Part shown: positions 1 to 64,000 of the stretch, piece after piece
Numbering within the stretch: the first letter of the stretch is position 1
Layout of the letters: every line of letters begins with the position of its first letter
Assembly: GCA_029255605.1 (NCBI GenBank)
Contig: JANLJF010000019.1
Coordinates: 39,413 to 103,412 of the forward strand
Length of the DNA: 64,000 nucleotides
Reading direction: 5' to 3'
Source: Azovibrio restrictus
Lineage (GTDB): Bacteria > Bacteroidota > Bacteroidia > Chitinophagales > Chitinophagaceae
Notes under the pieces: generated by a model
Told to the model about the DNA's origin: nothing
The model's input: only the letters and a program-made list of their open reading frames with translations
Database searches by the model: none
Position numbers and translations under genes: made by a program

Positions 1-192
1 CAGTATAAAAAGAATGTAGGACGAACCGTACTGGTAACCCCGGTGGAAGGTAAAGACATACTGGGCGTGCTAAAAGAGGTAAAAGAAAATGAAATAGTGC
101 TGGAGGTGAAGGTGCCTAAGAAAAAAGAAACAGTAATGGTGGATATACCACTTTCTGATATTAAAAAAATAGTAGTTCAAATTATATTTTAA
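1..192 (+). CDS. rimP: Ribosome maturation factor RimP, 3' end only
   Basis: The window opens inside an ORF whose last 63 residues read QYKKNVGRTVLVTP...KKIVVQIIF. This matches the C-terminal SH3-like domain of RimP, which helps assemble the 30S ribosomal subunit. The start and the N-terminal domain lie outside the window. It sits 32 bp upstream of nusA in the same direction, and rimP-nusA-infB is a widely conserved cluster, which supports the call. A short GCCC-GTAA-GGGC hairpin (199-210) lies between the two genes but lacks a T tract, so read-through into nusA is likely. Confidence 0.85.
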   Translation, partial: QYKKNVGRTVLVTPVEGKDILGVLKEVKENEIVLEVKVPKKKETVMVDIPLSDIKKIVVQIIF

Positions 193-224
193 AAAAATGC
201 CCGTAAGGGCTAAAAATTGATAAA

Positions 225-1481
225 ATGGCAAGTATCAATCTTATCGATTCGTTCCAGGAGTTTAAAGATGCAGAGAATATTGACCGTCCTACCTTGATGA
301 AGGTTATTGAAGATGTTTTCAAAACCTTGCTCCGTAAGAAGTACGGCACCGACGAGAATTTTGACGTTATCGTGAACGACCAGACAGGTGACCTTGAGAT
401 ATTTCGCCGCCGCGAGATAGTAGAAGATGGCATGTCTGAAGACGACAACCTGCAAATAGAATACTCTGAAGCTATATTGATAGAACCCGACTACAGTGTG
501 GGTGAAGAAGTGTATGAAGAAATAAATGTGGTTGACTTTGGCCGCCGTGCTATCCTGGCTGCCAAGCAAACACTGGCTGCCCGTATCGGCGACCTGAAAA
601 AGAACAACCTGCTGAAAAAATATGCTGATCGCGTAGGTGAAATAACCAGCGCAGAAGTATACCAGATATGGAAAAAAGAGATATTACTGCTGGATGATGA
701 GGGCAACGAGGTGATCCTGCCAAAATCAGAACAAATACCTACCGACTTCTTTAAGAAAGGCGAGGCGGTACGTGCAGTAGTGAAGAAAGTAGAAATGCGC
801 AACAATACGCCGGTTATCATACTGAGCCGTACACACTCTTCTTTCCTTGAAAAACTACTGGAAATAGAGGTGCCTGAAATAATGGATGGCCTGATAGTAG
901 TGAAGAAAATAGTACGCGAACCGGGCGAGCGCGCCAAAGTAGCCGTAGAAAGCTACGACGATCGTATAGACCCGGTAGGTGCCTGCGTAGGTATGAAGGG
1001 TAGCCGTATACACGGCATCGTTCGCGAACTGCGCAATGAAAATATAGATATAATAAACTTTACAAATAATACGCAACTGCTGATACAGCGTTCGCTCACT
1101 CCGGCCCGTATCAACCGTATGGAACTGGATACCGAAGGGCAACATGCTGATGTGTACCTTGAACCAGACCAGGTATCACTGGCCATTGGTAAAAAAGGTG
1201 TGAACATTAAGCTGGCGCAAGAGTTGACGGGGTATAGCATAGATGTATACCGCGATGCACAGGATGAAGGTGTGGATTACGATATCGACCTGGACGAATT
1301 CTCAGACGAGATAGACGGCTGGGTGATAGACGAGTTCAAGAAAATAGGCTGCGATACAGCGCTGAGCGTGCTGAACCTGTCTATAAATGAACTGGTGCGC
1401 CGTACCGACCTGGAAGAAGAAACCGTACGTGAAGTGCACGAGATACTGAAGGCCGAGTTCGACAACGAACAGAACGGTTAA
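225..1481 (+). CDS. nusA: Transcription termination/antitermination factor NusA
   Basis: A 418-residue protein with NusA layout: an N-terminal RNA-polymerase-binding domain (about 1-125), an S1 RNA-binding domain (about 130-200) and two KH domains. KH1 includes GACVGMKGSRIHGIVREL, and KH2 includes DQVSLAIGKKGVNIKLAQEL. An acidic C-terminal tail follows (about 355-418). NusA binds the elongating polymerase and modulates pausing, termination and antitermination. The length fits Bacteroidota NusA, which lacks the two C-terminal acidic repeats of the E. coli protein. The gene follows rimP and precedes infB, as in most bacteria. Confidence 0.97.
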   Translation: MASINLIDSFQEFKDAENIDRPTLMKVIEDVFKTLLRKKYGTDENFDVIVNDQTGDLEIFRRREIVEDGMSEDDNLQIEYSEAILIEPDYSVGEEVYEEINVVDFGRRAILAAKQTLAARIGDLKKNNLLKKYADRVGEITSAEVYQIWKKEILLLDDEGNEVILPKSEQIPTDFFKKGEAVRAVVKKVEMRNNTPVIILSRTHSSFLEKLLEIEVPEIMDGLIVVKKIVREPGERAKVAVESYDDRIDPVGACVGMKGSRIHGIVRELRNENIDIINFTNNTQLLIQRSLTPARINRMELDTEGQHADVYLEPDQVSLAIGKKGVNIKLAQELTGYSIDVYRDAQDEGVDYDIDLDEFSDEIDGWVIDEFKKIGCDTALSVLNLSINELVRRTDLEEETVREVHEILKAEFDNEQNG

Positions 1482-1551
1482 GGTTTCTTGAAATTTTTAA
1501 TGTGACGGGTTTCAAATTGCAGCTTGATAAGGCATTATCAGCAAAATGGCG

Positions 1552-1559
1552 TAGGTTTG
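1552..1559 (+). promoter_or_regulatory. Candidate -7 box for infB (TAGGTTTG)
   Basis: An exact match to the Bacteroidota -7 element TAnnTTTG lies in the 141-bp nusA-infB gap, about 63 bp before the infB start. No well-spaced -33 TTTG was seen, so it may be a secondary promoter inside the rimP-nusA-infB operon. Confidence 0.4.
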
Positions 1560-1622
1560 TAGATTAGGGCAAAGAGGCTAAGTAAAGGTACTTGGCAAAA
1601 AATTATTGAGTTAAATAACCGA

Positions 1623-4600
1623 ATGGCAACAGCAACAAAGACACCAAGATTACTGGCAGCAGCCAAGGAATTCAACATCGGTAAAGATACCCTTGTTGAG
1701 TACCTTACCGCGAAAGGATTTGAGATTAATGCCAGTAATCCGAATACCAAACTAACAGAGCCGATGTACGACGCTTTGCAGGCTGAGTTTGCGCAAGACA
1801 AAGCAGCCAAACGCAAAAGCGATGAAATAGCATTGCCTAAAGGTTCGCTGTTAGAAGGTATCAAAAAGACGAAAGACGACCTGGAACTGGGTGGGAAGGA
1901 AAAGAAAGCAGAAGTACAGGAAACACCGCCGCCCGCACCGGTAGTAGAAAAGAAGAAAGAAGAAAAGCCCGCAGTAGCACAAAAGCCTGCAGACAAAGAA
2001 GAAGAAAAGCCGAATGAACCGGCTAAAGAAGTGCCGGCACCGGAGCCTGTAAAAGACCCTGAGCCCGAAAAACGCATAGAACCGGTAAAAGAACCGGAAC
2101 CCGCGCCGCCCGCACAATCGCAAAGGATAGAAGAGCCCGCCGCAGAAGCTCCGGAAGCACCTGCACATATAGATGTGAAAGCGCCGAAGTTGGGTGGGCC
2201 CAATATATTAGGTAAGATAAACCTGGATGAAATAAACCAGTCATCGCGTCCTAAAAAAGGTGCAGCACCTAAAAAGGCAGCTGCCAAAGCAGAAGAACCT
2301 GCAAAAGAAGAACCTGCAAGAGAAGAAACAGTGCAACCGGTAGCGGAAACAAAACCGGAACCGGTAGCTGAAAAGCCACAGCCGCCTGTTACACCTCCTC
2401 CGGCACCTGAAAAAGAGCCGGAAGTGAAAGCAGCGCTCCAGGCCGAAAGCAGTGAAGAGGGCGATGAAAAGCCGGAACATATAGAAATGAAGGCGCCAAA
2501 ACTGGAAGGGCCAAAGATCATCGGTAGGATAGAACTGCCGGTATCCGGCGCTAACAGGGGCGATAGTAAAGAAAAACGTAACCGTAAACGCATACCGGTT
2601 CAAAAAAAACCGGAAACCTTTAATCCTGACCAGCAGGGCAACAGGCCCGGTGGGCAACAAGGACAAGGTGCACCGGGTGGCGACCGTCGTGGTGGGTTCA
2701 ACCAGGGCCAGGGCGGACAAAACCGCGGACAGGGTGGTGGCCAGCAAGGTGGCGACCGTCGTGGTGGTTTCAGTCAAGGCCAAGGCGGGCAAAACCGTGG
2801 TGGTTTTAACCAAGGAGACCGTCGTGGACCGGGTGGTGACCGTCGCGGGCCAAGGCAAGACAGGAATGCGCCGGTATCTGCACAGCAACAGGAAATTGAT
2901 GCTAAAGCAATACAGGAAAAAATCAAACAAACGCAGGCCAAGCTGGCAGGTGGTACCAGGAACAAAAACATGAAGTCCAAGTACCGCCGTAACAAGCGGG
3001 AAGAAATGGCTGAAAAACGTGCAGCTGCAGAGCAATCTGAACAAGGCAACGTAATACAGGTTACAGAGTTTATCTCTGTAAGCGAACTGGCCAACCTGCT
3101 GGATGTAAGCTTTGCTGATGTTATCAGCAAGTGTATGAGCCTGGGTATCATGGTGTCTATCAACCAACGCCTGGATGCGGAGGTGATAGAACTGGTATCG
3201 AGTGAGTTTGGTTACGATGTGGAATTCATCAACCTGGAACAGGAAGCTGATATAGAAGAAGAAGAAACTGATGATCCGGATGAATTGCAGTCGCGTGCAC
3301 CAATTGTTACTATCATGGGTCACGTTGACCACGGTAAAACATCATTGCTCGACTATATACGCGAAGCAAACGTAGTAGCCGGTGAGGCGGGTGGTATCAC
3401 TCAGCACATTGGTGCCTACCAGGTAACTACGCCTACAGGCAAGAAGATAACCTTCCTCGATACGCCGGGTCACGAAGCGTTTACCGCGATGCGTGCGCGT
3501 GGTGCCAAAGTAGCCGACGTAGCCGTTATTGTTGTGGCAGCGGATGACGCGATCATGCCTCAAACAAAAGAAGCCATATCGCACGCCCAGGCAGCCAACC
3601 TGCCAATGGTGTTCGCTATCAATAAAATAGATAAAGAGGGTGCTAACCCTGAAAAAATAAAAGAGCAACTGGCGCAGTTGAACATCTTGGTAGAAGACTG
3701 GGGTGGTAAATACCAAAGCCAGGAAATATCAGCCAAAAAAGGTCTGAATATAGACCTGCTACTGGAAAAAATATTGCTGGAAGCAGAACTGCTGGAACTG
3801 AAAGCCAATCCTGACAGGGATGCATCTGGTAGCGTTATCGAAGCATCGCTTGATAAAGGCCGTGGTTACCAATCTACCATACTGGTACAAAACGGAACAT
3901 TGGAACAAGGTGATATGATCGTGTGCGGACAGCACTATGGTAAGATCAAAGCAATGTTTAACGAGCGTGGCCAGCGTGTAGACAAAGCAGGCCCATCGGC
4001 ACCTGTGCAAGTATTGGGCCTGAATGGTGCACCGCAGGCTGGCGAGAAATTCAAAGTATTTGAAGATGAGAATGAGGCCAAGAATGTAGCCAATCACCGT
4101 GCACAGATATTGCGCGAACAAGGCATCCGCGCCCGTAAGCACATTACACTGGATGAAATTGGCCGTCGCCTGGCGTTGGGTAACTTTAAAGAACTGGCGC
4201 TTATCATCAAAGGTGACTTTGATGGTTCGGTAGAGGCACTGAGCGATTCTCTGCAGAAACTATCTACACCGGAAGTAGCGGTAAACATCGTACACAAAGG
4301 TGTGGGCCAGATAACCGAAAGCGATGTATTGCTGGCAACGGCATCAGATGCTATCATCCTTGGCTTCCAGGTGCGCCCGTCCATACAAACGTCAAGGCTG
4401 GCAGAACAGGAAAATATCGAGATTCGTTACTATTCTATCATCTACGATGCTATCGACGAGATCAAAAGTGCTATGGAAGGGCTGCTTGAACCGAAGATCG
4501 AGAAGAAAACAGTCGGCAATATTGAAGTACGCGAAATATACAAAATTGGCGGCGTAGGTACTATCGCCGGTTGTTACGTACTGGACGGCAAAATGAGCCG

Positions 4601-4799
4601 AAATACTAAACTGAATGTAGTTCGCGATGGTATAGTGGTTTACACCGGCGAGCTTGCATCACTGAAGCGCTTTAAAGACGATGTGAAAGAAGTGAGCGCA
4701 GGTTACGAGTGCGGTTTAATGATCAAAAACTATAACGATGTGCGCGTAGGCGATATCATTGAAGGTTTTGAAGAAGTGGAAGTGAAGCGTACCCTGTAG
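1623..4799 (+). CDS. infB: Translation initiation factor IF-2
   Basis: A 1058-residue GTPase that delivers initiator fMet-tRNA to the 30S subunit. Residues 1-60 form an IF2_N helical domain. A long low-complexity linker follows: first E/K/P-rich (about 90-310), then a Gly/Gln/Arg-rich stretch (about 340-415) with repeated GGDRRGGF and GQGGQNRG units. A second IF2_N-like segment lies near 480-530. The G domain shows G1 GHVDHGKT, G3 DTPGHEAF and G4 NKID, followed by domains II-IV. The linker also holds two copies of a KAPKLxGPxIxGxI motif. The long linker is typical of Bacteroidota IF2. A strong terminator follows the stop codon. Confidence 0.98.
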
Positions 4800-4819
4800 C
4801 GTACCTTAATATAATATTA

Positions 4820-4850
4820 AAGAAGAGGCTATTCGGCCTCTTCTTTTGTT
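4820..4850 (+). terminator. Intrinsic terminator after infB
   Basis: A perfect 10-bp stem, AAGAAGAGGC / GCCTCTTCTT, with a 6-nt loop is followed by a T-rich tail. It lies 20 bp past the infB stop and ends the nusA operon. Confidence 0.85.
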
Positions 4851-4945
4851 TTAATGTTAGGAGTAATAAAGCAAACGCAGGAAAGCAGCAGATAAATTAA
4901 TTAACTTCGCACACTCATAATTTTGAGGCTAATAATACGTTATAC

Positions 4946-6031
4946 ATGAGTTCTGTTCTGGAAAAGCTGGAAATGATAAAGGCGCGGTTTGATGATATGG
5001 GTGTGGCACTCACCAACCCGGAGATCGTGAACGATAACAAGAAGTTCTCGCAGATAAGCCGTGAATACCGCAAGCTGGAAAAGATAGTAGATGCCTATAA
5101 ACGCTACAAGGCTTGCATCGATGGTATCGAGTTTGCAAAGGAAGTGCTGGCAACGGAAAGCGATGCAGACCTGCGCGATATGGCTAAAGAAGACCTGGAT
5201 AAGCAGGAAGGCGAACTGGAAGCATTGGAAGGCGAAGTAAAACAACTATTGATACCTAAAGACCCGCAGGACGAGAAGAATGCCATTATAGAAGTGCGCG
5301 CGGGTACGGGTGGTGATGAAGCCAGCCTTTTTGCCGGCGACCTGTACAGGATGTACATGCGCTATTGTGAAAAGAAAGGCTGGAAAATAGCAGTACTTTC
5401 AGAAACAGAAGGTACCGTGGGTGGTTATAAAGAAGTGCAGCTGGAAGTAGAAGGTGAAGACGTATATGGTACGCTGAAATTTGAAAGTGGTGTGCACCGT
5501 GTGCAGCGTGTACCGGCTACGGAAGCCAGCGGCCGTGTACATACATCGGCAGCTACAGTGGCTATCATGCCGGAAGCTGAGGAGATAGATTTTGAACTGA
5601 AAGAAAGCGACCTGAAAATGGAAACAGCACGAAGCGGTGGTGCAGGTGGGCAGAACGTGAACAAGGTAGAAACGAAGGTGATATTAACACACGTACCCAC
5701 AGGTACGGTAATAACCTGCCAAACGGAACGTACCCAGCTTGGAAACCGTGAAAAAGCTACCCAGATGATGCGTACCAAACTATATGAAGAACAGGTGCGT
5801 AAACATGAAGACGAAATAGCCCGCAGGCGCAAAAGCCTTGTGAGCAGCGGTGACCGTAGTGCCAAAATACGCACGTACAACTATCCGCAGGGGCGTGTTA
5901 CCGACCACCGTATTAATATGACTATTTATAACCTGGATAGTTTTATGAATGGTGAAATTGATGAAATGCTGAGTGCCCTGCAATTTGCCGAAAACGCAGA
6001 AAAAATGCAGGCGGGCGAAACGGTTATATAA
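4946..6031 (+). CDS. prfA: Peptide chain release factor 1
   Basis: A 361-residue class I release factor recognising UAA and UAG. The catalytic GGQ motif is in [14 protein letters not shown]. The codon-recognition tripeptide PAT is seen in [17 protein letters not shown]2 would carry SPF, so this is RF1. The length is standard (about 360). It is transcribed separately from infB, whose terminator lies upstream. A variant promoter box TAACTTCG is at 4902-4909. Confidence 0.97.
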
Positions 6032-6096
6032 GCTTAATCCGCACCATTGGATAATAATAACTATGTTTAAACCATCTTTTTAATCATAACCAGGAA

Positions 6097-7068
6097 ATGA
6101 GTACAACTCGTTTTGACATTGTAGACGTAGCGCAAACCCTGCGCGCTAAGCGACGCACCATTATCATCGTTACCATAGTAGCAGGTATATTGGGTGCTGC
6201 TTTTTACCTCATCAGCAAAAAGGAATATAAGGCAGAAGGCAGCTTCCTGATGACCAACCCGCTGTATACAGACCGCAACAACCTGTTTCAGAGCTGGGGT
6301 ATCAACTTCGTAGACTACTTTGCCGGTGATGATGATGTGGATAGGATCATGACCGTAGTAGAATCGGATACGGTGAAGCGTGCCGTAGCTGAAAAGCTGA
6401 ACCTGGCCGCTGCCTATGGCCTGGATGTATCGAAGCCCAAAGAGGCTAAAAAGCTGATGGACATTGTGAAGGACAACTACAAAGTGGTGCGCACAGAATA
6501 TAACAACTGTGATGTAAGCTATGTAGATACCGACCCGCAGCGCGCAGCCGAGGTGGTAAATGAGAGTATGCGTACCATAGAGCAGATATTCCGCGGCTAT
6601 TATATTGATCAGCGCAATCGCATGATAGCAGTACTGAATGCACAGGTGGTAACAATGGATAGTTCCATCAATGTATTGACGGACTCACTTGCCAATATGC
6701 GCGACAGGTATGGTATTTACAGCATCATCAACCCTGCACGCGAAAACCTGCAGGTTAGCGATGTAAAAGGCGGTGGTGCCGGTTTTGGCAGGGCCATAGA
6801 AGAAATACAAAACATAGAATCTATTAAAGACCAGTTGGTAATAGACCGCACGAAGTTCATTTCAAGAATGAATGAATATAAGACCACACAACATGAGAAG
6901 GATATAAAGCTGCTGCACATACTGTCATCTGCAAGGCCACCGGCAAAAGCTAAGCCACCGGGCCTCACACTTACTACCTTGTCTTGTGCACTGATAGGTT
7001 TTTTCTTTGCGTGCATATATATGCTCATATCCACTTATTACCGCCGTATTATAGTTATAGAGCGCTAA
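6097..7068 (+). CDS. Wzz-like polysaccharide chain-length/export protein
   Basis: A 323-residue membrane protein with the Wzz topology: a first membrane segment at about 22-41 (IIIVTIVAGILGAAFYLI), a long extracytoplasmic region with helical/coiled-coil character, a Pro-rich stretch (RPPAKAKPPG), and a second membrane segment at about 290-312. Wzz proteins control the length of O-antigen or exopolysaccharide chains. The stop codon abuts the next start codon (TAA then ATG), so it is coupled to the O-antigen-ligase-like gene. No Walker motif is present, so it is not a fused BY-kinase. Confidence 0.8.
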   Translation: MSTTRFDIVDVAQTLRAKRRTIIIVTIVAGILGAAFYLISKKEYKAEGSFLMTNPLYTDRNNLFQSWGINFVDYFAGDDDVDRIMTVVESDTVKRAVAEKLNLAAAYGLDVSKPKEAKKLMDIVKDNYKVVRTEYNNCDVSYVDTDPQRAAEVVNESMRTIEQIFRGYYIDQRNRMIAVLNAQVVTMDSSINVLTDSLANMRDRYGIYSIINPARENLQVSDVKGGGAGFGRAIEEIQNIESIKDQLVIDRTKFISRMNEYKTTQHEKDIKLLHILSSARPPAKAKPPGLTLTTLSCALIGFFFACIYMLISTYYRRIIVIER

Positions 7069-8550
7069 ATGGAGCTAGAACAGCAACAGACACCGTTGTT
7101 TACAGGCAAATGGGCACAAGCCCTGTGCTGGGGAGTACTTTTTATTTCCCTGGCGCTGTTTGCCTATAAGGGTGATTTCATGTATGCTGCTTTGCCGTTT
7201 GGTTTCCTGTTCCTGCTGCTGACGGGCGTAAACTGGAAAACAGCTTTCTGGGTATTCATTTTCAGCGTTCCCATATCTATGGATGTGGCGTTCTTTAATG
7301 ATACGCTGGCTACGTCGGTGCCAGATGAACCCATGATGTGGATATTCCTGCTATTGATAGCTGTACTGATAGCGCGCCAGCCCGGATTGATGTCGAGAGG
7401 GTGGCTAAGCAATCCATTGGTGCTTATCATAGCATTACAGTACGTATGGATGGTAGTAGCGGTTTGTTATTCGCATATGCCTTTGGTATCGCTGAAGTTC
7501 ATGGCTGCGAAAACATGGTTCCTTGTGTCCTTCTTTGTGCTGCCTCAATTCATATTTACAGAGAAGAAGGATTTTATAAAAGGTTTCTGGGTTACGTTCT
7601 TTCCATTGGTAGGTACCATTGTTGCGGTAGTGATAAGGCACGCTGCTATCGGTTTCAACTTTCGTAAGATAGAGCTGGCCATTGGCGATATATACTTCAA
7701 TCACGTAGATTATTCTACCGTCATGTCTATGTTCTACCCGTTGCTTTGGGTAGCATTACCACTCACAAAAGATAAAAATCCATTTCTACGCCTGGCACTG
7801 GTGGGGTTAATACTTGCCTTTATACCGGCTTTGTATGTAACCTATGCACGTGCGGCTATGCTGGCGGTGATATTTGCGATAGCAGTGGGTGTAGCTATCA
7901 GGCTGAGGCTGGCGAATGTCATTATGCCTGTATTCTTCCTGTCGCTTACCTTGCTGATAGGCTATATGGTGAAGGATAAAAAGTTCATGGATTTCCGTCC
8001 TGATTACGAACGTACGTTCATGCGCCAGAAGTTTACCGATCACGTTATTGCTACCTTCAAAGGGCAGGACATGTCGTCTATGGAACGCCTGTATCGCTGG
8101 GTGGCGGGTGCGCGTATGAGTATGGATGAACCTGTAAAAGGTTACGGTCCTAATACCTTCTACTATTATTACAAACCATACGGCGTACCGTCTTTTGAAA
8201 CATACGTGAGCCGCAACTTCGAAAAATCCACCACGCACAACTACTTCCTGTATATGCTCGTAGAGCAGGGCTGGCCGGCGATGATACTGTATGGTATTAT
8301 GGTAACGGTAGTAATAGCACAGGCACAGCGAACGTATCACCGTTTTAAAGACCGCTTTTATAAATGGGTAACGCTGGGTGTGGTCATGATGTTCAGCGCA
8401 GGCTTCATTAACAACTTCTTTTCAGAATTGATAGAAACCCATAAAGTAGGCTTTCTCTTTTACATGAGCATAGGCTTGCTGGTAGTGCTTACTGCCAAAA
8501 GCAAGCAACTGGAAAAAGAAGACGCAGAAAAGAATGCTGCTATTGCCTAA
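7069..8550 (+). CDS. O-antigen ligase/Wzy-like polytopic membrane protein
   Basis: A 493-residue hydrophobic protein with about 10-12 predicted membrane segments and one large extracytoplasmic loop (about 300-400) containing KGYGPNTFYYYYKPYG and TTHNYFLYMLVEQGW. The H-N-x-F/Y-L pattern after the loop is characteristic of the Wzy_C/O-antigen ligase superfamily, which joins or polymerises lipid-linked surface glycans at the periplasmic face. It directly abuts the Wzz-like gene. Ligase and polymerase cannot be told apart from sequence. Its stop codon overlaps that of convergent ispG. Confidence 0.8.
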   Translation: MELEQQQTPLFTGKWAQALCWGVLFISLALFAYKGDFMYAALPFGFLFLLLTGVNWKTAFWVFIFSVPISMDVAFFNDTLATSVPDEPMMWIFLLLIAVLIARQPGLMSRGWLSNPLVLIIALQYVWMVVAVCYSHMPLVSLKFMAAKTWFLVSFFVLPQFIFTEKKDFIKGFWVTFFPLVGTIVAVVIRHAAIGFNFRKIELAIGDIYFNHVDYSTVMSMFYPLLWVALPLTKDKNPFLRLALVGLILAFIPALYVTYARAAMLAVIFAIAVGVAIRLRLANVIMPVFFLSLTLLIGYMVKDKKFMDFRPDYERTFMRQKFTDHVIATFKGQDMSSMERLYRWVAGARMSMDEPVKGYGPNTFYYYYKPYGVPSFETYVSRNFEKSTTHNYFLYMLVEQGWPAMILYGIMVTVVIAQAQRTYHRFKDRFYKWVTLGVVMMFSAGFINNFFSELIETHKVGFLFYMSIGLLVVLTAKSKQLEKEDAEKNAAIA

Positions 8551-10556
8551 GCAACAGCAGGTTCTATCCAGGCTTCATTATCTTTCAGTAATTGTATCAG
8601 TTCGCTAACGGCTATTTCACTCGGCACATTTTTCTTTACTACTTCTTTGCCCTTGTATAGGGTTATTTTACCCGGGCCACTACCTACATAGCCAAAGTCA
8701 GCATCAGCCATTTCGCCCGGGCCGTTTACAATGCAACCCATAATGGCAATCTTCACACCCTTCAGGTGATTGGTAGCATTGCGAATTTTCGCCGTAGTTT
8801 CCTGCAGGTCAAAGAGGGTGCGGCCGCAACTGGGGCAGCTGATGTATTCCGTTTTGCTGATGCGTGTACGTGTAGCCTGCAGTATAGAAAAGCCGGTATT
8901 ATTCAGGAATTGATGATTGTTCTTTACTTCCAGGTAGGTGCGCCCTGTCATTTGTATGTTCTGCACCTGCTGCATGTTATTCCACAGCCATACACCGTCG
9001 CCCATGCCATCCAGCAGCAAGCCGCCAGCATCGGTTGCAAAGTCTATCAGTTGTTCATCTACTGTTTTGTCTTTATTCTCTATGCACAGTATCAGGGGGC
9101 ATTTCACTTGTTGCTCCATCAGTGCTATCACAAAGCGCCGGATGGATGGCATGCGGTGCGCATTGCTGCTTTCCAGGCACAGCACCACCTTTTCATTCCC
9201 TTTCAGTCTATCTATCAGCAGTGCCAGCATCTCCCATTCTGCGTTGGTATTTACCGTTACAAAATGCAGGTGTTCCGGTGCTGCAGCTAGTTGTAAATAT
9301 TCGCCGGCATGGTATAGCGGATGGTATTTTTCTTTATCACTGGCCTGATGCCATGTAGCATGGTTGCATATTACTTGCAATGTGCCGGGTAATGCAAAGT
9401 CGAGTATCTTATTGCCTGTGTAGATGTAGTCTGCTGCGGCATCGCCAATATTCCACTTGTCAGTAGCTTCATCGTATTTATAGCCTATAGCCTGCAGGTC
9501 GGTATGATGAATGGTGGCAGCATCTATATAGTCGGCCACTACTACGGGCACATGGCCGCTACCTATATTGTTTACGGTAACAGATGTACGCCTTGTATAC
9601 GCAAATGGATTGTAAGGCAATTGTATCTTTTCTGCATCACTCAATGGTTGCACAGGTTCGTGCAGTTGCCTGTTAGTATACCTGCCCACAATGTCTTTAC
9701 ATACCGGTATTTCAAACTCAGGGTCTTCCGTTAGCGATACACGTATCGTATCGCCAATGCCATCTTCCAACAGTGTGCCGATGCCTATGGCGCTTTTTAT
9801 ACGGCCATCTTCACCATCGCCCGCTTCTGTCACGCCCAGGTGCAGCGGGTAGCATTCGCCAAATTCATTGTCCATCTGTTGTATCAGCAAACGGTAGGCC
9901 TGCACCATCACCTGCGGGTTGCTCGATTTCATGCTCAATACTATCTGGTGATAGTTTTCATCACGCGCTATGCGCAGAAACTCCATGGCACTTTCTACCA
10001 TGCCTATTGGCGTATCGCCATAGCGGCTCATAATACGGTCGCTGAGCGAACCGTGGTTGGTACCTATGCGCATAGCAGTGCCATACTCTTTGCAAATCTT
10101 TACCAGCGGTGTAAAACGGTCACGTATGCGGTCTATTTCTGCACTGTATTCTGCATCTGTATATTCTATGATGTCAAACTTTTTCTTGTCAATATAGTTG
10201 CCGGGGTTTACACGTACTTTTTCTATAATCCGCGCAGCTATTTCGGCGGCATTGGGTGTAAAGTGTATATCGGCTACCAGTGGCGTATGATAACCCTGTG
10301 CTTCCAGTTGCTCTTTTATCACCCGCAGGTTCTCGGCCTCTTTCTTGCTGGGGGCGGTGATGCGCACCAGTTCTGCACCTGCTTCTATACAACGTATGGT
10401 TTGTGCCACTGTTGCGGCGGTATCCATCGTGTCGGTAGTGGTCATGGTTTGTATCCGTATCGGGTTGCCATTGCCCAATAGCAGGTCACCAACTTTTACT
10501 TCACGGGTTTTTAGTCTTTTGTAAGATGTTAAAGACGCACTGTAATACTGCAACAT
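8547..10556 (-). CDS. ispG: 4-hydroxy-3-methylbut-2-enyl-diphosphate synthase (GcpE), long type
   Basis: IspG makes HMBPP from MEcPP in the non-mevalonate isoprenoid pathway using a 4Fe-4S cluster. The N-terminal TIM barrel is evident (VKVGDLLLGNGNPIRIQTMT near the start). The C-terminal iron-sulfur domain has CPSCGRTLFDLQ and GCIVNGPGEMADADFGYVG, giving the C-x2-C...C ligand set. At 669 residues it is the long form with an inserted middle domain, as in other Bacteroidota and plants. The ORF track extends to 10670, but a promoter box TACCTTTG at 10579-10586 lies inside that extension. The ATG at 10556 (MLQYYSASL) is therefore the likely start. Its stop codon is interlocked with that of the convergent gene. 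Confidence 0.96.
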   Translation of the reverse strand: MLQYYSASLTSYKRLKTREVKVGDLLLGNGNPIRIQTMTTTDTMDTAATVAQTIRCIEAGAELVRITAPSKKEAENLRVIKEQLEAQGYHTPLVADIHFTPNAAEIAARIIEKVRVNPGNYIDKKKFDIIEYTDAEYSAEIDRIRDRFTPLVKICKEYGTAMRIGTNHGSLSDRIMSRYGDTPIGMVESAMEFLRIARDENYHQIVLSMKSSNPQVMVQAYRLLIQQMDNEFGECYPLHLGVTEAGDGEDGRIKSAIGIGTLLEDGIGDTIRVSLTEDPEFEIPVCKDIVGRYTNRQLHEPVQPLSDAEKIQLPYNPFAYTRRTSVTVNNIGSGHVPVVVADYIDAATIHHTDLQAIGYKYDEATDKWNIGDAAADYIYTGNKILDFALPGTLQVICNHATWHQASDKEKYHPLYHAGEYLQLAAAPEHLHFVTVNTNAEWEMLALLIDRLKGNEKVVLCLESSNAHRMPSIRRFVIALMEQQVKCPLILCIENKDKTVDEQLIDFATDAGGLLLDGMGDGVWLWNNMQQVQNIQMTGRTYLEVKNNHQFLNNTGFSILQATRTRISKTEYISCPSCGRTLFDLQETTAKIRNATNHLKGVKIAIMGCIVNGPGEMADADFGYVGSGPGKITLYKGKEVVKKNVPSEIAVSELIQLLKDNEAWIEPAVA

Positions 10557-10578
10557 ATAGCCTTCTGAAAATGCACTG

Positions 10579-10586
10579 CAAAGGTA
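10579..10586 (-). promoter_or_regulatory. -7 promoter box for ispG (TACCTTTG)
   Basis: An exact TAnnTTTG on the minus strand, 22 bp before the ATG at 10556. It implies a 5' leader of about 20 nt and argues against the longer ORF-track start. Confidence 0.65.
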
Positions 10587-10743
10587 ACAGGAATGGGTGA
10601 TGATGAAATGTGAAAATATCGGTTTTATAAATGTTTGTATTGTTTTATGTATCTGTCTATCCGTCAACAAATTGTTACCGTCTATGCCAAAACTTATGTT
10701 TTTTTGAGAAACAGTAGTATTTTAGCACAACCATTTACAGGTG

Positions 10744-11505
10744 ATGCAATACGAAATCAAACAACTAGGCAAATTCAGGTTTGTAGAAGAAGGTGAAGGC
10801 GAGCCGTTGGTGCTCCTGCACGGCCTTTTTGGTGCGTTAAGCAACTTTAAAGACCTCGTTGACCATTTCAAGTTGACGCATAAGGTTTTTATCCCGATGC
10901 TTCCCCTGTTCGACCTCTCACTGCTGGATACAACCGTTTCCGGGCTGGCTAAATATGTCCAGAAATTTATTGACGCAAAAGAGCTTAAAAATGTACACCT
11001 GTTGGGCAATTCCCTTGGTGGGCACGTAGGGCTTGTTTATACGCTGAAGCATCAGGATACTGTTAAAACCATAACCCTCACTGGCAGTTCCGGCCTGTTT
11101 GAGAATGGTATGGGCGAAACCTATCCTAAACGCGGCGATTACGAATACATCCGTAAAAAAACGGAGCTTACTTTCTATGATCCTGCTGTAGCTACTAAAG
11201 AGCTGGTAGATGAGGTATATTCCATTACCAATAACAGGCTTAAAGTTCTGAAAATCATTTCGCTGGCAAAATCAGCCATACGCCACAACCTGGGCGATGA
11301 GTTGCAGGAAATAAAGGTGCCTACCTGCCTGATATGGGGTAAGAATGATACCATTACACCCCCTATGGTGGCTGAGGAATTCAAAAAACTGATACCTAAT
11401 TCAGAATTGCACTGGATAGATAAGTGTGGCCACGCACCTATGATGGAAGTACCGGGCGAGTTTAATAAAATACTTAGCGGGTTCCTGGAGAAGCATAAAG
11501 GATAA
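10744..11505 (+). CDS. Alpha/beta-fold hydrolase
   Basis: A 253-residue single-domain alpha/beta hydrolase. The oxyanion strand has LLHGLFGALSNF, the nucleophile elbow is GNSLGG (Ser near 96), the acid is in WGKNDTITP and the catalytic His is in KCGHAPMMEVP. The full Ser-Asp-His triad is present, so it is probably an active esterase or hydrolase; the substrate is unknown. The ORF track begins at a GTG one codon upstream; I prefer the adjacent ATG. It is divergent from ispG and followed by a separately promoted CBS gene. Confidence 0.88.
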   Translation: MQYEIKQLGKFRFVEEGEGEPLVLLHGLFGALSNFKDLVDHFKLTHKVFIPMLPLFDLSLLDTTVSGLAKYVQKFIDAKELKNVHLLGNSLGGHVGLVYTLKHQDTVKTITLTGSSGLFENGMGETYPKRGDYEYIRKKTELTFYDPAVATKELVDEVYSITNNRLKVLKIISLAKSAIRHNLGDELQEIKVPTCLIWGKNDTITPPMVAEEFKKLIPNSELHWIDKCGHAPMMEVPGEFNKILSGFLEKHKG

Positions 11506-11537
11506 AAATTTCATAAATTGTCATGTGCATGTTGAAA

Positions 11538-11574
11538 AATGCAAATAGTACCGAACTGGTGCGCAATTTGCATT
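11538..11574 (+). promoter_or_regulatory. Inverted repeat upstream of the CBS gene, candidate operator
   Basis: AATGCAAAT (11538-11546) and ATTTGCATT (11566-11574) form a perfect 9-bp inverted repeat with a 19-nt spacer. It ends 3 bp before the -7 box at 11578. The position suits a regulator site; no regulator is identified. Confidence 0.35.
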
Positions 11575-11577
11575 GTT

Positions 11578-11585
11578 TATATTTG
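11578..11585 (+). promoter_or_regulatory. -7 promoter box for the CBS gene (TATATTTG)
   Basis: An exact TAnnTTTG located 23 bp upstream of the ATG at 11609. No clear -33 TTTG is present at normal spacing. Confidence 0.55.
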
Positions 11586-11608
11586 GATAACGGCAAACGG
11601 ATAAGACA

Positions 11609-12268
11609 ATGATATCAGAGCAATTAATATCCCCTATCGTACCTACGCTCATCCCGTCAGATACCGGCGATAAAGCCCTTTCGTTGATGGATGAGAGCAA
11701 CCTGGAACAATTGCCAGTAGTGGCAGATGAGAAATATATGGGCCTTGTGCAGGAAAACGACCTGCTGGATATGGCCGACCCGGATGCAAAACTGGATGCT
11801 GCCGAGTTCAGTTATCGCCCGGCAGTACTGGCCAGCGGCCACCCTTACGATGCCCTGCGCCTGGCACACCAGCAAAATCTTTCCATAGTTCCGGTAGTAG
11901 ATAATGATAACCACTATGTAGGTGCCATTACCCGCAACGACCTGCTGAAATACATCACAGAAAAAAGCGGGCTGGATAACCCCGGCGGTATCATAGTGCT
12001 GGAAATAGACCCGCGCAATTATAGCCTTACAGAAATAGCCCGTATTTGCGAAAGTGAAGAAGTGTTGCTCATTAGCACCCAGATATTCAGCAACCGGGCT
12101 ACCGGCAAGCTGGAAATAACGCTGAAGACCAACCGTACCAACCTGGGCGGCATTGTAGCAGCGCTGGAGCGGTATAGCTACAAGGTGCTGGAGGTATTTG
12201 GTGACAGTTCGCAGGATGAAGGCATGATAGACCGCTACAACCTGCTGATGAACTACCTGAATATGTAG
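11609..12268 (+). CDS. CBS-domain pair protein
   Basis: A 219-residue soluble protein. Residues 1-125 form two CBS repeats (for example IPSDTGDKALSLMDESNLEQ and NLSIVPVVDNDNHYVGAITR), which usually bind adenine nucleotides and act as an energy sensor. The last 85 residues (from GGIIVLEIDPRNYSLTEIAR) resemble an ACT-like regulatory fold that commonly follows CBS pairs in Bacteroidota. No catalytic domain is present. It has its own promoter box and an upstream inverted repeat, which suggests regulated expression. The target is not identifiable. Confidence 0.85.
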   Translation: MISEQLISPIVPTLIPSDTGDKALSLMDESNLEQLPVVADEKYMGLVQENDLLDMADPDAKLDAAEFSYRPAVLASGHPYDALRLAHQQNLSIVPVVDNDNHYVGAITRNDLLKYITEKSGLDNPGGIIVLEIDPRNYSLTEIARICESEEVLLISTQIFSNRATGKLEITLKTNRTNLGGIVAALERYSYKVLEVFGDSSQDEGMIDRYNLLMNYLNM

Positions 12269-12276
12269 TATCTTTG
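12269..12276 (+). promoter_or_regulatory. -7 promoter box for the DUF3109 gene (TATCTTTG)
   Basis: An exact TAnnTTTG starting at the base after the CBS stop codon and 20 bp before the next ATG. The transcript leader would be only about 15 nt. Confidence 0.5.
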
Positions 12277-12296
12277 CGCTCTTATATTATTTCCCG

Positions 12297-12884
12297 ATGA
12301 TAGCGATAGATAATGTGCTTTTGAGCGATGAGGTGGTAGAAGCAAAGTTTGTTTGCGACCTTAATAGCTGCAAAGGCGGATGCTGTGTAGATGGCGATTG
12401 TGGCGCACCGCTTACTGAAGAGGAAACACATATTATAGCAGAAGCCTACCCAAAAATAAAAAAATACCTGCTTCCTGAATACATTGTCGAAGTAGAAAAG
12501 CAGGGTACCCATACCATAGATGATGAGTTCGGGTACGTAACCCCTACTGTTAATGGCGGTATTTGTGTATATGCCTATACAGATGAAACGGGCATTGTAA
12601 AATGTGCATTTGAAAAAGCCTTCAGGGCCGGGGAGATTGGGTTTCATAAACCTATTTCCTGCCATCTGTATCCTATACGCATCAAGGATATGAATGGCTA
12701 CGAAGCTGTAAACTATGAGCCGCGCAAAAAGATGTGTCGCCCTGCCTGCAAATTGGGTAAACAATTGCAGGTGCCGGTTTATAAATTTTTGAAAGAACCC
12801 ATTATCCGCAAATACGGCGAAGAATTTTACGAAGCGCTGGATGCCGTAGCTCAAAAATTTGAGCAGGACAGGAACGAACGTTAG
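12297..12884 (+). CDS. DUF3109 family cysteine-rich protein
   Basis: A 195-residue protein with cysteine clusters: CDLNSCKGGCCVDGDCGAPL near residue 20, then CAFEKAF, ISCHLYPIR and CRPACKLG. The C-x-x-x-C-C-type cluster resembles YkgJ/UPF0153-like metal-binding proteins and matches the conserved DUF3109 pattern common in Bacteroidota. Zinc or iron-sulfur binding is likely; the function is unknown. The stop codon overlaps that of the convergent DUF1801-like gene by 4 bp. Confidence 0.85.
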   Translation: MIAIDNVLLSDEVVEAKFVCDLNSCKGGCCVDGDCGAPLTEEETHIIAEAYPKIKKYLLPEYIVEVEKQGTHTIDDEFGYVTPTVNGGICVYAYTDETGIVKCAFEKAFRAGEIGFHKPISCHLYPIRIKDMNGYEAVNYEPRKKMCRPACKLGKQLQVPVYKFLKEPIIRKYGEEFYEALDAVAQKFEQDRNER

Positions 12885-13243
12885 TGCGCCTTGCTAGCCT
12901 TCAGTATATTCTTCATTACCTGCTTTAGTTCCAGCGCCAGTTCTTCTGTCATTTCACTGATCTTTACATGCCTGGCATGTTTACCATCACCTTCCAGTTT
13001 TAGCGACATAGTATCGGCCGCTTCTGTAAAGTGCAGGTACAGAATGCAGCATTTTTCTGCCGGCTGTATGCCAAACAGCACGTTGTTAATGTTGCCGATA
13101 CTATACAGGGCTACCTTCACTTTTTCACCACCATATACGTGCTCTTGTATATGTTTATCGGTTCTCAGCGCCAGCCCTTTCAATTGCATGGCTATTTGCT
13201 GAATAGATTGCGGCTTATTTGCCAATAGCGTATCGAAAGACAT
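12881..13243 (-). CDS. DUF1801-like small protein
   Basis: A 120-residue soluble protein. The central strand pattern (YSIGNINNVLFGIQP, CCILYLHF) and the GDGKHARHVKI segment resemble the DUF1801/YdhG-like fold, where a GKxxRHIK motif is common. No enzymatic residues are recognised. It ends in a 4-bp stop-stop overlap with the DUF3109 gene and starts 12 bp after the rpoN stop on the same strand, so it may be cotranscribed with rpoN. Confidence 0.6.
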   Translation of the reverse strand: MSFDTLLANKPQSIQQIAMQLKGLALRTDKHIQEHVYGGEKVKVALYSIGNINNVLFGIQPAEKCCILYLHFTEAADTMSLKLEGDGKHARHVKISEMTEELALELKQVMKNILKASKAH

Positions 13244-13255
13244 AGGGGGTATGTT

Positions 13256-14743
13256 TTACAGTTCTTTTCGGAGTCGTGCCACCGGTACATTCAGTTGTTC
13301 CCGGTATTTGGCAACAGTGCGGCGTGCTATATTATATCCTTTCTCCTGCAGCATCTCCGTAAGCTTTTCGTCAGAATACGGTTTGCGCTTATTTTCCCCG
13401 CTAATGATATCGTTCAGTATGGTCTTTACCTCTCTTGTAGATACTTCTTCACCATTTTCCGTTTGCAGGGCTTCAGAGAAGAAGTATTTTAATTTATAAG
13501 TACCGAATTCCGTTTGTACAAACTTGCTGTTTGCTACGCGCGAAACGGTAGATACATCTAGCCCGGTTATCTGGGCTATATCTTTCAGTATCATAGGTTT
13601 CAACGTTGTTTCATCCCCGGTAAGGAAAAACTCTGTTTGAAAATCTATGATGGCCTGCATCGTTTGCAGCAGGGTGTGCTGGCGCTGTTTTATGGCATCT
13701 ATAAACCATTTAGCTGCATCCAGTTTCTGTTTTATAAATATCAGTGCCTCCTTCTGGCGCTTATCTTTCTTATCGCCACGGTCGTAAGCACGCATCATTT
13801 CTTTATAGCCTTCCGATACCCGCAGTTCCGGCGCATTCTTCGCATTTAGTGAAAGCTCCAGTACCCCGTTATTGTTAAAAACAAAGAAATCGGGTATGAT
13901 GTAGCTTTCCGCCTTGTTCACTATAGCAAAAGCCGAACCCGGTTTGGGGTTCAGCTTGATGATGATATTGATGACCTCTTTAAAGGCCTCATTATTCAGC
14001 CCCAGCTGGCGCTGTATTTTATCGTAATGCTTCTTTATGAATTCGTTGAAATGCCTGTCAATGATCTCTATGGCATTTTTCACTGCTGTGTTTTGTGGCA
14101 GGCGTTTTAGTTGTAGTAGCAGGCATTCCTGCAGTGTCCAGGCACACACACCCGGAGGGTCAAACTGTTGTATACGGCCTATCAGCTCGCCTACTTCTTC
14201 CACACTGGTATATATATTCTGGCCAAATGCCAGGTCGTCCACCAGTGCTGTTATTTCGCGGCGCAGGTAGCCATCTTCATCCATGCTGCCTATTATCTGT
14301 TCGGCTATGGCATGGCTGCGCTCATCCAGTTCCAGCATACCCAGTTGGTCCAGCACATATTCGTGAAAACTGGTTTCTACCCTTACAGGGGCTTCAGGGC
14401 GTTCACTTTCGCTGTCGCCGTAATATCCATCATTATAATCTCCGCCACCATCGTCATCTTCATGGCGCAGAAAATCATCCAGGTCCACTTTCTCGGCACT
14501 GTCGCTGCTCAGTTCCACATCTTCACTTTCATCGCTGTAGTCGTCGCTGTTCTCATTATCCAGGCCGTATTCATCCCCCGTGTTTCCTTCCTCGTTGCCA
14601 AATTCCAGTGCAGGGTTTTCTTCCAGTTCTTCTTTAATGCGCTCCTCCAGGTTGGCAGTAGGTACCTGCAGCAGTTTCATGAGCTGAATCTGCTGTGGCG
14701 ATAATTTTTGTAATAACCTCTGCTGTTGCGACTGTCTGAGCAT
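13256..14743 (-). CDS. rpoN: RNA polymerase sigma-54 factor
   Basis: A 495-residue sigma-54. The N-terminal Gln/Leu-rich activator-interacting region (LRQSQQQRLLQKLSPQQIQL) is followed by an acidic region rich in D/E (about 50-110), the core-binding domain, an HTH, and the RpoN box ARRTVAKYRE near the C-terminus that reads the -24 element. The ORF track extends 20 residues upstream, but a TATTTTTG promoter box at 14761-14768 lies within that extension, so I use the ATG at 14743. No enhancer-binding activator is encoded in the window. Confidence 0.96.
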   Translation of the reverse strand: MLRQSQQQRLLQKLSPQQIQLMKLLQVPTANLEERIKEELEENPALEFGNEEGNTGDEYGLDNENSDDYSDESEDVELSSDSAEKVDLDDFLRHEDDDGGGDYNDGYYGDSESERPEAPVRVETSFHEYVLDQLGMLELDERSHAIAEQIIGSMDEDGYLRREITALVDDLAFGQNIYTSVEEVGELIGRIQQFDPPGVCAWTLQECLLLQLKRLPQNTAVKNAIEIIDRHFNEFIKKHYDKIQRQLGLNNEAFKEVINIIIKLNPKPGSAFAIVNKAESYIIPDFFVFNNNGVLELSLNAKNAPELRVSEGYKEMMRAYDRGDKKDKRQKEALIFIKQKLDAAKWFIDAIKQRQHTLLQTMQAIIDFQTEFFLTGDETTLKPMILKDIAQITGLDVSTVSRVANSKFVQTEFGTYKLKYFFSEALQTENGEEVSTREVKTILNDIISGENKRKPYSDEKLTEMLQEKGYNIARRTVAKYREQLNVPVARLRKEL

Positions 14744-14760
14744 AAATGCCTTGTTGCTTA

Positions 14761-14768
14761 CAAAAATA
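14761..14768 (-). promoter_or_regulatory. -7 promoter box for rpoN (TATTTTTG)
   Basis: An exact TAnnTTTG on the minus strand, 17 bp before the ATG at 14743. It supports the shorter rpoN start. Confidence 0.5.
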
Positions 14769-14903
14769 AAATTTACAGCGACAATACCACAGCCAACTGT
14801 CATTATTTAATCATGTTTCACAGTATTCTTAACAAGGATTTACATGTTAATGGCTTTCTTTTATCGGAATGAGTTTTGTATTTTTCTTCGCAAATGATCT
14901 ATA

Positions 14904-16124
14904 GTGAACGTGCAGAGTAAGAAGCCATATATTTCACCGTCATTTTCTTATGTGCCCCTTGAAGAGACGCTGGAGATAATGCCCAAAAAGAAGGACCTTT
15001 TCATAGGCATACCTAAGGAAACCTCTTTCCAGGAAAGCCGTGTACCACTGACACCTGAAGCCGTTTCGGTGCTAGTAAACAATGGCCACGATGTAGCGGT
15101 GGAACATACTGCGGGCGAAGGATCGTTTTATTTCGATAGCGATTACAGTGAGGCAGGGGCCCGTATTGTATATGAAAAAGCTGAGGTATATAAGGCTACG
15201 ACGATCATAAAATCGGCACCTATATCTGAAGAGGAAATGGCATGGATGCAGCCCAACCAGGTAGTGATATCACCCATACACTTGCCGTTCCTGAAAAGTG
15301 ATATGCTGGAACAGCTCATCAATAAGAAGATCATCGCTATTGCCTTCGATTCTATTAAAGATGATTCCGGCACATACCCTATCGTGCGTTCTATGAGCGA
15401 GATAGCAGGTAGTTCCGCCATACTCACCGCTGCCAAATACCTGAATAATGTGCACAACGGTAAAGGCATCCTGCTAGGAGGTATTTCCGGTGTGCCGCCT
15501 GCCAAGGTATTGATACTGGGTGCAGGTGTGGTGGGCGAATTTGCAGCACGCACCGCATTGGGGCTTGGTGCTTCAGTAATGATATTTGATAACTCCATAT
15601 ACCGTTTGATGCGCCTGCAAAACAATATCAGCCGCCGCTGTCCTACATCGGTAATAGAGCCGGTAACGCTGGCAGAAGAATTGGCAAATGCAGATGTGGT
15701 GGTAGGTGCATTGAAACCGGTAAATGGTATCACCCCTGTAGTGGTTACAGATGAGATGGTGAGCAATATGAAAGCAGGCTCGGTTATTATAGATGTGAGC
15801 ATAGACCGTGGTGGGTGTTTTGAAACATCGCGTGTCACTTCTCACGAAAATCCTGTTTACAGGAAATATGATGTGATACACTACTGCGTGCCAAATATAG
15901 CGTCGGGTGTATCGCGCACAGCATCGCGCGCTATCAGCAATGTACTGATGCCTATTATGATGCAGTGCGCTGATATGGGTGGTTTTGAAGGGTTGATACA
16001 GGCCAAGGCCGGCATACGCAATGGGGTATACCTGTATAAGGGATGTGTGACCAATGCGCCGATAGCCAAGCGTTTTAACTTTAAATATACAGACCTCGAC
16101 CTATTGCTGGCGACACAAAGCTGA
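14904..16124 (+). CDS. ald: Alanine dehydrogenase
   Basis: A 406-residue enzyme of the alanine dehydrogenase/transhydrogenase family, converting L-alanine to pyruvate with NAD. The N-terminal domain starts with LFIGIPKETSFQESRVPLTPEAV, containing the substrate-binding Arg. The Rossmann motif is VLILGAGVVGEFAARTALGLGASV, and VIIDVSIDRGGCFETSR is family-typical. The start is GTG at 14904. An ATG at residue 26 (MPKKKDLF) is possible, but the N-terminal extension is common in Bacteroidota homologues. The gene stands alone. Confidence 0.92.
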   Translation: MNVQSKKPYISPSFSYVPLEETLEIMPKKKDLFIGIPKETSFQESRVPLTPEAVSVLVNNGHDVAVEHTAGEGSFYFDSDYSEAGARIVYEKAEVYKATTIIKSAPISEEEMAWMQPNQVVISPIHLPFLKSDMLEQLINKKIIAIAFDSIKDDSGTYPIVRSMSEIAGSSAILTAAKYLNNVHNGKGILLGGISGVPPAKVLILGAGVVGEFAARTALGLGASVMIFDNSIYRLMRLQNNISRRCPTSVIEPVTLAEELANADVVVGALKPVNGITPVVVTDEMVSNMKAGSVIIDVSIDRGGCFETSRVTSHENPVYRKYDVIHYCVPNIASGVSRTASRAISNVLMPIMMQCADMGGFEGLIQAKAGIRNGVYLYKGCVTNAPIAKRFNFKYTDLDLLLATQS

Positions 16125-16149
16125 TACCCCAAAATAAGAGATTTGATAT

Positions 16150-16512
16150 ATGCCCAACCATAGAATGAATAAAACCATTGCCGGCTATCATTTGTTGATG
16201 ATACTTTCTGCTGTGGACTATAGAATAGGTGCGGAGGAAGATGCTGTGATACGTGAATACCTGGTAGAAGAGTTCCCATTCCGCGTAAGCCTGGACAGGG
16301 AAATGGGAATAATAAGCAACCTGCGGCCAGATGAGTGGGAAAAACACTTCATGAAGGCGATGGATGATTTTTATGATGATGCTACGGAGGAAGAGCGTAA
16401 GAGCTTGCTAAACTTTGCCTTACAGCTTACAAAGGCCGATAATGTCATCACTAAAGAAGAGAACCATTATCTCAACCTGCTATTCGAACACTGGAAGCCC
16501 GAAGAAGCTTAA
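16150..16512 (+). CDS. TerB-like small acidic protein
   Basis: A 120-residue, mostly helical acidic protein. ILSAVDYRIGAEEDAVIREYL near the start and LQLTKADNVITKEENHYLNLLF near the end are duplicated helix-loop units with acidic residues, the pattern of the TerB (tellurite resistance) fold that binds metal ions. No other ter genes are nearby, so a tellurite role should not be assumed. It lies 25 bp after ald on the same strand, and its stop codon overlaps the stop of convergent uppP. Confidence 0.6.
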   Translation: MPNHRMNKTIAGYHLLMILSAVDYRIGAEEDAVIREYLVEEFPFRVSLDREMGIISNLRPDEWEKHFMKAMDDFYDDATEEERKSLLNFALQLTKADNVITKEENHYLNLLFEHWKPEEA

Positions 16513-17327
16513 GATTTCAGGCCCAATACAAACAGCATGATAAGGCCCGCTATGATGCGGTAGATACCGAATGCCTTAAAACCATACTTCTGCAAAAAGC
16601 TGATAAAGCTCTTGATAGCTATCATTGCTACCACGAATGCTACCAGCGTACCTACGCCGAATATCATCAGGTTATCGCTGTTTTGTGTCAGTAGCTCATA
16701 GCCTTTTATTTCAGTACCATCAGCGCCTTTCCAGTTTTTCAGTATTAAGGAATAACCCGTGGCTGCCGCCATGGTAGGTACGGCCAGGAAGAAAGAAAAT
16801 TCTGCCGCCAGGCTGCGTGTCAGCTTCTGCTGCATGCCGCCGATGATAGAAGCAGCACTACGGCTCACGCCCGGTATCATAGATATACACTGCCACAAGC
16901 CTATTATCAGGCTTTGCTTGGGTGTCATTTGTGAATCATCAGTAATAGTAGGGTTCTTAAAAGCTTTATCTATAAACAGCAACACAATACCACCCAATAC
17001 CAGTGTAATAGCCACCGTCAGCGGGCTTTCCAGCAGTTCTTCTATAGCATCGTTGAAAAGGAAACCCAATACCAGTGCAGGTACCACAGCTATTGCCAGT
17101 TTCATGTAAAACTGCCATTTGCCGAAGTCGAAAAACTTTTTCCAATACAATACTACTACAGACAGGATGGCACCCAACTGTATGCATATCTCGAACAGCT
17201 TTGTGAAATTATCATCCTGTATACCCATAAAATAGCTGGCAAGTATCATGTGGCCGGTAGACGAGATAGGAAGAAACTCGGTGATGCCTTCTACAATACC
17301 CAGTATAATGGATTGGAATAAAGTCAT
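16509..17327 (-). CDS. uppP: Undecaprenyl-diphosphate phosphatase (BacA family)
   Basis: A 272-residue membrane protein with about 8 membrane segments. It dephosphorylates undecaprenyl pyrophosphate, recycling the lipid carrier for cell-wall and O-antigen synthesis. Signature motifs are GIVEGITEFLPISSTGHMI (catalytic Glu residues) and PGVSRSAASIIGG (phosphate-binding Arg). The length matches the family. It starts 2 bp after the queE stop, so folD-queE-uppP looks like one operon. Confidence 0.96.
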   Translation of the reverse strand: MTLFQSIILGIVEGITEFLPISSTGHMILASYFMGIQDDNFTKLFEICIQLGAILSVVVLYWKKFFDFGKWQFYMKLAIAVVPALVLGFLFNDAIEELLESPLTVAITLVLGGIVLLFIDKAFKNPTITDDSQMTPKQSLIIGLWQCISMIPGVSRSAASIIGGMQQKLTRSLAAEFSFFLAVPTMAAATGYSLILKNWKGADGTEIKGYELLTQNSDNLMIFGVGTLVAFVVAMIAIKSFISFLQKYGFKAFGIYRIIAGLIMLFVLGLKS

Positions 17328-17329
17328 GA

Positions 17330-17950
17330 TTACGGTATGTTGATGTATTTATGTGTTTGCAAAGAAAGCTGCCATTGCGGGTTTTCTTTGATGTAGTCTA
17401 TTATCAGCGGGGTCATTTCATCCCGCTTGCTCCATTCTGGCTGCAGGAAGAGTTTACAATGCAGGCCTACCTGTGCTGCATGTTGCTCGGCCCATTTTAA
17501 GTCCGACTTATTGTAAACAATGATTTTCAGCTCATCTGCCATGGCCATGCTTTCCGGCAACGGTGCTTTAAATTTTTTAGGCGAAAGCGTTACCCAGTCC
17601 AGCTTGCCCGATAAGGGGCTGGAGCCCGATGTCTCTATATGTACCCTGAATTGCTGCGCATGCAGGGCATCGCAAATACTTTCCAGGTTGTGCATGGCCG
17701 GTTCGCCGCCTGTTATTACAGCTATACGCCCGGGATTAGCAGCAGCAAATTGCACTATTTCCGCTACCGTCATCATGGGGTGCGCGTTAGCATCCCAGCT
17801 TTCCTTCACATCGCACCACACGCAGCCCACATCGCACCCACCCAGGCGGATGAAATAAGCTGCATGCCCGGTATAAACACCTTCGCCCTGCAGGGTATAA
17901 AAGTGTTCCATTACAGGATAAGCTGTAGTATGTACGTTTATTGTCTGCAC
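17330..17950 (-). CDS. queE: 7-carboxy-7-deazaguanine synthase
   Basis: A radical SAM enzyme of queuosine biosynthesis. FYTLQGEGVYTGHAAYFIRL is the family N-terminus. The cluster-binding cysteines are in GGCDVGCVWCDVKE (C-x3-C-x2-C), and VITGGEPAMHN is the GGE SAM-binding motif. The ORF track begins at a TTG (18010) inside folD. A GTG at 17950 lies 11 bp after the folD stop and gives 206 residues; ATG 17911 is also possible. It sits between folD and uppP. No other queuosine genes are in the window. Confidence 0.93.
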   Translation of the reverse strand: MQTINVHTTAYPVMEHFYTLQGEGVYTGHAAYFIRLGGCDVGCVWCDVKESWDANAHPMMTVAEIVQFAAANPGRIAVITGGEPAMHNLESICDALHAQQFRVHIETSGSSPLSGKLDWVTLSPKKFKAPLPESMAMADELKIIVYNKSDLKWAEQHAAQVGLHCKLFLQPEWSKRDEMTPLIIDYIKENPQWQLSLQTHKYINIP

Positions 17951-17961
17951 TGTATCTGTTC

Positions 17962-18837
17962 TTACACGTGTTCTTTCGCTGCTTCCAATGTATTTTTCAT
18001 CAGCCCGCAAATGGTCATGGGGCCTACACCTTTAGGTACCGGTGTGATATAGCTGCACTTAGGCGCTACATTATCATAGTCCACATCACCCACCAGCCTC
18101 GATCCGCTTTTGCGTGTAGCATCATCTATGCGGTTGATACCCACATCTATCACTATCGCACCTTCTTTCACCATATCAGCCGTCACAAAGCGTGGCCTGC
18201 CTATGGCAGCTATTATTATATCTGCGGTTTTGGTAATGGCCGCAAGGTCTTTTGTTTTTGAATGGCAGATGGTAACCGTAGCATTGCCCGGTTGTGCATT
18301 GCGGCTCATCAGCACGGTCATAGGCGTGCCTACTATATTGCTGCGGCCTATCACCACACAGTGCATACCTGCGGTATTGATATTGTAATGTTCCAGCATC
18401 AGCAATATGCCATAGGGCGTAGCCGGCAGGAACGATGGCTGGCCCAATAGCATTTTACCCTGCGTAATGGGGTGGAAACCATCCACATCTTTGCCCGGGT
18501 CTATGGCATTGATAACTGCATTGTCTGATATATGCTCTGGCAATGGTAATTGTACTAATATGCCATCTATCTTATTATCTCCATTCAGCTTTTTTATTTC
18601 CTCCAGCAGTTGCGCTTCCGTTACGCTTTCTTCAAAACGCAACAGGGTAGAACCAAAGCCCAATTCTTCGCAGGTACGCACTTTATTGCCTACGTAAGCT
18701 TCGCTGGCGGGATTGTGGCCTACCAGTATCGCAGCCAGGTGGGGTGTTTTGCCCTTTTCTGCTTTCAGTTTTTCTGTTTCCTGTTTTATTTGGGATTTGA
18801 TATGCGCGGATACCGCAATGCCGTCCAGAATTTGCAT
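17962..18837 (-). CDS. folD: Methylene-THF dehydrogenase/cyclohydrolase
   Basis: A 291-residue bifunctional enzyme interconverting 5,10-methylene-THF and 10-formyl-THF with NADP. It shows the catalytic-Lys segment EAYVGNKVRTCEELG, the Rossmann motif GRSNIVGTPMTVLMSR and the C-terminal PKGVGPMTICGLM. The usual start MQILDG is at 18837; the ORF track adds 9 residues upstream that overlap the promoter. The promoter box TATCTTTG is only 4 bp from this ATG, so the mRNA may be leaderless. Confidence 0.96.
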   Translation of the reverse strand: MQILDGIAVSAHIKSQIKQETEKLKAEKGKTPHLAAILVGHNPASEAYVGNKVRTCEELGFGSTLLRFEESVTEAQLLEEIKKLNGDNKIDGILVQLPLPEHISDNAVINAIDPGKDVDGFHPITQGKMLLGQPSFLPATPYGILLMLEHYNINTAGMHCVVIGRSNIVGTPMTVLMSRNAQPGNATVTICHSKTKDLAAITKTADIIIAAIGRPRFVTADMVKEGAIVIDVGINRIDDATRKSGSRLVGDVDYDNVAPKCSYITPVPKGVGPMTICGLMKNTLEAAKEHV

Positions 18838-18841
18838 GGCG

Positions 18842-18849
18842 CAAAGATA
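18842..18849 (-). promoter_or_regulatory. -7 promoter box for folD-queE-uppP (TATCTTTG)
   Basis: An exact TAnnTTTG on the minus strand whose last base is 4 bp from the folD ATG. Transcription would begin at or next to the start codon. Confidence 0.6.
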
Positions 18850-18925
18850 CGCCGTTCCTTGCAATAGGTAAAAGCAGCGGGGACATCAGTTAATAGTTTA
18901 TTTTCGTTCTACATTTTTTATAGAA

Positions 18926-20026
18926 ATGATAGTTAGCGATATCATCAGGGCCATAGAGGCCTACGCGCCACCCCAATACCAGGAAAGTTATGACAACAGC
19001 GGCCTGCAGGTAGGTAATATGCAGGACGAGGTAACAGCCGTTTTGCTGACCCTCGATATAACGGAAGCAGTAGTAGAAGAAGCGATAGCCCGTGGAGCCA
19101 ATATGATAGTGGCACACCACCCGCTGATATTTTCAGGCATCAAGAGGCTGGCCGGGCGCAATTATGTAGAACGTATCATACACAAAGCCATCAAGCACGA
19201 TATAAATATATACGCTGCCCATACCAACCTGGATAATGTACATAATGGCGTAAATGCCAAAATAGCCGAAAAGCTGGGGCTGGTAGATACCGTCATTTTA
19301 GCCCCTATGAGCGATACCCTGCGTAAGCTCTATACTTACGCACCGCAAAATGTGGCCGATAAAGTGCGCGATGCCATGTTTGCTGCCGGCGCTGGGGATA
19401 TTGGCGCATATAGTGAATGTAGCTTCAATACCAATGGCACCGGAACTTTCCGCCCCGGTGCTGGTGCAGACCCGGCCATAGGCACCACAAACGGTCCGCG
19501 CGAATGGGTAGACGAGGTGAAAATAGAGGTACTGATACAAAACGATAAGGAAGCAGCAGTAATAAAGGCGCTGTTTGAAGCCCACCCCTATGAAGAAGTA
19601 GCGTATGAGGTGATAGCGCTGCAAAATATCAACCAGGAGCTGGGTGCCGGTATGGTGGGCAATTTGCCATCGCCAATGGATGAACAGGCCTTTCTTTCCT
19701 TCGTAAAACAGCAAATGAAGGCCGATTGTATTCGCCACACAGCCTTGAAAGGGAAAGATATTAAACGGGTTGCTATATGTGGCGGTTCCGGCAGCTTCCT
19801 GCTGAAAAATGCCATCGGTGCCGGTGCGGACATATTTATAACCGGCGATTTCAAATACCACCAGTTTTTCGATGCCGAAGGCAAAATTGTCATTGCCGAC
19901 ATCGGCCACTATGAAAGTGAGCAGTACACGGTTGAAATATTTCAGGAGCTACTTAATAAAAAATTTCCTAATTTTGCCGTCCTTGTATCTGATATTAATA
20001 CAAATCCGGTAAAATATTTTTGTTAA
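18926..20026 (+). CDS. NIF3-family dinuclear metal protein
   Basis: A 366-residue NIF3/DUF34 protein, often annotated as GTP cyclohydrolase I type 2. Metal-binding motifs are visible: MIVAHHPLIF (two His), AAHTNLDNVHNG (His/Asp) and DIGHYESEQ (His/Glu). The central insert (about 130-240), with AHPYEEVAYEV, is the PII-like domain found in long NIF3 proteins. The cellular role remains unsettled in the literature. The stop codon abuts the ATG of the following zinc-ribbon gene, so they are translated together; this pairing is common in Bacteroidota. Confidence 0.9.
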   Translation: MIVSDIIRAIEAYAPPQYQESYDNSGLQVGNMQDEVTAVLLTLDITEAVVEEAIARGANMIVAHHPLIFSGIKRLAGRNYVERIIHKAIKHDINIYAAHTNLDNVHNGVNAKIAEKLGLVDTVILAPMSDTLRKLYTYAPQNVADKVRDAMFAAGAGDIGAYSECSFNTNGTGTFRPGAGADPAIGTTNGPREWVDEVKIEVLIQNDKEAAVIKALFEAHPYEEVAYEVIALQNINQELGAGMVGNLPSPMDEQAFLSFVKQQMKADCIRHTALKGKDIKRVAICGGSGSFLLKNAIGAGADIFITGDFKYHQFFDAEGKIVIADIGHYESEQYTVEIFQELLNKKFPNFAVLVSDINTNPVKYFC

Positions 20027-20788
20027 ATGGCTACTGTAAAAGACTTTTCTGTAGAAGAGAAACTGACCGCGGTTCTTACCCTGCAAAAGATTGATTCTAA
20101 GATAGATGAGATCAAAACACTGAAGGGTGAACTGCCTATGGAAGTAAAAGACCTGGAAGACGAGATTGAAGGTCTGCAAACACGTATCCAGAATATAGAT
20201 GCTGAAATTGACAGTATCAACAGCTTTATCGATGCAAAAACAGAGGCTAAGAAAGAAGCCCAGGCACTGATAAAAAAATACGAAAAACAACAGGATAACG
20301 TAAAGAACAACCGCGAGTTCGAGGCTATCAATAAAGAAACCGAACTGCAGGAACTGGAAGTTAAACTGAACGATAAGCACATCAAGGATGCTAACTTCGA
20401 ACTGAAAGAGCGTACCAACCAACGCCTGAAAACAGAAGAGAAAATAGCAGACCTGCAAGAGGCCCTGAAAGCTAAAAAAGCAGAACTGGACAAGATCATC
20501 GGCGAAACCGAGAAAGAAGAGAAAGTACTGGCTGAAAAATCGGAAGAAGCGAAATCAAAAGTTGACCCACGCCTGCTGAGTGCTTACGAGCGCATCCGTG
20601 GTAGCTACATGAACGGCCTGGCTGTGGTACCTATCCTGCGCGATTCTTGCGGTGGTTGCTTCAATGTGATACCGCCTCAGCGCCAGAGCGAGATACGCCA
20701 GCACAAAAAGATCATCGTATGCGAGCATTGCGGCCGCGTACTGGTAGATACCGACCTGAACGATGCGGTATCTGAAAAAATGAAATAA
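20027..20788 (+). CDS. Coiled-coil protein with C4-type zinc ribbon
   Basis: A 253-residue protein. Residues about 30-185 form a long charged coiled coil, followed by a zinc ribbon with two Cys pairs (SCGGCFNVIP and VCEHCGRVL) near 205-240. Related proteins are annotated as zf-RING_7/C4-type zinc ribbon and have been linked to nucleic-acid or flagellar regulation elsewhere; the function here is unknown. The ATG directly follows the NIF3 stop. A strong terminator closes the two-gene unit. Confidence 0.88.
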   Translation: MATVKDFSVEEKLTAVLTLQKIDSKIDEIKTLKGELPMEVKDLEDEIEGLQTRIQNIDAEIDSINSFIDAKTEAKKEAQALIKKYEKQQDNVKNNREFEAINKETELQELEVKLNDKHIKDANFELKERTNQRLKTEEKIADLQEALKAKKAELDKIIGETEKEEKVLAEKSEEAKSKVDPRLLSAYERIRGSYMNGLAVVPILRDSCGGCFNVIPPQRQSEIRQHKKIIVCEHCGRVLVDTDLNDAVSEKMK

Positions 20789-20808
20789 TCATTAACTGTT
20801 TATAATAT

Positions 20809-20836
20809 AAAGGAGCCTCAGCGGCTCCTTTTTTAT
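20809..20836 (+). terminator. Intrinsic terminator after the zinc-ribbon gene
   Basis: AAAGGAGCC / GGCTCCTTT perfect 9-bp stem with a 5-nt loop, then a T run. Confidence 0.85.
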
Positions 20837-20869
20837 TGGGTATTTTTACTAAAAGTGAAAATGTCCGTA

Positions 20870-20901
20870 TTCGGAGCAATCAACATTTTACAGTACTTTT
20901 G
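20870..20901 (+). promoter_or_regulatory. Promoter for etfBA (TTCG-N20-TACTTTTG)
   Basis: The -7 box TACTTTTG (20894-20901) matches TAnnTTTG. TTCG at 20870-20873 is a one-mismatch -33 element at 20-nt spacing. The box lies 56 bp before the etfB ATG and after the preceding terminator. Confidence 0.6.
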
Positions 20902-20957
20902 CCAACCATTTAGGCTACTTTCATGTAGTTATTATAAATAAACAAATCTTACTTCGA

Positions 20958-21701
20958 ATGAAGATATTAGTTTGTATCAGCCAGGTTCCTGACACTACAA
21001 CCAAGATCGCTTTCAGCGACAACAATTCAACATTCAATACAGCAGGTGTTACCTTCATCATCAATCCATACGATGAGTGGTATGCACTTGTACGCGCGCT
21101 GGAACTGAAAGAAAGCGGTGCTGCTACTACGGTAAACCTAGTAACGGTGGGTAAAGCTGATGCCGAACCTGTTATTCGTAAAGCACTGGCATTGGGTGGC
21201 GATGAAGCCATTCGCATAGATGCCGATAGCAACGATCCGTATGTGGTAGCTGCCCAGATAGCTGAATATGCAAAAAGCGAAGGTTACGACCTGATGCTTT
21301 GTGGTAAAGAATCAATCGACTATAATAACGGTTCTACCGGTGCTATGCTAGCCGAATTGCTGGATATGAACTTTATAGGCTTTGCCAACAGCCTGAATAT
21401 AGAAGGCGGCGTAGCTACAGTAAAACGCGAAATAGAAGGTGGTGAAGAAACTGATACTTGCGCACTACCACTGGTAGTTTCTTGCCAGAAGGGTATGGCC
21501 GAAGCACGTATCCCCAACATGCGCGGCATCATGGCGGCACGTACCAAGCCACTGAAAGTGGTTCCTGCGGCAGCCATCAGCCCGCTGACGGCTATCGTGT
21601 CATACGATCTGCCACCTGCAAAAACAGGTGTGAAACTGATTGATCCTAATAACATGGATGAACTGGTAGAACTACTGCACACACAGGCAAAAGTTATCTA
21701 A
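20958..21701 (+). CDS. etfB: Electron transfer flavoprotein beta subunit
   Basis: A 247-residue EtfB that binds AMP and pairs with EtfA to carry electrons from acyl-CoA dehydrogenases to the respiratory chain. Family-typical segments are KILVCISQVPDTTTKI, NPYDEWYALVRALELKE, LMLCGKESIDYNNGSTGAML and RIPNMRGIMAARTKPL. It is followed 64 bp later by etfA. No ETF-quinone oxidoreductase or acyl-CoA dehydrogenase gene is in this window. Confidence 0.95.
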   Translation: MKILVCISQVPDTTTKIAFSDNNSTFNTAGVTFIINPYDEWYALVRALELKESGAATTVNLVTVGKADAEPVIRKALALGGDEAIRIDADSNDPYVVAAQIAEYAKSEGYDLMLCGKESIDYNNGSTGAMLAELLDMNFIGFANSLNIEGGVATVKREIEGGEETDTCALPLVVSCQKGMAEARIPNMRGIMAARTKPLKVVPAAAISPLTAIVSYDLPPAKTGVKLIDPNNMDELVELLHTQAKVI

Positions 21702-21714
21702 GACGCACCACACA

Positions 21715-21750
21715 TTTAGGTTTAGTATTTAGAAATTAGGATTTCGAAAT
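21715..21750. repeat. Short AT-rich intergenic repeat, copy 1
   Basis: The etfB-etfA gap contains GTATTTAGAAAT followed by TAGGATTT. The same words recur, inverted, in the gap after pfkA (47504-47556) and partly near 26590. It looks like a dispersed short intergenic repeat family. Confidence 0.35.
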
Positions 21751-21765
21751 TTTCAAAAACATTTT

Positions 21766-22743
21766 ATGTCAGTTATAGTTTTAGCAGAACATCAACAAGG
21801 CAGCTTCAAAAAGAAATCTTTTGAGGCTATACAATATGCAGCAGGCATAGCGCAGGCTATGGGTACATCTGTTACCGCAGTAGTACTGGGTAATGCAGGC
21901 GATAGCGAAATGCAGCAACTGGGCCAGTATGGCGCTACTAAAGTGCTGCACGTGGCAGATGCCCGCCTCGATAACCTGAATGCACGTGCTTATACAAAAG
22001 CACTGGTAGCAGCAGCAGAAAAAGAAGGTGCTAAAGTAGTGGTGGGTTTGCACGATGTAACGGGTAAAGCCGTATTTCCACGTGTAGCGGCACGCCTGAA
22101 GGCAGGTATGGTAGCAGGTGCGGTAGCGCAGCCCGATACAGCTAACGGTTTCGTAGTAAAGAAAACGGTATTCTCAGGTAAAGCATTTGCTTCTGTAAAC
22201 ATCACCAGTGATGTAAAAGTGGTAACGCTGATGCCAAACACATTTGCAGTAAAAAAAGGTGAAGGCAGCATAGCGATTGAGAAACTGGATGTAGCTTTTG
22301 AAGATAAAGACTTCGCCGTACAGGTGAAGGAAGTGAGCAAAGTAACAGGTACAGTGCCACTGGCCGAGGCGGAACTGGTAGTAAGCGGTGGCCGTGGTAT
22401 GAAAGGCCCTGAAAACTGGCATATACTGGAAGATCTGGCGAAAGAACTGGGTGCTGCTACAGCTTGTAGCCGCCCTGTGGCCGATTCCCATTGGCGTCCG
22501 CACCACGAGCACGTGGGCCAAACGGGTGGTACCATCCGTCCCAACCTGTATATAGCTGCGGGTATCAGCGGTGCCATACAGCACCTGGCCGGTGTTAACG
22601 GTTCTAAGACTATCGTTGTTATCAATAAAGACCCTGAAGCACCTTTCTTTAAGGCTGCAGATTACGGTGTGGTAGGCGATGTGCTGGAAGTATTACCAAA
22701 ACTTACAGAGGCGGTTAAGAAATGGAAAGCAAGCCATAACTAA
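21766..22743 (+). CDS. etfA: Electron transfer flavoprotein alpha subunit
   Basis: A 325-residue EtfA carrying the FAD-binding C-terminal domain. VVSGGRGMKGPENW, then ACSRPVADSHW, HVGQTGGTIRPNLYIAAGIS and NKDPEAPFFKAADYGVVGD are the conserved FAD and subunit-contact motifs. The N-terminal domain starts at MSVIVLAEHQQGSF. It forms a heterodimer with the upstream EtfB. A strong terminator follows. Confidence 0.96.
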   Translation: MSVIVLAEHQQGSFKKKSFEAIQYAAGIAQAMGTSVTAVVLGNAGDSEMQQLGQYGATKVLHVADARLDNLNARAYTKALVAAAEKEGAKVVVGLHDVTGKAVFPRVAARLKAGMVAGAVAQPDTANGFVVKKTVFSGKAFASVNITSDVKVVTLMPNTFAVKKGEGSIAIEKLDVAFEDKDFAVQVKEVSKVTGTVPLAEAELVVSGGRGMKGPENWHILEDLAKELGAATACSRPVADSHWRPHHEHVGQTGGTIRPNLYIAAGISGAIQHLAGVNGSKTIVVINKDPEAPFFKAADYGVVGDVLEVLPKLTEAVKKWKASHN

Positions 22744-22764
22744 TCAGCATCTTGATATAACAGT

Positions 22765-22795
22765 AAAGGGTAGCAAATTGCTACCCTTTTTTGTG
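22765..22795 (+). terminator. Intrinsic terminator after etfA
   Basis: AAAGGGTAGC / GCTACCCTTT perfect 10-bp stem with a 5-nt loop and T tail. Confidence 0.88.
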
Positions 22796-22819
22796 CTTAG
22801 AAAATCGTGAAAAGAAAAT

Positions 22820-22851
22820 TTTGCGTAACCGATTAGTTACACATATATTTG
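22820..22851 (+). promoter_or_regulatory. Promoter of the ArsR gene (TTTG-N20-TATATTTG)
   Basis: Both Bacteroidota promoter elements match exactly: TTTG (22820-22823), a 20-nt spacer, and TATATTTG (22844-22851). The start codon is 25 bp downstream. Two inverted repeats overlap the promoter, so it is probably repressible. Confidence 0.75.
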
Positions 22852-22870
22852 TAACCGAACGGTTACAAAT
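22824..22870 (+). promoter_or_regulatory. Paired operators for the ArsR-type repressor
   Basis: Site 2 is a perfect 11-bp inverted repeat, ATTTGTAACCG / CGGTTACAAAT, with a 2-nt centre (22847-22870), overlapping the -7 box and ending 6 bp before the ATG. Site 1 is a shorter GTAAC-N6-GTTAC repeat (22825-22840) in the promoter spacer. The shared half-site GTAAC suggests one regulator binding twice. Confidence 0.65.
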
Positions 22871-22875
22871 ATTAC

Positions 22876-23211
22876 ATGAGAAGAGATGTCTTTCAGGCTA
22901 TTGCCGACCCCACACGCAGAGAAATCATCAATCTGCTATCGCACGATGCGCTGAACCTGAATGCAGTAGCAGAGAATTTCGATATCAGTCGCCCCGCTAT
23001 CAGTAAGCACATTCGCATACTGACTGAGTGCGGGCTTATAGTTATCACACAACAGGGCAGGGAGCGCTTCTGCCATGCCGATTTTAGAAAGCTAAAAGAG
23101 GTATCGGATTGGACCAGCCAGTTCAGCCGCTTTTGGGATAACAAGCTAGCTGCCCTTGGCGATTTCCTCGATAAGGAAATGGCAAAAGAGAGAAAAAAGA
23201 GGAAGAAATAA
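22876..23211 (+). CDS. ArsR-family winged-helix repressor
   Basis: A 111-residue winged-helix DNA-binding protein. The start MRRDVFQAIADPTRREIINLL and the recognition-helix region NFDISRPAISKHIRILTE are typical of the ArsR subgroup that precedes START-like (SRPBCC) proteins. No Cys-based metal site is visible (a CxC metal motif is missing), so it is probably not a metal sensor. The C-terminus is Lys/Arg-rich. It likely represses its own operon through the two operators upstream. Two SRPBCC genes follow in the same direction. Confidence 0.9.
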   Translation: MRRDVFQAIADPTRREIINLLSHDALNLNAVAENFDISRPAISKHIRILTECGLIVITQQGRERFCHADFRKLKEVSDWTSQFSRFWDNKLAALGDFLDKEMAKERKKRKK

Positions 23212-23235
23212 AAGTGCGCTAAAAACATATCCTGC

Positions 23236-23664
23236 ATGGAAAATATAGAACAGATTCAATACATCAAAGCTCCGATTGCAGAGGTGTACGAAGCATTGAC
23301 CACAGAGAAAGGACTGGGCGAAGTATGGACAAAGAACCTGAAGGTAAAACCGGAATTGGGCTTTGTGAATGAGTTTGATTTCAAAGACAACTATGCTACT
23401 AAAATGAAAATAGTTGCACTGGAAGAAAACCGTAGAATAGAATGGGAATGCATCGCTACCGACCCGGAATGGGTAGGAACCACCGTCAGTTTTGAACTGG
23501 AAGAAAAGAATGGTGTAACCAGCGTATGGTTTGGCCATCGCAAGTGGCAAGCCCTCACAGAGTTTTACCGTACGTGCAATTACAACTGGGCCATGTTTCT
23601 CTACAGCCTGAAAAGCTATTGTGAAGATGGGAAAGGCATGCCCTTTCAGGATAGAAAATTTTAA
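23236..23664 (+). CDS. START-like (SRPBCC/AHSA1) protein 1
   Basis: A 142-residue protein with the SRPBCC helix-grip pattern: EQIQYIKAPIAEVYEALTTE at the start, IVALEENRRIEWECI mid-way and a C-terminal helix LTEFYRTCNYNWAMFLYSLK. Such domains bind hydrophobic ligands; pairing with an ArsR regulator is common in Bacteroidota and Actinobacteria. The ligand is unknown. It lies 24 bp after the ArsR gene and 18 bp before a second START-like gene. Confidence 0.8.
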   Translation: MENIEQIQYIKAPIAEVYEALTTEKGLGEVWTKNLKVKPELGFVNEFDFKDNYATKMKIVALEENRRIEWECIATDPEWVGTTVSFELEEKNGVTSVWFGHRKWQALTEFYRTCNYNWAMFLYSLKSYCEDGKGMPFQDRKF

Positions 23665-23682
23665 ATACCAAATCACAATTAT

Positions 23683-24120
23683 ATGGATACCGTAACATCA
23701 CAACCGCTGGTAAAAGAAGCGGTTTACAATGCGCCTGCCAATAGGGTATGGGCTGCCATTACAGACAATAACCAGATGAAGGAATGGTACTTCAAAATGG
23801 ATGCCTTCAAGCCCGAAGTGGGGTTTGAGTTTACCTTTGCGGGCTGCAATGAAGAAGGTGTAGAATATGTACACCTCTGCAAAGTGCTGGAAGTAGTACC
23901 CAATAAAAAACTGGTACATAGCTGGACGTATAAGGATTACCCCGGTTATTCTGAAGTGGCCTGGGAACTTTTTGAGGAAGGTGATACAACTCGTCTGCGT
24001 CTTACGCACACAGGGCTGGATAGCTTCCCCGATACGCCATCTTTCAAACGTGAAAGCTTCAACCAGGGCTGGACAGAGATACTGGGTACTATGCTCAGGA
24101 ACTATCTGGAAAAAGCTTAA
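23683..24120 (+). CDS. START-like (SRPBCC/AHSA1) protein 2
   Basis: A 145-residue SRPBCC protein: VKEAVYNAPANRVWAAITDN, then WYFKMDAFKPEVGFEFTF, LVHSWTYKDYPGYSEVAWEL and a C-terminal helix NQGWTEILGTMLRNYLEK. This is the classic AHSA1-like pattern. It is clearly different from the preceding START-like protein, so the operon carries two paralogous ligand-binding folds. A hairpin follows as a probable terminator. Confidence 0.85.
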   Translation: MDTVTSQPLVKEAVYNAPANRVWAAITDNNQMKEWYFKMDAFKPEVGFEFTFAGCNEEGVEYVHLCKVLEVVPNKKLVHSWTYKDYPGYSEVAWELFEEGDTTRLRLTHTGLDSFPDTPSFKRESFNQGWTEILGTMLRNYLEKA

Positions 24121-24145
24121 GGATAATAAACTGGAAAAGAATGAG

Positions 24146-24170
24146 AAGGGTGGCTACGGCCACCCTTTAT
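24146..24170 (+). terminator. Hairpin after the ArsR-START operon
   Basis: AAGGGTGGC / GCCACCCTT 9-bp stem with a 4-nt loop, followed by a short weak T stretch. Confidence 0.55.
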
Positions 24171-24191
24171 GCTGCTTGCGGCCATGTTTAG

Positions 24192-24199
24192 TACCTTTG
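24192..24199 (+). promoter_or_regulatory. -7 promoter box (TACCTTTG)
   Basis: An exact TAnnTTTG 29 bp before the ATG at 24229. It lies inside the longer ORF-track reading, so it supports the shorter start. Confidence 0.55.
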
Positions 24200-24228
24200 C
24201 AACCATTAGATGGAAAAACCACTGCCGG

Positions 24229-24960
24229 ATGAATAAATGGATTACATGTATTATTGTTATTATTTTTCCCTTATTGGTTAGTGCCCAATTCAGCGATTCC
24301 GTCAACTATCATTTCCAGTTCAATTCCACCGGTTCTATCAATAAAACCGACCTGGGTGATGCCTACTTGCTGAATAATAATATGCGCTTCGGCATTAAGA
24401 AGGAAAGTATCTCGCTGAATGCAACCGCGGGCTGGGTATATGGCCAGCAACAGCAAAAACTGACCAATAACGACTTTAACAGCGCACTCGATTTTAACCT
24501 CTATAAAACACTGCCGCATTTCTACTACTGGGGGTTAGCCGGTTACAATACCAGCTATTCACTGAAACTGAATAACCAGCAGCAATATGGTGCGGGTGTA
24601 GCTTACAATATTTACGACCGTAAAAATGCCTACCTGAATATCAGCGATGGTATCCTGTATGAAAACAGTGATATAAACATAAATGATACCACGCGGGAGA
24701 TATACAATACCTTTCGTAATTCACTTCGCCTGGCTTTCCGGTTTACTATCAAAGATGTAGTGACCATCCATAGTAATAGCTTCTTGCAAAATTCACTGAA
24801 CTATCACGATGACTATATCATCCGTTCCACATCAGGACTTTCCTTGAAGCTATACAAATGGCTCAGCTTTACCACATCCCTTACCTACAATAAAATAAGC
24901 CGTACCAATAAAGAAAACCTGCTTTTCAACTATGGTCTTTCAATAGATAAATATTTTTAA
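24229..24960 (+). CDS. DUF481-like outer-membrane beta-barrel protein
   Basis: A 243-residue secreted protein. The start I chose gives a signal peptide MNKWITCIIVIIFPLLVSAQ; the ORF-track version adds 20 residues that cover the promoter. The rest alternates polar and aromatic residues in beta strands (for example LNATAGWVYGQQQQ, HFYYWGLAGYNTSYSLKLN) and ends in F, as expected of outer-membrane barrels. The overall pattern resembles DUF481-type proteins. Function unknown. Confidence 0.7.
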   Translation: MNKWITCIIVIIFPLLVSAQFSDSVNYHFQFNSTGSINKTDLGDAYLLNNNMRFGIKKESISLNATAGWVYGQQQQKLTNNDFNSALDFNLYKTLPHFYYWGLAGYNTSYSLKLNNQQQYGAGVAYNIYDRKNAYLNISDGILYENSDININDTTREIYNTFRNSLRLAFRFTIKDVVTIHSNSFLQNSLNYHDDYIIRSTSGLSLKLYKWLSFTTSLTYNKISRTNKENLLFNYGLSIDKYF

Positions 24961-25153
24961 ATTTTGTTGTATATTTGCTATATATCTATCCGTTTACGGA
25001 TGATAGAAAATTTAGAGAGGTCAATTTGCTGGTAAATGTTGCGGAAAATAAAAACGGCAGAATTCACAACAAAACACAACAAATTGGAACAGGGTATTTG
25101 CAACCTGCTGGTTTTCAATATGGTGTTTTGATGAAATCTGCCAGGTGGAACAA

Positions 25154-25182
25154 TTTGGAACCGTTTCAAACTCATAACTTTG
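25154..25182 (+). promoter_or_regulatory. Promoter for the exonuclease/GIY-YIG gene
   Basis: TTTG (25154-25157), a 17-nt spacer, then TAACTTTG (25175-25182), 19 bp before the ATG. The remaining 240-bp gap (24961-25201) shows no ORF I would support. Confidence 0.55.
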
Positions 25183-25201
25183 CCTATCTTTAAGAGAAGG
25201 G

Positions 25202-26572
25202 ATGCTGTACGCGATAGTAGATATTGAAACGACGGGGAGTTTTGCCGCTGGAAACGGCATTACCGAGATAGCTATTGTGATACACGACGGTAAAGAGGTT
25301 ATTAACTTCTATGAGAGCCTTGTCAACCCCCACGCCGCTATTCCATACTTCATACAGCGGCTTACAGGTATTACAAATGAAATGGTGGCCCACGCACCCT
25401 CTTTCCACGAGATAGCGGCACAGGTGCATGAGCTTTTGCAGGATAAGGTATTTGTGGCCCATAACGTCAATTTCGACTACTCCTTCCTGAAGCACCATAT
25501 GGAAGTCGCAGGGTATATGCTGGATGAGCGCAAGCTGTGTACGGTACGCCTGTCGCGCAAGATATTGCCGGGTTTGCGCAGCTATAGCCTGGGCAAGCTA
25601 TGCCACCAGGTAGGCATCAACCTTAGCAATCATCACCGTGCCGGTGGCGATGCACTGGCTACGGCACATTTGTTTGCTATGCTGGTGGCCAATGATAAGG
25701 AAGAGGTGATAAGCGGCATGCTGAAAGGTCGCAACAGTGAGCAATACCTGCCACCACATGTGCCGGTAGAACAGGTAGATAACCTGCCTAAAACAGCGGG
25801 TGTGTACTACTTCTACAATGCTGTGGGTAAGGTAGTATATGTAGGTAAGGCCAATAACCTGAAGCGCCGTGTAAAGAGCCACTTCAGTAACAATAAAGCA
25901 GGCAAGCAAAAACAGGATTTCCTGCGGGAGATATACCGCATCAGCTATAAGGAATGTGGTACCGACCTGATGGCGCATATACTGGAAAGCACCGAGATAC
26001 GCAGGCTATGGCCGGTGTATAATCGTAGTCAGCGGGGTTACCTGCCACGCTATGGGTTGTTCTTATATGAAGACAGGCAGGGCTACCAGCGCTTTGTGAT
26101 AGAAAAGAACAAGCACTACCTGAAGCCTGTTTATACTTTCAATACCATAATAGAAGGGCACCACCGCCTGCGCGAACTGATAAGCGAATTTGGCTTAAGC
26201 GCCCGCCTGTGCAACCTTGCCAAAGTGTCTGAATGTGCAGATGGCGTGCATGCGGACCATTGCGATGGCAATTGTGCGGAATCACTCACAGCGGAGGCAT
26301 ACAATGAAAGAGTAGCACAAGCTGTGGCATGGCTGGATAAACACCTGCCTACCTTTGCTTATATAGATAAAGGGATTAACCACGATGAACAAAGCTGCAT
26401 ACTCGTCAACAAGGGCAACTTTTACGGTATGGGTTACCTGAATGATGGTGTATTGCCTGATACTATAGATCAGCTTCAAGAGAAGCTCGAACCCATGCCC
26501 GATAATGATTACATCCGCAACCTCATTTTCAAGCATGCGGCTACATATCCTGAAAAGTGTGTAGCATTTTAG
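25202..26572 (+). CDS. DnaQ-like exonuclease fused to a UvrC-type GIY-YIG nuclease
   Basis: A 456-residue two-domain nuclease. Residues 1-180 form a DEDDh 3'-5' exonuclease: ExoI AIVDIETTG (Asp7, Glu9), ExoII HNVNFDYSFLK, ExoIII HHRAGGDALAT. Residues about 198-280 form a GIY-YIG endonuclease: AGVYYFYNAVGKVVYVGKAN, with the Arg in NNLKRRVKSHF and the Glu in ILESTEIRRLWP. The remaining third resembles the middle of UvrC/Cho but lacks a UvrC RNase H domain. It is the epsilon-Cho fusion known from several phyla, probably in DNA repair. Transcribed alone. Confidence 0.9.
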   Translation: MLYAIVDIETTGSFAAGNGITEIAIVIHDGKEVINFYESLVNPHAAIPYFIQRLTGITNEMVAHAPSFHEIAAQVHELLQDKVFVAHNVNFDYSFLKHHMEVAGYMLDERKLCTVRLSRKILPGLRSYSLGKLCHQVGINLSNHHRAGGDALATAHLFAMLVANDKEEVISGMLKGRNSEQYLPPHVPVEQVDNLPKTAGVYYFYNAVGKVVYVGKANNLKRRVKSHFSNNKAGKQKQDFLREIYRISYKECGTDLMAHILESTEIRRLWPVYNRSQRGYLPRYGLFLYEDRQGYQRFVIEKNKHYLKPVYTFNTIIEGHHRLRELISEFGLSARLCNLAKVSECADGVHADHCDGNCAESLTAEAYNERVAQAVAWLDKHLPTFAYIDKGINHDEQSCILVNKGNFYGMGYLNDGVLPDTIDQLQEKLEPMPDNDYIRNLIFKHAATYPEKCVAF

Positions 26573-26605
26573 AAATCAGAACAACTAACCTCTAAATACC
26601 AAAAT

Positions 26606-26624
26606 GAAGCCCCTTTAGGGGTTT
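26606..26624. terminator. Hairpin between convergent genes
   Basis: AAGCCCC-TTTA-GGGGTTT stem-loop (one G-T pair) in the 56-bp gap between the nuclease gene and the convergent VWA-like gene. The AGCCCCTTTAGGGG word is typical of repeated Bacteroidota intergenic hairpins. Confidence 0.5.
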
Positions 26625-26628
26625 GGGG

Positions 26629-28653
26629 TTATTGAGCCAGCCAGTATTTCCTCAGCAACCATTCAGCCACGGCAAATATCAGTATCAGGAGGAAGTACCA
26701 TTTCCAGTCTATTAGTGGTACGGCTGTAATGTCTGATTGTATGACAGGCTTGATATTCGTGTTCTTTGAAATAGAATCGTATAGTGAAGCTATATTTTTA
26801 GCAGGCACGAAATTGCCATTATACTTGTTCGATAGTCCGTAGAGCAATGCGTAATCGGCACCGCTTTCCATTTGTTCCAACGGGGTATGGGTTACTACAA
26901 AACTGCCTGCTGCAGTATGCGTAGTGCCGTTGTACACAGTGCGTGCTGTGTAGGAATAGTTGCCCTCTGCCCACGTGCCTGTGTTCAACTTGTAGGCACT
27001 GCCCGCACGTTCAAAAGAGAAGTCCTGCTTTTTACCATTGGCATCTGCAATGCTTAGTTGCACGTCCGGCGTATTCACCTGCTGACTGGTAGCGTTCAGT
27101 AAGTAAGCATTCAACGTGATCACTTCCTGGTCGCTCCACACATATTTGGGCAGCGATACATAGAACGGCTTATCATTCACATTAACCGCCAGGAAAGCAA
27201 TGGTTTGACGGATGCACTCATCTATGGTATTGTGCGTATTGAAGTTCTTATACTCGTAAATGCGCCAGCGCCACAGCCCCTCACCTGTAGTGATGGCAAG
27301 TGGCGTAGTAGTATTGTGTACGGCCCACAAAGGCAATTGCCCACCGCGTTGGTTGAATAGTACATCCATGCCGCCTATGGCTTCCATCTTTGCTACAGGC
27401 ACATTCAGCGGAGGCATTTTATCCAGCACGGCCTGCAGGTTTTGCGGCACTATAAAGCTGTTGAAGGCATTGTTGTAAGCAGGGTAGGCATCTACAGGCT
27501 GCATTTGCATTGCCAGTTTGTAATTGCTGAACAATGATTGCGTAGCACCCGGGTTCGATTGCATTCCCATTATAAACCACATAGGCTTTTTCACAGACGC
27601 TATGTCGCGCGCATTGTTCATTTGCATAGAGGGTAGCTGGTGCAGGATGACTACATCATAGTCGCGGAAGGAAGGCAGCTCATAAGCCATGCGTACCGTC
27701 AGCTTATAGCCATCCAGCCCCTGTAGTGCTTCTTTTATAGCATTGATATCCGGGTGTGGAGATGCAGCAGCTATCAGTATATCTTTCTTATCCTCTACTA
27801 CCTCTACAAATACATCCTTCTTATTATTGGCAATATTCTTTTCACCATCGACAACAGGTGCCTGTATAGTGTAGTGATGTAAGCCCGCCTTATCGGCCTT
27901 TACACTGAAAGATACAGATCGGTCATACCTGTCGCTATTCACGGCTATGTTGGAAGTAGCTATTACATTGCCACCTTCCAGCAATTGCAGGCTGTTATTA
28001 TAACCATTACAAAGTGTGGCCAGTACATCGGTACGTATCTCGAACTGGCTATTGAGCGTAGCCGTTTTGTTGCTGTATACCTGTGTTATACGCAGGTCTT
28101 TCTGCTGTGCACTATCGCCAATGCCTACAGTATATAGCGGGCTTTGTAAGCTAAGTTGCTGATAAAGCGGGTTGCTACCCTGGTTGTAACGGCCATCGCT
28201 CGCCAGTATCACAGCCCCAAGATTTTGTGCGCCATAGTACTCCTGTGCTTTCGATAAGGCATTGGCTATATCGGTGCTTTGCTGTGTGTAGCGAAATGTG
28301 CTATCGGTCTGCACATCGGTACCGAAACCCCAGGTAACTACCTTGTACTTATCACCCAGCTTGTCGCCCAGTTGTTGTGCGGCTTTATTATAATTGGTGC
28401 TATCCTTCCCTAATGCCATAGCTATAGACGCCGAATTATCCTGCAGGAAAAGGATGACTGGTTTCTGTGTTTCGTTTTTGGTGATGGTGATGGCAGGGGC
28501 CAATATTAAAAGTAATGCCAGCAGCATTACAATGCCCCGCAGTGTAGCGGTAAGCCATGGGTGTGGGGTACCTCGCTTAACATCGGCACGGTATACCCCG
28601 TAGCCGGCTGCCGCCGCAAGGGCGATGGATATGGTCCACAATAGGATTTGCAT
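26629..28653 (-). CDS. VWA-like membrane protein
   Basis: A 674-residue membrane protein. Two membrane segments lie at the N-terminus (about 2-20 and 37-56), and one lies at the C-terminus (KWYFLLILIFAVAEWLLRKYW). The region after the second contains VILFLQDNSASIAMAL, with a DxSxS MIDAS-like motif, and VILASDGRYNQGSNP, the von Willebrand A pattern. The remainder is a large extracytoplasmic beta-rich region. It resembles BatA/BatB-related and uncharacterised Bacteroidota VWA proteins, but no MoxR ATPase or other bat genes are adjacent. Function unknown. Confidence 0.75.
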   Translation of the reverse strand: MQILLWTISIALAAAAGYGVYRADVKRGTPHPWLTATLRGIVMLLALLLILAPAITITKNETQKPVILFLQDNSASIAMALGKDSTNYNKAAQQLGDKLGDKYKVVTWGFGTDVQTDSTFRYTQQSTDIANALSKAQEYYGAQNLGAVILASDGRYNQGSNPLYQQLSLQSPLYTVGIGDSAQQKDLRITQVYSNKTATLNSQFEIRTDVLATLCNGYNNSLQLLEGGNVIATSNIAVNSDRYDRSVSFSVKADKAGLHHYTIQAPVVDGEKNIANNKKDVFVEVVEDKKDILIAAASPHPDINAIKEALQGLDGYKLTVRMAYELPSFRDYDVVILHQLPSMQMNNARDIASVKKPMWFIMGMQSNPGATQSLFSNYKLAMQMQPVDAYPAYNNAFNSFIVPQNLQAVLDKMPPLNVPVAKMEAIGGMDVLFNQRGGQLPLWAVHNTTTPLAITTGEGLWRWRIYEYKNFNTHNTIDECIRQTIAFLAVNVNDKPFYVSLPKYVWSDQEVITLNAYLLNATSQQVNTPDVQLSIADANGKKQDFSFERAGSAYKLNTGTWAEGNYSYTARTVYNGTTHTAAGSFVVTHTPLEQMESGADYALLYGLSNKYNGNFVPAKNIASLYDSISKNTNIKPVIQSDITAVPLIDWKWYFLLILIFAVAEWLLRKYWLAQ

Positions 28654-28826
28654 CAGTCTTGCAAACTAAGGAAAAACTATATAGATAGGCGTTGCTGCTT
28701 ATAATTATGTTGTTAAAAATCAATATTGCATGGCAAAGTTTTTGTATCTGTTGGTGTATGCCTGAATTGATATTGCCAATAGCTGAACCTGCACTGCGAT
28801 TGCAGCAAATTCATAATTTCGCGCCC

Positions 28827-29996
28827 ATGCGCATGCACGAAGTAAAGACAGATGCGGATAAGAAGCTGTTTTTAGAATTGCCCGTTAGCATAAACAGAGG
28901 TAATGCCAACTGGATACGCCCGTTGGATAAAGACATAGAACAGGTTTTCGACGTAGAACAGAATAAGCTATTCAAGAAAGGAGGCGAATGTGCCCGATGG
29001 CTGCTGAAAGATGAAGCAGGAAACGTGATAGGCCGTATAGCAGCATTTGTAAACAAGCAGTATAAGCAGGAACAGCCTACGGGTGGTATAGGTTTCTTTG
29101 AATGCATCAACGATCAGCAGGCTGCCAACTTCATGTTCGACCATTGTAAACAATGGCTGCAGCACCGTGGTATGGAGGCTATGGATGGCCCCATCAACTT
29201 TGGAGAGCGCGAACGCTGGTGGGGATTGCTGGTGGAGGGCTTCCAAGAGCCGCTGTATTGTATGAATTACAATCCACCTTATTACAAAGAACTGTTTGAT
29301 AACTATGGGTTCGAGGTGTACTTTGAGCAGGTATGCTTTGCCATGAAAGTGAAAGACCGCCTGCAGGATAAGTTTTACCACCGCTACGAGGAGCTATCAC
29401 AAGACCCTAACTATAGTTATCAGCACATACGTAAAAGCAACCTGGATAAATATATAAAGGACTTTGCCTACATCTATAATAAAGCATGGGCGGGTCATGG
29501 TGGTGGTAAGCAACTGGAAGAAAGGATAGTGGCGAAAATGTTTGCCCAGATGAAGTCTGTAATAGATGAAGACCTGATGTGGTATGTGTATTATAAAGAT
29601 GAGCCGATAGGCTTCTGGATAAACCTGCCCGACCTGAACCAGTATTTCAAGCATATGAATGGCAAGTTTGGCCTGTGGCAAAAGCTGAAATTCCTATGGC
29701 TGAAAAACTTTGGTAAGTGCAATCGTTTTGTGGGATTGGTGTTTGGCATCATACCCGAATTTCAGGGTAAAGGAGTAGATGGCTATATGATAATGGCCGG
29801 TGCTAAAGTAATACAGCCCGCAGGTAAGTATGAAGACTACGAGATGCAATGGATAGGTGACTTTAACCCCAAGATGATAAACATAGCGGAAAGTCTGGGC
29901 ACTTATAGAAGCCGTAAGCTGCAAACATTACGGTATCTATTTGACAGAGAGAAAAAATTTACGCGTCATCCAATGATAGGCGACCATCTGAAGTAG
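28827..29996 (+). CDS. GNAT-superfamily-like protein, uncharacterised
   Basis: A 389-residue soluble protein. I moved the start from 28692 to ATG 28827 (MRMHEVKTDADKKLFLELP), which follows a variant promoter box TAATTTCG (28814-28821). The first 150 residues contain ARWLLKDEAGNVIGRIAAFVN and GGIGFFECINDQQAANFMFD, typical of acetyltransferase-like folds. MDGPINFGERERWWGLLVEG is a strongly conserved-looking stretch, and a second GNAT-like half includes GIIPEFQGKGVDGYMI. The substrate is unknown. It is convergent with folP, 14 bp apart. Confidence 0.65.
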   Translation: MRMHEVKTDADKKLFLELPVSINRGNANWIRPLDKDIEQVFDVEQNKLFKKGGECARWLLKDEAGNVIGRIAAFVNKQYKQEQPTGGIGFFECINDQQAANFMFDHCKQWLQHRGMEAMDGPINFGERERWWGLLVEGFQEPLYCMNYNPPYYKELFDNYGFEVYFEQVCFAMKVKDRLQDKFYHRYEELSQDPNYSYQHIRKSNLDKYIKDFAYIYNKAWAGHGGGKQLEERIVAKMFAQMKSVIDEDLMWYVYYKDEPIGFWINLPDLNQYFKHMNGKFGLWQKLKFLWLKNFGKCNRFVGLVFGIIPEFQGKGVDGYMIMAGAKVIQPAGKYEDYEMQWIGDFNPKMINIAESLGTYRSRKLQTLRYLFDREKKFTRHPMIGDHLK

Positions 29997-30010
29997 GAGT
30001 TATTGTAGCA

Positions 30011-30865
30011 TCACCTCAGCATTCCCATCAGGGTAATCACCTCCCGCGCTTCTTTTACATCGTGTACTCTTAATATATTGGCACCTTGTTGCAGGGCTAT
30101 AACATGCAGGGCGGTGGTACCATTCAGTGCGGCTTCGGGGGTAGCGTTCAGTGCTTTCCATATCATGCCCTTGCGGGAAATGCCTGCCAGTATGGGTTTG
30201 CCCAGCATGCGCAGGGTGTGCATGTTTCCCAGCAACTCGTAGTTATGTTCCAATGTTTTGCCAAAGCCAAAGCCGGGGTCTATGATAATATCGGTAATGC
30301 CGGCGGAGTGACAGTCGGCACATACATCGCGCAGGTAATGCAGTATATCCAGCGCTACATTGTTGTATTGCGCGTTTTGCTGCATGGTTTCAGGTGTGCC
30401 CTGCATGTGCATAGCTATATAGGGCACTTGCAATGAGGCCACTGTTGCCAGCATATCCTTATCTATGCTGCCGCTGCTCACATCATTTATTATAGATACA
30501 CCTGCTGCTACCGCTTCTTTAGCCACGGCAGCATTATACGTATCTGCCGATAGCCAGGCATCTGGGAAGCGTTTTATGATGGCTTCTATTACGGGCATCA
30601 CACGTTGCAGTTCTTCATCTGCACTTATCAGTTGCGCACCGGGCTTGGTGGTAGCGCCGCCTATATCCAGTATGACAGCACCGTCATTCAGCATCTGCTC
30701 GGCTTTGTGCAGCAGGCTGTCTGTATCGCTATCGCGGCCTTTGTTGTAAAAACTATCGGGCGTAGCATTCAGTATACCCATTACAACGGGCTGTGATATA
30801 TCGAGCAGACGCCCTTTACTTTTGAGGGTGGTTTGTACGGGTAAAACTGTATTTTTGAAACTCAT
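30011..30865 (-). CDS. folP: Dihydropteroate synthase
   Basis: A 284-residue TIM-barrel enzyme joining pABA to the pterin diphosphate in folate synthesis. Conserved motifs are VMGILNATPDSFYNKGR, ILDIGGATTKPGA, INDVSSG, IAMHMQGTPETMQ, DIIIDPGFGFGKTLEHN and ILAGISRKGMIWK. The ORF track starts at 30979, but that extension is hydrophobic, unlike the family, and overlaps the divergent gene; ATG 30865 fits. Only 16 bp separate this start codon from that of the divergent DUF1599 gene. Confidence 0.95.
   Translation of the reverse strand: MSFKNTVLPVQTTLKSKGRLLDISQPVVMGILNATPDSFYNKGRDSDTDSLLHKAEQMLNDGAVILDIGGATTKPGAQLISADEELQRVMPVIEAIIKRFPDAWLSADTYNAAVAKEAVAAGVSIINDVSSGSIDKDMLATVASLQVPYIAMHMQGTPETMQQNAQYNNVALDILHYLRDVCADCHSAGITDIIIDPGFGFGKTLEHNYELLGNMHTLRMLGKPILAGISRKGMIWKALNATPEAALNGTTALHVIALQQGANILRVHDVKEAREVITLMGMLR
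30850..30857 (+). promoter_or_regulatory. -7 promoter box for the DUF1599 gene (TATTTTTG)
   Basis: An exact TAnnTTTG lying within the first codons of the divergent folP gene, 24 bp before the ATG at 30882. Confidence 0.4.
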
Positions 30866-30881
30866 AGCTAGTACAAAGAAA

Positions 30882-31463
30882 ATGCAGGATAGCGTAAGCA
30901 CCAACACAATGATAAATACACTGGAACAATACCGCGGCATCGTATCGGCCTGTAAAGACCTGTATGTGAAAAAGGCCAAAGATTATGGCACATCGTGGAG
31001 GGTATTGCGACCTATATCTATAGTAGACCAGATATATATAAAAGCTTGGCGCATACGCCAGATACAGGAAACGGGCGAGCAGAAGATAGGCGATAGCATA
31101 GAAAGTGAATTTGTAGGGATTGTGAACTACGGCATTATAGCCGTGATACAAAACGGGATGCCCGCCAATGCACCTATAGACCTGAGCGAGGCCGAAGCCC
31201 GCCAATGGTACGAGGTGAAGGCAAAAGAGATAGAAGACCTGATGCTGCAAAAGAACCATGACTATGGCGAGGCATGGCGCGAACTATCGCAGCAATCGTT
31301 TGTAGACCTGATACTGGTAAAGCTGCTGCGCATAAAACAGATACTGGCCAACGAAGGCCAAACCATCGTATCGGAAGGGGTAGATGCTAATTTTCATGAT
31401 ATAGTGAACTATGGCATATTTGCCCTCATCAAAATAAACGAAGCTAAAAACGATATCGCTTAG
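30882..31463 (+). CDS. DUF1599 protein with two tandem repeats
   Basis: A 193-residue soluble protein made of two copies of the same unit. Copy 1 has KKAKDYGTSWRVLRPISIVDQ and FVGIVNYGIIAVIQ; copy 2 has QKNHDYGEAWRELSQQSFVD and FHDIVNYGIFALIK. The K-x-x-DYG-x-x-W pattern resembles nucleotide-modification or MazG-like folds of DUF1599; the function is unknown. The start at 30882 (or 30909) is preferred over the ORF-track start inside folP. Confidence 0.8.
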   Translation: MQDSVSTNTMINTLEQYRGIVSACKDLYVKKAKDYGTSWRVLRPISIVDQIYIKAWRIRQIQETGEQKIGDSIESEFVGIVNYGIIAVIQNGMPANAPIDLSEAEARQWYEVKAKEIEDLMLQKNHDYGEAWRELSQQSFVDLILVKLLRIKQILANEGQTIVSEGVDANFHDIVNYGIFALIKINEAKNDIA

Positions 31464-31532
31464 CTTTTAACAGTTTGTTACAAACGCATTTTACAATAAA
31501 CGAGTCATTACATACGCACTAAAGCATTCAAG

Positions 31533-32660
31533 ATGAAATACGTACTCTGGCTTATCAGGATAATAGTAGGTGTATTATTCATATTCTCGGGACTGGTAAA
31601 GGCGAACGACCCACTGGGGCTGAGCTACAAAATGGATGAATTTTTTGAAGTATGGCATATGTACTGGATGATGCCGTTTTCACTGGCCCTTTCCATTACC
31701 ATGATAGCCTTCGAGATAATAGCCGGTGTGGCAGTGCTGCTGGGATATGCACAGCGTGTTTTTTCCATGTTGCTGCTGTTGCTGATTACGTTCTTTACCT
31801 TCCTTACGGCTTATGTATTATTTAGTGGTAAAATAAAAGAGTGTGGTTGCTTTGGTGATTGTATTAAAATAACCAATGAAGAGACCTTCTGGAAAGATGT
31901 GGCCTTACTGGTGCTGGGTATCATATTGTTTATCTACCGTAAACGTATTCAGCCGGTATTTAATAAGAATATTGGTACATCGCTGATGATACTGACTGCT
32001 TTCTTTGCCTTTGGCATGCAATGGTGGGCGCTGGAACACCTGCCTTTTCACGACTGCCTGCCTTATAAAGTAGGTGCGAACCTGATAAAAGACCGCCAGA
32101 TACCGCCGGGTGCTACGCCTGACGTATATGAGAGCGTGATGATATATGAGAAAGACGGGGTGAAGAAAGAGTTTACTACTGAGAACTACCCATGGCAGGA
32201 TACGACCTGGGTGTTTGTAGACCGTAAGGATAAACTGGTGAAAAAAGGGAATGCAGAGCCTAAGATAAAAGACTTCATCATAGCCGACTACGATGGTAAT
32301 GAAATGACCGACCAGATACTGAATACACCGGGTTTTACTTACCTGCTATTTGTAAAAGATCCGAAAAAAGCACGCACCGATAATATGGATAAACTGCGTG
32401 CCTTGATAGAAAATGCCGAGAAACAAAATGTACCATTCTACATACTATGCTCGGCTACTAAAGAAGCAGCAGAAGCCTTCCGTAAGCAGAATGGGCTGGA
32501 TAAAGCCATATTGATGGTATTTGACGGCACGGTGAGCAAAACAGCCCTGCGTTCTAACCCCGGCCTGATGCTGCTGGAACAGGGCGTGATACGTGGCAAG
32601 TGGAGCTATAGGGATTACCCGACGGCTTTAGGTACGGACTTAAAATCTAAAGCGGATTAG
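31533..32660 (+). CDS. DoxX/MauE-type membrane protein of the BT_3928 family
   Basis: A 375-residue protein. Four or five membrane segments fill residues 1-160 (VLWLIRIIVGVLFIFSGLVKANDP at the start). A cysteine motif ECGCFGDC lies near 110, as in MauE/DoxX-like redox membrane proteins. The C-terminal half (about 210-370) looks like a thioredoxin-like extracytoplasmic domain without a CxxC motif (NVPFYILCSATKEAAEAF). Its role is probably in envelope redox or protein folding. The stop codon overlaps the next GTG start by 1 bp, so it is coupled to the permease gene. Confidence 0.82.
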   Translation: MKYVLWLIRIIVGVLFIFSGLVKANDPLGLSYKMDEFFEVWHMYWMMPFSLALSITMIAFEIIAGVAVLLGYAQRVFSMLLLLLITFFTFLTAYVLFSGKIKECGCFGDCIKITNEETFWKDVALLVLGIILFIYRKRIQPVFNKNIGTSLMILTAFFAFGMQWWALEHLPFHDCLPYKVGANLIKDRQIPPGATPDVYESVMIYEKDGVKKEFTTENYPWQDTTWVFVDRKDKLVKKGNAEPKIKDFIIADYDGNEMTDQILNTPGFTYLLFVKDPKKARTDNMDKLRALIENAEKQNVPFYILCSATKEAAEAFRKQNGLDKAILMVFDGTVSKTALRSNPGLMLLEQGVIRGKWSYRDYPTALGTDLKSKAD

Positions 32661-33712
32661 TGTTGCGATTTGTGGCACGGCGCTTACGGTATAGCCTGCT
32701 GGTATTGCTGGGCGTGGTTACCGTAGTGTTTTTCCTGTTCAATGTATTGCCGGGCGACCCTGCACGCTTGCTGATGGGGCAGCGTAGCGACCTTGCTACG
32801 ATAGAAAATGCACGAAAAGAAATGAACCTGGATAAGCCCATGCTTACCAGGTATTTTCTTTACCTGAACGATATATCGCCCATCAGTATATATAAGAAGG
32901 ATGCAGCAGCACAAGCGAAGTATGACTATGTGCGCCTGCTGCCCATGGGTGACAATACATTGGCGCTGAAATGGCCCTACCTGGGCCGCTCTTACCGCAC
33001 CAAGCGGGAAGTAAGCCTGGTGCTGACCGAGGCATTGCCCGGTACAATCATATTAGCATTGGCTGCCATTGCTATAGCCACTGTAGGTGGTATACTATTG
33101 GGGGTACTGGCGGCGCTGAAGAAAAATACCTGGATGGATACAGGTGCTATAGCTGCCAGTGTGGCGGGGGTATCTATGCCATCGTTCTTTGCGGGGCTGG
33201 TGATAGCCTATTTCTTTGGCTACCTGCTGCACAGCTATACCGGGCTGAACATGACGGGCAGCCTGTGGGAATACGACCCATTTACCGGCAGGCATATTGT
33301 ATTGAAGAACTTACTGCTACCGGCACTGGCGCTGGGTATCCGCCCGCTGGCTATTATTACACAGTTAACAAGGAGCGCTTTGCTAGATGTGCTGTCGCAG
33401 GACTATATACGTACCGCCTATGCCAAAGGGCTGTCTACCGGGCGGGTAGTTTTCCGCCATGCCCTGCCCAACGCGCTGAACCCGGTGGTGACTGCCATAT
33501 CGGGCTGGCTGGCTGAGCTGCTGGCCGGTTCCTTCTTTGTGGAATATATTTTCGGATGGAAGGGAATAGGCAAGCTGACGGTAGATGCGCTGGATAAATT
33601 TGACTTTCCACTGGTGATGGGTTCTGTATTACTTACCGCCTTCATTTTCATCATTGTAAACCTGCTGACCGATATGTTGTACGGCTGGCTGGACCCGAGG
33701 GTGCGGCTGTAG
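32660..33712 (+). CDS. ABC transporter permease, DppB/OppB type
   Basis: A 350-residue inner-membrane permease. The N-terminus RRLRYSLLVLLGVVTVVFFLFNVLPGDPARLL is the classic OppB/DppB start. An extracytoplasmic stretch (about 60-115) precedes five membrane segments. The EAA loop appears as DYIRTAYAKGLSTGRVVFRH, the ATPase contact. It starts with GTG overlapping the previous stop by 1 bp. No DppC, ATPase or binding protein is adjacent; instead it is coupled to a DoxX-type gene. The substrate (peptide or metal) cannot be set. Confidence 0.88.
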   Translation: MLRFVARRLRYSLLVLLGVVTVVFFLFNVLPGDPARLLMGQRSDLATIENARKEMNLDKPMLTRYFLYLNDISPISIYKKDAAAQAKYDYVRLLPMGDNTLALKWPYLGRSYRTKREVSLVLTEALPGTIILALAAIAIATVGGILLGVLAALKKNTWMDTGAIAASVAGVSMPSFFAGLVIAYFFGYLLHSYTGLNMTGSLWEYDPFTGRHIVLKNLLLPALALGIRPLAIITQLTRSALLDVLSQDYIRTAYAKGLSTGRVVFRHALPNALNPVVTAISGWLAELLAGSFFVEYIFGWKGIGKLTVDALDKFDFPLVMGSVLLTAFIFIIVNLLTDMLYGWLDPRVRL

Positions 33713-33720
33713 GTATTTTT

Positions 33721-33750
33721 AAAAAGGGAATCAATATTGATTCCCTTTTT
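33721..33750. terminator. Bidirectional terminator
   Basis: A perfect 30-bp palindrome with AAAAAGGGAA arms and A/T runs at both ends, between the permease gene and the convergent lipoprotein gene (39-bp gap). Confidence 0.9.
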
Positions 33751-33751
33751 A

Positions 33752-34312
33752 TTATTTGATAGTTACTTCAAACTTGCCATCTGTTACACGTAAAGTATCA
33801 GGAAAGCCTTGTGTTTGGGGTCTTGTTTTTGGATCCCTACGATACAGTGTTAGGTTAAAACTGCCTTTTACAAATGACTTCGACGCTTCATACTGCTTTA
33901 CCTGAATGTAATTATCCGAAGCCGACTCTAATATATAATAAGAGTTCTCAAGGACATCATCTTCTCCAAGGTAAAAGGTAGCAATGCAAGAATCATCATT
34001 CCTAGTTCTATATGTGTTTTCTGCAATAACAATTCTGGATGAAACAACTTTATGCTTGCCTACCTTAAGCGGTATGTTTACGAGAGAGAAGCTCTGTCGT
34101 TCTATACCATCAATATATGATTGCATGTTAATATTAACCATGCCTTCCCTATCAGATTTTATTGCATCTGTTATCGTGCTAACAAATTGACTATTGTTGA
34201 TAAGGCTTGAACTTGCGCCATCACTATTGCTAGAGTTAGGAATGGTTTTGTTGTTTTCCTTTTTACAGGAAAAAGAAAAGGCTAGGAAAATAAGCAGTGC
34301 AATATGTTTCAT
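33752..34312 (-). CDS. Hypothetical lipoprotein
   Basis: A 186-residue protein with a lipoprotein signal MKHIALLIFLAFSFSC and a Lys/Asn/Ser-rich linker, then a beta-rich domain. It is probably anchored in the envelope. I do not recognise a family. Codons look AT-richer than its neighbours. It is flanked by the palindromic terminator and the phosphate uptake genes, with no functional link evident. Confidence 0.65.
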   Translation of the reverse strand: MKHIALLIFLAFSFSCKKENNKTIPNSSNSDGASSSLINNSQFVSTITDAIKSDREGMVNINMQSYIDGIERQSFSLVNIPLKVGKHKVVSSRIVIAENTYRTRNDDSCIATFYLGEDDVLENSYYILESASDNYIQVKQYEASKSFVKGSFNLTLYRRDPKTRPQTQGFPDTLRVTDGKFEVTIK

Positions 34313-34462
34313 ACAAGTTTAAGGTTTCTAGTGACAAATATATTACTATAGCACCTTTGGTTTATACCAGCTTCTGACAATGAACAAATTAGGGTTGGCC
34401 CAGATTAATAACGAAACTATTGTAAACACAATGTTGCGCAATAGATATTAAATAATTTTCTC

Positions 34463-34491
34463 AATATTAATTTAATATTAACTTTATGTTA
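34463..34491 (+). promoter_or_regulatory. AT-rich repeat region before the phosphate genes
   Basis: AATATTAA-T-TTAATATT palindrome (34463-34479) followed by ACTTTATGTTAC. It lies about 28-55 bp upstream of the -7 box, where an activator would bind; a Pho-box-like role is only inference. The rest of the 248-bp gap shows no ORF. Confidence 0.3.
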
Positions 34492-34518
34492 CGGCTTTTT
34501 TCCCCCGCATAGGCAAGG

Positions 34519-34526
34519 TACTTTTG
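34519..34526 (+). promoter_or_regulatory. -7 promoter box for DUF47-PiT (TACTTTTG)
   Basis: An exact TAnnTTTG 34 bp before the DUF47 start codon. No -33 TTTG at ideal spacing, which would fit activator dependence. Confidence 0.55.
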
Positions 34527-34560
34527 CCGCCGTAAATTCAATTAAAACAAATACTGAATT

Positions 34561-35208
34561 ATGAGTTTTGCCTCGATAATGAAGATATTCCTGCCTAAAG
34601 ACAGGGTATTCTATGGTCTTTTTGAAGAAGTGAGTTCGAACCTGACACAAATGAGTGAAGTGTTTGGTAAGGCAGTAACAGAACAAGACCCGAGTGCACG
34701 TGCGGTGTTGCTGAAACAACTGGAAGACTGGGAGCACAAAAACGACGAGGTAACACATCGCATCTTTATAGAACTGGGCCGCAATTTCATTACCCCGTTC
34801 GACCGCGAGGATATTCACTACCTGGCTACATCGCTGGATGACATTGCCGACTTTATGTGGGGCTCTGCCAAGCGTATGATGAACTACTACATCGATGATG
34901 TAGATGATACTACGCGCGGTTTTGCAGAGATCATCAAGAAATCCATCACTGCACTAAACAAAGCCGTATATGGCCTGCGCGATATGAAAGACCTGCGCTC
35001 GCTGACGGAGGCTTGCGTGCTGATAAACAGCCTGGAGAATGAAGGCGATGATATGCTGGATAGAGGTATGATGCAATTGTTCTCGTCGAATACCAACCCC
35101 ATAGAAATCATCAAAAAGAAAGACCTGTACCAAATGCTTGAAGTAGTGACTGACAAGTGTGAAGACGCAGCCAACGTGATAGAATCTATCATCATCAAGT
35201 ACGTTTAA
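34561..35208 (+). CDS. DUF47/PhoU-like phosphate transport accessory protein
   Basis: A 215-residue all-helical protein of the DUF47 (PitA-accessory, PhoU-like) family. Acidic helix motifs such as LEDWEHKNDEVTHRIFIEL and INSLENEGDDMLDRGMMQL carry the E/D-rich metal-binding pattern of PhoU folds. DUF47 genes usually precede a PiT-type transporter, as here (27-bp gap), and are thought to regulate it. It has its own promoter box. Confidence 0.93.
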   Translation: MSFASIMKIFLPKDRVFYGLFEEVSSNLTQMSEVFGKAVTEQDPSARAVLLKQLEDWEHKNDEVTHRIFIELGRNFITPFDREDIHYLATSLDDIADFMWGSAKRMMNYYIDDVDDTTRGFAEIIKKSITALNKAVYGLRDMKDLRSLTEACVLINSLENEGDDMLDRGMMQLFSSNTNPIEIIKKKDLYQMLEVVTDKCEDAANVIESIIIKYV

Positions 35209-35235
35209 TAGCACCCCACTTCTCCAAACGCATAT

Positions 35236-36903
35236 ATGTTTACGTTCTTAGTAGTAATCATCATACTGGCGCTGCTGTTTGATTATATCAACGGTTTTCA
35301 TGATGCCGCCAACTCGATTGCAACCATCGTATCTACCAAAGTACTGACCCCTTTCCAGGCGGTAATATGGGCAGCTACGTTCAACTTTGTGGCCTATTTC
35401 ATTTTCCAGGATCACGCAGTAGCCAATACCATTGGTAAAACGGTATATCCTGAATACATAACCCTGCCGGTAATATTTGCCGGCCTGATAGCCGCCATTG
35501 CCTGGAACCTGCTGACGTGGTGGTACGGTATTCCATCCTCGTCATCGCATACGCTGATAGGTGGTTTTGCCGGTGCAGCCATTACCCATGCTTTCCAAAC
35601 GAAAGGGATGATGGGCCTGACATCTATAGTGGAGCTGGAAAAAATAAGCAAGACATTATTGTTCATCTTCCTGGCGCCACTGATAGGTATGCTCATTTCG
35701 ATGTTCATCACCCTGGTGACCATTATGCGCAATGTGTGGCTGCGTATCGTCATCATCATCTTGTCGGTAGCCGGTACCTGGGTACTCTTCAACCAGTTTG
35801 AACAAGTGAAGCTGAAAGAGAACCTGGCTAAACTGTACCGTGTAGATAAATATGAAAAAGAAGCCCGGAAAGACCCATCGAAACAACCACAGGTAGATAA
35901 AGCCAATGGTTATGTGAAGGAAGCAAAAGTATTTCTGCCGGCATATGATAAGATACATGCAGCAGGTATAGCCGATAGGATGGAAGCAAAAGGCTTGTTC
36001 AAGCCATTGGAAGGTTATAAAGGGCAAGATGCTGTAAAAGAAGTGTACAACCTGGATAGCATTACAAGGCAAGCTAAAAAAGATGCTACCCTGAAACCCT
36101 TTGCAGACAGCCTGAATAAGGCCGTAAATGGTGTGAAGCATTTGACTGCACAATATAACAGCGTACCCAATGAACAACTGGCGGATAGCGTAGCCGTCAT
36201 TATGCAAATGGATGCGGCACAAAAAGCACTATTGCTGGAAAAGCTGGAAAAAATAGATGTGCGTAAGGATGTAGTGAAATCGCTGAAGAAGGCCGACAAT
36301 TCTATATTCATGTACGGCATTGCAGCGGTGGCACTGATATTTATATTGTGCTATATCTATGTAGATGTGCTGCGTGAACCCAGTGCATTCCGCAAAGCTA
36401 ATATGTTCAAACGCCTGCAGCTGGTATCATCGGCAGCCTTTAGTTTGGGTCATGGCGGTAACGATGCACAGAAAGTGATGGGTATTATAGCTGCTGCATT
36501 TGTAGCATATAACGACCAGAAATATGGCGATATAAGCATGGCGCTGAAAGACCTGGGCTGGGTGCCACTGGCCTGCTACACGGCCATAGCAGCCGGTACG
36601 CTGAGCGGTGGCTGGAAGATCGTTAAAACCATGGGGTCGCGTATAACCAAAGTAACCCCGCTGGAAGGTGTGAGTGCGGAAAGCGCGGGTGCTATTACCC
36701 TGTTTATGACCGAGCAAATGGGTATCCCGGTATCTACAACACATACCATTACAGGTTCCATCATAGGTGTGGGTGCCACCAAACGCCTGTCGGCCGTGCG
36801 CTGGGGGGTAACTTTGAACCTGCTTTGGGCATGGATACTTACCATACCGGTAAGTGCGCTGATAGCAGGTCTCGTTTACCTGATAACAAGCATGTTTGTT
36901 TAG
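35236..36903 (+). CDS. PiT-family inorganic phosphate transporter
   Basis: A 555-residue inner-membrane carrier. Both PiT signature repeats are present: DYINGFHDAANSIATIVSTK near residue 17 and SLGHGGNDAQKVMGIIAAAF near 405. About 10 membrane segments flank a long hydrophilic, Lys/Asp-rich insertion (about 190-355). The insertion makes it longer than typical PitA (about 500). It is probably coregulated with the upstream DUF47 gene. A strong terminator follows. Confidence 0.93.
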   Translation: MFTFLVVIIILALLFDYINGFHDAANSIATIVSTKVLTPFQAVIWAATFNFVAYFIFQDHAVANTIGKTVYPEYITLPVIFAGLIAAIAWNLLTWWYGIPSSSSHTLIGGFAGAAITHAFQTKGMMGLTSIVELEKISKTLLFIFLAPLIGMLISMFITLVTIMRNVWLRIVIIILSVAGTWVLFNQFEQVKLKENLAKLYRVDKYEKEARKDPSKQPQVDKANGYVKEAKVFLPAYDKIHAAGIADRMEAKGLFKPLEGYKGQDAVKEVYNLDSITRQAKKDATLKPFADSLNKAVNGVKHLTAQYNSVPNEQLADSVAVIMQMDAAQKALLLEKLEKIDVRKDVVKSLKKADNSIFMYGIAAVALIFILCYIYVDVLREPSAFRKANMFKRLQLVSSAAFSLGHGGNDAQKVMGIIAAAFVAYNDQKYGDISMALKDLGWVPLACYTAIAAGTLSGGWKIVKTMGSRITKVTPLEGVSAESAGAITLFMTEQMGIPVSTTHTITGSIIGVGATKRLSAVRWGVTLNLLWAWILTIPVSALIAGLVYLITSMFV

Positions 36904-36933
36904 ACAATAGCATATTAACATGAAATTAATTGC

Positions 36934-36962
36934 AAAAGGCGCTCATTGTAGCGCCTTTTTTC
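36934..36962 (+). terminator. Intrinsic terminator after the PiT gene
   Basis: AAAAGGCGCT / AGCGCCTTTT perfect 10-bp stem with a 6-nt loop and T tail. Confidence 0.88.
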
Positions 36963-36964
36963 GA

Positions 36965-36972
36965 TACCTTTG
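36965..36972 (+). promoter_or_regulatory. -7 promoter box for the SNF2 gene (TACCTTTG)
   Basis: An exact TAnnTTTG 32 bp before the ATG at 37005, directly after the PiT terminator. Confidence 0.6.
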
Positions 36973-37004
36973 CAGATTGCCAAATTTGAACTGACCCAGG
37001 GAAA

Positions 37005-40000
37005 ATGTCATTACCACCGTTATTAAGACATGTTTATAACCATGGAACAGAAGAAGTTATCCGCAGGGGTAAGAAAATCTTCTATTCTGCCGGCGTGCAA
37101 ATGCTGGATGTTGACCACCTGCTGGAGCAGGTGCGCTTCCGGGTGCGTAATGATGTGTACCAGAACTATTATACTGTAACGGTAAATAAATACCTGGACC
37201 CCAAAAACCTTTCCATACGTTGCCAATGCCCTTATAACATGGGCGATATATGCCGGCATGAAGTAGCAGCACTGTTTCAACTGAATGACATATTACAGAG
37301 CGGATTTTTTGAGAATGCAGATATTGTGTATGATCAAAAACATTCCGTAGTACGCATGCGCCAGGTGAATATGCAGATGCTGCGCATCTTTGCATCGCCT
37401 GAAATAATAGATAAAGCCACGCAGTGGGCATCTTTCAAGAAAGCCATCATCAATACCGGTAAGAAAAATGACCGGATAGAGGCAGAAGTGCCTGAAGATG
37501 AAATGACCTATAAAGTAGTGCTGCAGCAAAATGAGGAGCGCTACTTCGATACATCGTGCGGGTGCGATGAAAAGCAATACCCGCTGTGTGTGCATAAAGC
37601 CACTGTTTTTATACAAGTGCTGAATGCATACGGGCCGCAATACTTCCTGAGCGTGCGCGACTGGGATGAGCAGAAAAATAAACTGCTGGCATTGTATGGC
37701 TATAGCCTGAATGATGACCTTACCGGCAAGTTTGAATTTGTGTACCAGAATGGCAAGCCATTTCTGCGGGTGCTGGATACCACTATAAAGAAAGTGAACC
37801 AGCCGGCGGGTATGCCCAGCTATGCCGGGCAAGGCAGCAATATAAAAAGGGAACAGGCAGCAGCACAGGTAACACATGTGCCGCAACAGGATCCTAAGCG
37901 CATAGGCATTGTAATAGACACCAATGCAGATCATTATCCTAACGTGACTTTTTCGCTGGTGGCAGGGGAAACAGATGAAGACGGCCGCAAATTTATAAAC
38001 GGTATAGAGCGGCTGGACCTGATGCAGTATGTGAACCCTATGCAGTTTAAAGAAGATGAGCGCGAACTGCTGCCGGTGATACGCAAGTTCACTACCGAAG
38101 AAACATTGAAATACCTCAAGAAAAACCTGCCCTTCGGCGATTTTCTTGATGACTACGATAGCATGCTGAAAGCGCACCCTGATGAGGTGGGTGAACAGAT
38201 ATGGGAATACCTGCTGCCCAAATACCAGAAACTGCTGGAACGTTATAAGCACCATGCATTGTGTTTTATAAAGCCTGCAGCTAAAAAACTAAGTTCTAAG
38301 GAACTGGAGCCGGTAGCCTTCTCACCGGCAAAGGTGCAGCCGCAATTGAGTGTAGATAAGAAAGGTGATAAATATGTAATAGCGCTATCGTGGATAATAG
38401 ACGATAAGTATGTGCCATATAAAGAAGTAGTGCAGCTGAATGCCGGACTACTGATGTATGACTTTACAGTACATGCCATAGCCAATATAGGACAGGTGCG
38501 CGTGATAGAGCACTTGTTGCCAGACGGTGAACTGGAGATAGATGCAACCGAATGGAATAGCTTTCTGCAGGATAAACTGATGGCATGGAGCCAGCTGATG
38601 CACGTAATATTTGGTGATGCACTGGTAGAACATGTAGATAAATCGGTGCCGGAATACCGGCTGTATATGCAGGAGCGTGAGCAGATGCTGGTATTGCAAC
38701 CTGCATTTGCCTACAATGGCATCGAGATAAAATGGGGCTTCTTTGGTGATGTGATAGAGCCACACAATGGTGTAGTGAAAGTGGTGAAGCGCAATGAAAC
38801 TGCCGAGCAGGAATACATCAATATGGTGCGCAACCTGCACAGCGATATACAACACAATGTAAAAGACCATTTCTTTTACATGCCGGGCACATCGGTAATA
38901 GCCAATAACTGGTTCTTCCGTTTTTCGGAAGTGATGAAGGAATGGAATGTGACGCTGTATGGTTTTGAAAACCTGAAAAGCCTGCGTATCAGCACCTACA
39001 AGCCCGATACCAGGGTGCATGTAAGCAGTGGTATAGACTGGTTTGACGCTACTGTAGAAGTAGTGTTTGGAGACCAGACAGTATCGCTGGTAGATGTGAA
39101 GCGCGCATTGGCGCAAAAGCAAAACTTTGTAAAGCTGGGCGATGGCTCTATAGGCCTGTTGCCTGAAGAATGGCTGAAGAAATATGCCCTGCTGATAAAG
39201 ATGGGCGATACCAAGGGCAATAGCATCCGCCTGAAGAAATACCATTTCAGTGTATTGGATGAGCTGCTGGCAGAGGTAGATGAAGAAGAGCTGCAAAGAG
39301 AACTGGAAGAAAAGAAAGAGCGCCTGACAGGTATTTTGGATAACGACTATAGCAATGTCAGTCCGCCAAAAGAACTGAAAGCGGAGCTGAGGCCTTACCA
39401 GCTGGCAGGGTTTCAGTGGTTGCTTTTCCTGCGGGAAGCAGGCTGGGGCGGTATCTTGGCCGATGATATGGGTCTTGGTAAAACGGTGCAGACGCTGGCA
39501 TTCTTTCAGCATTGCAAGAATGAGAACCCGGATGCAAAATTCCTGGTGGTATGCCCTACCACGCTGATGTATAACTGGGAAAATGAAATACGGAAGTTTA
39601 CACCGGATCTTACCCATTTTATACACCATGGCCCTAAGCGTATGGCCAGCGAGCGTGCATTTGAACCGTATGATATCATTATTACTACCTACGGTACCAT
39701 GCGCAGTGATATAAAAGTGTTCAAGGATATAGACTTTGACTATGTGGTGCTGGATGAATCCCAATCGATAAAGAACCCGCAGAGCCAGGTAGCCAAGGCA
39801 TCGCTGCTGCTAACGGCTAAGAACAGGCTGGCACTAAGCGGTACGCCATTGCAGAATAATACCTTCGACCTGTTTGCACAAATGAACTTCCTGAACCCCG
39901 GCATGCTGGGCAGCAGGGAATTCTTTATGAACGAATTTGCTACGCCAATAGATAAGTTCCAGGAAGATGAAGTGAAACAGCAGTTGCGAAAGCTCACCTA

Positions 40001-40775
40001 CCCCTTCCTGCTGCGCCGTACCAAAGAACAGGTGGCCAAAGACCTGCCGGAAAAAACAGAGATGATACTGCACTGCGAAATGGGTGCAGAGCAGCGCAAG
40101 ATATACGATGCCTACCGCAATATGTATCGCGAGCAGATAATGGGGATGATAGAAGAGCGTGGTGTAGAGCGCAGCACGATGCACATATTGCAGGGGCTTA
40201 CCAAGCTGCGCCAGATATGCGATTCGCCGGCCATACTGAATGAAGAAGAAAGGTATCATAACTACAGCATAAAGCTGGATGAATTGACGCGTGAGATAAA
40301 TGAAAATGTAGGCAACCACAAAGCGCTGATATTCTCGCAATTCCTGGGTATGCTGGCGCTGATACGCAAAGAACTGGAAGCGAAGGGCATACCATATGTG
40401 TATTTCGACGGTAGCTCATCTACCACGCAACGCGAGCAAGCTATACAGGAGTTTCAGAATAATGAAGAATGCAGGGTATTCCTGATATCATTGAAAGCAG
40501 GTGGTATAGGTCTTAACCTTACAGCGGCAGACTATGTATATATAGTAGACCCATGGTGGAACCCTGCGGTAGAGCAGCAAGCTATAGACCGTACGCACCG
40601 TATAGGGCAAACCAAGAATATATTTGCCTACAGGCTGATATGCAAGGATACCATAGAAGAAAAAATGCTGACACTGCAAGAACGTAAGCGCGCACTGGCC
40701 AATGAACTGGTATCGGATGATAATGCCTTCCTGAAACGGCTTACCAAAGAAGATATTGCTTACCTGCTGAGCTAA
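37005..40775 (+). CDS. SWIM zinc-finger SNF2-family ATPase
   Basis: A 1256-residue Swi2/Snf2 ATPase. Two SWIM-type zinc fingers with the same CxCx7CxH spacing lie at residues 73-85 (CQCPYNMGDICRH) and 185-197 (CGCDEKQYPLCVH). The ATPase core fills the C-terminal 450 residues: DDMGLGKTVQ (Walker A), LDESQSIKNP (box II, DESQ), LALSGTPLQNN (III), SLKAGGIGLNLTAADYV (V) and DRTHRIGQTK (VI). Such proteins remodel protein-DNA complexes; the bacterial target is unclear. It has its own promoter and terminator, and no defence partner genes are adjacent. Confidence 0.93.
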   Translation: MSLPPLLRHVYNHGTEEVIRRGKKIFYSAGVQMLDVDHLLEQVRFRVRNDVYQNYYTVTVNKYLDPKNLSIRCQCPYNMGDICRHEVAALFQLNDILQSGFFENADIVYDQKHSVVRMRQVNMQMLRIFASPEIIDKATQWASFKKAIINTGKKNDRIEAEVPEDEMTYKVVLQQNEERYFDTSCGCDEKQYPLCVHKATVFIQVLNAYGPQYFLSVRDWDEQKNKLLALYGYSLNDDLTGKFEFVYQNGKPFLRVLDTTIKKVNQPAGMPSYAGQGSNIKREQAAAQVTHVPQQDPKRIGIVIDTNADHYPNVTFSLVAGETDEDGRKFINGIERLDLMQYVNPMQFKEDERELLPVIRKFTTEETLKYLKKNLPFGDFLDDYDSMLKAHPDEVGEQIWEYLLPKYQKLLERYKHHALCFIKPAAKKLSSKELEPVAFSPAKVQPQLSVDKKGDKYVIALSWIIDDKYVPYKEVVQLNAGLLMYDFTVHAIANIGQVRVIEHLLPDGELEIDATEWNSFLQDKLMAWSQLMHVIFGDALVEHVDKSVPEYRLYMQEREQMLVLQPAFAYNGIEIKWGFFGDVIEPHNGVVKVVKRNETAEQEYINMVRNLHSDIQHNVKDHFFYMPGTSVIANNWFFRFSEVMKEWNVTLYGFENLKSLRISTYKPDTRVHVSSGIDWFDATVEVVFGDQTVSLVDVKRALAQKQNFVKLGDGSIGLLPEEWLKKYALLIKMGDTKGNSIRLKKYHFSVLDELLAEVDEEELQRELEEKKERLTGILDNDYSNVSPPKELKAELRPYQLAGFQWLLFLREAGWGGILADDMGLGKTVQTLAFFQHCKNENPDAKFLVVCPTTLMYNWENEIRKFTPDLTHFIHHGPKRMASERAFEPYDIIITTYGTMRSDIKVFKDIDFDYVVLDESQSIKNPQSQVAKASLLLTAKNRLALSGTPLQNNTFDLFAQMNFLNPGMLGSREFFMNEFATPIDKFQEDEVKQQLRKLTYPFLLRRTKEQVAKDLPEKTEMILHCEMGAEQRKIYDAYRNMYREQIMGMIEERGVERSTMHILQGLTKLRQICDSPAILNEEERYHNYSIKLDELTREINENVGNHKALIFSQFLGMLALIRKELEAKGIPYVYFDGSSSTTQREQAIQEFQNNEECRVFLISLKAGGIGLNLTAADYVYIVDPWWNPAVEQQAIDRTHRIGQTKNIFAYRLICKDTIEEKMLTLQERKRALANELVSDDNAFLKRLTKEDIAYLLS

Positions 40776-40786
40776 CGATAAAAAAT

Positions 40787-40812
40787 AAAGGCACCCATTG
40801 GGTGCCTTTTTC
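40787..40812. terminator. Bidirectional terminator between the SNF2 and SurA-like genes
   Basis: AAAGGCACCC / GGGTGCCTTT stem with a tight 3-nt loop, A-rich on one side and T-rich on the other, in a 60-bp convergent gap. Confidence 0.85.
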
Positions 40813-40835
40813 CTGTTACAAACTTTTTATGTTTT

Positions 40836-42209
40836 TTAATTCTTTGCGTTATTCTTCCAGGCTTGCAGCTCTTCACAGCCCATGTATGCAGGGTCTATTT
40901 TTATGTAGTAGGTAGGCGATTTCTCTGCTACCCAATCCATCATTTTCTTTGCTTTCTTTTGCTGCAGCGCTATATCCTGTATGCGGGCATAATCGTCTTT
41001 CAGGTTGGCCTTGTGCGGCGCGGTGATGCTTTTCAAATACATTATGCGCGTACTGCGGTCGCCACGGCCGTTATCAAATACCTGCGGCTGCGAATAGCTG
41101 CCCACTTTCATCGTATCTATCATCAAAGCTATAGATGGGTCCAGGTTAGCAACTTCCATAGTAGTGCTACCTGTTTGCGGGTCGGCTATCATACCGCCGG
41201 TGCGGTTGCTCATTTCATCGTTTGAATATTTACCTACGGCTTCCTGAAACGTTATTTTTCCGGCAACCAGTTCTGAACGGATGCTATCCAGTTTCATGAA
41301 GGCCGCTTTATAGTCGGCTGAAGTATGCTCCGGTTTAATAAGGATGTGCCTTACATCGGCCTCTTCACCCCGGCGGCGTATCATCTGGATAATGTGGTAG
41401 CCGAATTGCGTTTTAACGATAGGCGATACATCGCCGTTTTGCAGTTTGAAAGCAGCAGCCACAAACTCTGTAGCCCAGCCACCGCCACGACGGCTTACGC
41501 CATCATAACGGCCACCATTATTACGGCTGCCCGGGTCATCGCTATACAGGCCGGCCATGGTTTCAAAGTCCTTTTTATCTACCACTATCTGCTTGCGGAT
41601 GTCTTCCAGCTTTTTGCGGGCATAATCATCTAGCTCAGGGCTAACGGCGGGATTGATAACTATTTGCCCCATTTCTACTGTAGCAGGAAAATCGGGGAGG
41701 CTATCTGTAGGGATTGTTTTGAAAAAAGCATTCACTTCGGCGGGGGTAATCTTTACATTCTGCATCAGTTGGCCCTGTACTTTTTCGGCCATCATGCTTT
41801 CGCGTATCACATCGCGATAGTCCTCCTTCATCTGGAAAACGGTTCTGCCCGATACTTCTTCCAGTTTTTCCTTAGAGCCAAACTGCTGGATGAAATAACG
41901 GAGGCGGTTTTCCAAAGCACCCTCTACTTCTTCTTCACTTACCAGAAGGCTATCCCGTTCAGCCTGTTCCACCAGCATTTTCTGCAGGATGATTTGCTGC
42001 AGTAAGCCGCATTTGTCTTTATCGGATGGCTCCTGGCCTGTTTGCTGGGCTGCCTGGGCCGCCTGTACTTCCAGTTCGGATTGTAAAACGATACGGTTTT
42101 TGCCAACTACAGCTAGTATCTTATCGGCAACCTGCGCGGTAGCTGTAGTAGCACTAACGCCCAGCAGCAATGCTGCTGCCAGATAGTTATATATTTTTTT
42201 ATTAAGCAT
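40836..42209 (-). CDS. SurA-like periplasmic peptidyl-prolyl isomerase
   Basis: A 457-residue periplasmic chaperone. A signal peptide (ending TTATAQ) is followed by a SurA N-terminal helical domain (VADKILAVVGKNRIVLQSELE) and two parvulin domains. Parvulin 1 has the pattern SDDPGSRNNGGRYDGVSRRG and FGYHIIQMIRRRG; parvulin 2 has VRHILIKPEHTSADY and YSNDEMSNRTGG. SurA assists outer-membrane protein folding. I prefer ATG 42209 to the GTG at 42215; the promoter box TACATTTG lies upstream. Confidence 0.9.
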   Translation of the reverse strand: MLNKKIYNYLAAALLLGVSATTATAQVADKILAVVGKNRIVLQSELEVQAAQAAQQTGQEPSDKDKCGLLQQIILQKMLVEQAERDSLLVSEEEVEGALENRLRYFIQQFGSKEKLEEVSGRTVFQMKEDYRDVIRESMMAEKVQGQLMQNVKITPAEVNAFFKTIPTDSLPDFPATVEMGQIVINPAVSPELDDYARKKLEDIRKQIVVDKKDFETMAGLYSDDPGSRNNGGRYDGVSRRGGGWATEFVAAAFKLQNGDVSPIVKTQFGYHIIQMIRRRGEEADVRHILIKPEHTSADYKAAFMKLDSIRSELVAGKITFQEAVGKYSNDEMSNRTGGMIADPQTGSTTMEVANLDPSIALMIDTMKVGSYSQPQVFDNGRGDRSTRIMYLKSITAPHKANLKDDYARIQDIALQQKKAKKMMDWVAEKSPTYYIKIDPAYMGCEELQAWKNNAKN

Positions 42210-42231
42210 TGACACGTTATAATATGGCTGG

Positions 42232-42239
42232 CAAATGTA
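42232..42239 (-). promoter_or_regulatory. -7 promoter box for the SurA-like gene (TACATTTG)
   Basis: An exact TAnnTTTG on the minus strand, 22 bp before the ATG at 42209. Confidence 0.5.
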
Positions 42240-42296
42240 GATTATTATTTATAAGCGAAACGTTAAACTAAATGCCTGATTCATACAGGTATTGAC

Positions 42297-43394
42297 CTAT
42301 TTAGCCTTCTTTTCTTTGATAAAGATACCATCTACCTTTTTGCTGTTGTAAAAATCGGCAGCTACGGGGCGGTAAGGATGTTCGCCAAGCCAAGCCTCCA
42401 GTTTCGGAATGGCATCGGGGTGAAACTTCTTCCATGCGTCAAACTGCTGCGAGTTGTCTATTTTACCGAATACCCATTGGTTATACACGTCGAAATAGCC
42501 ATTGCGAAGCATATCATCCAGCCTGTTGAAAAGGCTGACCGGGTATTTACCAGCATATGCTTTCATCCATTCCATCAGGAACCGGGTACGCAGCATGATG
42601 AGGTTTTCGGTAGTAATACCATCACTCACCACAGGAGATAATTTAAGATAGGTATGCTCTACCGCCTCTTCAAAAGTATTGCCAGCTGTGGCTGCCAGTT
42701 TTTGCTTGCTGCCACCTTTGAATTTGGGTATCTCGCCGGTACCCAGCATTTTATACAGCCGTTGGTAGGCACCTAACAGCATATCGCGGGTTTCATTAGC
42801 ACGTGGTGTCTGCTGTTCTATATTTAGGAACATTTCGGCATAAATAACCGCCCATACTGGTTTTTGAGTGCCCATATACATGCGGGCGGCCTCGTAATAG
42901 TTTATATGATAGGCAGGATCGGCTTCAATACCATCCAGCCAGGTTTCAAGGGCATATACCGGTTGCTCATCCATCTCATACATCCTGCCCAGCTCATGAA
43001 ACAGCAGGCCGGAATGTGGGTAGCGTTCCAATCCCTTCTGCAATATGTTTTTAGCTTTTTTCTTTTCCTTTTGTGCTACATATGCTGAACCCGCTATCTG
43101 GAAGCTTTGCGCATCGGCCTCGCCACTTTTAATAATAGGTTCCAGTATCTTATGTGTTTCATCATACTCACCTGCCAGGTAGTATGCCTGTCCCAGGTCG
43201 CGGTACAGGATCATCTTTTCCGGCGCCAGTTGAATGGCATTCCGATAGGTAATGATAGCCTGCTGGATATTGCCCCGCATCAAGTCGCCACGGGCAGCAT
43301 TATACATCTGTGCCACTTCAGGACTGGGCCAGTCGCTATCTTGCGCCAACAGGCTAAAAGGCATCAGCAATAAAAATAGGAATGTAAATTTCAC
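42297..43394 (-). CDS. Secreted tetratricopeptide-repeat protein
   Basis: A 365-residue protein with a signal peptide (FTFLFLLLMPFSLLAQ) and several TPR units between about 20 and 190, such as GNIQQAIITYRNAIQLAPEK, AYYLAGEYDETHKILEPII and ALETWLDGIEADPAYH. The C-terminal part (about 200-365) is uncharacterised. The ORF track starts at a TTG (43424) that is part of the promoter box TACTTTTG, so translation probably starts at GTG 43394. Likely a periplasmic scaffold; function unknown. Confidence 0.75.
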   Translation of the reverse strand: MKFTFLFLLLMPFSLLAQDSDWPSPEVAQMYNAARGDLMRGNIQQAIITYRNAIQLAPEKMILYRDLGQAYYLAGEYDETHKILEPIIKSGEADAQSFQIAGSAYVAQKEKKKAKNILQKGLERYPHSGLLFHELGRMYEMDEQPVYALETWLDGIEADPAYHINYYEAARMYMGTQKPVWAVIYAEMFLNIEQQTPRANETRDMLLGAYQRLYKMLGTGEIPKFKGGSKQKLAATAGNTFEEAVEHTYLKLSPVVSDGITTENLIMLRTRFLMEWMKAYAGKYPVSLFNRLDDMLRNGYFDVYNQWVFGKIDNSQQFDAWKKFHPDAIPKLEAWLGEHPYRPVAADFYNSKKVDGIFIKEKKAK

Positions 43395-43421
43395 GCTAAG
43401 AAAATGCTGGTAAAAACAGCG

Positions 43422-43429
43422 CAAAAGTA
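43422..43429 (-). promoter_or_regulatory. -7 promoter box for the TPR gene (TACTTTTG)
   Basis: An exact TAnnTTTG on the minus strand, 27 bp before the GTG at 43394. It overlaps the ORF-track start codon, which rules that start out. Confidence 0.6.
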
Positions 43430-43550
43430 TTGAGAAATAGCTATGGAAAGGATAAAAATGTAGTAATAATAATATTTATCTATGGGTTTAACATTTTATT
43501 ATTGATGCTAAGCGCTGTTCATCAGCATATTTAGTGTTAATTTGCCAACG

Positions 43551-43862
43551 ATGCGTAAACTGCTGGCGTATATCTTTCTCACTATCTTTTCCTTCCAGGT
43601 GCTTCCTGTGAAGGAAATAGGGAAGATATTGTTCAAAGGCATGATGACAGAAGAGATACATGAAACTTGCCACAGCGCAGATGATACACCCGGCAGCAAA
43701 TTGAAAAAAGGTGCCGAACCCTTCAAGCTTATTAGTAGCGAAGCGAGCCTTACCGCACAGATTTTACACCTGGATAGGGCTATAGAAACAGCCATTCACG
43801 AAGCCGAACGGCTCCCCAATAATTTCGTCCCCGATATTTTTACACCGCCTCCCAACTGCTAA
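43551..43862 (+). CDS. Small secreted or membrane protein, unknown
   Basis: A 103-residue protein. The ORF track uses a TTG at 43542 that is part of a promoter-like TTAATTTG; the ATG at 43551 is better. It has an N-terminal hydrophobic segment (RKLLAYIFLTIFSFQVLPVKE), then a charged region with a single Cys, and ends IHEAERLPNNFVPDIFTPPPNC. A PDI-TPPP-C tail recurs in small Bacteroidota proteins I have seen, but no function is known. It precedes the SulP-carbonic anhydrase pair by 138 bp. Confidence 0.65.
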   Translation: MRKLLAYIFLTIFSFQVLPVKEIGKILFKGMMTEEIHETCHSADDTPGSKLKKGAEPFKLISSEASLTAQILHLDRAIETAIHEAERLPNNFVPDIFTPPPNC

Positions 43863-44000
43863 GCCTTCATAGCATCTATGGGCCTCGTATGCCCAATTGT
43901 ATCCATTTTTATTTTTAAAAACCAACAAGCACTGTTCGTAGTGTGCGCCGTTTAAACCCGTGTGTAGCATCCATGCGTACATACAGGCGTTTTTACAGCT

Positions 44001-45668
44001 ATGATCAATTTTATGAAACAAGAAGGCTTATTCAAATATTTTAAGAACGACCTTGTTGCCGGCATTATCGTCTTTCTCATTGCCCTGCCATTGTGCCTGG
44101 GTATAGCGCTGGCATCGGGCGCACCACTTTTCTCCGGTATTGTGGCCGGTATAGTAGGTGGTATTGTTATTGGTTTCCTGAGCGGCTCTCAATTGAGCGT
44201 AGTGGGGCCAGCTGCCGGACTGACGGCTATAGTACTGAGCGCCATTGGCGAATTGGGTGCTTTTGACGTTTTTCTATGCTCGGTAATGGTAGCAGGTGCT
44301 GTACAATTTGTATTGGGCATACTGAAAGCCGGCACGATAGCCAATTATTTTCCCAGCAGCGTGATAGAAGGCATGCTGGCAGGTATTGGATTGACAATTA
44401 TCATTAAACAAATACCCGACGCGGTAGGCTATACCAAGCAAAACCATGATAGTATGGTGGATGCAGAAGATGGCTTTTCTATGGACATCATAACCGACAG
44501 CCTGCGACACATAGAACCGGGTGCAGCTATTATAGCAATACTGGGTATATTGATATTGATATTGTGGCAAACCAAAGCTTTCAGTAAACTGAAGTTTTTG
44601 CCAAGCGGACTAGTAGTAGTAATAATAGGCGTATTGCTGAATGGCCTGTATCAAATGACAAGTGGCAATCTTTACCTGGACAATACACACCTGGTAAGCC
44701 TGCCGGTAGCTACTGATTTCAATAGCTTCATTGGTAACTTCATGATGCCTGATTTTACTGCATTATCTAACCCGAAAGTATGGCAGATAGGTGTGGTAAT
44801 AGCAGTTGTGGCATCTATTGAAACACTGCTGTGTATAGAGGCAACAGATAAACTGGATCCGCTGAAACGGTATACACCAACCAACCGTGAGCTACGTGCG
44901 CAAGGCATAGGCAATATGGTAAGCGGCCTGATAGGCGGCCTGCCGGTAACATCTGTTATCGTACGTTCATCGGCCAATATCAATGCAGGCGCACGTACAA
45001 AGCTCTCAGCAATCATACATGGTACCTTGTTATTAGTATGTGTGGCTGCCATCCCAACCATATTGAACCTGATACCCAAAGCATCGCTGGCGGCCATATT
45101 GATATATACCGGTTACAAGCTTTGCAAACCATCGGTATTCAAGCACATATGGAAAGAAGGTGGCGCTACACAGTTCATTCCTTTTGTGGCAACGGCGATA
45201 GGTGTAGTATCGCTAGACCTGTTGAAAGGTGTGGGTATAGGCCTGGTGGTAGCTGTGTTTTATACATTGCGTGCCAATATGCGCATACCCTACTATTTTC
45301 AGCGCAGCAGCTTCAGCAATGGTGAGCTCGTAAAATTGACATTGGCACAGGAAGTATCGTTCCTGAACAAAGCAAGTATTAAAGAAACACTGGAAAAACT
45401 ACCTGAAAACACCAGCATTATTGTAGATGCCAGCCAGACAGAATATATAGATTATGACGTGCTGGAACTGATACGCGATTTTCATGAAAGTAAAGCACCG
45501 GATAGAAATATAAAGCTATCGCTGATAGGCTTTAAGAATACGTATAAAGTGCCCTCGGCAGCATCGGAATGGGATGTAGTATCTGAATTGGCAAATGGCA
45601 ATGAAGAGCCCAAACGCAGCGCAGGTACTTATAAAAAACTGCTGAAGCAACTGACAGGTAATGACTAA
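44001..45668 (+). CDS. SulP-family anion transporter
   Basis: A 555-residue carrier with about 12 membrane segments. FKNDLVAGIIVFLIALPLCLGIALASGAPL at the start is the SulP signature (TM1). NADs such as GNMVSGLIGGLPVTSVIVRSSANINAGARTK are also conserved. The C-terminal 120 residues form a STAS-like domain (NTSIIVDASQTEYIDYDVLELI). SulP proteins move sulfate, bicarbonate or other anions. A beta-carbonic anhydrase gene 36 bp downstream favours bicarbonate. Confidence 0.92.
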   Translation: MINFMKQEGLFKYFKNDLVAGIIVFLIALPLCLGIALASGAPLFSGIVAGIVGGIVIGFLSGSQLSVVGPAAGLTAIVLSAIGELGAFDVFLCSVMVAGAVQFVLGILKAGTIANYFPSSVIEGMLAGIGLTIIIKQIPDAVGYTKQNHDSMVDAEDGFSMDIITDSLRHIEPGAAIIAILGILILILWQTKAFSKLKFLPSGLVVVIIGVLLNGLYQMTSGNLYLDNTHLVSLPVATDFNSFIGNFMMPDFTALSNPKVWQIGVVIAVVASIETLLCIEATDKLDPLKRYTPTNRELRAQGIGNMVSGLIGGLPVTSVIVRSSANINAGARTKLSAIIHGTLLLVCVAAIPTILNLIPKASLAAILIYTGYKLCKPSVFKHIWKEGGATQFIPFVATAIGVVSLDLLKGVGIGLVVAVFYTLRANMRIPYYFQRSSFSNGELVKLTLAQEVSFLNKASIKETLEKLPENTSIIVDASQTEYIDYDVLELIRDFHESKAPDRNIKLSLIGFKNTYKVPSAASEWDVVSELANGNEEPKRSAGTYKKLLKQLTGND

Positions 45669-45704
45669 AACTCATAATTATTTAACCACAAAAACTATTT
45701 TAAA

Positions 45705-46376
45705 ATGCATACTTTAAAAAATATAGACAAAGCAAATATCACGCCATCGCTCGCATTACAATTGTTGAAGAATGGCAACTTCAGGTTTGTTAATAACCTA
45801 AAAGTGAACCGCGACCTGCTGGAACTGGTAAATGAAACAAAAGATGACCAGTTTCCATTTGCTGCCATTGTTAGCTGCATGGATTCACGTACATCGGCAG
45901 AGGTGGTGTTTGATCAGGGTTTGGGCGACATATTCAGTATACGTATAGCTGGTAATGTGATAAATAATGATATACTGGGCAGCCTGGAATATGCTACCGC
46001 TGCGGTGAAAACCCCATTGATAGTGGTATTGGGCCATACAGGTTGTGGTGCTATAAAAGGCGCCTGCGATCATGTAGAACTCGGTAACCTGACATCGCTG
46101 CTGAATAAAATACAACCTGCTGTGCAACAGGAGCAAAAGCATACGCAGCGCGATGGTAAAAATGCGCAATTTGTAAACGAGGTGGCTATGCTGAACGTAC
46201 ACCACTCTGTAGACAGGATATTGGCTGAGAGTACCATCATAAATGAACTGGTAAGCAGTGGTAAGGTAGGCATCATAGGTGCTATGTATAATGTAGCTAC
46301 AGGCAGGGTAGAATTCCTGGAAGAAACCATCCGTATGGCACAACCCCAAGATATGAGTATGGCGCTTGCCGGTTGA
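45705..46376 (+). CDS. Beta-class carbonic anhydrase
   Basis: A 223-residue enzyme converting CO2 and bicarbonate. The zinc site is complete: VSCMDSRTSAEVVF (Cys, and the Asp-Arg dyad) and LGHTGCGAIKGACD (His-x2-Cys). The N-terminal segment of about 45 residues is helical, as in the family. It lies 36 bp after the SulP transporter gene, so both are probably in one operon for bicarbonate supply. A terminator follows. Confidence 0.94.
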   Translation: MHTLKNIDKANITPSLALQLLKNGNFRFVNNLKVNRDLLELVNETKDDQFPFAAIVSCMDSRTSAEVVFDQGLGDIFSIRIAGNVINNDILGSLEYATAAVKTPLIVVLGHTGCGAIKGACDHVELGNLTSLLNKIQPAVQQEQKHTQRDGKNAQFVNEVAMLNVHHSVDRILAESTIINELVSSGKVGIIGAMYNVATGRVEFLEETIRMAQPQDMSMALAG

Positions 46377-46407
46377 TCATATTGAGAGAGGTGTCTTATT
46401 TTTATGG

Positions 46408-46437
46408 AACCGTTGCCCGTAAGGGCGCGGTTTTTTT
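46408..46437 (+). terminator. Intrinsic terminator after carbonic anhydrase
   Basis: AACCG-TT-GCCC-GTAA-GGGC-G-CGGTT stem with a small internal bulge, followed by a run of T. Confidence 0.8.
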
Positions 46438-46522
46438 GTTAATTCTATGTAACATCTTTGGCGTACCTTTTAATTAAGAAGTGCACCTTTGCATATTTGT
46501 GGAGCTATCATAAAAGCAAACT

Positions 46523-47503
46523 ATGAGCACAATCAGGAAAATAGGAGTAATGACATCGGGCGGCGATAGCCCCGGCATGAATGCGGCTATACGTGCAGTA
46601 GTACGTACTGCTACTTATCATGGGATAGAAGCATATGGTATCAGGCGTGGCTACCAGGGTATGATAGATGGCGATATATATAAAATGGAAGCGAAGGATG
46701 TATCGAACATTATACAGCGTGGTGGCACTATACTGAAAACGGCACGCAGTAAAGAATTTATGACTGATGAAGGGATGCAAAAAGCCTATGACAACCTGCA
46801 AAAACATGGCATAGAGGGCTTGGTGCTGATAGGTGGTGATGGTACTTTTAAAGGTGCTGTTGCCTTCTTTAAAAAATATACGATACCGGCAGTGGGTTTG
46901 CCGGGTACGATAGACAAAGATCTGGCAGGTACGGACTTTACTATAGGCTTTGATACAGCGGTAAATACAGCGGTAGATGCAATAGATAAGATACGTGATA
47001 CTGCAGAAGCGCACGATAGGTTATTTATTGTAGAAGTAATGGGCCGCGATGCAGGGTATATAGCATTGCATAGTGGCCTGGCCTGCGGTGCAGAAGATAT
47101 ACTGCTGCCTGAAACAGTGACCAATATAAACGATGTGCTGGATAGAATAGATATGGACGAACGCCGTAAGAAAACCGTGCATATACTGGTAGTAGCAGAG
47201 GGCGATGATTTTGGCGGCGCTAAAGAATTACAAGCCAAAGTGCAGGAACGCTTCCCGATGCTGGATAGACGAAGTGCCATACTAGGACATATACAGCGTG
47301 GTGGGTCGCCTACCTGTGCAGACAGGATACTGGCCAGCAGATTGGGTTATGCAGCTGTAGATGCACTGCGGAAGGGCCAAACACAAGTAATGGCAGGCAT
47401 AATAAATGGAGAAATAGTGTACACACCGTTTGAAAAAGCTATTAAAGAAAACGTATGCCTCAGTAAGGATATGATAGATATGATAAGAGTGCTGGCAGTG
47501 TAG
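46523..47503 (+). CDS. pfkA: 6-phosphofructokinase
   Basis: A 326-residue ATP-dependent PfkA of glycolysis. GVMTSGGDSPGMNAAIRAVV (ATP site), IGGDGTFKGA (GGDG marks ATP rather than PPi use), PGTIDKDLAGTDFTIGFDTA (catalytic Asp) and VEVMGRDAGYIA are all intact. The length is typical. It lies between the carbonic anhydrase terminator and the EEP-family gene. A variant promoter box CACCTTTG lies just upstream. Confidence 0.96.
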   Translation: MSTIRKIGVMTSGGDSPGMNAAIRAVVRTATYHGIEAYGIRRGYQGMIDGDIYKMEAKDVSNIIQRGGTILKTARSKEFMTDEGMQKAYDNLQKHGIEGLVLIGGDGTFKGAVAFFKKYTIPAVGLPGTIDKDLAGTDFTIGFDTAVNTAVDAIDKIRDTAEAHDRLFIVEVMGRDAGYIALHSGLACGAEDILLPETVTNINDVLDRIDMDERRKKTVHILVVAEGDDFGGAKELQAKVQERFPMLDRRSAILGHIQRGGSPTCADRILASRLGYAAVDALRKGQTQVMAGIINGEIVYTPFEKAIKENVCLSKDMIDMIRVLAV

Positions 47504-47556
47504 TTAGAAATACTAATTTCTAAAGCTAAAATCCTAAACAAGCATTTCTAAATACA
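47504..47556. repeat. Short AT-rich intergenic repeat, copy 2
   Basis: The gap after pfkA, read on the minus strand, contains GTATTTAGAAAT, TAGGATTT and TTAGAAATTAG. These words recur in the etfB-etfA gap. Confidence 0.35.
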
Positions 47557-47563
47557 GTATAGA

Positions 47564-48559
47564 TTGTTTCAAAAGTTACTACTCACTATTTGCTTTGCGA
47601 TACTTGCTACAGCCGTATATGCGCAGGGTAAGGATTATGCTGTAGCTTTTTATAACCTGGAGAACCTTTTTGATACGCTGGATGACCCATATGCCCATGA
47701 TGAGGATTTTACTCCCAAAGGCAGTTATCGATATACAGATAAAGTATACAGGCAGAAACTACATAATATAGCCGGCGTATTTCAGAGCATAGGTACGGGT
47801 AAAGTAGCAGATGGTGCCATATTGATAGGTGTGGCTGAAATAGAGAACAACCGTGTATTGAATGACTTGATTTCTCAGCCTGAAATAAAAAGCAGAGGTT
47901 ATAAATATGTGTGGTATAACAGCCGGGACGAGCGGGGTATAGATGTAGCGCTGGTGTATAACCCTAAGTTCTTCAAGCCGCTGATGTCAAAGCCATTGCC
48001 GGTATCGTTGCATGGCAGCGATGCTACGCGCGATGTACTGTATGTAATGGGCACCCTGGTAGGCGATACCGTACATGTGCTGGTAAACCACTGGCCTTCG
48101 CGCAGGGAAGGCAGAGAGGAAACGGCAGATAAACGGAATGTATTGGCAATGGTGAACCGAAAGAAGATAGATGCCATACTGCAAGCAAATCCTAAGGCGC
48201 GCATACTGGTGATGGGCGACCTGAATGATAATCCCACGGATGGCAGTGTGCAGCAAACGCTGGGTGCTAAAGCAGACAGAAACAGCAATCTTTACAACCC
48301 ATGGATAGACCTCTTTAAAAATGGCAAGGGTACTGGCGTGTTTGAGCGCGTGTGGTACCTGTTCGACCAGGTGATCATCTCTAATGGCTTTATGCAACAT
48401 GCAGGATTGCAGTATGTAGCATGCGAGATATATGACCGTCCTTTTCTGCGGCAAACAGGTGGAAAGTTTATTGGCTATCCGCGTCGCTCGTTTCGTGGCA
48501 AATTCTGGAACAATGGCTACAGTGACCATTTTCCTGTAGTGGTATACTTGAAGAAATAG
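47564..48559 (+). CDS. Secreted endonuclease/exonuclease/phosphatase-family protein
   Basis: A 331-residue protein with a signal peptide (LLLTICFAILATAVYAQ) and an EEP fold. Visible motifs are AFYNLENLFDT (Asn/Glu metal site), GVAEIENNRV, VLVNHWPSRRE, ILVMGDLNDNP (catalytic GD-N) and YSDHFPVVVYL (catalytic SDH). No ATG precedes the signal peptide in frame, so TTG at 47564 is the likely start. Probably an extracytoplasmic nuclease or phosphatase; the substrate is unknown. Confidence 0.85.
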   Translation: MFQKLLLTICFAILATAVYAQGKDYAVAFYNLENLFDTLDDPYAHDEDFTPKGSYRYTDKVYRQKLHNIAGVFQSIGTGKVADGAILIGVAEIENNRVLNDLISQPEIKSRGYKYVWYNSRDERGIDVALVYNPKFFKPLMSKPLPVSLHGSDATRDVLYVMGTLVGDTVHVLVNHWPSRREGREETADKRNVLAMVNRKKIDAILQANPKARILVMGDLNDNPTDGSVQQTLGAKADRNSNLYNPWIDLFKNGKGTGVFERVWYLFDQVIISNGFMQHAGLQYVACEIYDRPFLRQTGGKFIGYPRRSFRGKFWNNGYSDHFPVVVYLKK

Positions 48560-48586
48560 AAAAAGGGAGTAAACACTCCCTTTTAT
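48560..48586. terminator. Terminator between the EEP and Hsp20 genes
   Basis: AAAAGGGAGT / ACTCCCTTTT perfect 10-bp stem with a 4-nt loop, in the 49-bp gap between convergent genes. Confidence 0.85.
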
Positions 48587-48608
48587 GTACCACACACCCA
48601 ATTAAAAA

Positions 48609-49043
48609 TCAGTCAACTGTGATTTTGCTGGTAGTAGATTTGGAAACGTCTTTTTTAGGTAAGCGCAAACAAAGAATACCATCAGTGTAAGTTGCAGTGA
48701 TCTTTTCTTTACTTACATCTTGAGGTAGCGAAAAACTGCGGGAAAAAGATGAATAGTTATATTCCTTGCGTGTATAACCTTCATCTTTATCTTCTTTTTC
48801 TGCTTCATCTGCAGCGCTGATAGTCATAAGGTTTTCGTCAACATCTATATTTAAATCATCTTTTTTAAAACCCGGTACTGCCATTGATACCTCATAATAA
48901 TCTTTCTTATCTGCAACGTTTACGGCAGGTATCGTTAGCATTCTTTTAAACCCTGTTTCAAACCATTCATTCCATGGTTTGAAAAAATCATCAAATGAAG
49001 AAGGCAGGAAATCCCTCTTTTTTGCTAATGTGTTGGCTGCCAT
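48609..49043 (-). CDS. Small heat-shock protein, Hsp20 family
   Basis: A 144-residue alpha-crystallin-type chaperone. The core domain (about 40-135) has MAVPGFKKDDLNIDVDENLM and the typical closing TYTDGILCLRLPKK. The C-terminal I-x-I motif is replaced by SKITVD. It holds unfolding proteins under stress. It is divergent from the universal stress protein gene, 151 bp away. A near-match promoter box TTCCTTTG lies upstream. Confidence 0.93.
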   Translation of the reverse strand: MAANTLAKKRDFLPSSFDDFFKPWNEWFETGFKRMLTIPAVNVADKKDYYEVSMAVPGFKKDDLNIDVDENLMTISAADEAEKEDKDEGYTRKEYNYSSFSRSFSLPQDVSKEKITATYTDGILCLRLPKKDVSKSTTSKITVD

Positions 49044-49170
49044 AACTCATTGTTTTATTGTGATCTGAAAGTTTATATGGCAAAGGAACACCGGATTCTA
49101 TCACTAATCAATGACTGGTATCAGAGAATAGAGATGATTAATATCATATATAGAGGAATGCTTGCATTGT

Positions 49171-49178
49171 TAGATTTG
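49171..49178 (+). promoter_or_regulatory. -7 promoter box for the Usp gene (TAGATTTG)
   Basis: An exact TAnnTTTG 16 bp before the ATG at 49195. Confidence 0.5.
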
Positions 49179-49194
49179 TATAAAACTTTATTCT

Positions 49195-50016
49195 ATGAAG
49201 AAGATTATAGTAGTTTTTGACGGCGCGCATTTTGCGGAGGGGGCTATGAACTATGTAAATGCTGTTAATAATGAAGCGCCGGTATTAGCTATTGGGTTGT
49301 TTTTACCTTCTATAGACTATGCAGAAATGTTGACGTTTTATAGTGCCGGTATAGCAGGCCCGTTATATATACCCAGTATTGATACTGAGGCAAATGATAT
49401 TTTTGCCAATGTTGAAAGGTTCAAGGCATATTGTATTAAGCACAATATTGAACACAGAGTGCATGATACCATTAACGGAGGTGTTATAGAAGTATTGAAA
49501 AGTGAAAGCCGGTATGCGGACCTGATACTATTAAGTAGTGATTTGTTTTATGAAAACCTTGGTGAAATTTCTAAACAGGAATATATTGAAGATACATTGA
49601 AAGCTACGGAATGTCCTGTACTGCTTTTGCCGGAAAACTATAAAACGCCCGCTAGCGTAGTAATGGCTTACGATGGCACAATGTCTTCAATACATGCAAT
49701 AAAACAGTTTGCATACACAATGAAAGAGTGGGTAGGGTTGCCAACTACCATTGTTTATGCATCCGATAAAGACGATGATATTCCTGAGTTGCCTATGCTG
49801 AAAGAGTATGCATCTCGTCATTTTTCGGATTTAACCTTTTTAAAATTGGAAGCAAATCCGAATAAATATTTTGAAACATGGCTACAAAATAAAGGTGCTG
49901 CTATGTTAGTAACCGGTGCGTATGGTAAGAGGACATTGACGGGAAGCTTTAAGAAGCACTTTCTCCAGGATATAATCGCTGAACATAAATTGCCGATATT
50001 TATTGCACATAAATAG
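49195..50016 (+). CDS. Universal stress protein, tandem Usp domains
   Basis: A 273-residue protein with two Usp folds: KKIIVVFDGAHFAEGAMNYV begins the first, ASVVMAYDGTMSSIHAIKQF the second. The second ends with VTGAYGKRTLTGSFKKHF, the G-x2-G...G-(S/T) nucleotide-binding pattern of ATP-binding Usps. Codons look clearly AT-richer than in most of the window. It is divergent from Hsp20; both fit a stress group. A long inverted repeat follows the gene. Confidence 0.9.
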   Translation: MKKIIVVFDGAHFAEGAMNYVNAVNNEAPVLAIGLFLPSIDYAEMLTFYSAGIAGPLYIPSIDTEANDIFANVERFKAYCIKHNIEHRVHDTINGGVIEVLKSESRYADLILLSSDLFYENLGEISKQEYIEDTLKATECPVLLLPENYKTPASVVMAYDGTMSSIHAIKQFAYTMKEWVGLPTTIVYASDKDDDIPELPMLKEYASRHFSDLTFLKLEANPNKYFETWLQNKGAAMLVTGAYGKRTLTGSFKKHFLQDIIAEHKLPIFIAHK

Positions 50017-50035
50017 TATCAGTTTTATTTATCGT

Positions 50036-50070
50036 ATAGTGGTATACCCAAGTATACCACTATCTTATTT
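50036..50070 (+). terminator. Long inverted repeat after the Usp gene
   Basis: ATAGTGGTATAC / GTATACCACTAT perfect 12-bp arms with a 4-nt loop, then a T-rich tail. Probably the Usp terminator, but it lies only 24 bp before the next -7 box, so an operator role is possible. Confidence 0.6.
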
Positions 50071-50086
50071 TCATAAATAGGTGTTA

Positions 50087-50094
50087 TACCTTTG
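50087..50094 (+). promoter_or_regulatory. -7 promoter box for the DsbA-family gene (TACCTTTG)
   Basis: An exact TAnnTTTG, 85 bp before the ATG at 50180, leaving a longer than usual 5' leader. Confidence 0.55.
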
Positions 50095-50179
50095 CAATAT
50101 AGTATGCGCTTGAAACCATAAGCCTACTGCATAGAAACGCTATTAATCGCCTTGATCAGTCAGTAGTAAAAACAAAAAG

Positions 50180-50887
50180 ATGAAAGTAGATATCTGGAGT
50201 GATGTGATGTGCCCGTTTTGTTATATAGGTAAACGGAAGTTTGAAAATGCACTGGCGCAGTTTGCTAATAAGGAAGATATAGAAATAGAATGGCACAGTT
50301 TTCAGCTTGATCCTACTGTGCAACCGGAGCCGGGCAAAGATATATATAGCTACCTGGCAGAACGTAAAGGTTTAAGCGTAGAACAAAGCAAGCAAATGCA
50401 TGGCAATGTGGTGCGCATGGCAGCCGATGTAGGGTTGCAGTATAATTTTGATAAAGCAGTAATTGCCAATTCATATGATGCACACCGTGTAAGCCAGCTG
50501 GCAAAAAAGTATGGTAAAGGTGATGCGATGGAAGAACAGCTTTTTAAAGGGTATTTTACAGAAGGGAAGGATATATCTGACCATGAAACGCTGGTGGCTA
50601 TGGCTGCCGCAATAGGCATGAATGATGAAGAAGTGAGGCAAATGCTGGCAGGCAATGCCTATAAAGATGCTGTAGACGCGGATATACACCGTGCCGCACA
50701 GATAGGTATCAATGGCGTGCCTTTCTTTGTTTTCAATAATAGATATGCTGTAAGCGGTGCCCAGCAGCCCGAAACATTCCTAGGTGCGCTGAATGCTGCG
50801 TGGAAGGAATATGAGAAAGAAAACCCTAAGCTGACGATGATAGATGGCGATGCAGAGAGCTGCGAAATAGGCGGTGACTGTAAATAG
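50180..50887 (+). CDS. DsbA-family oxidoreductase, FrnE type
   Basis: A 235-residue thioredoxin-fold protein with the start VDIWSDVMCPFCYIGKRKFENAL, where CPFC is the redox pair. INGVPFFVFNNRYAVSGAQ is the cis-Pro loop. FrnE proteins are cytoplasmic (no signal peptide here) and have been linked to oxidative and metal stress resistance. The C-terminus carries a further Cys pair (AESCEIGGDC). It is convergent with the TauE gene, 7 bp apart. Confidence 0.92.
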   Translation: MKVDIWSDVMCPFCYIGKRKFENALAQFANKEDIEIEWHSFQLDPTVQPEPGKDIYSYLAERKGLSVEQSKQMHGNVVRMAADVGLQYNFDKAVIANSYDAHRVSQLAKKYGKGDAMEEQLFKGYFTEGKDISDHETLVAMAAAIGMNDEEVRQMLAGNAYKDAVDADIHRAAQIGINGVPFFVFNNRYAVSGAQQPETFLGALNAAWKEYEKENPKLTMIDGDAESCEIGGDCK

Positions 50888-50894
50888 CCGCCAT

Positions 50895-51686
50895 TTAGTT
50901 TAAAAGCAATTCTTTTATAAGAATATAAGTACCCATTGCCAGCACAAACCATCCAAAGCCTTTTTTCAACTTAGCGCCGGCTATTTTTCTGCTTAGCCAT
51001 GTTCCAATAATGATACCGGCAACAGCAATAGCTGCGATTAGCAGCAGAAATGGCCAATCGATATATTGCTGCCCTATATCGCCTGTAAAGCCAATTAAAG
51101 AATTGAGTGCAATAATAAGCAGTGATGTACCAACTGCTTTCTTCATAGGTATATGGAGTACCAGTACCAATGCTGGGATAATGAGAAACCCGCCACCGGC
51201 ACCTAATAGGCCCGTTATTAACCCGATGCAAACCCCAAATAGTAATAGCTTTGAAAGGGCATTGGTTGATGAGGTATTTGCATCTTTGGTGGCATTGTTC
51301 CGTATCATGGAAACGGCAGCTAATACCATAAGAATTGCAAATAACACCATCGTTGCTACCGCTCTGCTAATTTCTATGCCGCCTATTGAAAATAACACAG
51401 GTGGTATTGCCGGTATGAGGAATTTGCGTGTAAGAAAAACGGTGGTGATAGATGAAAGCCCGAACAATAAAGCGGTTCGTACATCTACCTGTTGCTTGCG
51501 GTAGTTGAGGTAAGCGCCGATAAGGCTGGTAAGGCCCACAATGAATAAAGAATAGGAGGTAGCTTGCGTGGCATCCATATGGAACAGGTAAACAAGCACC
51601 GGCACAGTAAGAATAGAACCTCCACCGCCGATGAGGCCCAGGGAAATTCCTATCATTATAGCTGCGCAGTAACCAATAATCTCCAT
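50895..51686 (-). CDS. TauE/SafE-family membrane transporter
   Basis: A 263-residue protein with about 8 membrane segments in two homologous halves. GISLGLIGGGGSILTVPVLVYL and GLITGLLGAGGGFLIIPALVLV are the paired Gly-rich signatures. Members export sulfite, sulfoacetate or other organosulfur anions, but the substrate here is unknown. It follows its own promoter box TACCTTTG on the minus strand. Confidence 0.9.
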   Translation of the reverse strand: MEIIGYCAAIMIGISLGLIGGGGSILTVPVLVYLFHMDATQATSYSLFIVGLTSLIGAYLNYRKQQVDVRTALLFGLSSITTVFLTRKFLIPAIPPVLFSIGGIEISRAVATMVLFAILMVLAAVSMIRNNATKDANTSSTNALSKLLLFGVCIGLITGLLGAGGGFLIIPALVLVLHIPMKKAVGTSLLIIALNSLIGFTGDIGQQYIDWPFLLLIAAIAVAGIIIGTWLSRKIAGAKLKKGFGWFVLAMGTYILIKELLLN

Positions 51687-51705
51687 AGAGAAGTATCAAA
51701 AGGTG

Positions 51706-51713
51706 CAAAGGTA
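51706..51713 (-). promoter_or_regulatory. -7 promoter box for the TauE gene (TACCTTTG)
   Basis: An exact TAnnTTTG on the minus strand, 19 bp before the ATG at 51686. Confidence 0.55.
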
Positions 51714-51774
51714 GAAAAAGAAAACTGACACAGTAATTAGGTGGTGCAGTCGATAAGACTACCGAAGGCTTTTG

Positions 51775-52914
51775 CTATTTATGTTTTTCGTTGCCTTCTG
51801 TTTCTTTATCCCTTTTGTTTTCCAGTTTCGTCTTAATACGGAATATCCTGTTGCTGATGGGGCTTTGCCGTGGACGTGCATCACCTAATAATACCCCCCA
51901 TTGCTGCAGGTGGGCCGATTTGTCGAAAACAATTTTTAACAAGGCCATTACGGGTATAGAAAGAAACATACCTGAAATCCCCGTCAATGTACCACCAACA
52001 ACTATGCCTACGATGCTGGCCAACGCATTTACCTTTACCTTGGAGCCAACTATGCGTGGCATAAGAATATTATTGTCGAGAAATTGCACAAAGGCAATAG
52101 TGCCTAACACAGCCCATATCTGCCATAATTCCTGCGATGTAGTGAGTGTAAGCAGTACGCCTATAAGATTCCCGATTAATGCACCTAAATAAGGTATAAG
52201 GTTGAGTATGGCAAATGTAATGCCAATGAGTATAGCATGTTTAATACCGAATAGCATCAATATGCCACCTAAAAGAATAGTGAGGTAAGCAATCTGTATC
52301 AGCAGACCAAGCAGGTAGTATTTTACCATTACTTCTGTTTCTTCCACCGCCTCTTTCACTTTAGGATGCTGCGCTTCAGTAAACCATAAATACACAAACC
52401 GTAATAGCAGGTTGCGATAGAACATGATAAGGAATATGTAAATGGGCAACAAGCCAAGGAATACAAAAATGCCACTAAGCGACACGGCTGCGCCCTGCAA
52501 CTGGCTACCGGCATTGCTTCCCAGCTTTGAACCTTGCTGTTTGATCATGGCCAACTGTTGGTCAACACTATAGTTTGTCTTGGTGCTGATCCATTGACTA
52601 AGGTTGTTCCAATGTATTATCAGGTTCTTTTTAATGCTTTCAATATCGCTTACAAAGCTGCCTATCTGCCATGATAAGAAGAAAGCGATGCCTGCAATTA
52701 CCAGGAATAACAGCACAATGCACAATACGATGGAAAGCGCTTCAGGAATTTTATATTTCCGGAACCAACGGAAGACGGGCAGCAATAACAATGCAATAAA
52801 AAATGCTGTTAATAGCGGCATGATAACCCCCTGGCCAAACACTATGACAACGCCGGCGGCGCAGATACCTATCAGTTCTATAGAGCGGCGTATGGTCAGC
52901 GGCAGTTTATTCAT
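51775..52914 (-). CDS. AI-2E family transporter (PerM-like)
   Basis: A 379-residue membrane protein with about 7-8 membrane segments: VVIFGQGVIMPLLTAFFIALLLLPV near the start, and the conserved LGALIGNLIGVLLTL and VGSKVKVNALASIVGIVVGGTLTGISGMFLSIP toward the end. The family includes TqsA (AI-2 export) and Na+/H+ exchangers, so the substrate is open. A charged C-terminal tail (about 345-379) is cytoplasmic. No promoter box was recognised. Confidence 0.9.
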   Translation of the reverse strand: MNKLPLTIRRSIELIGICAAGVVIVFGQGVIMPLLTAFFIALLLLPVFRWFRKYKIPEALSIVLCIVLLFLVIAGIAFFLSWQIGSFVSDIESIKKNLIIHWNNLSQWISTKTNYSVDQQLAMIKQQGSKLGSNAGSQLQGAAVSLSGIFVFLGLLPIYIFLIMFYRNLLLRFVYLWFTEAQHPKVKEAVEETEVMVKYYLLGLLIQIAYLTILLGGILMLFGIKHAILIGITFAILNLIPYLGALIGNLIGVLLTLTTSQELWQIWAVLGTIAFVQFLDNNILMPRIVGSKVKVNALASIVGIVVGGTLTGISGMFLSIPVMALLKIVFDKSAHLQQWGVLLGDARPRQSPISNRIFRIKTKLENKRDKETEGNEKHK

Positions 52915-52970
52915 ATCATTGATGTGGTTTAAATTATTTTAAAAACTGTGCCATAGTATTTTGCGTGGTA

Positions 52971-53001
52971 AAGTAAAGCCCGGCAATACCGGGCTTTACT
53001 T
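52971..53001 (-). terminator. Hairpin terminating the ACMSD-type gene
   Basis: AAGTAAAGCCCGG / CCGGGCTTTACTT perfect 13-bp stem with a 5-nt loop. It overlaps the first base of the stop codon on the minus strand. Confidence 0.75.
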
Positions 53002-54002
53002 TACATTTTTATATTCATCCAGTCAAGCGCATTTTTATATAGCAATTGTTCTGTTTGAGAAGCAGAGAAGTTTTCCATGCTCTCTATCAGCTCTCCGGGA
53101 TGGTGTTCGCCAAGGGGGAAAGGGTAATCGCTACCCATGCATACTTTATCATTGCCCATCACATCTATTACGTATTGCAATGCTTTAGGGTCATGCACCA
53201 ATGCATCTATCCAGAATTTACCAAGATATTCGCGTGGGTTCACGTTATTGTCTATCGCACACAGGTCGGGGCGTACATTGAAACCATGCTCTATGCGGCC
53301 TATAGTGAATGGGAAGCTACCACCACCATGTGCAAATGCTACACGCAGGTTTGGAAAACGCCGGAACACTCCGCCAAATATCATAGATGATATGGCACGT
53401 GCTGTTTCTGCAGGCATACCTACCAGCCAGGGCAGCCAGTATTTCTGCATATCGTTCTCGCCCATCATTTCCCAAGGGTGTACAAATATGCAGCAGCCCA
53501 GTTCTTCCGCAGCTTTCCAGAAGGGTTCAAAATAAGGGTCGCTCAGGTTTTTATTGTTGATGTTGGAGCCTATTTCTACACCCGGCATTTTCAGTTCTTT
53601 CACGCAGCGCTCCATTTCTTTTATAGAAAGGTCTATATCCTGCAAAGGCAATGTGCCCAGCCCAATAAAACGGCTGGGGTTATAGGCAGCACATTGTGCT
53701 ATATGGTCGTTAAAGAAGCGCGATGTTTCCAACCCATGTGCAGGCTTTGCCCAGTAGTTGAACAGCACTGGTATGGTAGAAAGCACCTGCATGGTTACAT
53801 CCGTCATGTCCATTTCCTTCATGCGCGCATGTGGATTCCAGCAGTTTTCCTCTATCTCGCGGAAAACCTTGTCGCCCTTTATCATTTTAGCACAGCAGGG
53901 CTTATGGTGTTCCAGTCGTATAAAATCCCCATACCCGAATTTCTCAAACCAATTGGGTATGTTTTCGGGCATGATATGCGTGTGTATGTCTATCTTTCTC
54001 AC
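53001..54002 (-). CDS. ACMSD-type amidohydrolase
   Basis: A 333-residue metal-dependent decarboxylase closely matching 2-amino-3-carboxymuconate-6-semialdehyde decarboxylase of the kynurenine pathway. Zinc ligands are visible: DIHTH (His7, His9), CCIFVHPWEMM (His) and MGSDYPFPLGE (Asp). KYWLPWLVGMPAETARAI and FAHGGGSFPFTIGRIEHGF are highly ACMSD-like. No other kynurenine pathway genes (kynureninase, KMO, 3-HAO) are in the window, so it may act with genes elsewhere. A promoter box lies at 54027-54034. Confidence 0.88.
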   Translation of the reverse strand: MRKIDIHTHIMPENIPNWFEKFGYGDFIRLEHHKPCCAKMIKGDKVFREIEENCWNPHARMKEMDMTDVTMQVLSTIPVLFNYWAKPAHGLETSRFFNDHIAQCAAYNPSRFIGLGTLPLQDIDLSIKEMERCVKELKMPGVEIGSNINNKNLSDPYFEPFWKAAEELGCCIFVHPWEMMGENDMQKYWLPWLVGMPAETARAISSMIFGGVFRRFPNLRVAFAHGGGSFPFTIGRIEHGFNVRPDLCAIDNNVNPREYLGKFWIDALVHDPKALQYVIDVMGNDKVCMGSDYPFPLGEHHPGELIESMENFSASQTEQLLYKNALDWMNIKM

Positions 54003-54026
54003 AGAATGTAGTTATGTAATCGGCAT

Positions 54027-54034
54027 CAAAAGTA
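54027..54034 (-). promoter_or_regulatory. -7 promoter box for the ACMSD-type gene (TACTTTTG)
   Basis: An exact TAnnTTTG on the minus strand, 24 bp before the ATG at 54002. Confidence 0.55.
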
Positions 54035-54072
54035 ATAACAAACAGGTATTCATATACCATGCCCGCAAAAGC

Positions 54073-55695
54073 TTATACTATAGGCGGCGGTACGGGAACG
54101 GGTTCATTCACCAGCCCGCATTGCATCATAAAATCATTGGTAAAAACTTTCTGCACTTCGGGACTTAATAGCTGCGCACGACAATTGAGCCAGCTTTGTA
54201 CTTTGTCTGCACCATACATCTGCAATACTCTTTGTTTATTCAGCGGGTAGTTGAACTTACCCCAATGTATGGTATAGGCTATGTGGTTTGCCTCGAGCGC
54301 ATCGCATACCATGCTAAAGAAATTGCGGGTAATGTCGCTGTCAATACCGTCTATTTCCAGCACGCAGGTCTTTTCAAATTTGGTGAATCCCAGCGTAGCT
54401 GCCGTGCCCTTTACAAAGCGCAGTGCTATAGCGCCAGCCAGTGGATGATCTTCATTTATCTGCACAATAACATCCAGCGCTTTGAAAATATCTTTGATAT
54501 CCAAGCCTATAGCTGCACTGGCTATCTGCCCCCGAAAACGTGTGTAGCAGAATATTTCACCGATGCTTCTTGCGGTAGGGTATTCTGCCCGCAATCCCGA
54601 TTCAAACAGGCTGTTGACCAGTGGCTTGATAACTGCATGCTGCAATGTAGTGCCCATAGCATCCACCACCTGCGATACGATGCCCATGGTATCGTTGCTG
54701 TATTTGGCTGTGCTTACGGTATAATCATGCACGGGTGTATAGCCCGCAGTGCAGGGCTGCTTGAAGAAAGCCTGCAGAAAAATGCCTTTGTCTGCATTGT
54801 CTTTTTCAAGGTTGTGAATATTGATGGATACCTCGAAATGATAGAGTTGATTATCTGCTGTGTCTTCGGGGAAGTCGGGTACTAATTGTCTTATCAGGTC
54901 AAAGTTTTGAGTGGTGATAGCTTCTATCAGTGTGTCGGAATAGGTTACAGATTTGAAACGATGTTCCTTCAATAAATACAGAGGTTCGGTTTCCAACAAT
55001 ACGCCATGTATCACCCCAAAGCTACCGAAGCTAACCAGTGCCGCATTGAACATATCATCATTGCGAATGGCAGTAGCGCCCAGCTTGTTTATAAATGCAT
55101 CTGTTACTACAGGTTTAGAAGCACGCTCCAGCCACACATGTGCATCAGGCCCTGTTACTATATGCAGCCCTACAACCGCATCGTGCACACTGCCGGTATA
55201 TAATGCGCTGCCATGTGTGCCTGTAGATATTGCGCCTGCAATGGTTTGCCCGTTACTACCACCCGATGCGCGCAGGCACCTGCCCAGTTGTATTTCTATA
55301 TGCTTGTTCAGGTTCCATATCATGTTGCCACATTGCAGGAACATGACATCCTCGGTTGTCTTGCCCGATTGCAGGTAGGCATCCGTCACTGAGCTATGCT
55401 GTAATGGGAAGCGCATGTTCAGATGCTTGGTGTTTATCATGCTATCTGACGATGCAACTGGTGCAAATGCCCAGTTGCTGCCCATAGCCCGCATGCGCAA
55501 ATTATTGTTGATGGCATCTTGTATCAGCCATTGTATGTTTTTGGTAGCAGCATTGTATGCAGCTACGCCTGTGCCTGTACGCTCTATAGTATACGAATGC
55601 CCGGGTTTGAAATAGTGCTTGAAATTCTGGTGTGCATTTTCCTGTACGATGTTGGCGGCATCAAATGCTGTAATGCCATTGGGTAGTGTAGGCAT
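54073..55695 (-). CDS. FAD-linked oxidase of the sugar-lactone oxidase group
   Basis: A 540-residue VAO/PCMH-type flavoenzyme. The FAD-binding domain has ASGGSNGQTIAGAISTGTHGSAL and SFGSFGVIHGVLLE. The C-terminal HWGKFN motif is characteristic of aldono-lactone oxidases. The site where related enzymes have a covalent-FAD His (GxGHS) reads MGSNWAF here (His to Trp75), so FAD is probably bound non-covalently. No signal peptide. It lies 26 bp after the Bor-like gene on the same strand. Confidence 0.82.
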   Translation of the reverse strand: MPTLPNGITAFDAANIVQENAHQNFKHYFKPGHSYTIERTGTGVAAYNAATKNIQWLIQDAINNNLRMRAMGSNWAFAPVASSDSMINTKHLNMRFPLQHSSVTDAYLQSGKTTEDVMFLQCGNMIWNLNKHIEIQLGRCLRASGGSNGQTIAGAISTGTHGSALYTGSVHDAVVGLHIVTGPDAHVWLERASKPVVTDAFINKLGATAIRNDDMFNAALVSFGSFGVIHGVLLETEPLYLLKEHRFKSVTYSDTLIEAITTQNFDLIRQLVPDFPEDTADNQLYHFEVSINIHNLEKDNADKGIFLQAFFKQPCTAGYTPVHDYTVSTAKYSNDTMGIVSQVVDAMGTTLQHAVIKPLVNSLFESGLRAEYPTARSIGEIFCYTRFRGQIASAAIGLDIKDIFKALDVIVQINEDHPLAGAIALRFVKGTAATLGFTKFEKTCVLEIDGIDSDITRNFFSMVCDALEANHIAYTIHWGKFNYPLNKQRVLQMYGADKVQSWLNCRAQLLSPEVQKVFTNDFMMQCGLVNEPVPVPPPIV

Positions 55696-55721
55696 GAATG
55701 GTGTGTTTTAATAGTGAAGTA

Positions 55722-56075
55722 TTATAGTGGTGCTTCCGGGCAAGGCTCTTTAATGCCGCAATTCCATTCCAGTGTTTGTGGTGTAACGATGCCCAGCGTA
55801 AGGAATGTGATAGCTGTATAACCATAGTTGTGCTTTATCTCAACCGTGGCTATGTTGCCATCTTTACATTTAGCTATAAACTCTTTGTTATTGCCCAGCC
55901 CCCAGAAGTATATCCAGTGTGTTTCCCTGTGGCAGAGTCGCTTGCCACCGGCGGGGCAGTCTGTATTAGGAGGATTGTTTGTAATGCGGGTGGTTACGCA
56001 GCTCTGCATCGTTATCATCAAGATAGATAGCATGAGCATGACGACACGCGGGGTGTTGTGTGTAGCTTTGGTCAT
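55722..56075 (-). CDS. Bor-like lipoprotein
   Basis: A 117-residue protein with a lipobox (LMITMQSC). The mature part, THWIYFWGLGNNKEF...CKDGNIATVEIKHNYG...TFLTLGIVTPQTLEWNC, matches the Bor pattern (W-x-F-W-G-L and LTLGI-x-x-P-x-x-x-x-x-C). Bor was first described as a lambda serum-resistance lipoprotein; chromosomal homologues are widespread and mostly of unknown role. A 17-bp-arm hairpin sits 5 bp upstream of its ATG. Confidence 0.75.
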   Translation of the reverse strand: MTKATHNTPRVVMLMLSILMITMQSCVTTRITNNPPNTDCPAGGKRLCHRETHWIYFWGLGNNKEFIAKCKDGNIATVEIKHNYGYTAITFLTLGIVTPQTLEWNCGIKEPCPEAPL

Positions 56076-56080
56076 GATAA

Positions 56081-56127
56081 GGGGTATTTATATGATTACT
56101 AAATTAAATAAATCATATAAATACCCC
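56081..56127 (-). promoter_or_regulatory. Long hairpin between the thiolase stop and the Bor-like start
   Basis: GGGGTATTTATATGATT / AATCATATAAATACCCC form perfect 17-bp arms with a 13-nt loop. It starts 28 bp past the thiolase stop and ends 5 bp before the Bor-like ATG. It may terminate the thiolase transcript, hide the ribosome site, or act as an operator. Confidence 0.6.
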
Positions 56128-56155
56128 GGTATAATATTTGCCCTAAGGCAGGTGC

Positions 56156-57358
56156 TTAAGATACGCTTTCGTAAATGATAGCGGCACCCTGGCCCACACC
56201 TATGCACATAGTAGCCAGTCCGTATTTGCCACCACGGCGTTTCAGTTCGTGTAGCAGGGTAGCAGAGATACGTGCACCGCTACAGCCCAATGGGTGGCCT
56301 ATAGCTATGGCACCACCATTCACATTTACCTTCTCTTCATCCAGCCCCAGTTCCTGCATGCATGGTATGCCTTGTGCGGCAAATGCCTCGTTCAGTTCTA
56401 CCAGGTCCAGATCTTTCGCGTCGATGCCTGCACGCTTCAATGCCTTTTGTGTGGCAGGTATAGGGCCTATGCCCATTACGGCAGGGTCTACACCTGCTGT
56501 GGCCATGCTCTTGATTTTTGCTATTGGTTTCAGGTTGTATTTCTTCACCGCATCTTCACTGGCCAGTAACAGCGCTGCAGCACCATCGTTAATGCCGCTA
56601 GAATTACCTGCTGTTACCGTACCATCTTTTTTGAAGGCAGGTTTTAGTGCAGCCATTTTTTCAAGTGTGGTTTCGCGGGGATGTTCATCGGTATCGAATA
56701 CCACAGTTTTACCTTTACCAAGGTCTATAGTAAGCGGTACTATCTCGTCATTGAACTTTCCTGCTGCTTTCGCCGCAAAATAACGCTGCTGGCTACGCAA
56801 GCCGAATGCATCCTGTGCCTCGCGGCTTACGTTATAACGCTCGGCTACGTTCTCTGCCGTTTCACCCATGGTATATGGGTAGTAAGTGTCTTTATTGAAC
56901 TTCTTATTGATGAAGCGCCAGCCCATAGTAGTATCATACATCTCCGGCGCACGGCCAAATGCGCTTTCAGATTTCGCCATAACGAATGGCGCACGCGTCA
57001 TGCTCTCTACACCACCGGCTATATACAGCTCTCCATCGCCACACATAATAGCGCGTGATGCATCTATGATAGCCTGCAAGCCCGATGCGCATAAACGGTT
57101 CACGGTATTACCTCCTACCGTAGCGGGTAAGCCGGCCAACAAAGCAGCCATACGTGCTACATTACGGTTGTCTTCACCGGCCTGGTTGGCAGCACCGGCT
57201 ATTACATCTTCTATCTCGTTTACATCTATAGACGGGTTGCGTTCTACCAGCGATTTGATAACATGTGCCAACATATCATCGGGGCGAACGGTGCTGAGTG
57301 TACCACCATATTTACCGATAGGGGTGCGTACTGCGTCTATTACATATACTGTCTTCAT
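56156..57358 (-). CDS. Acetyl-CoA acyltransferase, PcaF/PaaJ-like thiolase
   Basis: A 400-residue thiolase. Catalytic residues are in [12 protein letters not shown] (Cys90), [16 protein letters not shown] (His) and [12 protein letters not shown] (Cys). The 400-residue length and features such as [38 protein letters not shown] and [11 protein letters not shown] are especially like 3-oxoadipyl-CoA thiolases (PcaF/PaaJ), although a general 3-ketoacyl-CoA role is possible. No other aromatic-degradation genes are nearby. The start codon is only 8 bp from the inverted-repeat element upstream. Confidence 0.88.
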
Positions 57359-57361
57359 AAC

Positions 57362-57400
57362 TTAATTAATTAGCTGATTAGCTGATTGGCTAATTAGCAG
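57362..57400. repeat. Left repeat of the four-helix-bundle element
   Basis: TAATTAGCTGATTAGCT (57367-57383) is an exact inverted copy of 57775-57791. The full arm contains three near-8-bp units (TTAGCTGA, TTAGCTGA, TTGGCTAA) and a GCTAATTAGC palindrome that runs over the last codons of the enclosed gene. Confidence 0.75.
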
Positions 57401-57764
57401 GTTGCTTATTATTATTCTTTGATGTTGAAATAATCTTGTTTAAAATTTTGCAAGCAGATTGTGCTTGTATCAATAGATTTTCGGCTGATGGTAAAGATGG
57501 TGAAGCATTGCATACTTCAAAATAAAATTCTAATTCATCTGCTTCTTTTGCAGCAATTTTCATTTTATGGATGAAGTCGTTTCTGCTTTCCGCATTTTGC
57601 GCTTCCCTGATATTTGCACCAATAGAAAGAGCAGCACGCATTATCTGGTTGGATAATGACCATTTTTTTAAGTAATCCAAACGAATGCAGAATTCAATAG
57701 TATCCACAGCCAGATCGAAAGATAGCTTAACTGCCGGGTTATTGTTTTTATGTGCTGTTTGCAT
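57390..57764 (-). CDS. Four-helix-bundle protein (23S rRNA intervening-sequence family)
   Basis: A 124-residue helical protein. Motifs KLSFDLAVDTIEFC near the start, LSNQIMRAALSIGANIREAQN in the middle, and DFIHKMKIAAKEADELEFYFEV match the four-helix-bundle family first found as ORFs inside 23S rRNA intervening sequences and related to Avd proteins of diversity-generating retroelements. The tail is Asn/Lys-rich. No reverse transcriptase is nearby. The gene is bracketed by inverted repeats and sits between two unrelated co-oriented genes. AT-rich compared with both neighbours. Confidence 0.88.
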   Translation of the reverse strand: MQTAHKNNNPAVKLSFDLAVDTIEFCIRLDYLKKWSLSNQIMRAALSIGANIREAQNAESRNDFIHKMKIAAKEADELEFYFEVCNASPSLPSAENLLIQAQSACKILNKIISTSKNNNKQPAN

Positions 57765-57769
57765 ATCTA

Positions 57770-57806
57770 TTTTTAGCTAATCAGCTAATTATCACATTAG
57801 CTAATA
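57770..57806. repeat. Right repeat of the four-helix-bundle element
   Basis: AGCTAATCAGCTAATTA (57775-57791) is the exact reverse complement of the left arm. A further ATTAGCTAAT follows and overlaps the stop codon of the PLP-enzyme gene (57801-57803). Confidence 0.75.
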
Positions 57807-59024
57807 TAATGCTTGCTGCAGGTCATCAATAATATCTTCGATTGTTTCGATGCCCACGCTCATGCGTACCAGGCCATCTGTTATGCCAAAGCGTATGCGG
57901 TCTTCAGGGCGCACACCTACATGGGTAGTAGATGCCGGGTGTGATATCAATGTATCGCAAGTGCCCAGCGATACAGCGCTAACGCATGTTTTTAGTTTAT
58001 TGATAAAAGATACACCGGCATCGAAGCCGCCTTTCAGCTCGAAGCTGAGTACAGCACCTGCATGCTTCATTTGCTTTTGGGCAATAGCATGGTCGGAGTG
58101 GGAGGCAAGGCCCGGATAGTGCACTTTTGACACTGCAGGATGTGTTTCCAGGAATGCAGCTACTTTTTCTGCATTGCTGCAATGCTGCTGCATGCGCAGG
58201 CTGAATGTTTTCAAGCCATTGTTCAGCAGGAAAGCATCGAAAGCATTGCTATTGCCCCCCAGCAGGCGGTGTGTTTTAGTCACTACGCCGTTCATCAGCT
58301 CTATATCTTTGCCTATCAGTATGCCGCCTACAGCCGTACCATGCCCGTTCAGGAACTTGGTAGTAGAATGCATTACAAAGTCTACACCATACTTAAATGG
58401 CTGCTGCAGGTAAGGGGTAGCAAAAGTGTTATCTGCTGTTACTATAAGGTTATACTGTTTGCCCAACGCCGCCAGTGCTTCCATATCTACACACTGCAAT
58501 GTGGGATTGGCAGGTGTTTCTATGTGCATCAGTTTTATGTCGCTATCGCTTTTTATGATTTCCTCTACCGCTGCGACATCATGAAAATCGGCAATGATAG
58601 CTGTAATGCCCAGGTGTGGTAATATTTTATCCAGCATTTCCTGCGTGCCACCGTACAGCGATTCGTGGGTTATCATTTTATCGCCTGCCTTCAGGTTGCT
58701 CATCAGCATGGTGGTTAGCGCTGCCATGCCCGATGCATGCAGTATCGCTTTCAGCTCCATCTGTCCGCCCGATGCATCTTTCAATCCATATGCTTCCAGC
58801 AAGGCTATCTTTTCTTCTACCTCGTTGGTGTTTGGATTACCAAACCGGCCATAGATGTATCCTTCTTCCTCTTTTTTAAAAACCGCAATACCTTGTTCTG
58901 CACTATCGAAGGTGAAGGTGCTGGTGGCGTATATGGGGGTGAGATGCGCCCTCTTATTTTCAGGACTGTGCCCACCGTGTATACAGATGGTCTCAAAGCC
59001 ATGAGAATTATTTTGTTCAGACAT
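57801..59024 (-). CDS. Cys/Met-metabolism PLP enzyme (cystathionine/methionine lyase group)
   Basis: A 407-residue trans-sulfuration PLP enzyme. The PLP-binding Lys is in HSTTKFLNGHGTAVGG, and the phosphate-site Tyr in YGRFGNPN. SLGTCDTLISHPASTTH is family-typical. The active-site loop reads ESLYGGTQEM; methionine gamma-lyases usually have Cys in the YGC position, so a cystathionine gamma-synthase/lyase-type or O-acetylhomoserine role is more likely. Exact specificity is open. Promoter box TAACTTTG lies upstream; the four-helix-bundle element follows its stop directly. Confidence 0.88.
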   Translation of the reverse strand: MSEQNNSHGFETICIHGGHSPENKRAHLTPIYATSTFTFDSAEQGIAVFKKEEEGYIYGRFGNPNTNEVEEKIALLEAYGLKDASGGQMELKAILHASGMAALTTMLMSNLKAGDKMITHESLYGGTQEMLDKILPHLGITAIIADFHDVAAVEEIIKSDSDIKLMHIETPANPTLQCVDMEALAALGKQYNLIVTADNTFATPYLQQPFKYGVDFVMHSTTKFLNGHGTAVGGILIGKDIELMNGVVTKTHRLLGGNSNAFDAFLLNNGLKTFSLRMQQHCSNAEKVAAFLETHPAVSKVHYPGLASHSDHAIAQKQMKHAGAVLSFELKGGFDAGVSFINKLKTCVSAVSLGTCDTLISHPASTTHVGVRPEDRIRFGITDGLVRMSVGIETIEDIIDDLQQALY

Positions 59025-59049
59025 TGGGTGGCTTTAGTAATTTCGCTTG

Positions 59050-59057
59050 CAAAGTTA
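59050..59057 (-). promoter_or_regulatory. -7 promoter box for the PLP-enzyme gene (TAACTTTG)
   Basis: An exact TAnnTTTG on the minus strand, 25 bp before the ATG at 59024, inside the 42-bp divergent gap with the DinB gene. Confidence 0.55.
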
Positions 59058-59066
59058 CATTATTGC

Positions 59067-59549
59067 ATGAAAGAGACCTTGCTCCAGTATGCTAAGTATA
59101 ATTTATGGGCCAATAGTAGAATGATAGAGGTATTAGCCAAACTATCGGAAGAAAAGCTGGATATGGAAATAGAGAGCAGCTTCCCTACTATCCGTAAAAC
59201 GGTATGGCATTGTGTGCGTGCAGAGGATATTTGGCTGCAAAGGCTGAACCTGGTGGAAAACCCGGTATGGATGGATGATGCCGATAGGCCGATGCAACAG
59301 CTATGCGATATGTGGCTGCAAAGCGGGAAGAATTTTATAGCCTTTATAGAGCGTCAGTTTGATGATAATGCTTTTACTCATGTATTCCAGTTTTACAGGG
59401 ATAAACAGCCGTATAAAATGCAGGTAGGGCATACCTTGATGCATGCTTTCAATCACAATACCTACCACAGGGGGCAGCTTGTAACTATGCTGCGCCAGGT
59501 TGGGGAAACAAAGATACCCGGCACAGATATTTCACTGTTTACCCACTAA
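59067..59549 (+). CDS. DinB-family protein
   Basis: A 160-residue four-helix DinB/YfiT-like protein. The first helix is LLQYAKYNLWANSRMIEVLAKL; metal-ligand-like His residues lie in TVWHCVRAEDIWLQRL and in the closing HTLMHAFNHNTYHRGQLVTML, the classic DinB H-x3-H pattern. Such proteins often act as thiol-dependent S-transferases; the substrate is unknown. The ORF track begins 330 bp upstream inside the divergent gene; ATG 59067 is used. A variant promoter box TAATTTCG is at 59038-59045. Confidence 0.9.
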   Translation: MKETLLQYAKYNLWANSRMIEVLAKLSEEKLDMEIESSFPTIRKTVWHCVRAEDIWLQRLNLVENPVWMDDADRPMQQLCDMWLQSGKNFIAFIERQFDDNAFTHVFQFYRDKQPYKMQVGHTLMHAFNHNTYHRGQLVTMLRQVGETKIPGTDISLFTH

Positions 59550-59555
59550 ATAGCA

Positions 59556-60245
59556 TCAGTAGTATTGTCTTTTTATGATGGGAATGTTTATTTGGTAGGT
59601 CACCAGGAATTGAAGAAGTTTACCCTGCAGTTCGTACGGGCCTGTTTTGTTGATGCCGTCTACGCCATATTTAACCGGCTCAGGGAAGATATCTACAGGC
59701 GTGTAGAGTGCCCTGACATTAATGGCAGACATAGCCACCATACGAAAGGTGTATTCAAAGCCGGCACCGCAAACTGGGATAAAACGCTTACTATTATAGT
59801 CGGTTTGTATGCCTACATAGCCCGTGGGTACTTTTTCTGTCATGTCACTGAAGTCGTAAAACCCCACCCCCAATTGCACATACGGCATAAAACTCTGCTC
59901 CTCGTCAATCTCCATATATAAGCCACTTCCTACTGTAATGAGAGAACGAATTTGTTCGTAATAGAACTTTTGGGTGTTAGGCGTTTTTACCGGCATGTTG
60001 AAACGCGATATGCCCAGGGTAACATCCAGCATCAGGTTGAAGTTTTGTGCTGTATAGTAACGCAGGCCCGCTACAAATTGCGGGGATAGTAAAATGCGAC
60101 TGTCAGGTTTGTTGGGCATTACCTGCTTGTTTCGCATAAAAGCATCGTAACTAATACCACCACCTAAATAAGTACTTAACGATTGGGCGCTCAGATCAAT
60201 ATTAAATAGAACCGCCACCAGCAACGAGGTGCACAACTTTTGCAT
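59556..60245 (-). CDS. Predicted outer-membrane beta-barrel protein
   Basis: A 229-residue protein with a signal peptide (SLLVAVLFNIDLSAQ) and alternating beta strands: LSTYLGGGISYDAFM, FVAGLRYYTAQNFNLMLDVTLGI, YVQLGVGFYDFSDM, FIPVCGAGFEYTFRM, ending QYY. This matches the PF13568/PorT-like small barrel style but with no specific family. Convergent with the DinB gene, 6 bp apart. Confidence 0.7.
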   Translation of the reverse strand: MQKLCTSLLVAVLFNIDLSAQSLSTYLGGGISYDAFMRNKQVMPNKPDSRILLSPQFVAGLRYYTAQNFNLMLDVTLGISRFNMPVKTPNTQKFYYEQIRSLITVGSGLYMEIDEEQSFMPYVQLGVGFYDFSDMTEKVPTGYVGIQTDYNSKRFIPVCGAGFEYTFRMVAMSAINVRALYTPVDIFPEPVKYGVDGINKTGPYELQGKLLQFLVTYQINIPIIKRQYY

Positions 60246-60287
60246 ACATCATTAACGCACAGCGGCGTATAATATTTTGTAGAAATG

Positions 60288-60313
60288 AAAAGGTGGCAAC
60301 ATGCCACCTTTTC
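60288..60313 (-). terminator. Intrinsic terminator after the 58-residue ORF
   Basis: AAAAGGTGGC / GCCACCTTTT perfect 10-bp stem with a 5-nt loop, on the minus strand 17 bp past the small ORF stop and before the outer-membrane protein gene. Confidence 0.8.
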
Positions 60314-60329
60314 GCTTTGCCCGGTAACA

Positions 60330-60506
60330 TTAGTTTCCGGCTTCATTCTTATCCTTAGTGTTGGGTTTTCTTCCCTGTTTGTTATTGTTATCCTTGTAGT
60401 TGTCTTCTTTGTTATTACGGCTATCAAGGTTATCTCTTACCTCGGGTTTGGGCATATGGGAAGGATTATGTTTTTGCCCCAAATCCTGTCTTGGTACCTG
60501 TTTCAT
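60330..60506 (-). CDS. Small hydrophilic protein, 58 residues (below ORF-track cutoff)
   Basis: Translating the minus strand from ATG 60506 gives MKQVPRQDLGQKHNP..., continuing with PKPEVRDNLDSRNNKEDN and ending KDKNEAGN. It is very rich in Asn, Lys, Asp and Gln, with no hydrophobic core, so probably intrinsically disordered. A perfect terminator lies 17 bp past its stop, which supports it as a transcribed gene. Function unknown. It accounts for most of the otherwise empty 60246-60658 gap. The overlapping 78-aa track ORF at 60191-60427 looks like a shadow. Confidence 0.6.
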   Translation of the reverse strand: MKQVPRQDLGQKHNPSHMPKPEVRDNLDSRNNKEDNYKDNNNKQGRKPNTKDKNEAGN

Positions 60507-60593
60507 AACACTTAGTTTTTAGTCATTATACAAGCATAAAAAATTATGCCCGGAACCAGCCTTTCATTAGTAAAACAGTACTTTAACGCAAAA

Positions 60594-60625
60594 GAAAATG
60601 GCCGATACATAATATCAGCCATTTC
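60594..60625 (-). terminator. Probable terminator after dnaK
   Basis: On the minus strand, GAAATGGC pairs with GCCATTTT across a 15-nt loop, followed by CTTTTG. A moderate stem with a T-rich tail, 34 bp past the dnaK stop. Confidence 0.5.
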
Positions 60626-60658
60626 AGTTTATTGTGGTTAAACGGTGTTTTAAATCGC

Positions 60659-62557
<1,899 letters not shown>

Positions 62558-62645
62558 AATTATTATTTGTTATAAATGTTGTGTTGTTTACAGTTGTAAG
62601 AATCTATTTTCAATATGCATGCCATCGCCGGCAATCCTGAAATAA

Positions 62646-62662
62646 TGTCAGCCATACTGTCA
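62646..62662 (-). promoter_or_regulatory. TGACA direct repeat upstream of dnaK
   Basis: On the minus strand TGACA-N7-TGACA lies about 90 bp upstream of the dnaK ATG, between the terminator of the upstream gene and dnaK. It could be a heat-shock regulator site; unproven. Confidence 0.3.
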
Positions 62663-62669
62663 AACTGAA

Positions 62670-62705
62670 ACAAAAATGCCTTAATGAACGAACATTAAGG
62701 CATTT
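62670..62705 (-). terminator. Intrinsic terminator after the DUF4249 gene
   Basis: AAATGCCTTAATG / CATTAAGGCATTT perfect 13-bp arms with a 6-nt loop. On the minus strand it is followed by TTTTTG. Confidence 0.85.
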
Positions 62706-62735
62706 GATATATGTTTTGGATGAAATATTGTCAAA

Positions 62736-63827
62736 CTATTCGTCACTACGACCTTGTATATTCATGCTTAATGTTACAGGGTTCACTTTCAGTGAATCTA
62801 TAGTGACAGTTTCGATAGGTACATTCCTATAAGTCCTTAATGCTCTTGAGCCTATAAGACCTAATACGTTTTCGCCACGCATATTGGTATAGTTAGGCTT
62901 TATCTGGTCTCCCAAAAGCCCGCTGCCCTGTGCAATCTGCACTTGCTGGTAATTGTATATCTCATTGCTGCTTACATAAACAAACAGGTCGCAACTGTCT
63001 ACATATCGCTGCACATTTGCCCCTGCTGGGCCGAATGAGCTTGCAATAAATGAATAGAGGGCTGTTGTAGGCACTGAAACCTTAAACTGGCCGGCAGAAG
63101 TAACCGCTGCATTTGCGTAGGTATAATCTGCACTCAGGCGTTTCTTTTCACCTGTGGCTGCATTTTTTTCTACTATGTGGAACCTGATGATGCTTTCTAA
63201 CAGTTTGCCATTACGGGGTACCCTGCCACTTAGCTCATATGCGGCGTTGTTTGTCGTCTTAGAAAAGCTTAACTGGTAGTTCGCATTCGTGAAATCCCTG
63301 ATATAGAAGCTATTCGGGTCGTTATTTTTATTGCTGTTTACAACATAAAATACATCCGACGAATCTGTACGGCCGGTATTATTGTTCTTAACCACCACGC
63401 GATATTTAAGAAATGCATTCAGAGAGTCGCCTGCGGGCAGTTTCAGCTTATATGCATAGTGAGGATTCGTAAAAAAGCCCTGGCTGCCGGCAGCATCTTT
63501 CGGATAACCCTCCAGTGCCATATCTACACGATACATATCGAATGTTCTGTTGACTATCTGGCTGGCCGGATCATCGTTTTTATATTCCTTCATCACTACC
63601 TCGATATTCTTATAATAACTGGAATCCGCTATTTGCGCCATTTCAATAGCACTTTTATTCTCATCCAGGAAAGCCTTTTCTACTCTGATGTAATGAGCAG
63701 TGTCATCACGATTGAGAATGCCGTATGCTACGGTTATATCTTTATAAGGGGCGGCTACATCGAAATCTTCATTACAAGCGCCTAAAAAAAGGCCTGCGGT
63801 AACAAGAGGAAGCAGTATTTTTTTCAT
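62736..63827 (-). CDS. DUF4249 lipoprotein
   Basis: A 363-residue protein with a lipoprotein signal (LVTAGLFLGAC) and a beta-sandwich-like body. The start of the mature part, ITVAYGILNRDDTAHYIRVEKAFLDE, is the DUF4249 hallmark. These proteins usually sit next to a TonB-dependent receptor with a carboxypeptidase-like plug domain; that partner would lie outside the window. Promoter box TATCTTTG is at 63857-63864. Confidence 0.88.
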   Translation of the reverse strand: MKKILLPLVTAGLFLGACNEDFDVAAPYKDITVAYGILNRDDTAHYIRVEKAFLDENKSAIEMAQIADSSYYKNIEVVMKEYKNDDPASQIVNRTFDMYRVDMALEGYPKDAAGSQGFFTNPHYAYKLKLPAGDSLNAFLKYRVVVKNNNTGRTDSSDVFYVVNSNKNNDPNSFYIRDFTNANYQLSFSKTTNNAAYELSGRVPRNGKLLESIIRFHIVEKNAATGEKKRLSADYTYANAAVTSAGQFKVSVPTTALYSFIASSFGPAGANVQRYVDSCDLFVYVSSNEIYNYQQVQIAQGSGLLGDQIKPNYTNMRGENVLGLIGSRALRTYRNVPIETVTIDSLKVNPVTLSMNIQGRSDE

Positions 63828-63856
63828 TTTATTGTTATAGAACCTTAGGTAGTTGG

Positions 63857-63864
63857 CAAAGATA
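63857..63864 (-). promoter_or_regulatory. -7 promoter box for the DUF4249 gene (TATCTTTG)
   Basis: An exact TAnnTTTG on the minus strand, 29 bp before the ATG at 63827. The remaining 63865-64000 shows no supported gene. Confidence 0.55.
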
Positions 63865-64000
63865 GCCTAATACTTGTAAGTTTCATTTGACCGGTTATTT
63901 ATGATACAAAACTGACATTTCTATAATAATGCTGTTAGTTAAAAATATGTGTGCAAAGAGTAAGAAAGAATACTGAGAAATGGCTGTATACATTGCTGTA

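Follow-up and report, generated by a model that had tools for sequence, protein, structure and literature searches.

A small gene for a four-helix bundle protein fills the gap between a PLP enzyme gene and a thiolase gene in the 64,000-nucleotide stretch of DNA analysed here (the window), and a perfect 17-bp inverted repeat encloses it. Is this an ordinary signal of transcription, a module of the host operon, or one copy of an element that also occurs elsewhere? The core of one arm, TAATTAGCTGATTAGCT, was located at 57367-57383 (plus strand) and its exact reverse complement at 57775-57791 (minus strand). Ungapped extension of this repeat gave 32-nt arms at 57362-57393 and 57773-57804, which are 78% complementary. 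The 3′ arm in the sense of the ORF spans 57362-57398 by repeat analysis, overlaps the stop codon of the ORF and is an 8-nt tandem array, with 3.8 copies of the unit ATTAGCTG at 57369-57398. Besides this pair, only one more perfect 17-bp inverted pair at most 600 bp apart was detected in the window (56081/56111), while the chance expectation is a mean of 0.03 such pairs per first-order Markov copy of the window.

The enclosed ORF (57390-57764, minus strand, 124 aa), which is the only ORF of the element, matched PF05635 with 66.4 bits against a cut-off of 33.8, as well as TIGR02436; we refer to members of this family as IVP genes. Upstream of it lies the gene for a trans-sulfuration-type PLP enzyme (57801-59024, minus strand; methionine gamma-lyase-like, below the cut-off) and downstream the thiolase gene (56156-57358, minus strand; 3-oxoadipyl-CoA thiolase-like, at the cut-off). 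The coordinates and the profile match agree with a preliminary description of the locus, which had reported the perfect repeat around a four-helix bundle gene in this gap, 8-bp tandem units in the arms, and a repeat end about 8 bp from the thiolase ATG, where the 17-bp core indeed begins. Its statement that the other end overlaps the stop codon of the PLP gene is right for the extended arm at 57773-57804 only, since the 17-bp core ends 9 bp short of that codon (57801-57803).

The AlphaFold (AF2) model of the IVP had a mean pLDDT of 92.7, and its nearest fold in Foldseek was 2rld, followed by 2gsc, with weak matches to 4dwl (Avd) and to the RNP of a diversity-generating retroelement (DGR). The gene showed dN/dS values of 0.12-0.13 against its relatives at the same junction. 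The minimum free energy structure of the element RNA closes on the 17-bp arms with the ORF in the loop (z -2.6). No promoter or terminator of its own was recognised in the element, and an Rfam search at the element gave no match. A role of the arms as ordinary terminators or attenuators of transcription would be in keeping with inverted repeats in an intergenic gap, yet the window arms form no short GC-rich hairpin, have no U tract or terminator-like site, are separated by about 390 nt with an ORF between them, and their sequence is not common to other elements; we give this explanation practically no weight. Both the promoter and the terminator readings were rejected.

We compared the PLP/thiolase junction with and without the element in 15 species of the genus, over which its presence proved patchy. 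The junction was occupied in G000, G004 and G009, while an ORF-deleted remnant with both arms was found in G010 (L058), at which a piece of the IVP 3′ end is kept and most of the ORF is gone. In G011, the nearest relative of G000, the junction was empty, and a tree of the thiolase shows occupied species interspersed with empty ones. The repeat units were of AGCTGATT-type in G000 and G009 and of GATGATTT-type in G004 and the G010 remnant, with both sides matched in each case. The IVP proteins at this junction share 63-70% identity and are mutually closest in the set, so the pattern may reflect either several losses or several arrivals at this one site. In one further species (L065 in G007), the PLP/thiolase gap holds a different insert (about 130 bp) that contains an inverted CGTCATTTCGA-type repeat, and its presence suggests that this gap tolerates insertions.

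Five PF05635 genes were identified in the genome to which the window belongs. One of them (L003), between sdhA-like and sdhB-like genes, was absent in 13 of the 14 genus mates, and the 14th gave no match; another (L002) showed a partial deletion in G011.

For a view of how general the inverted arms are, we examined 61 genomes (the own genome and relatives), in which loci are the best family matches and orthologous loci are not independent; at least one PF05635 gene over the curated cut-off was present in 46 of the 61. The 120 bp upstream of each gene were aligned to the reverse complement of the downstream flank, and an inverted-repeat score of at least 16 was taken as arms. This score was reached by 76% of 96 unique IVP genes from relatives, and by 71 of the 85 full-length ones, against 5.5% when flanks were swapped between loci, 7.9% for neighbour genes and 1.1% for random spans. 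Among 88 IVP genes from named GTDB species, 75% had arms (control 12%), although 80 of the named GTDB loci were found by a single-protein query and are biased to one junction (fad operon). With phylum labels beyond Bacteroidota taken from the titles of the records whose genomes served as centres, arms flanked 21/28 IVP genes in Pseudomonadota (75%, control 16%), 23/30 in Bacillota (77%, control 5%) and 26/30 in Nitrospirota (87%, control 4%), as well as 7/10 on cyanobacterial plasmids (70%, control 19%). There are exceptions, in that certain IVP genes are armless or have direct, non-inverted flanking arrays (L110 and L117). Phage records had almost no IVP relatives (2 of 50,697). Whether other genes of the family carry such flanks, on which the preliminary description depended, is thereby answered: about 75-87% of those sampled in four phyla do, compared with 1-19% of controls. 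An IVP gene within inverted 7- or 8-nt arrays is a widespread pattern, found in at least five bacterial phyla.

The arms showed a self-identity of 0.50 at a lag of 7 nt and of about 0.27 at most other lags. Of 135 elements, 97 had a best period of 7 and 28 one of 8, the window copy being of the 8-nt kind. Each element has its own unit, so the arm is not a shared sequence, and a search with the exact 17-mer, as suggested in the preliminary description, would miss other copies. Within an element, the two sides nevertheless go together: out of 174 candidate downstream arms, the element's own ranked best for 65 elements and among the five best for 120 (median rank 1). In pairs of elements with both neighbour genes in common, self-complementarity exceeded cross-complementarity in 414 of 458, and when downstream flanks were permuted within orthologous junctions none of 10,000 permutations reached the observed complementarity sum (z 9.1). 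No self-versus-cross difference was detected in the arms of protein pairs at least 80% identical, as expected if their arms have not yet diverged. Among the mismatches of sense-strand arms there was no excess of G-U over A-C (0.80, compared with 0.83 in cross-element controls); the data therefore show concerted change of the arms, not selection for RNA pairing as its cause. The protein itself is under purifying selection, as indicated by dN/dS values of 0.03-0.21 in most IVP pairs from the same junction. The conserved trait is the architecture, namely inverted arrays of 7-8 nt whose two sides co-evolve, and not the sequence of the arms.

Heptad arrays were also found away from IVP genes. Across 800 kb of G004, a complete genome, only period 7 was strongly enriched, with 25 arrays compared with 0-2 for other periods. 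After merging, 7 of 24 arrays flank IVP genes and 17 are without one; several of the IVP-free arrays are short-loop inverted pairs, with units that also occur in IVP arms (AAAAGTC and AGTAGAA types). In 700 kb of two IVP-less relatives no period-7 array was detected, so that the association of arrays with IVP genes was followed in three genomes, one IVP-bearing and two IVP-less. Two xanthomonad-like genomes have a single IVP gene each, in an accB-like/accC-like gap, with GGGATTC/GGGAATC arms that match the dispersed GGGAATC repeats, while a GGGAATC array is also present in G186, which lacks IVP genes. In G298, with two IVP genes, the reversed control pattern CTAAGGG ×4 was matched eight times and is another heptad array family.

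GGGAATC heptads of Xanthomonas, often in inverted pairs, were reported before and left unexplained (PMC4692102), and other heptameric repeats are known, such as GGGGATT in Nostoc (PMC4692102) and TAACTGA in Beggiatoaceae (PMC4679880). These repeats, together with the cyanobacterial rnpB STRR (Vioque 1997), resemble the IVP arms as intergenic 7-nt tandem arrays, the last three being compared by description; in the published accounts consulted, the repeats are not linked to IVP genes. Slippage was proposed as the origin of heptameric repeats (PMC4692102). If polymerase slippage and template switching alone made 7-nt microsatellites, which IVP genes would adjoin by chance, differences in array copy number between relatives and the lacking G-U signal would both be understandable. 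Slippage does not lead one to expect that period 7 alone is enriched in the 800-kb sample, or that a single gene family is enclosed by inverted arms in several phyla while neighbour genes are mostly armless, and we regard this origin as very improbable.

A more serious alternative is a system at the DNA level, similar to REPINs with their RAYTs, in which heptad arrays would be terminal inverted repeats or DNA protein-binding sites, arms-only arrays would be non-autonomous copies, and RNA pairing would be a mere by-product, allowing the element to survive when inserted in rRNA or RNase P RNA. As with REP/REPIN elements and RAYT, a single gene is flanked by inverted repeats that are also found alone intergenically, and dispersal of the repeat alone in the same genome was observed both in G004 and in the xanthomonad-like GGGAATC genomes, with the same units as in the IVP arms there (AAAAGTC and AGTAGAA; GGGAATC). 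The missing G-U bias and the two IVP-less genomes without period-7 arrays also speak for it. On the other hand, the IVP is not a tyrosine transposase and is unlike any known nuclease or transposase, the repeat consists of a short tandem array, and its unit is element-specific, differing among elements of one genome, unlike in REP families. A strong preference for one orientation within operons, described below, would not be expected of DNA-level insertion without later selection either, and we consider such a system unlikely, if worth keeping in mind. Compared with insertion sequences and classical transposons, the elements have no transposase, and their inverted repeats are present with a locus-specific unit instead of one common to all copies. 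We saw no direct transposition event or target-site duplication and identified no mobility gene.

With neighbour genes called by a simple ORF rule, 184 elements had both neighbours within 250 bp, and 165 of them lay in sense between co-directional genes while 5 were antisense. Ordinary genes in comparable positions were also mostly co-directional (29 vs 6), so the sense bias shows operon life and is not proof of insertion at the RNA level. The host operons are varied (cas, conjugation, sdh and acc, besides 23S rRNA and RNase P RNA), and the copies on cyanobacterial plasmids are in CRISPR-Cas and conjugation operons. Three of these plasmid IVP genes (L116, L115 and L110) were observed within CRISPR-Cas operons, as in cas10-cmr3 and cas6-cas4. 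Across Bacteroidota, related elements were found at two junctions in particular, fadB-fadA-like and thiolase-acyl-CoA dehydrogenase, a distribution compatible with vertical inheritance and loss.

Strong purifying selection on the IVP, reliance on operon transcription and the conserved placement in fad-type operons across Bacteroidota would suit a host-adopted RNA-processing or regulatory module, in which the arms and the IVP would work in cis, separating the expression of the flanking genes or tuning it, and which is inherited vertically, often lost and not mobile. Such a module is difficult to reconcile with patchy presence next to empty sisters and with the absence of L003 from the genus mates checked; nor does a single host function agree with so many kinds of host operon and with the fast turnover of units. 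We think it improbable.

The closest known relatives are the intervening sequences (IVSs) of 23S rRNA in Leptospira and Coxiella, which share the S23p/IVP protein family, a stem of inverted ends and a sense orientation with the host RNA. In the Coxiella IVS, the 5′ arm has tandem heptameric repeats (GACAGAT) in a strain-variable number, and RNase III cuts in the stem (PMC4990558). Covariance searches placed four of the sampled IVP genes (L336, L341, L345 and L349) inside 23S rRNA, in a region read as helix 45, and two more (L343 and L346) inside helix P12 of RNase P RNA. Both RNase P RNA genes (1229-2003 in L343 and 1229-2003 in L346) are of the Bacillota group and carry an intact IVP gene that interrupts P12. 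In L343, the element takes the place of the P12 tip, and its GGAAGTT-type arms prolong P12. All the 23S and RNase P RNA copies have heptad arms of the same kind as the operon copies. According to its title, a 1997 paper (Vioque, cited in PMC2858038) describes tandem repeats within the RNase P RNA gene of heterocyst-forming cyanobacteria. Our literature search, with most subscription journals outside it, found no earlier report of such an intervening sequence in RNase P RNA and no paper on the IVP architecture outside rRNA; in the literature found, the heptad-array nature and the co-evolution of the arms are not described as a general property.

In contrast to the 23S IVSs, the window copy has protein genes of an operon on both sides, as do most of the others. 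The window copy is not in 23S rRNA, although it has the stem of complementary ends and the PF05635 protein. The preliminary description had proposed a free-standing, possibly mobile IVS-like element or a processed RNA island between two metabolic genes. Its core, a free-standing relative of the 23S rRNA IVSs within an operon, has gained support from patchy presence, the arm-arm stem fold and the same architecture in other genes of the family, which include true insertions in 23S and RNase P RNA. The Avd protein of DGRs is a related four-helix bundle that forms pentamers. A DGR differs from the locus studied here, where no reverse transcriptase or template/variable repeat was found near the window IVP, whose neighbours are the PLP enzyme and the thiolase.

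On balance, we consider it probable that the window feature belongs to a general class of elements of about 0.45-0.5 kb, of which the 23S IVSs would be special cases; what we infer is that these elements are mobile, that their RNA is processed and what their protein does. Such an element has an IVP gene between inverted 7- or 8-nt arrays, in a gap of co-directional genes and in sense with the operon, along with which it would be transcribed. The arms can then pair in the transcript, making the IVP ORF the loop of a hairpin, while at helix 45 of 23S rRNA and P12 of RNase P RNA the elements replace the natural tip of a helix and extend it. By analogy with the 23S IVSs, the stem may be a substrate of RNase III, with a small IVP mRNA released and without religation. 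The IVP protein probably recognises the repeated arms and aids spread or persistence, if it resembles the Avd pentamer in handling nucleic acids. Copies that lose the ORF persist as arms-only heptad arrays. The elements are probably mobile; in that case few known autonomous mobile elements would be as small, and the manner in which IVP elements generate their ends would be new.

We put forward a broader proposal tentatively, judging its chances somewhat short of even: IVP elements may be a separate, cross-phylum class of minimal mobile elements, with one gene for a nucleic-acid-binding protein and self-made inverted heptad arrays, at RNA-compatible sites such as operon gaps and the helix tips of 23S and RNase P RNA. 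A copying process would generate the arrays and keep them complementary, and many unexplained heptameric repeats of bacteria would be its footprints. A general class of IVP elements offers a single explanation for many annotated "four helix bundle proteins", for the origin of 23S IVSs and for the 7-nt repeats of some bacterial genomes. Each of these points can be tested on the material compiled here, namely sister genomes with and without IVP genes, unoccupied sites, remnants, and the copies inside rRNA and RNase P RNA.

Two other repeats of the window were observed. The second perfect 17-bp inverted pair (56081-56127) is closely spaced, lies just past the 3′ end of the thiolase gene and may form a hairpin where the operon ends. 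At 21709-21752, in an intergenic gap preceding a gene with an etfA-like start, we identified an array that has no ORF and is made up of degenerate 7-nt units (TTTAGGT, TTAGTAT, TTAGAAA and TTAGGAT); its unit resembles the arms of another element of the same genome (L005).
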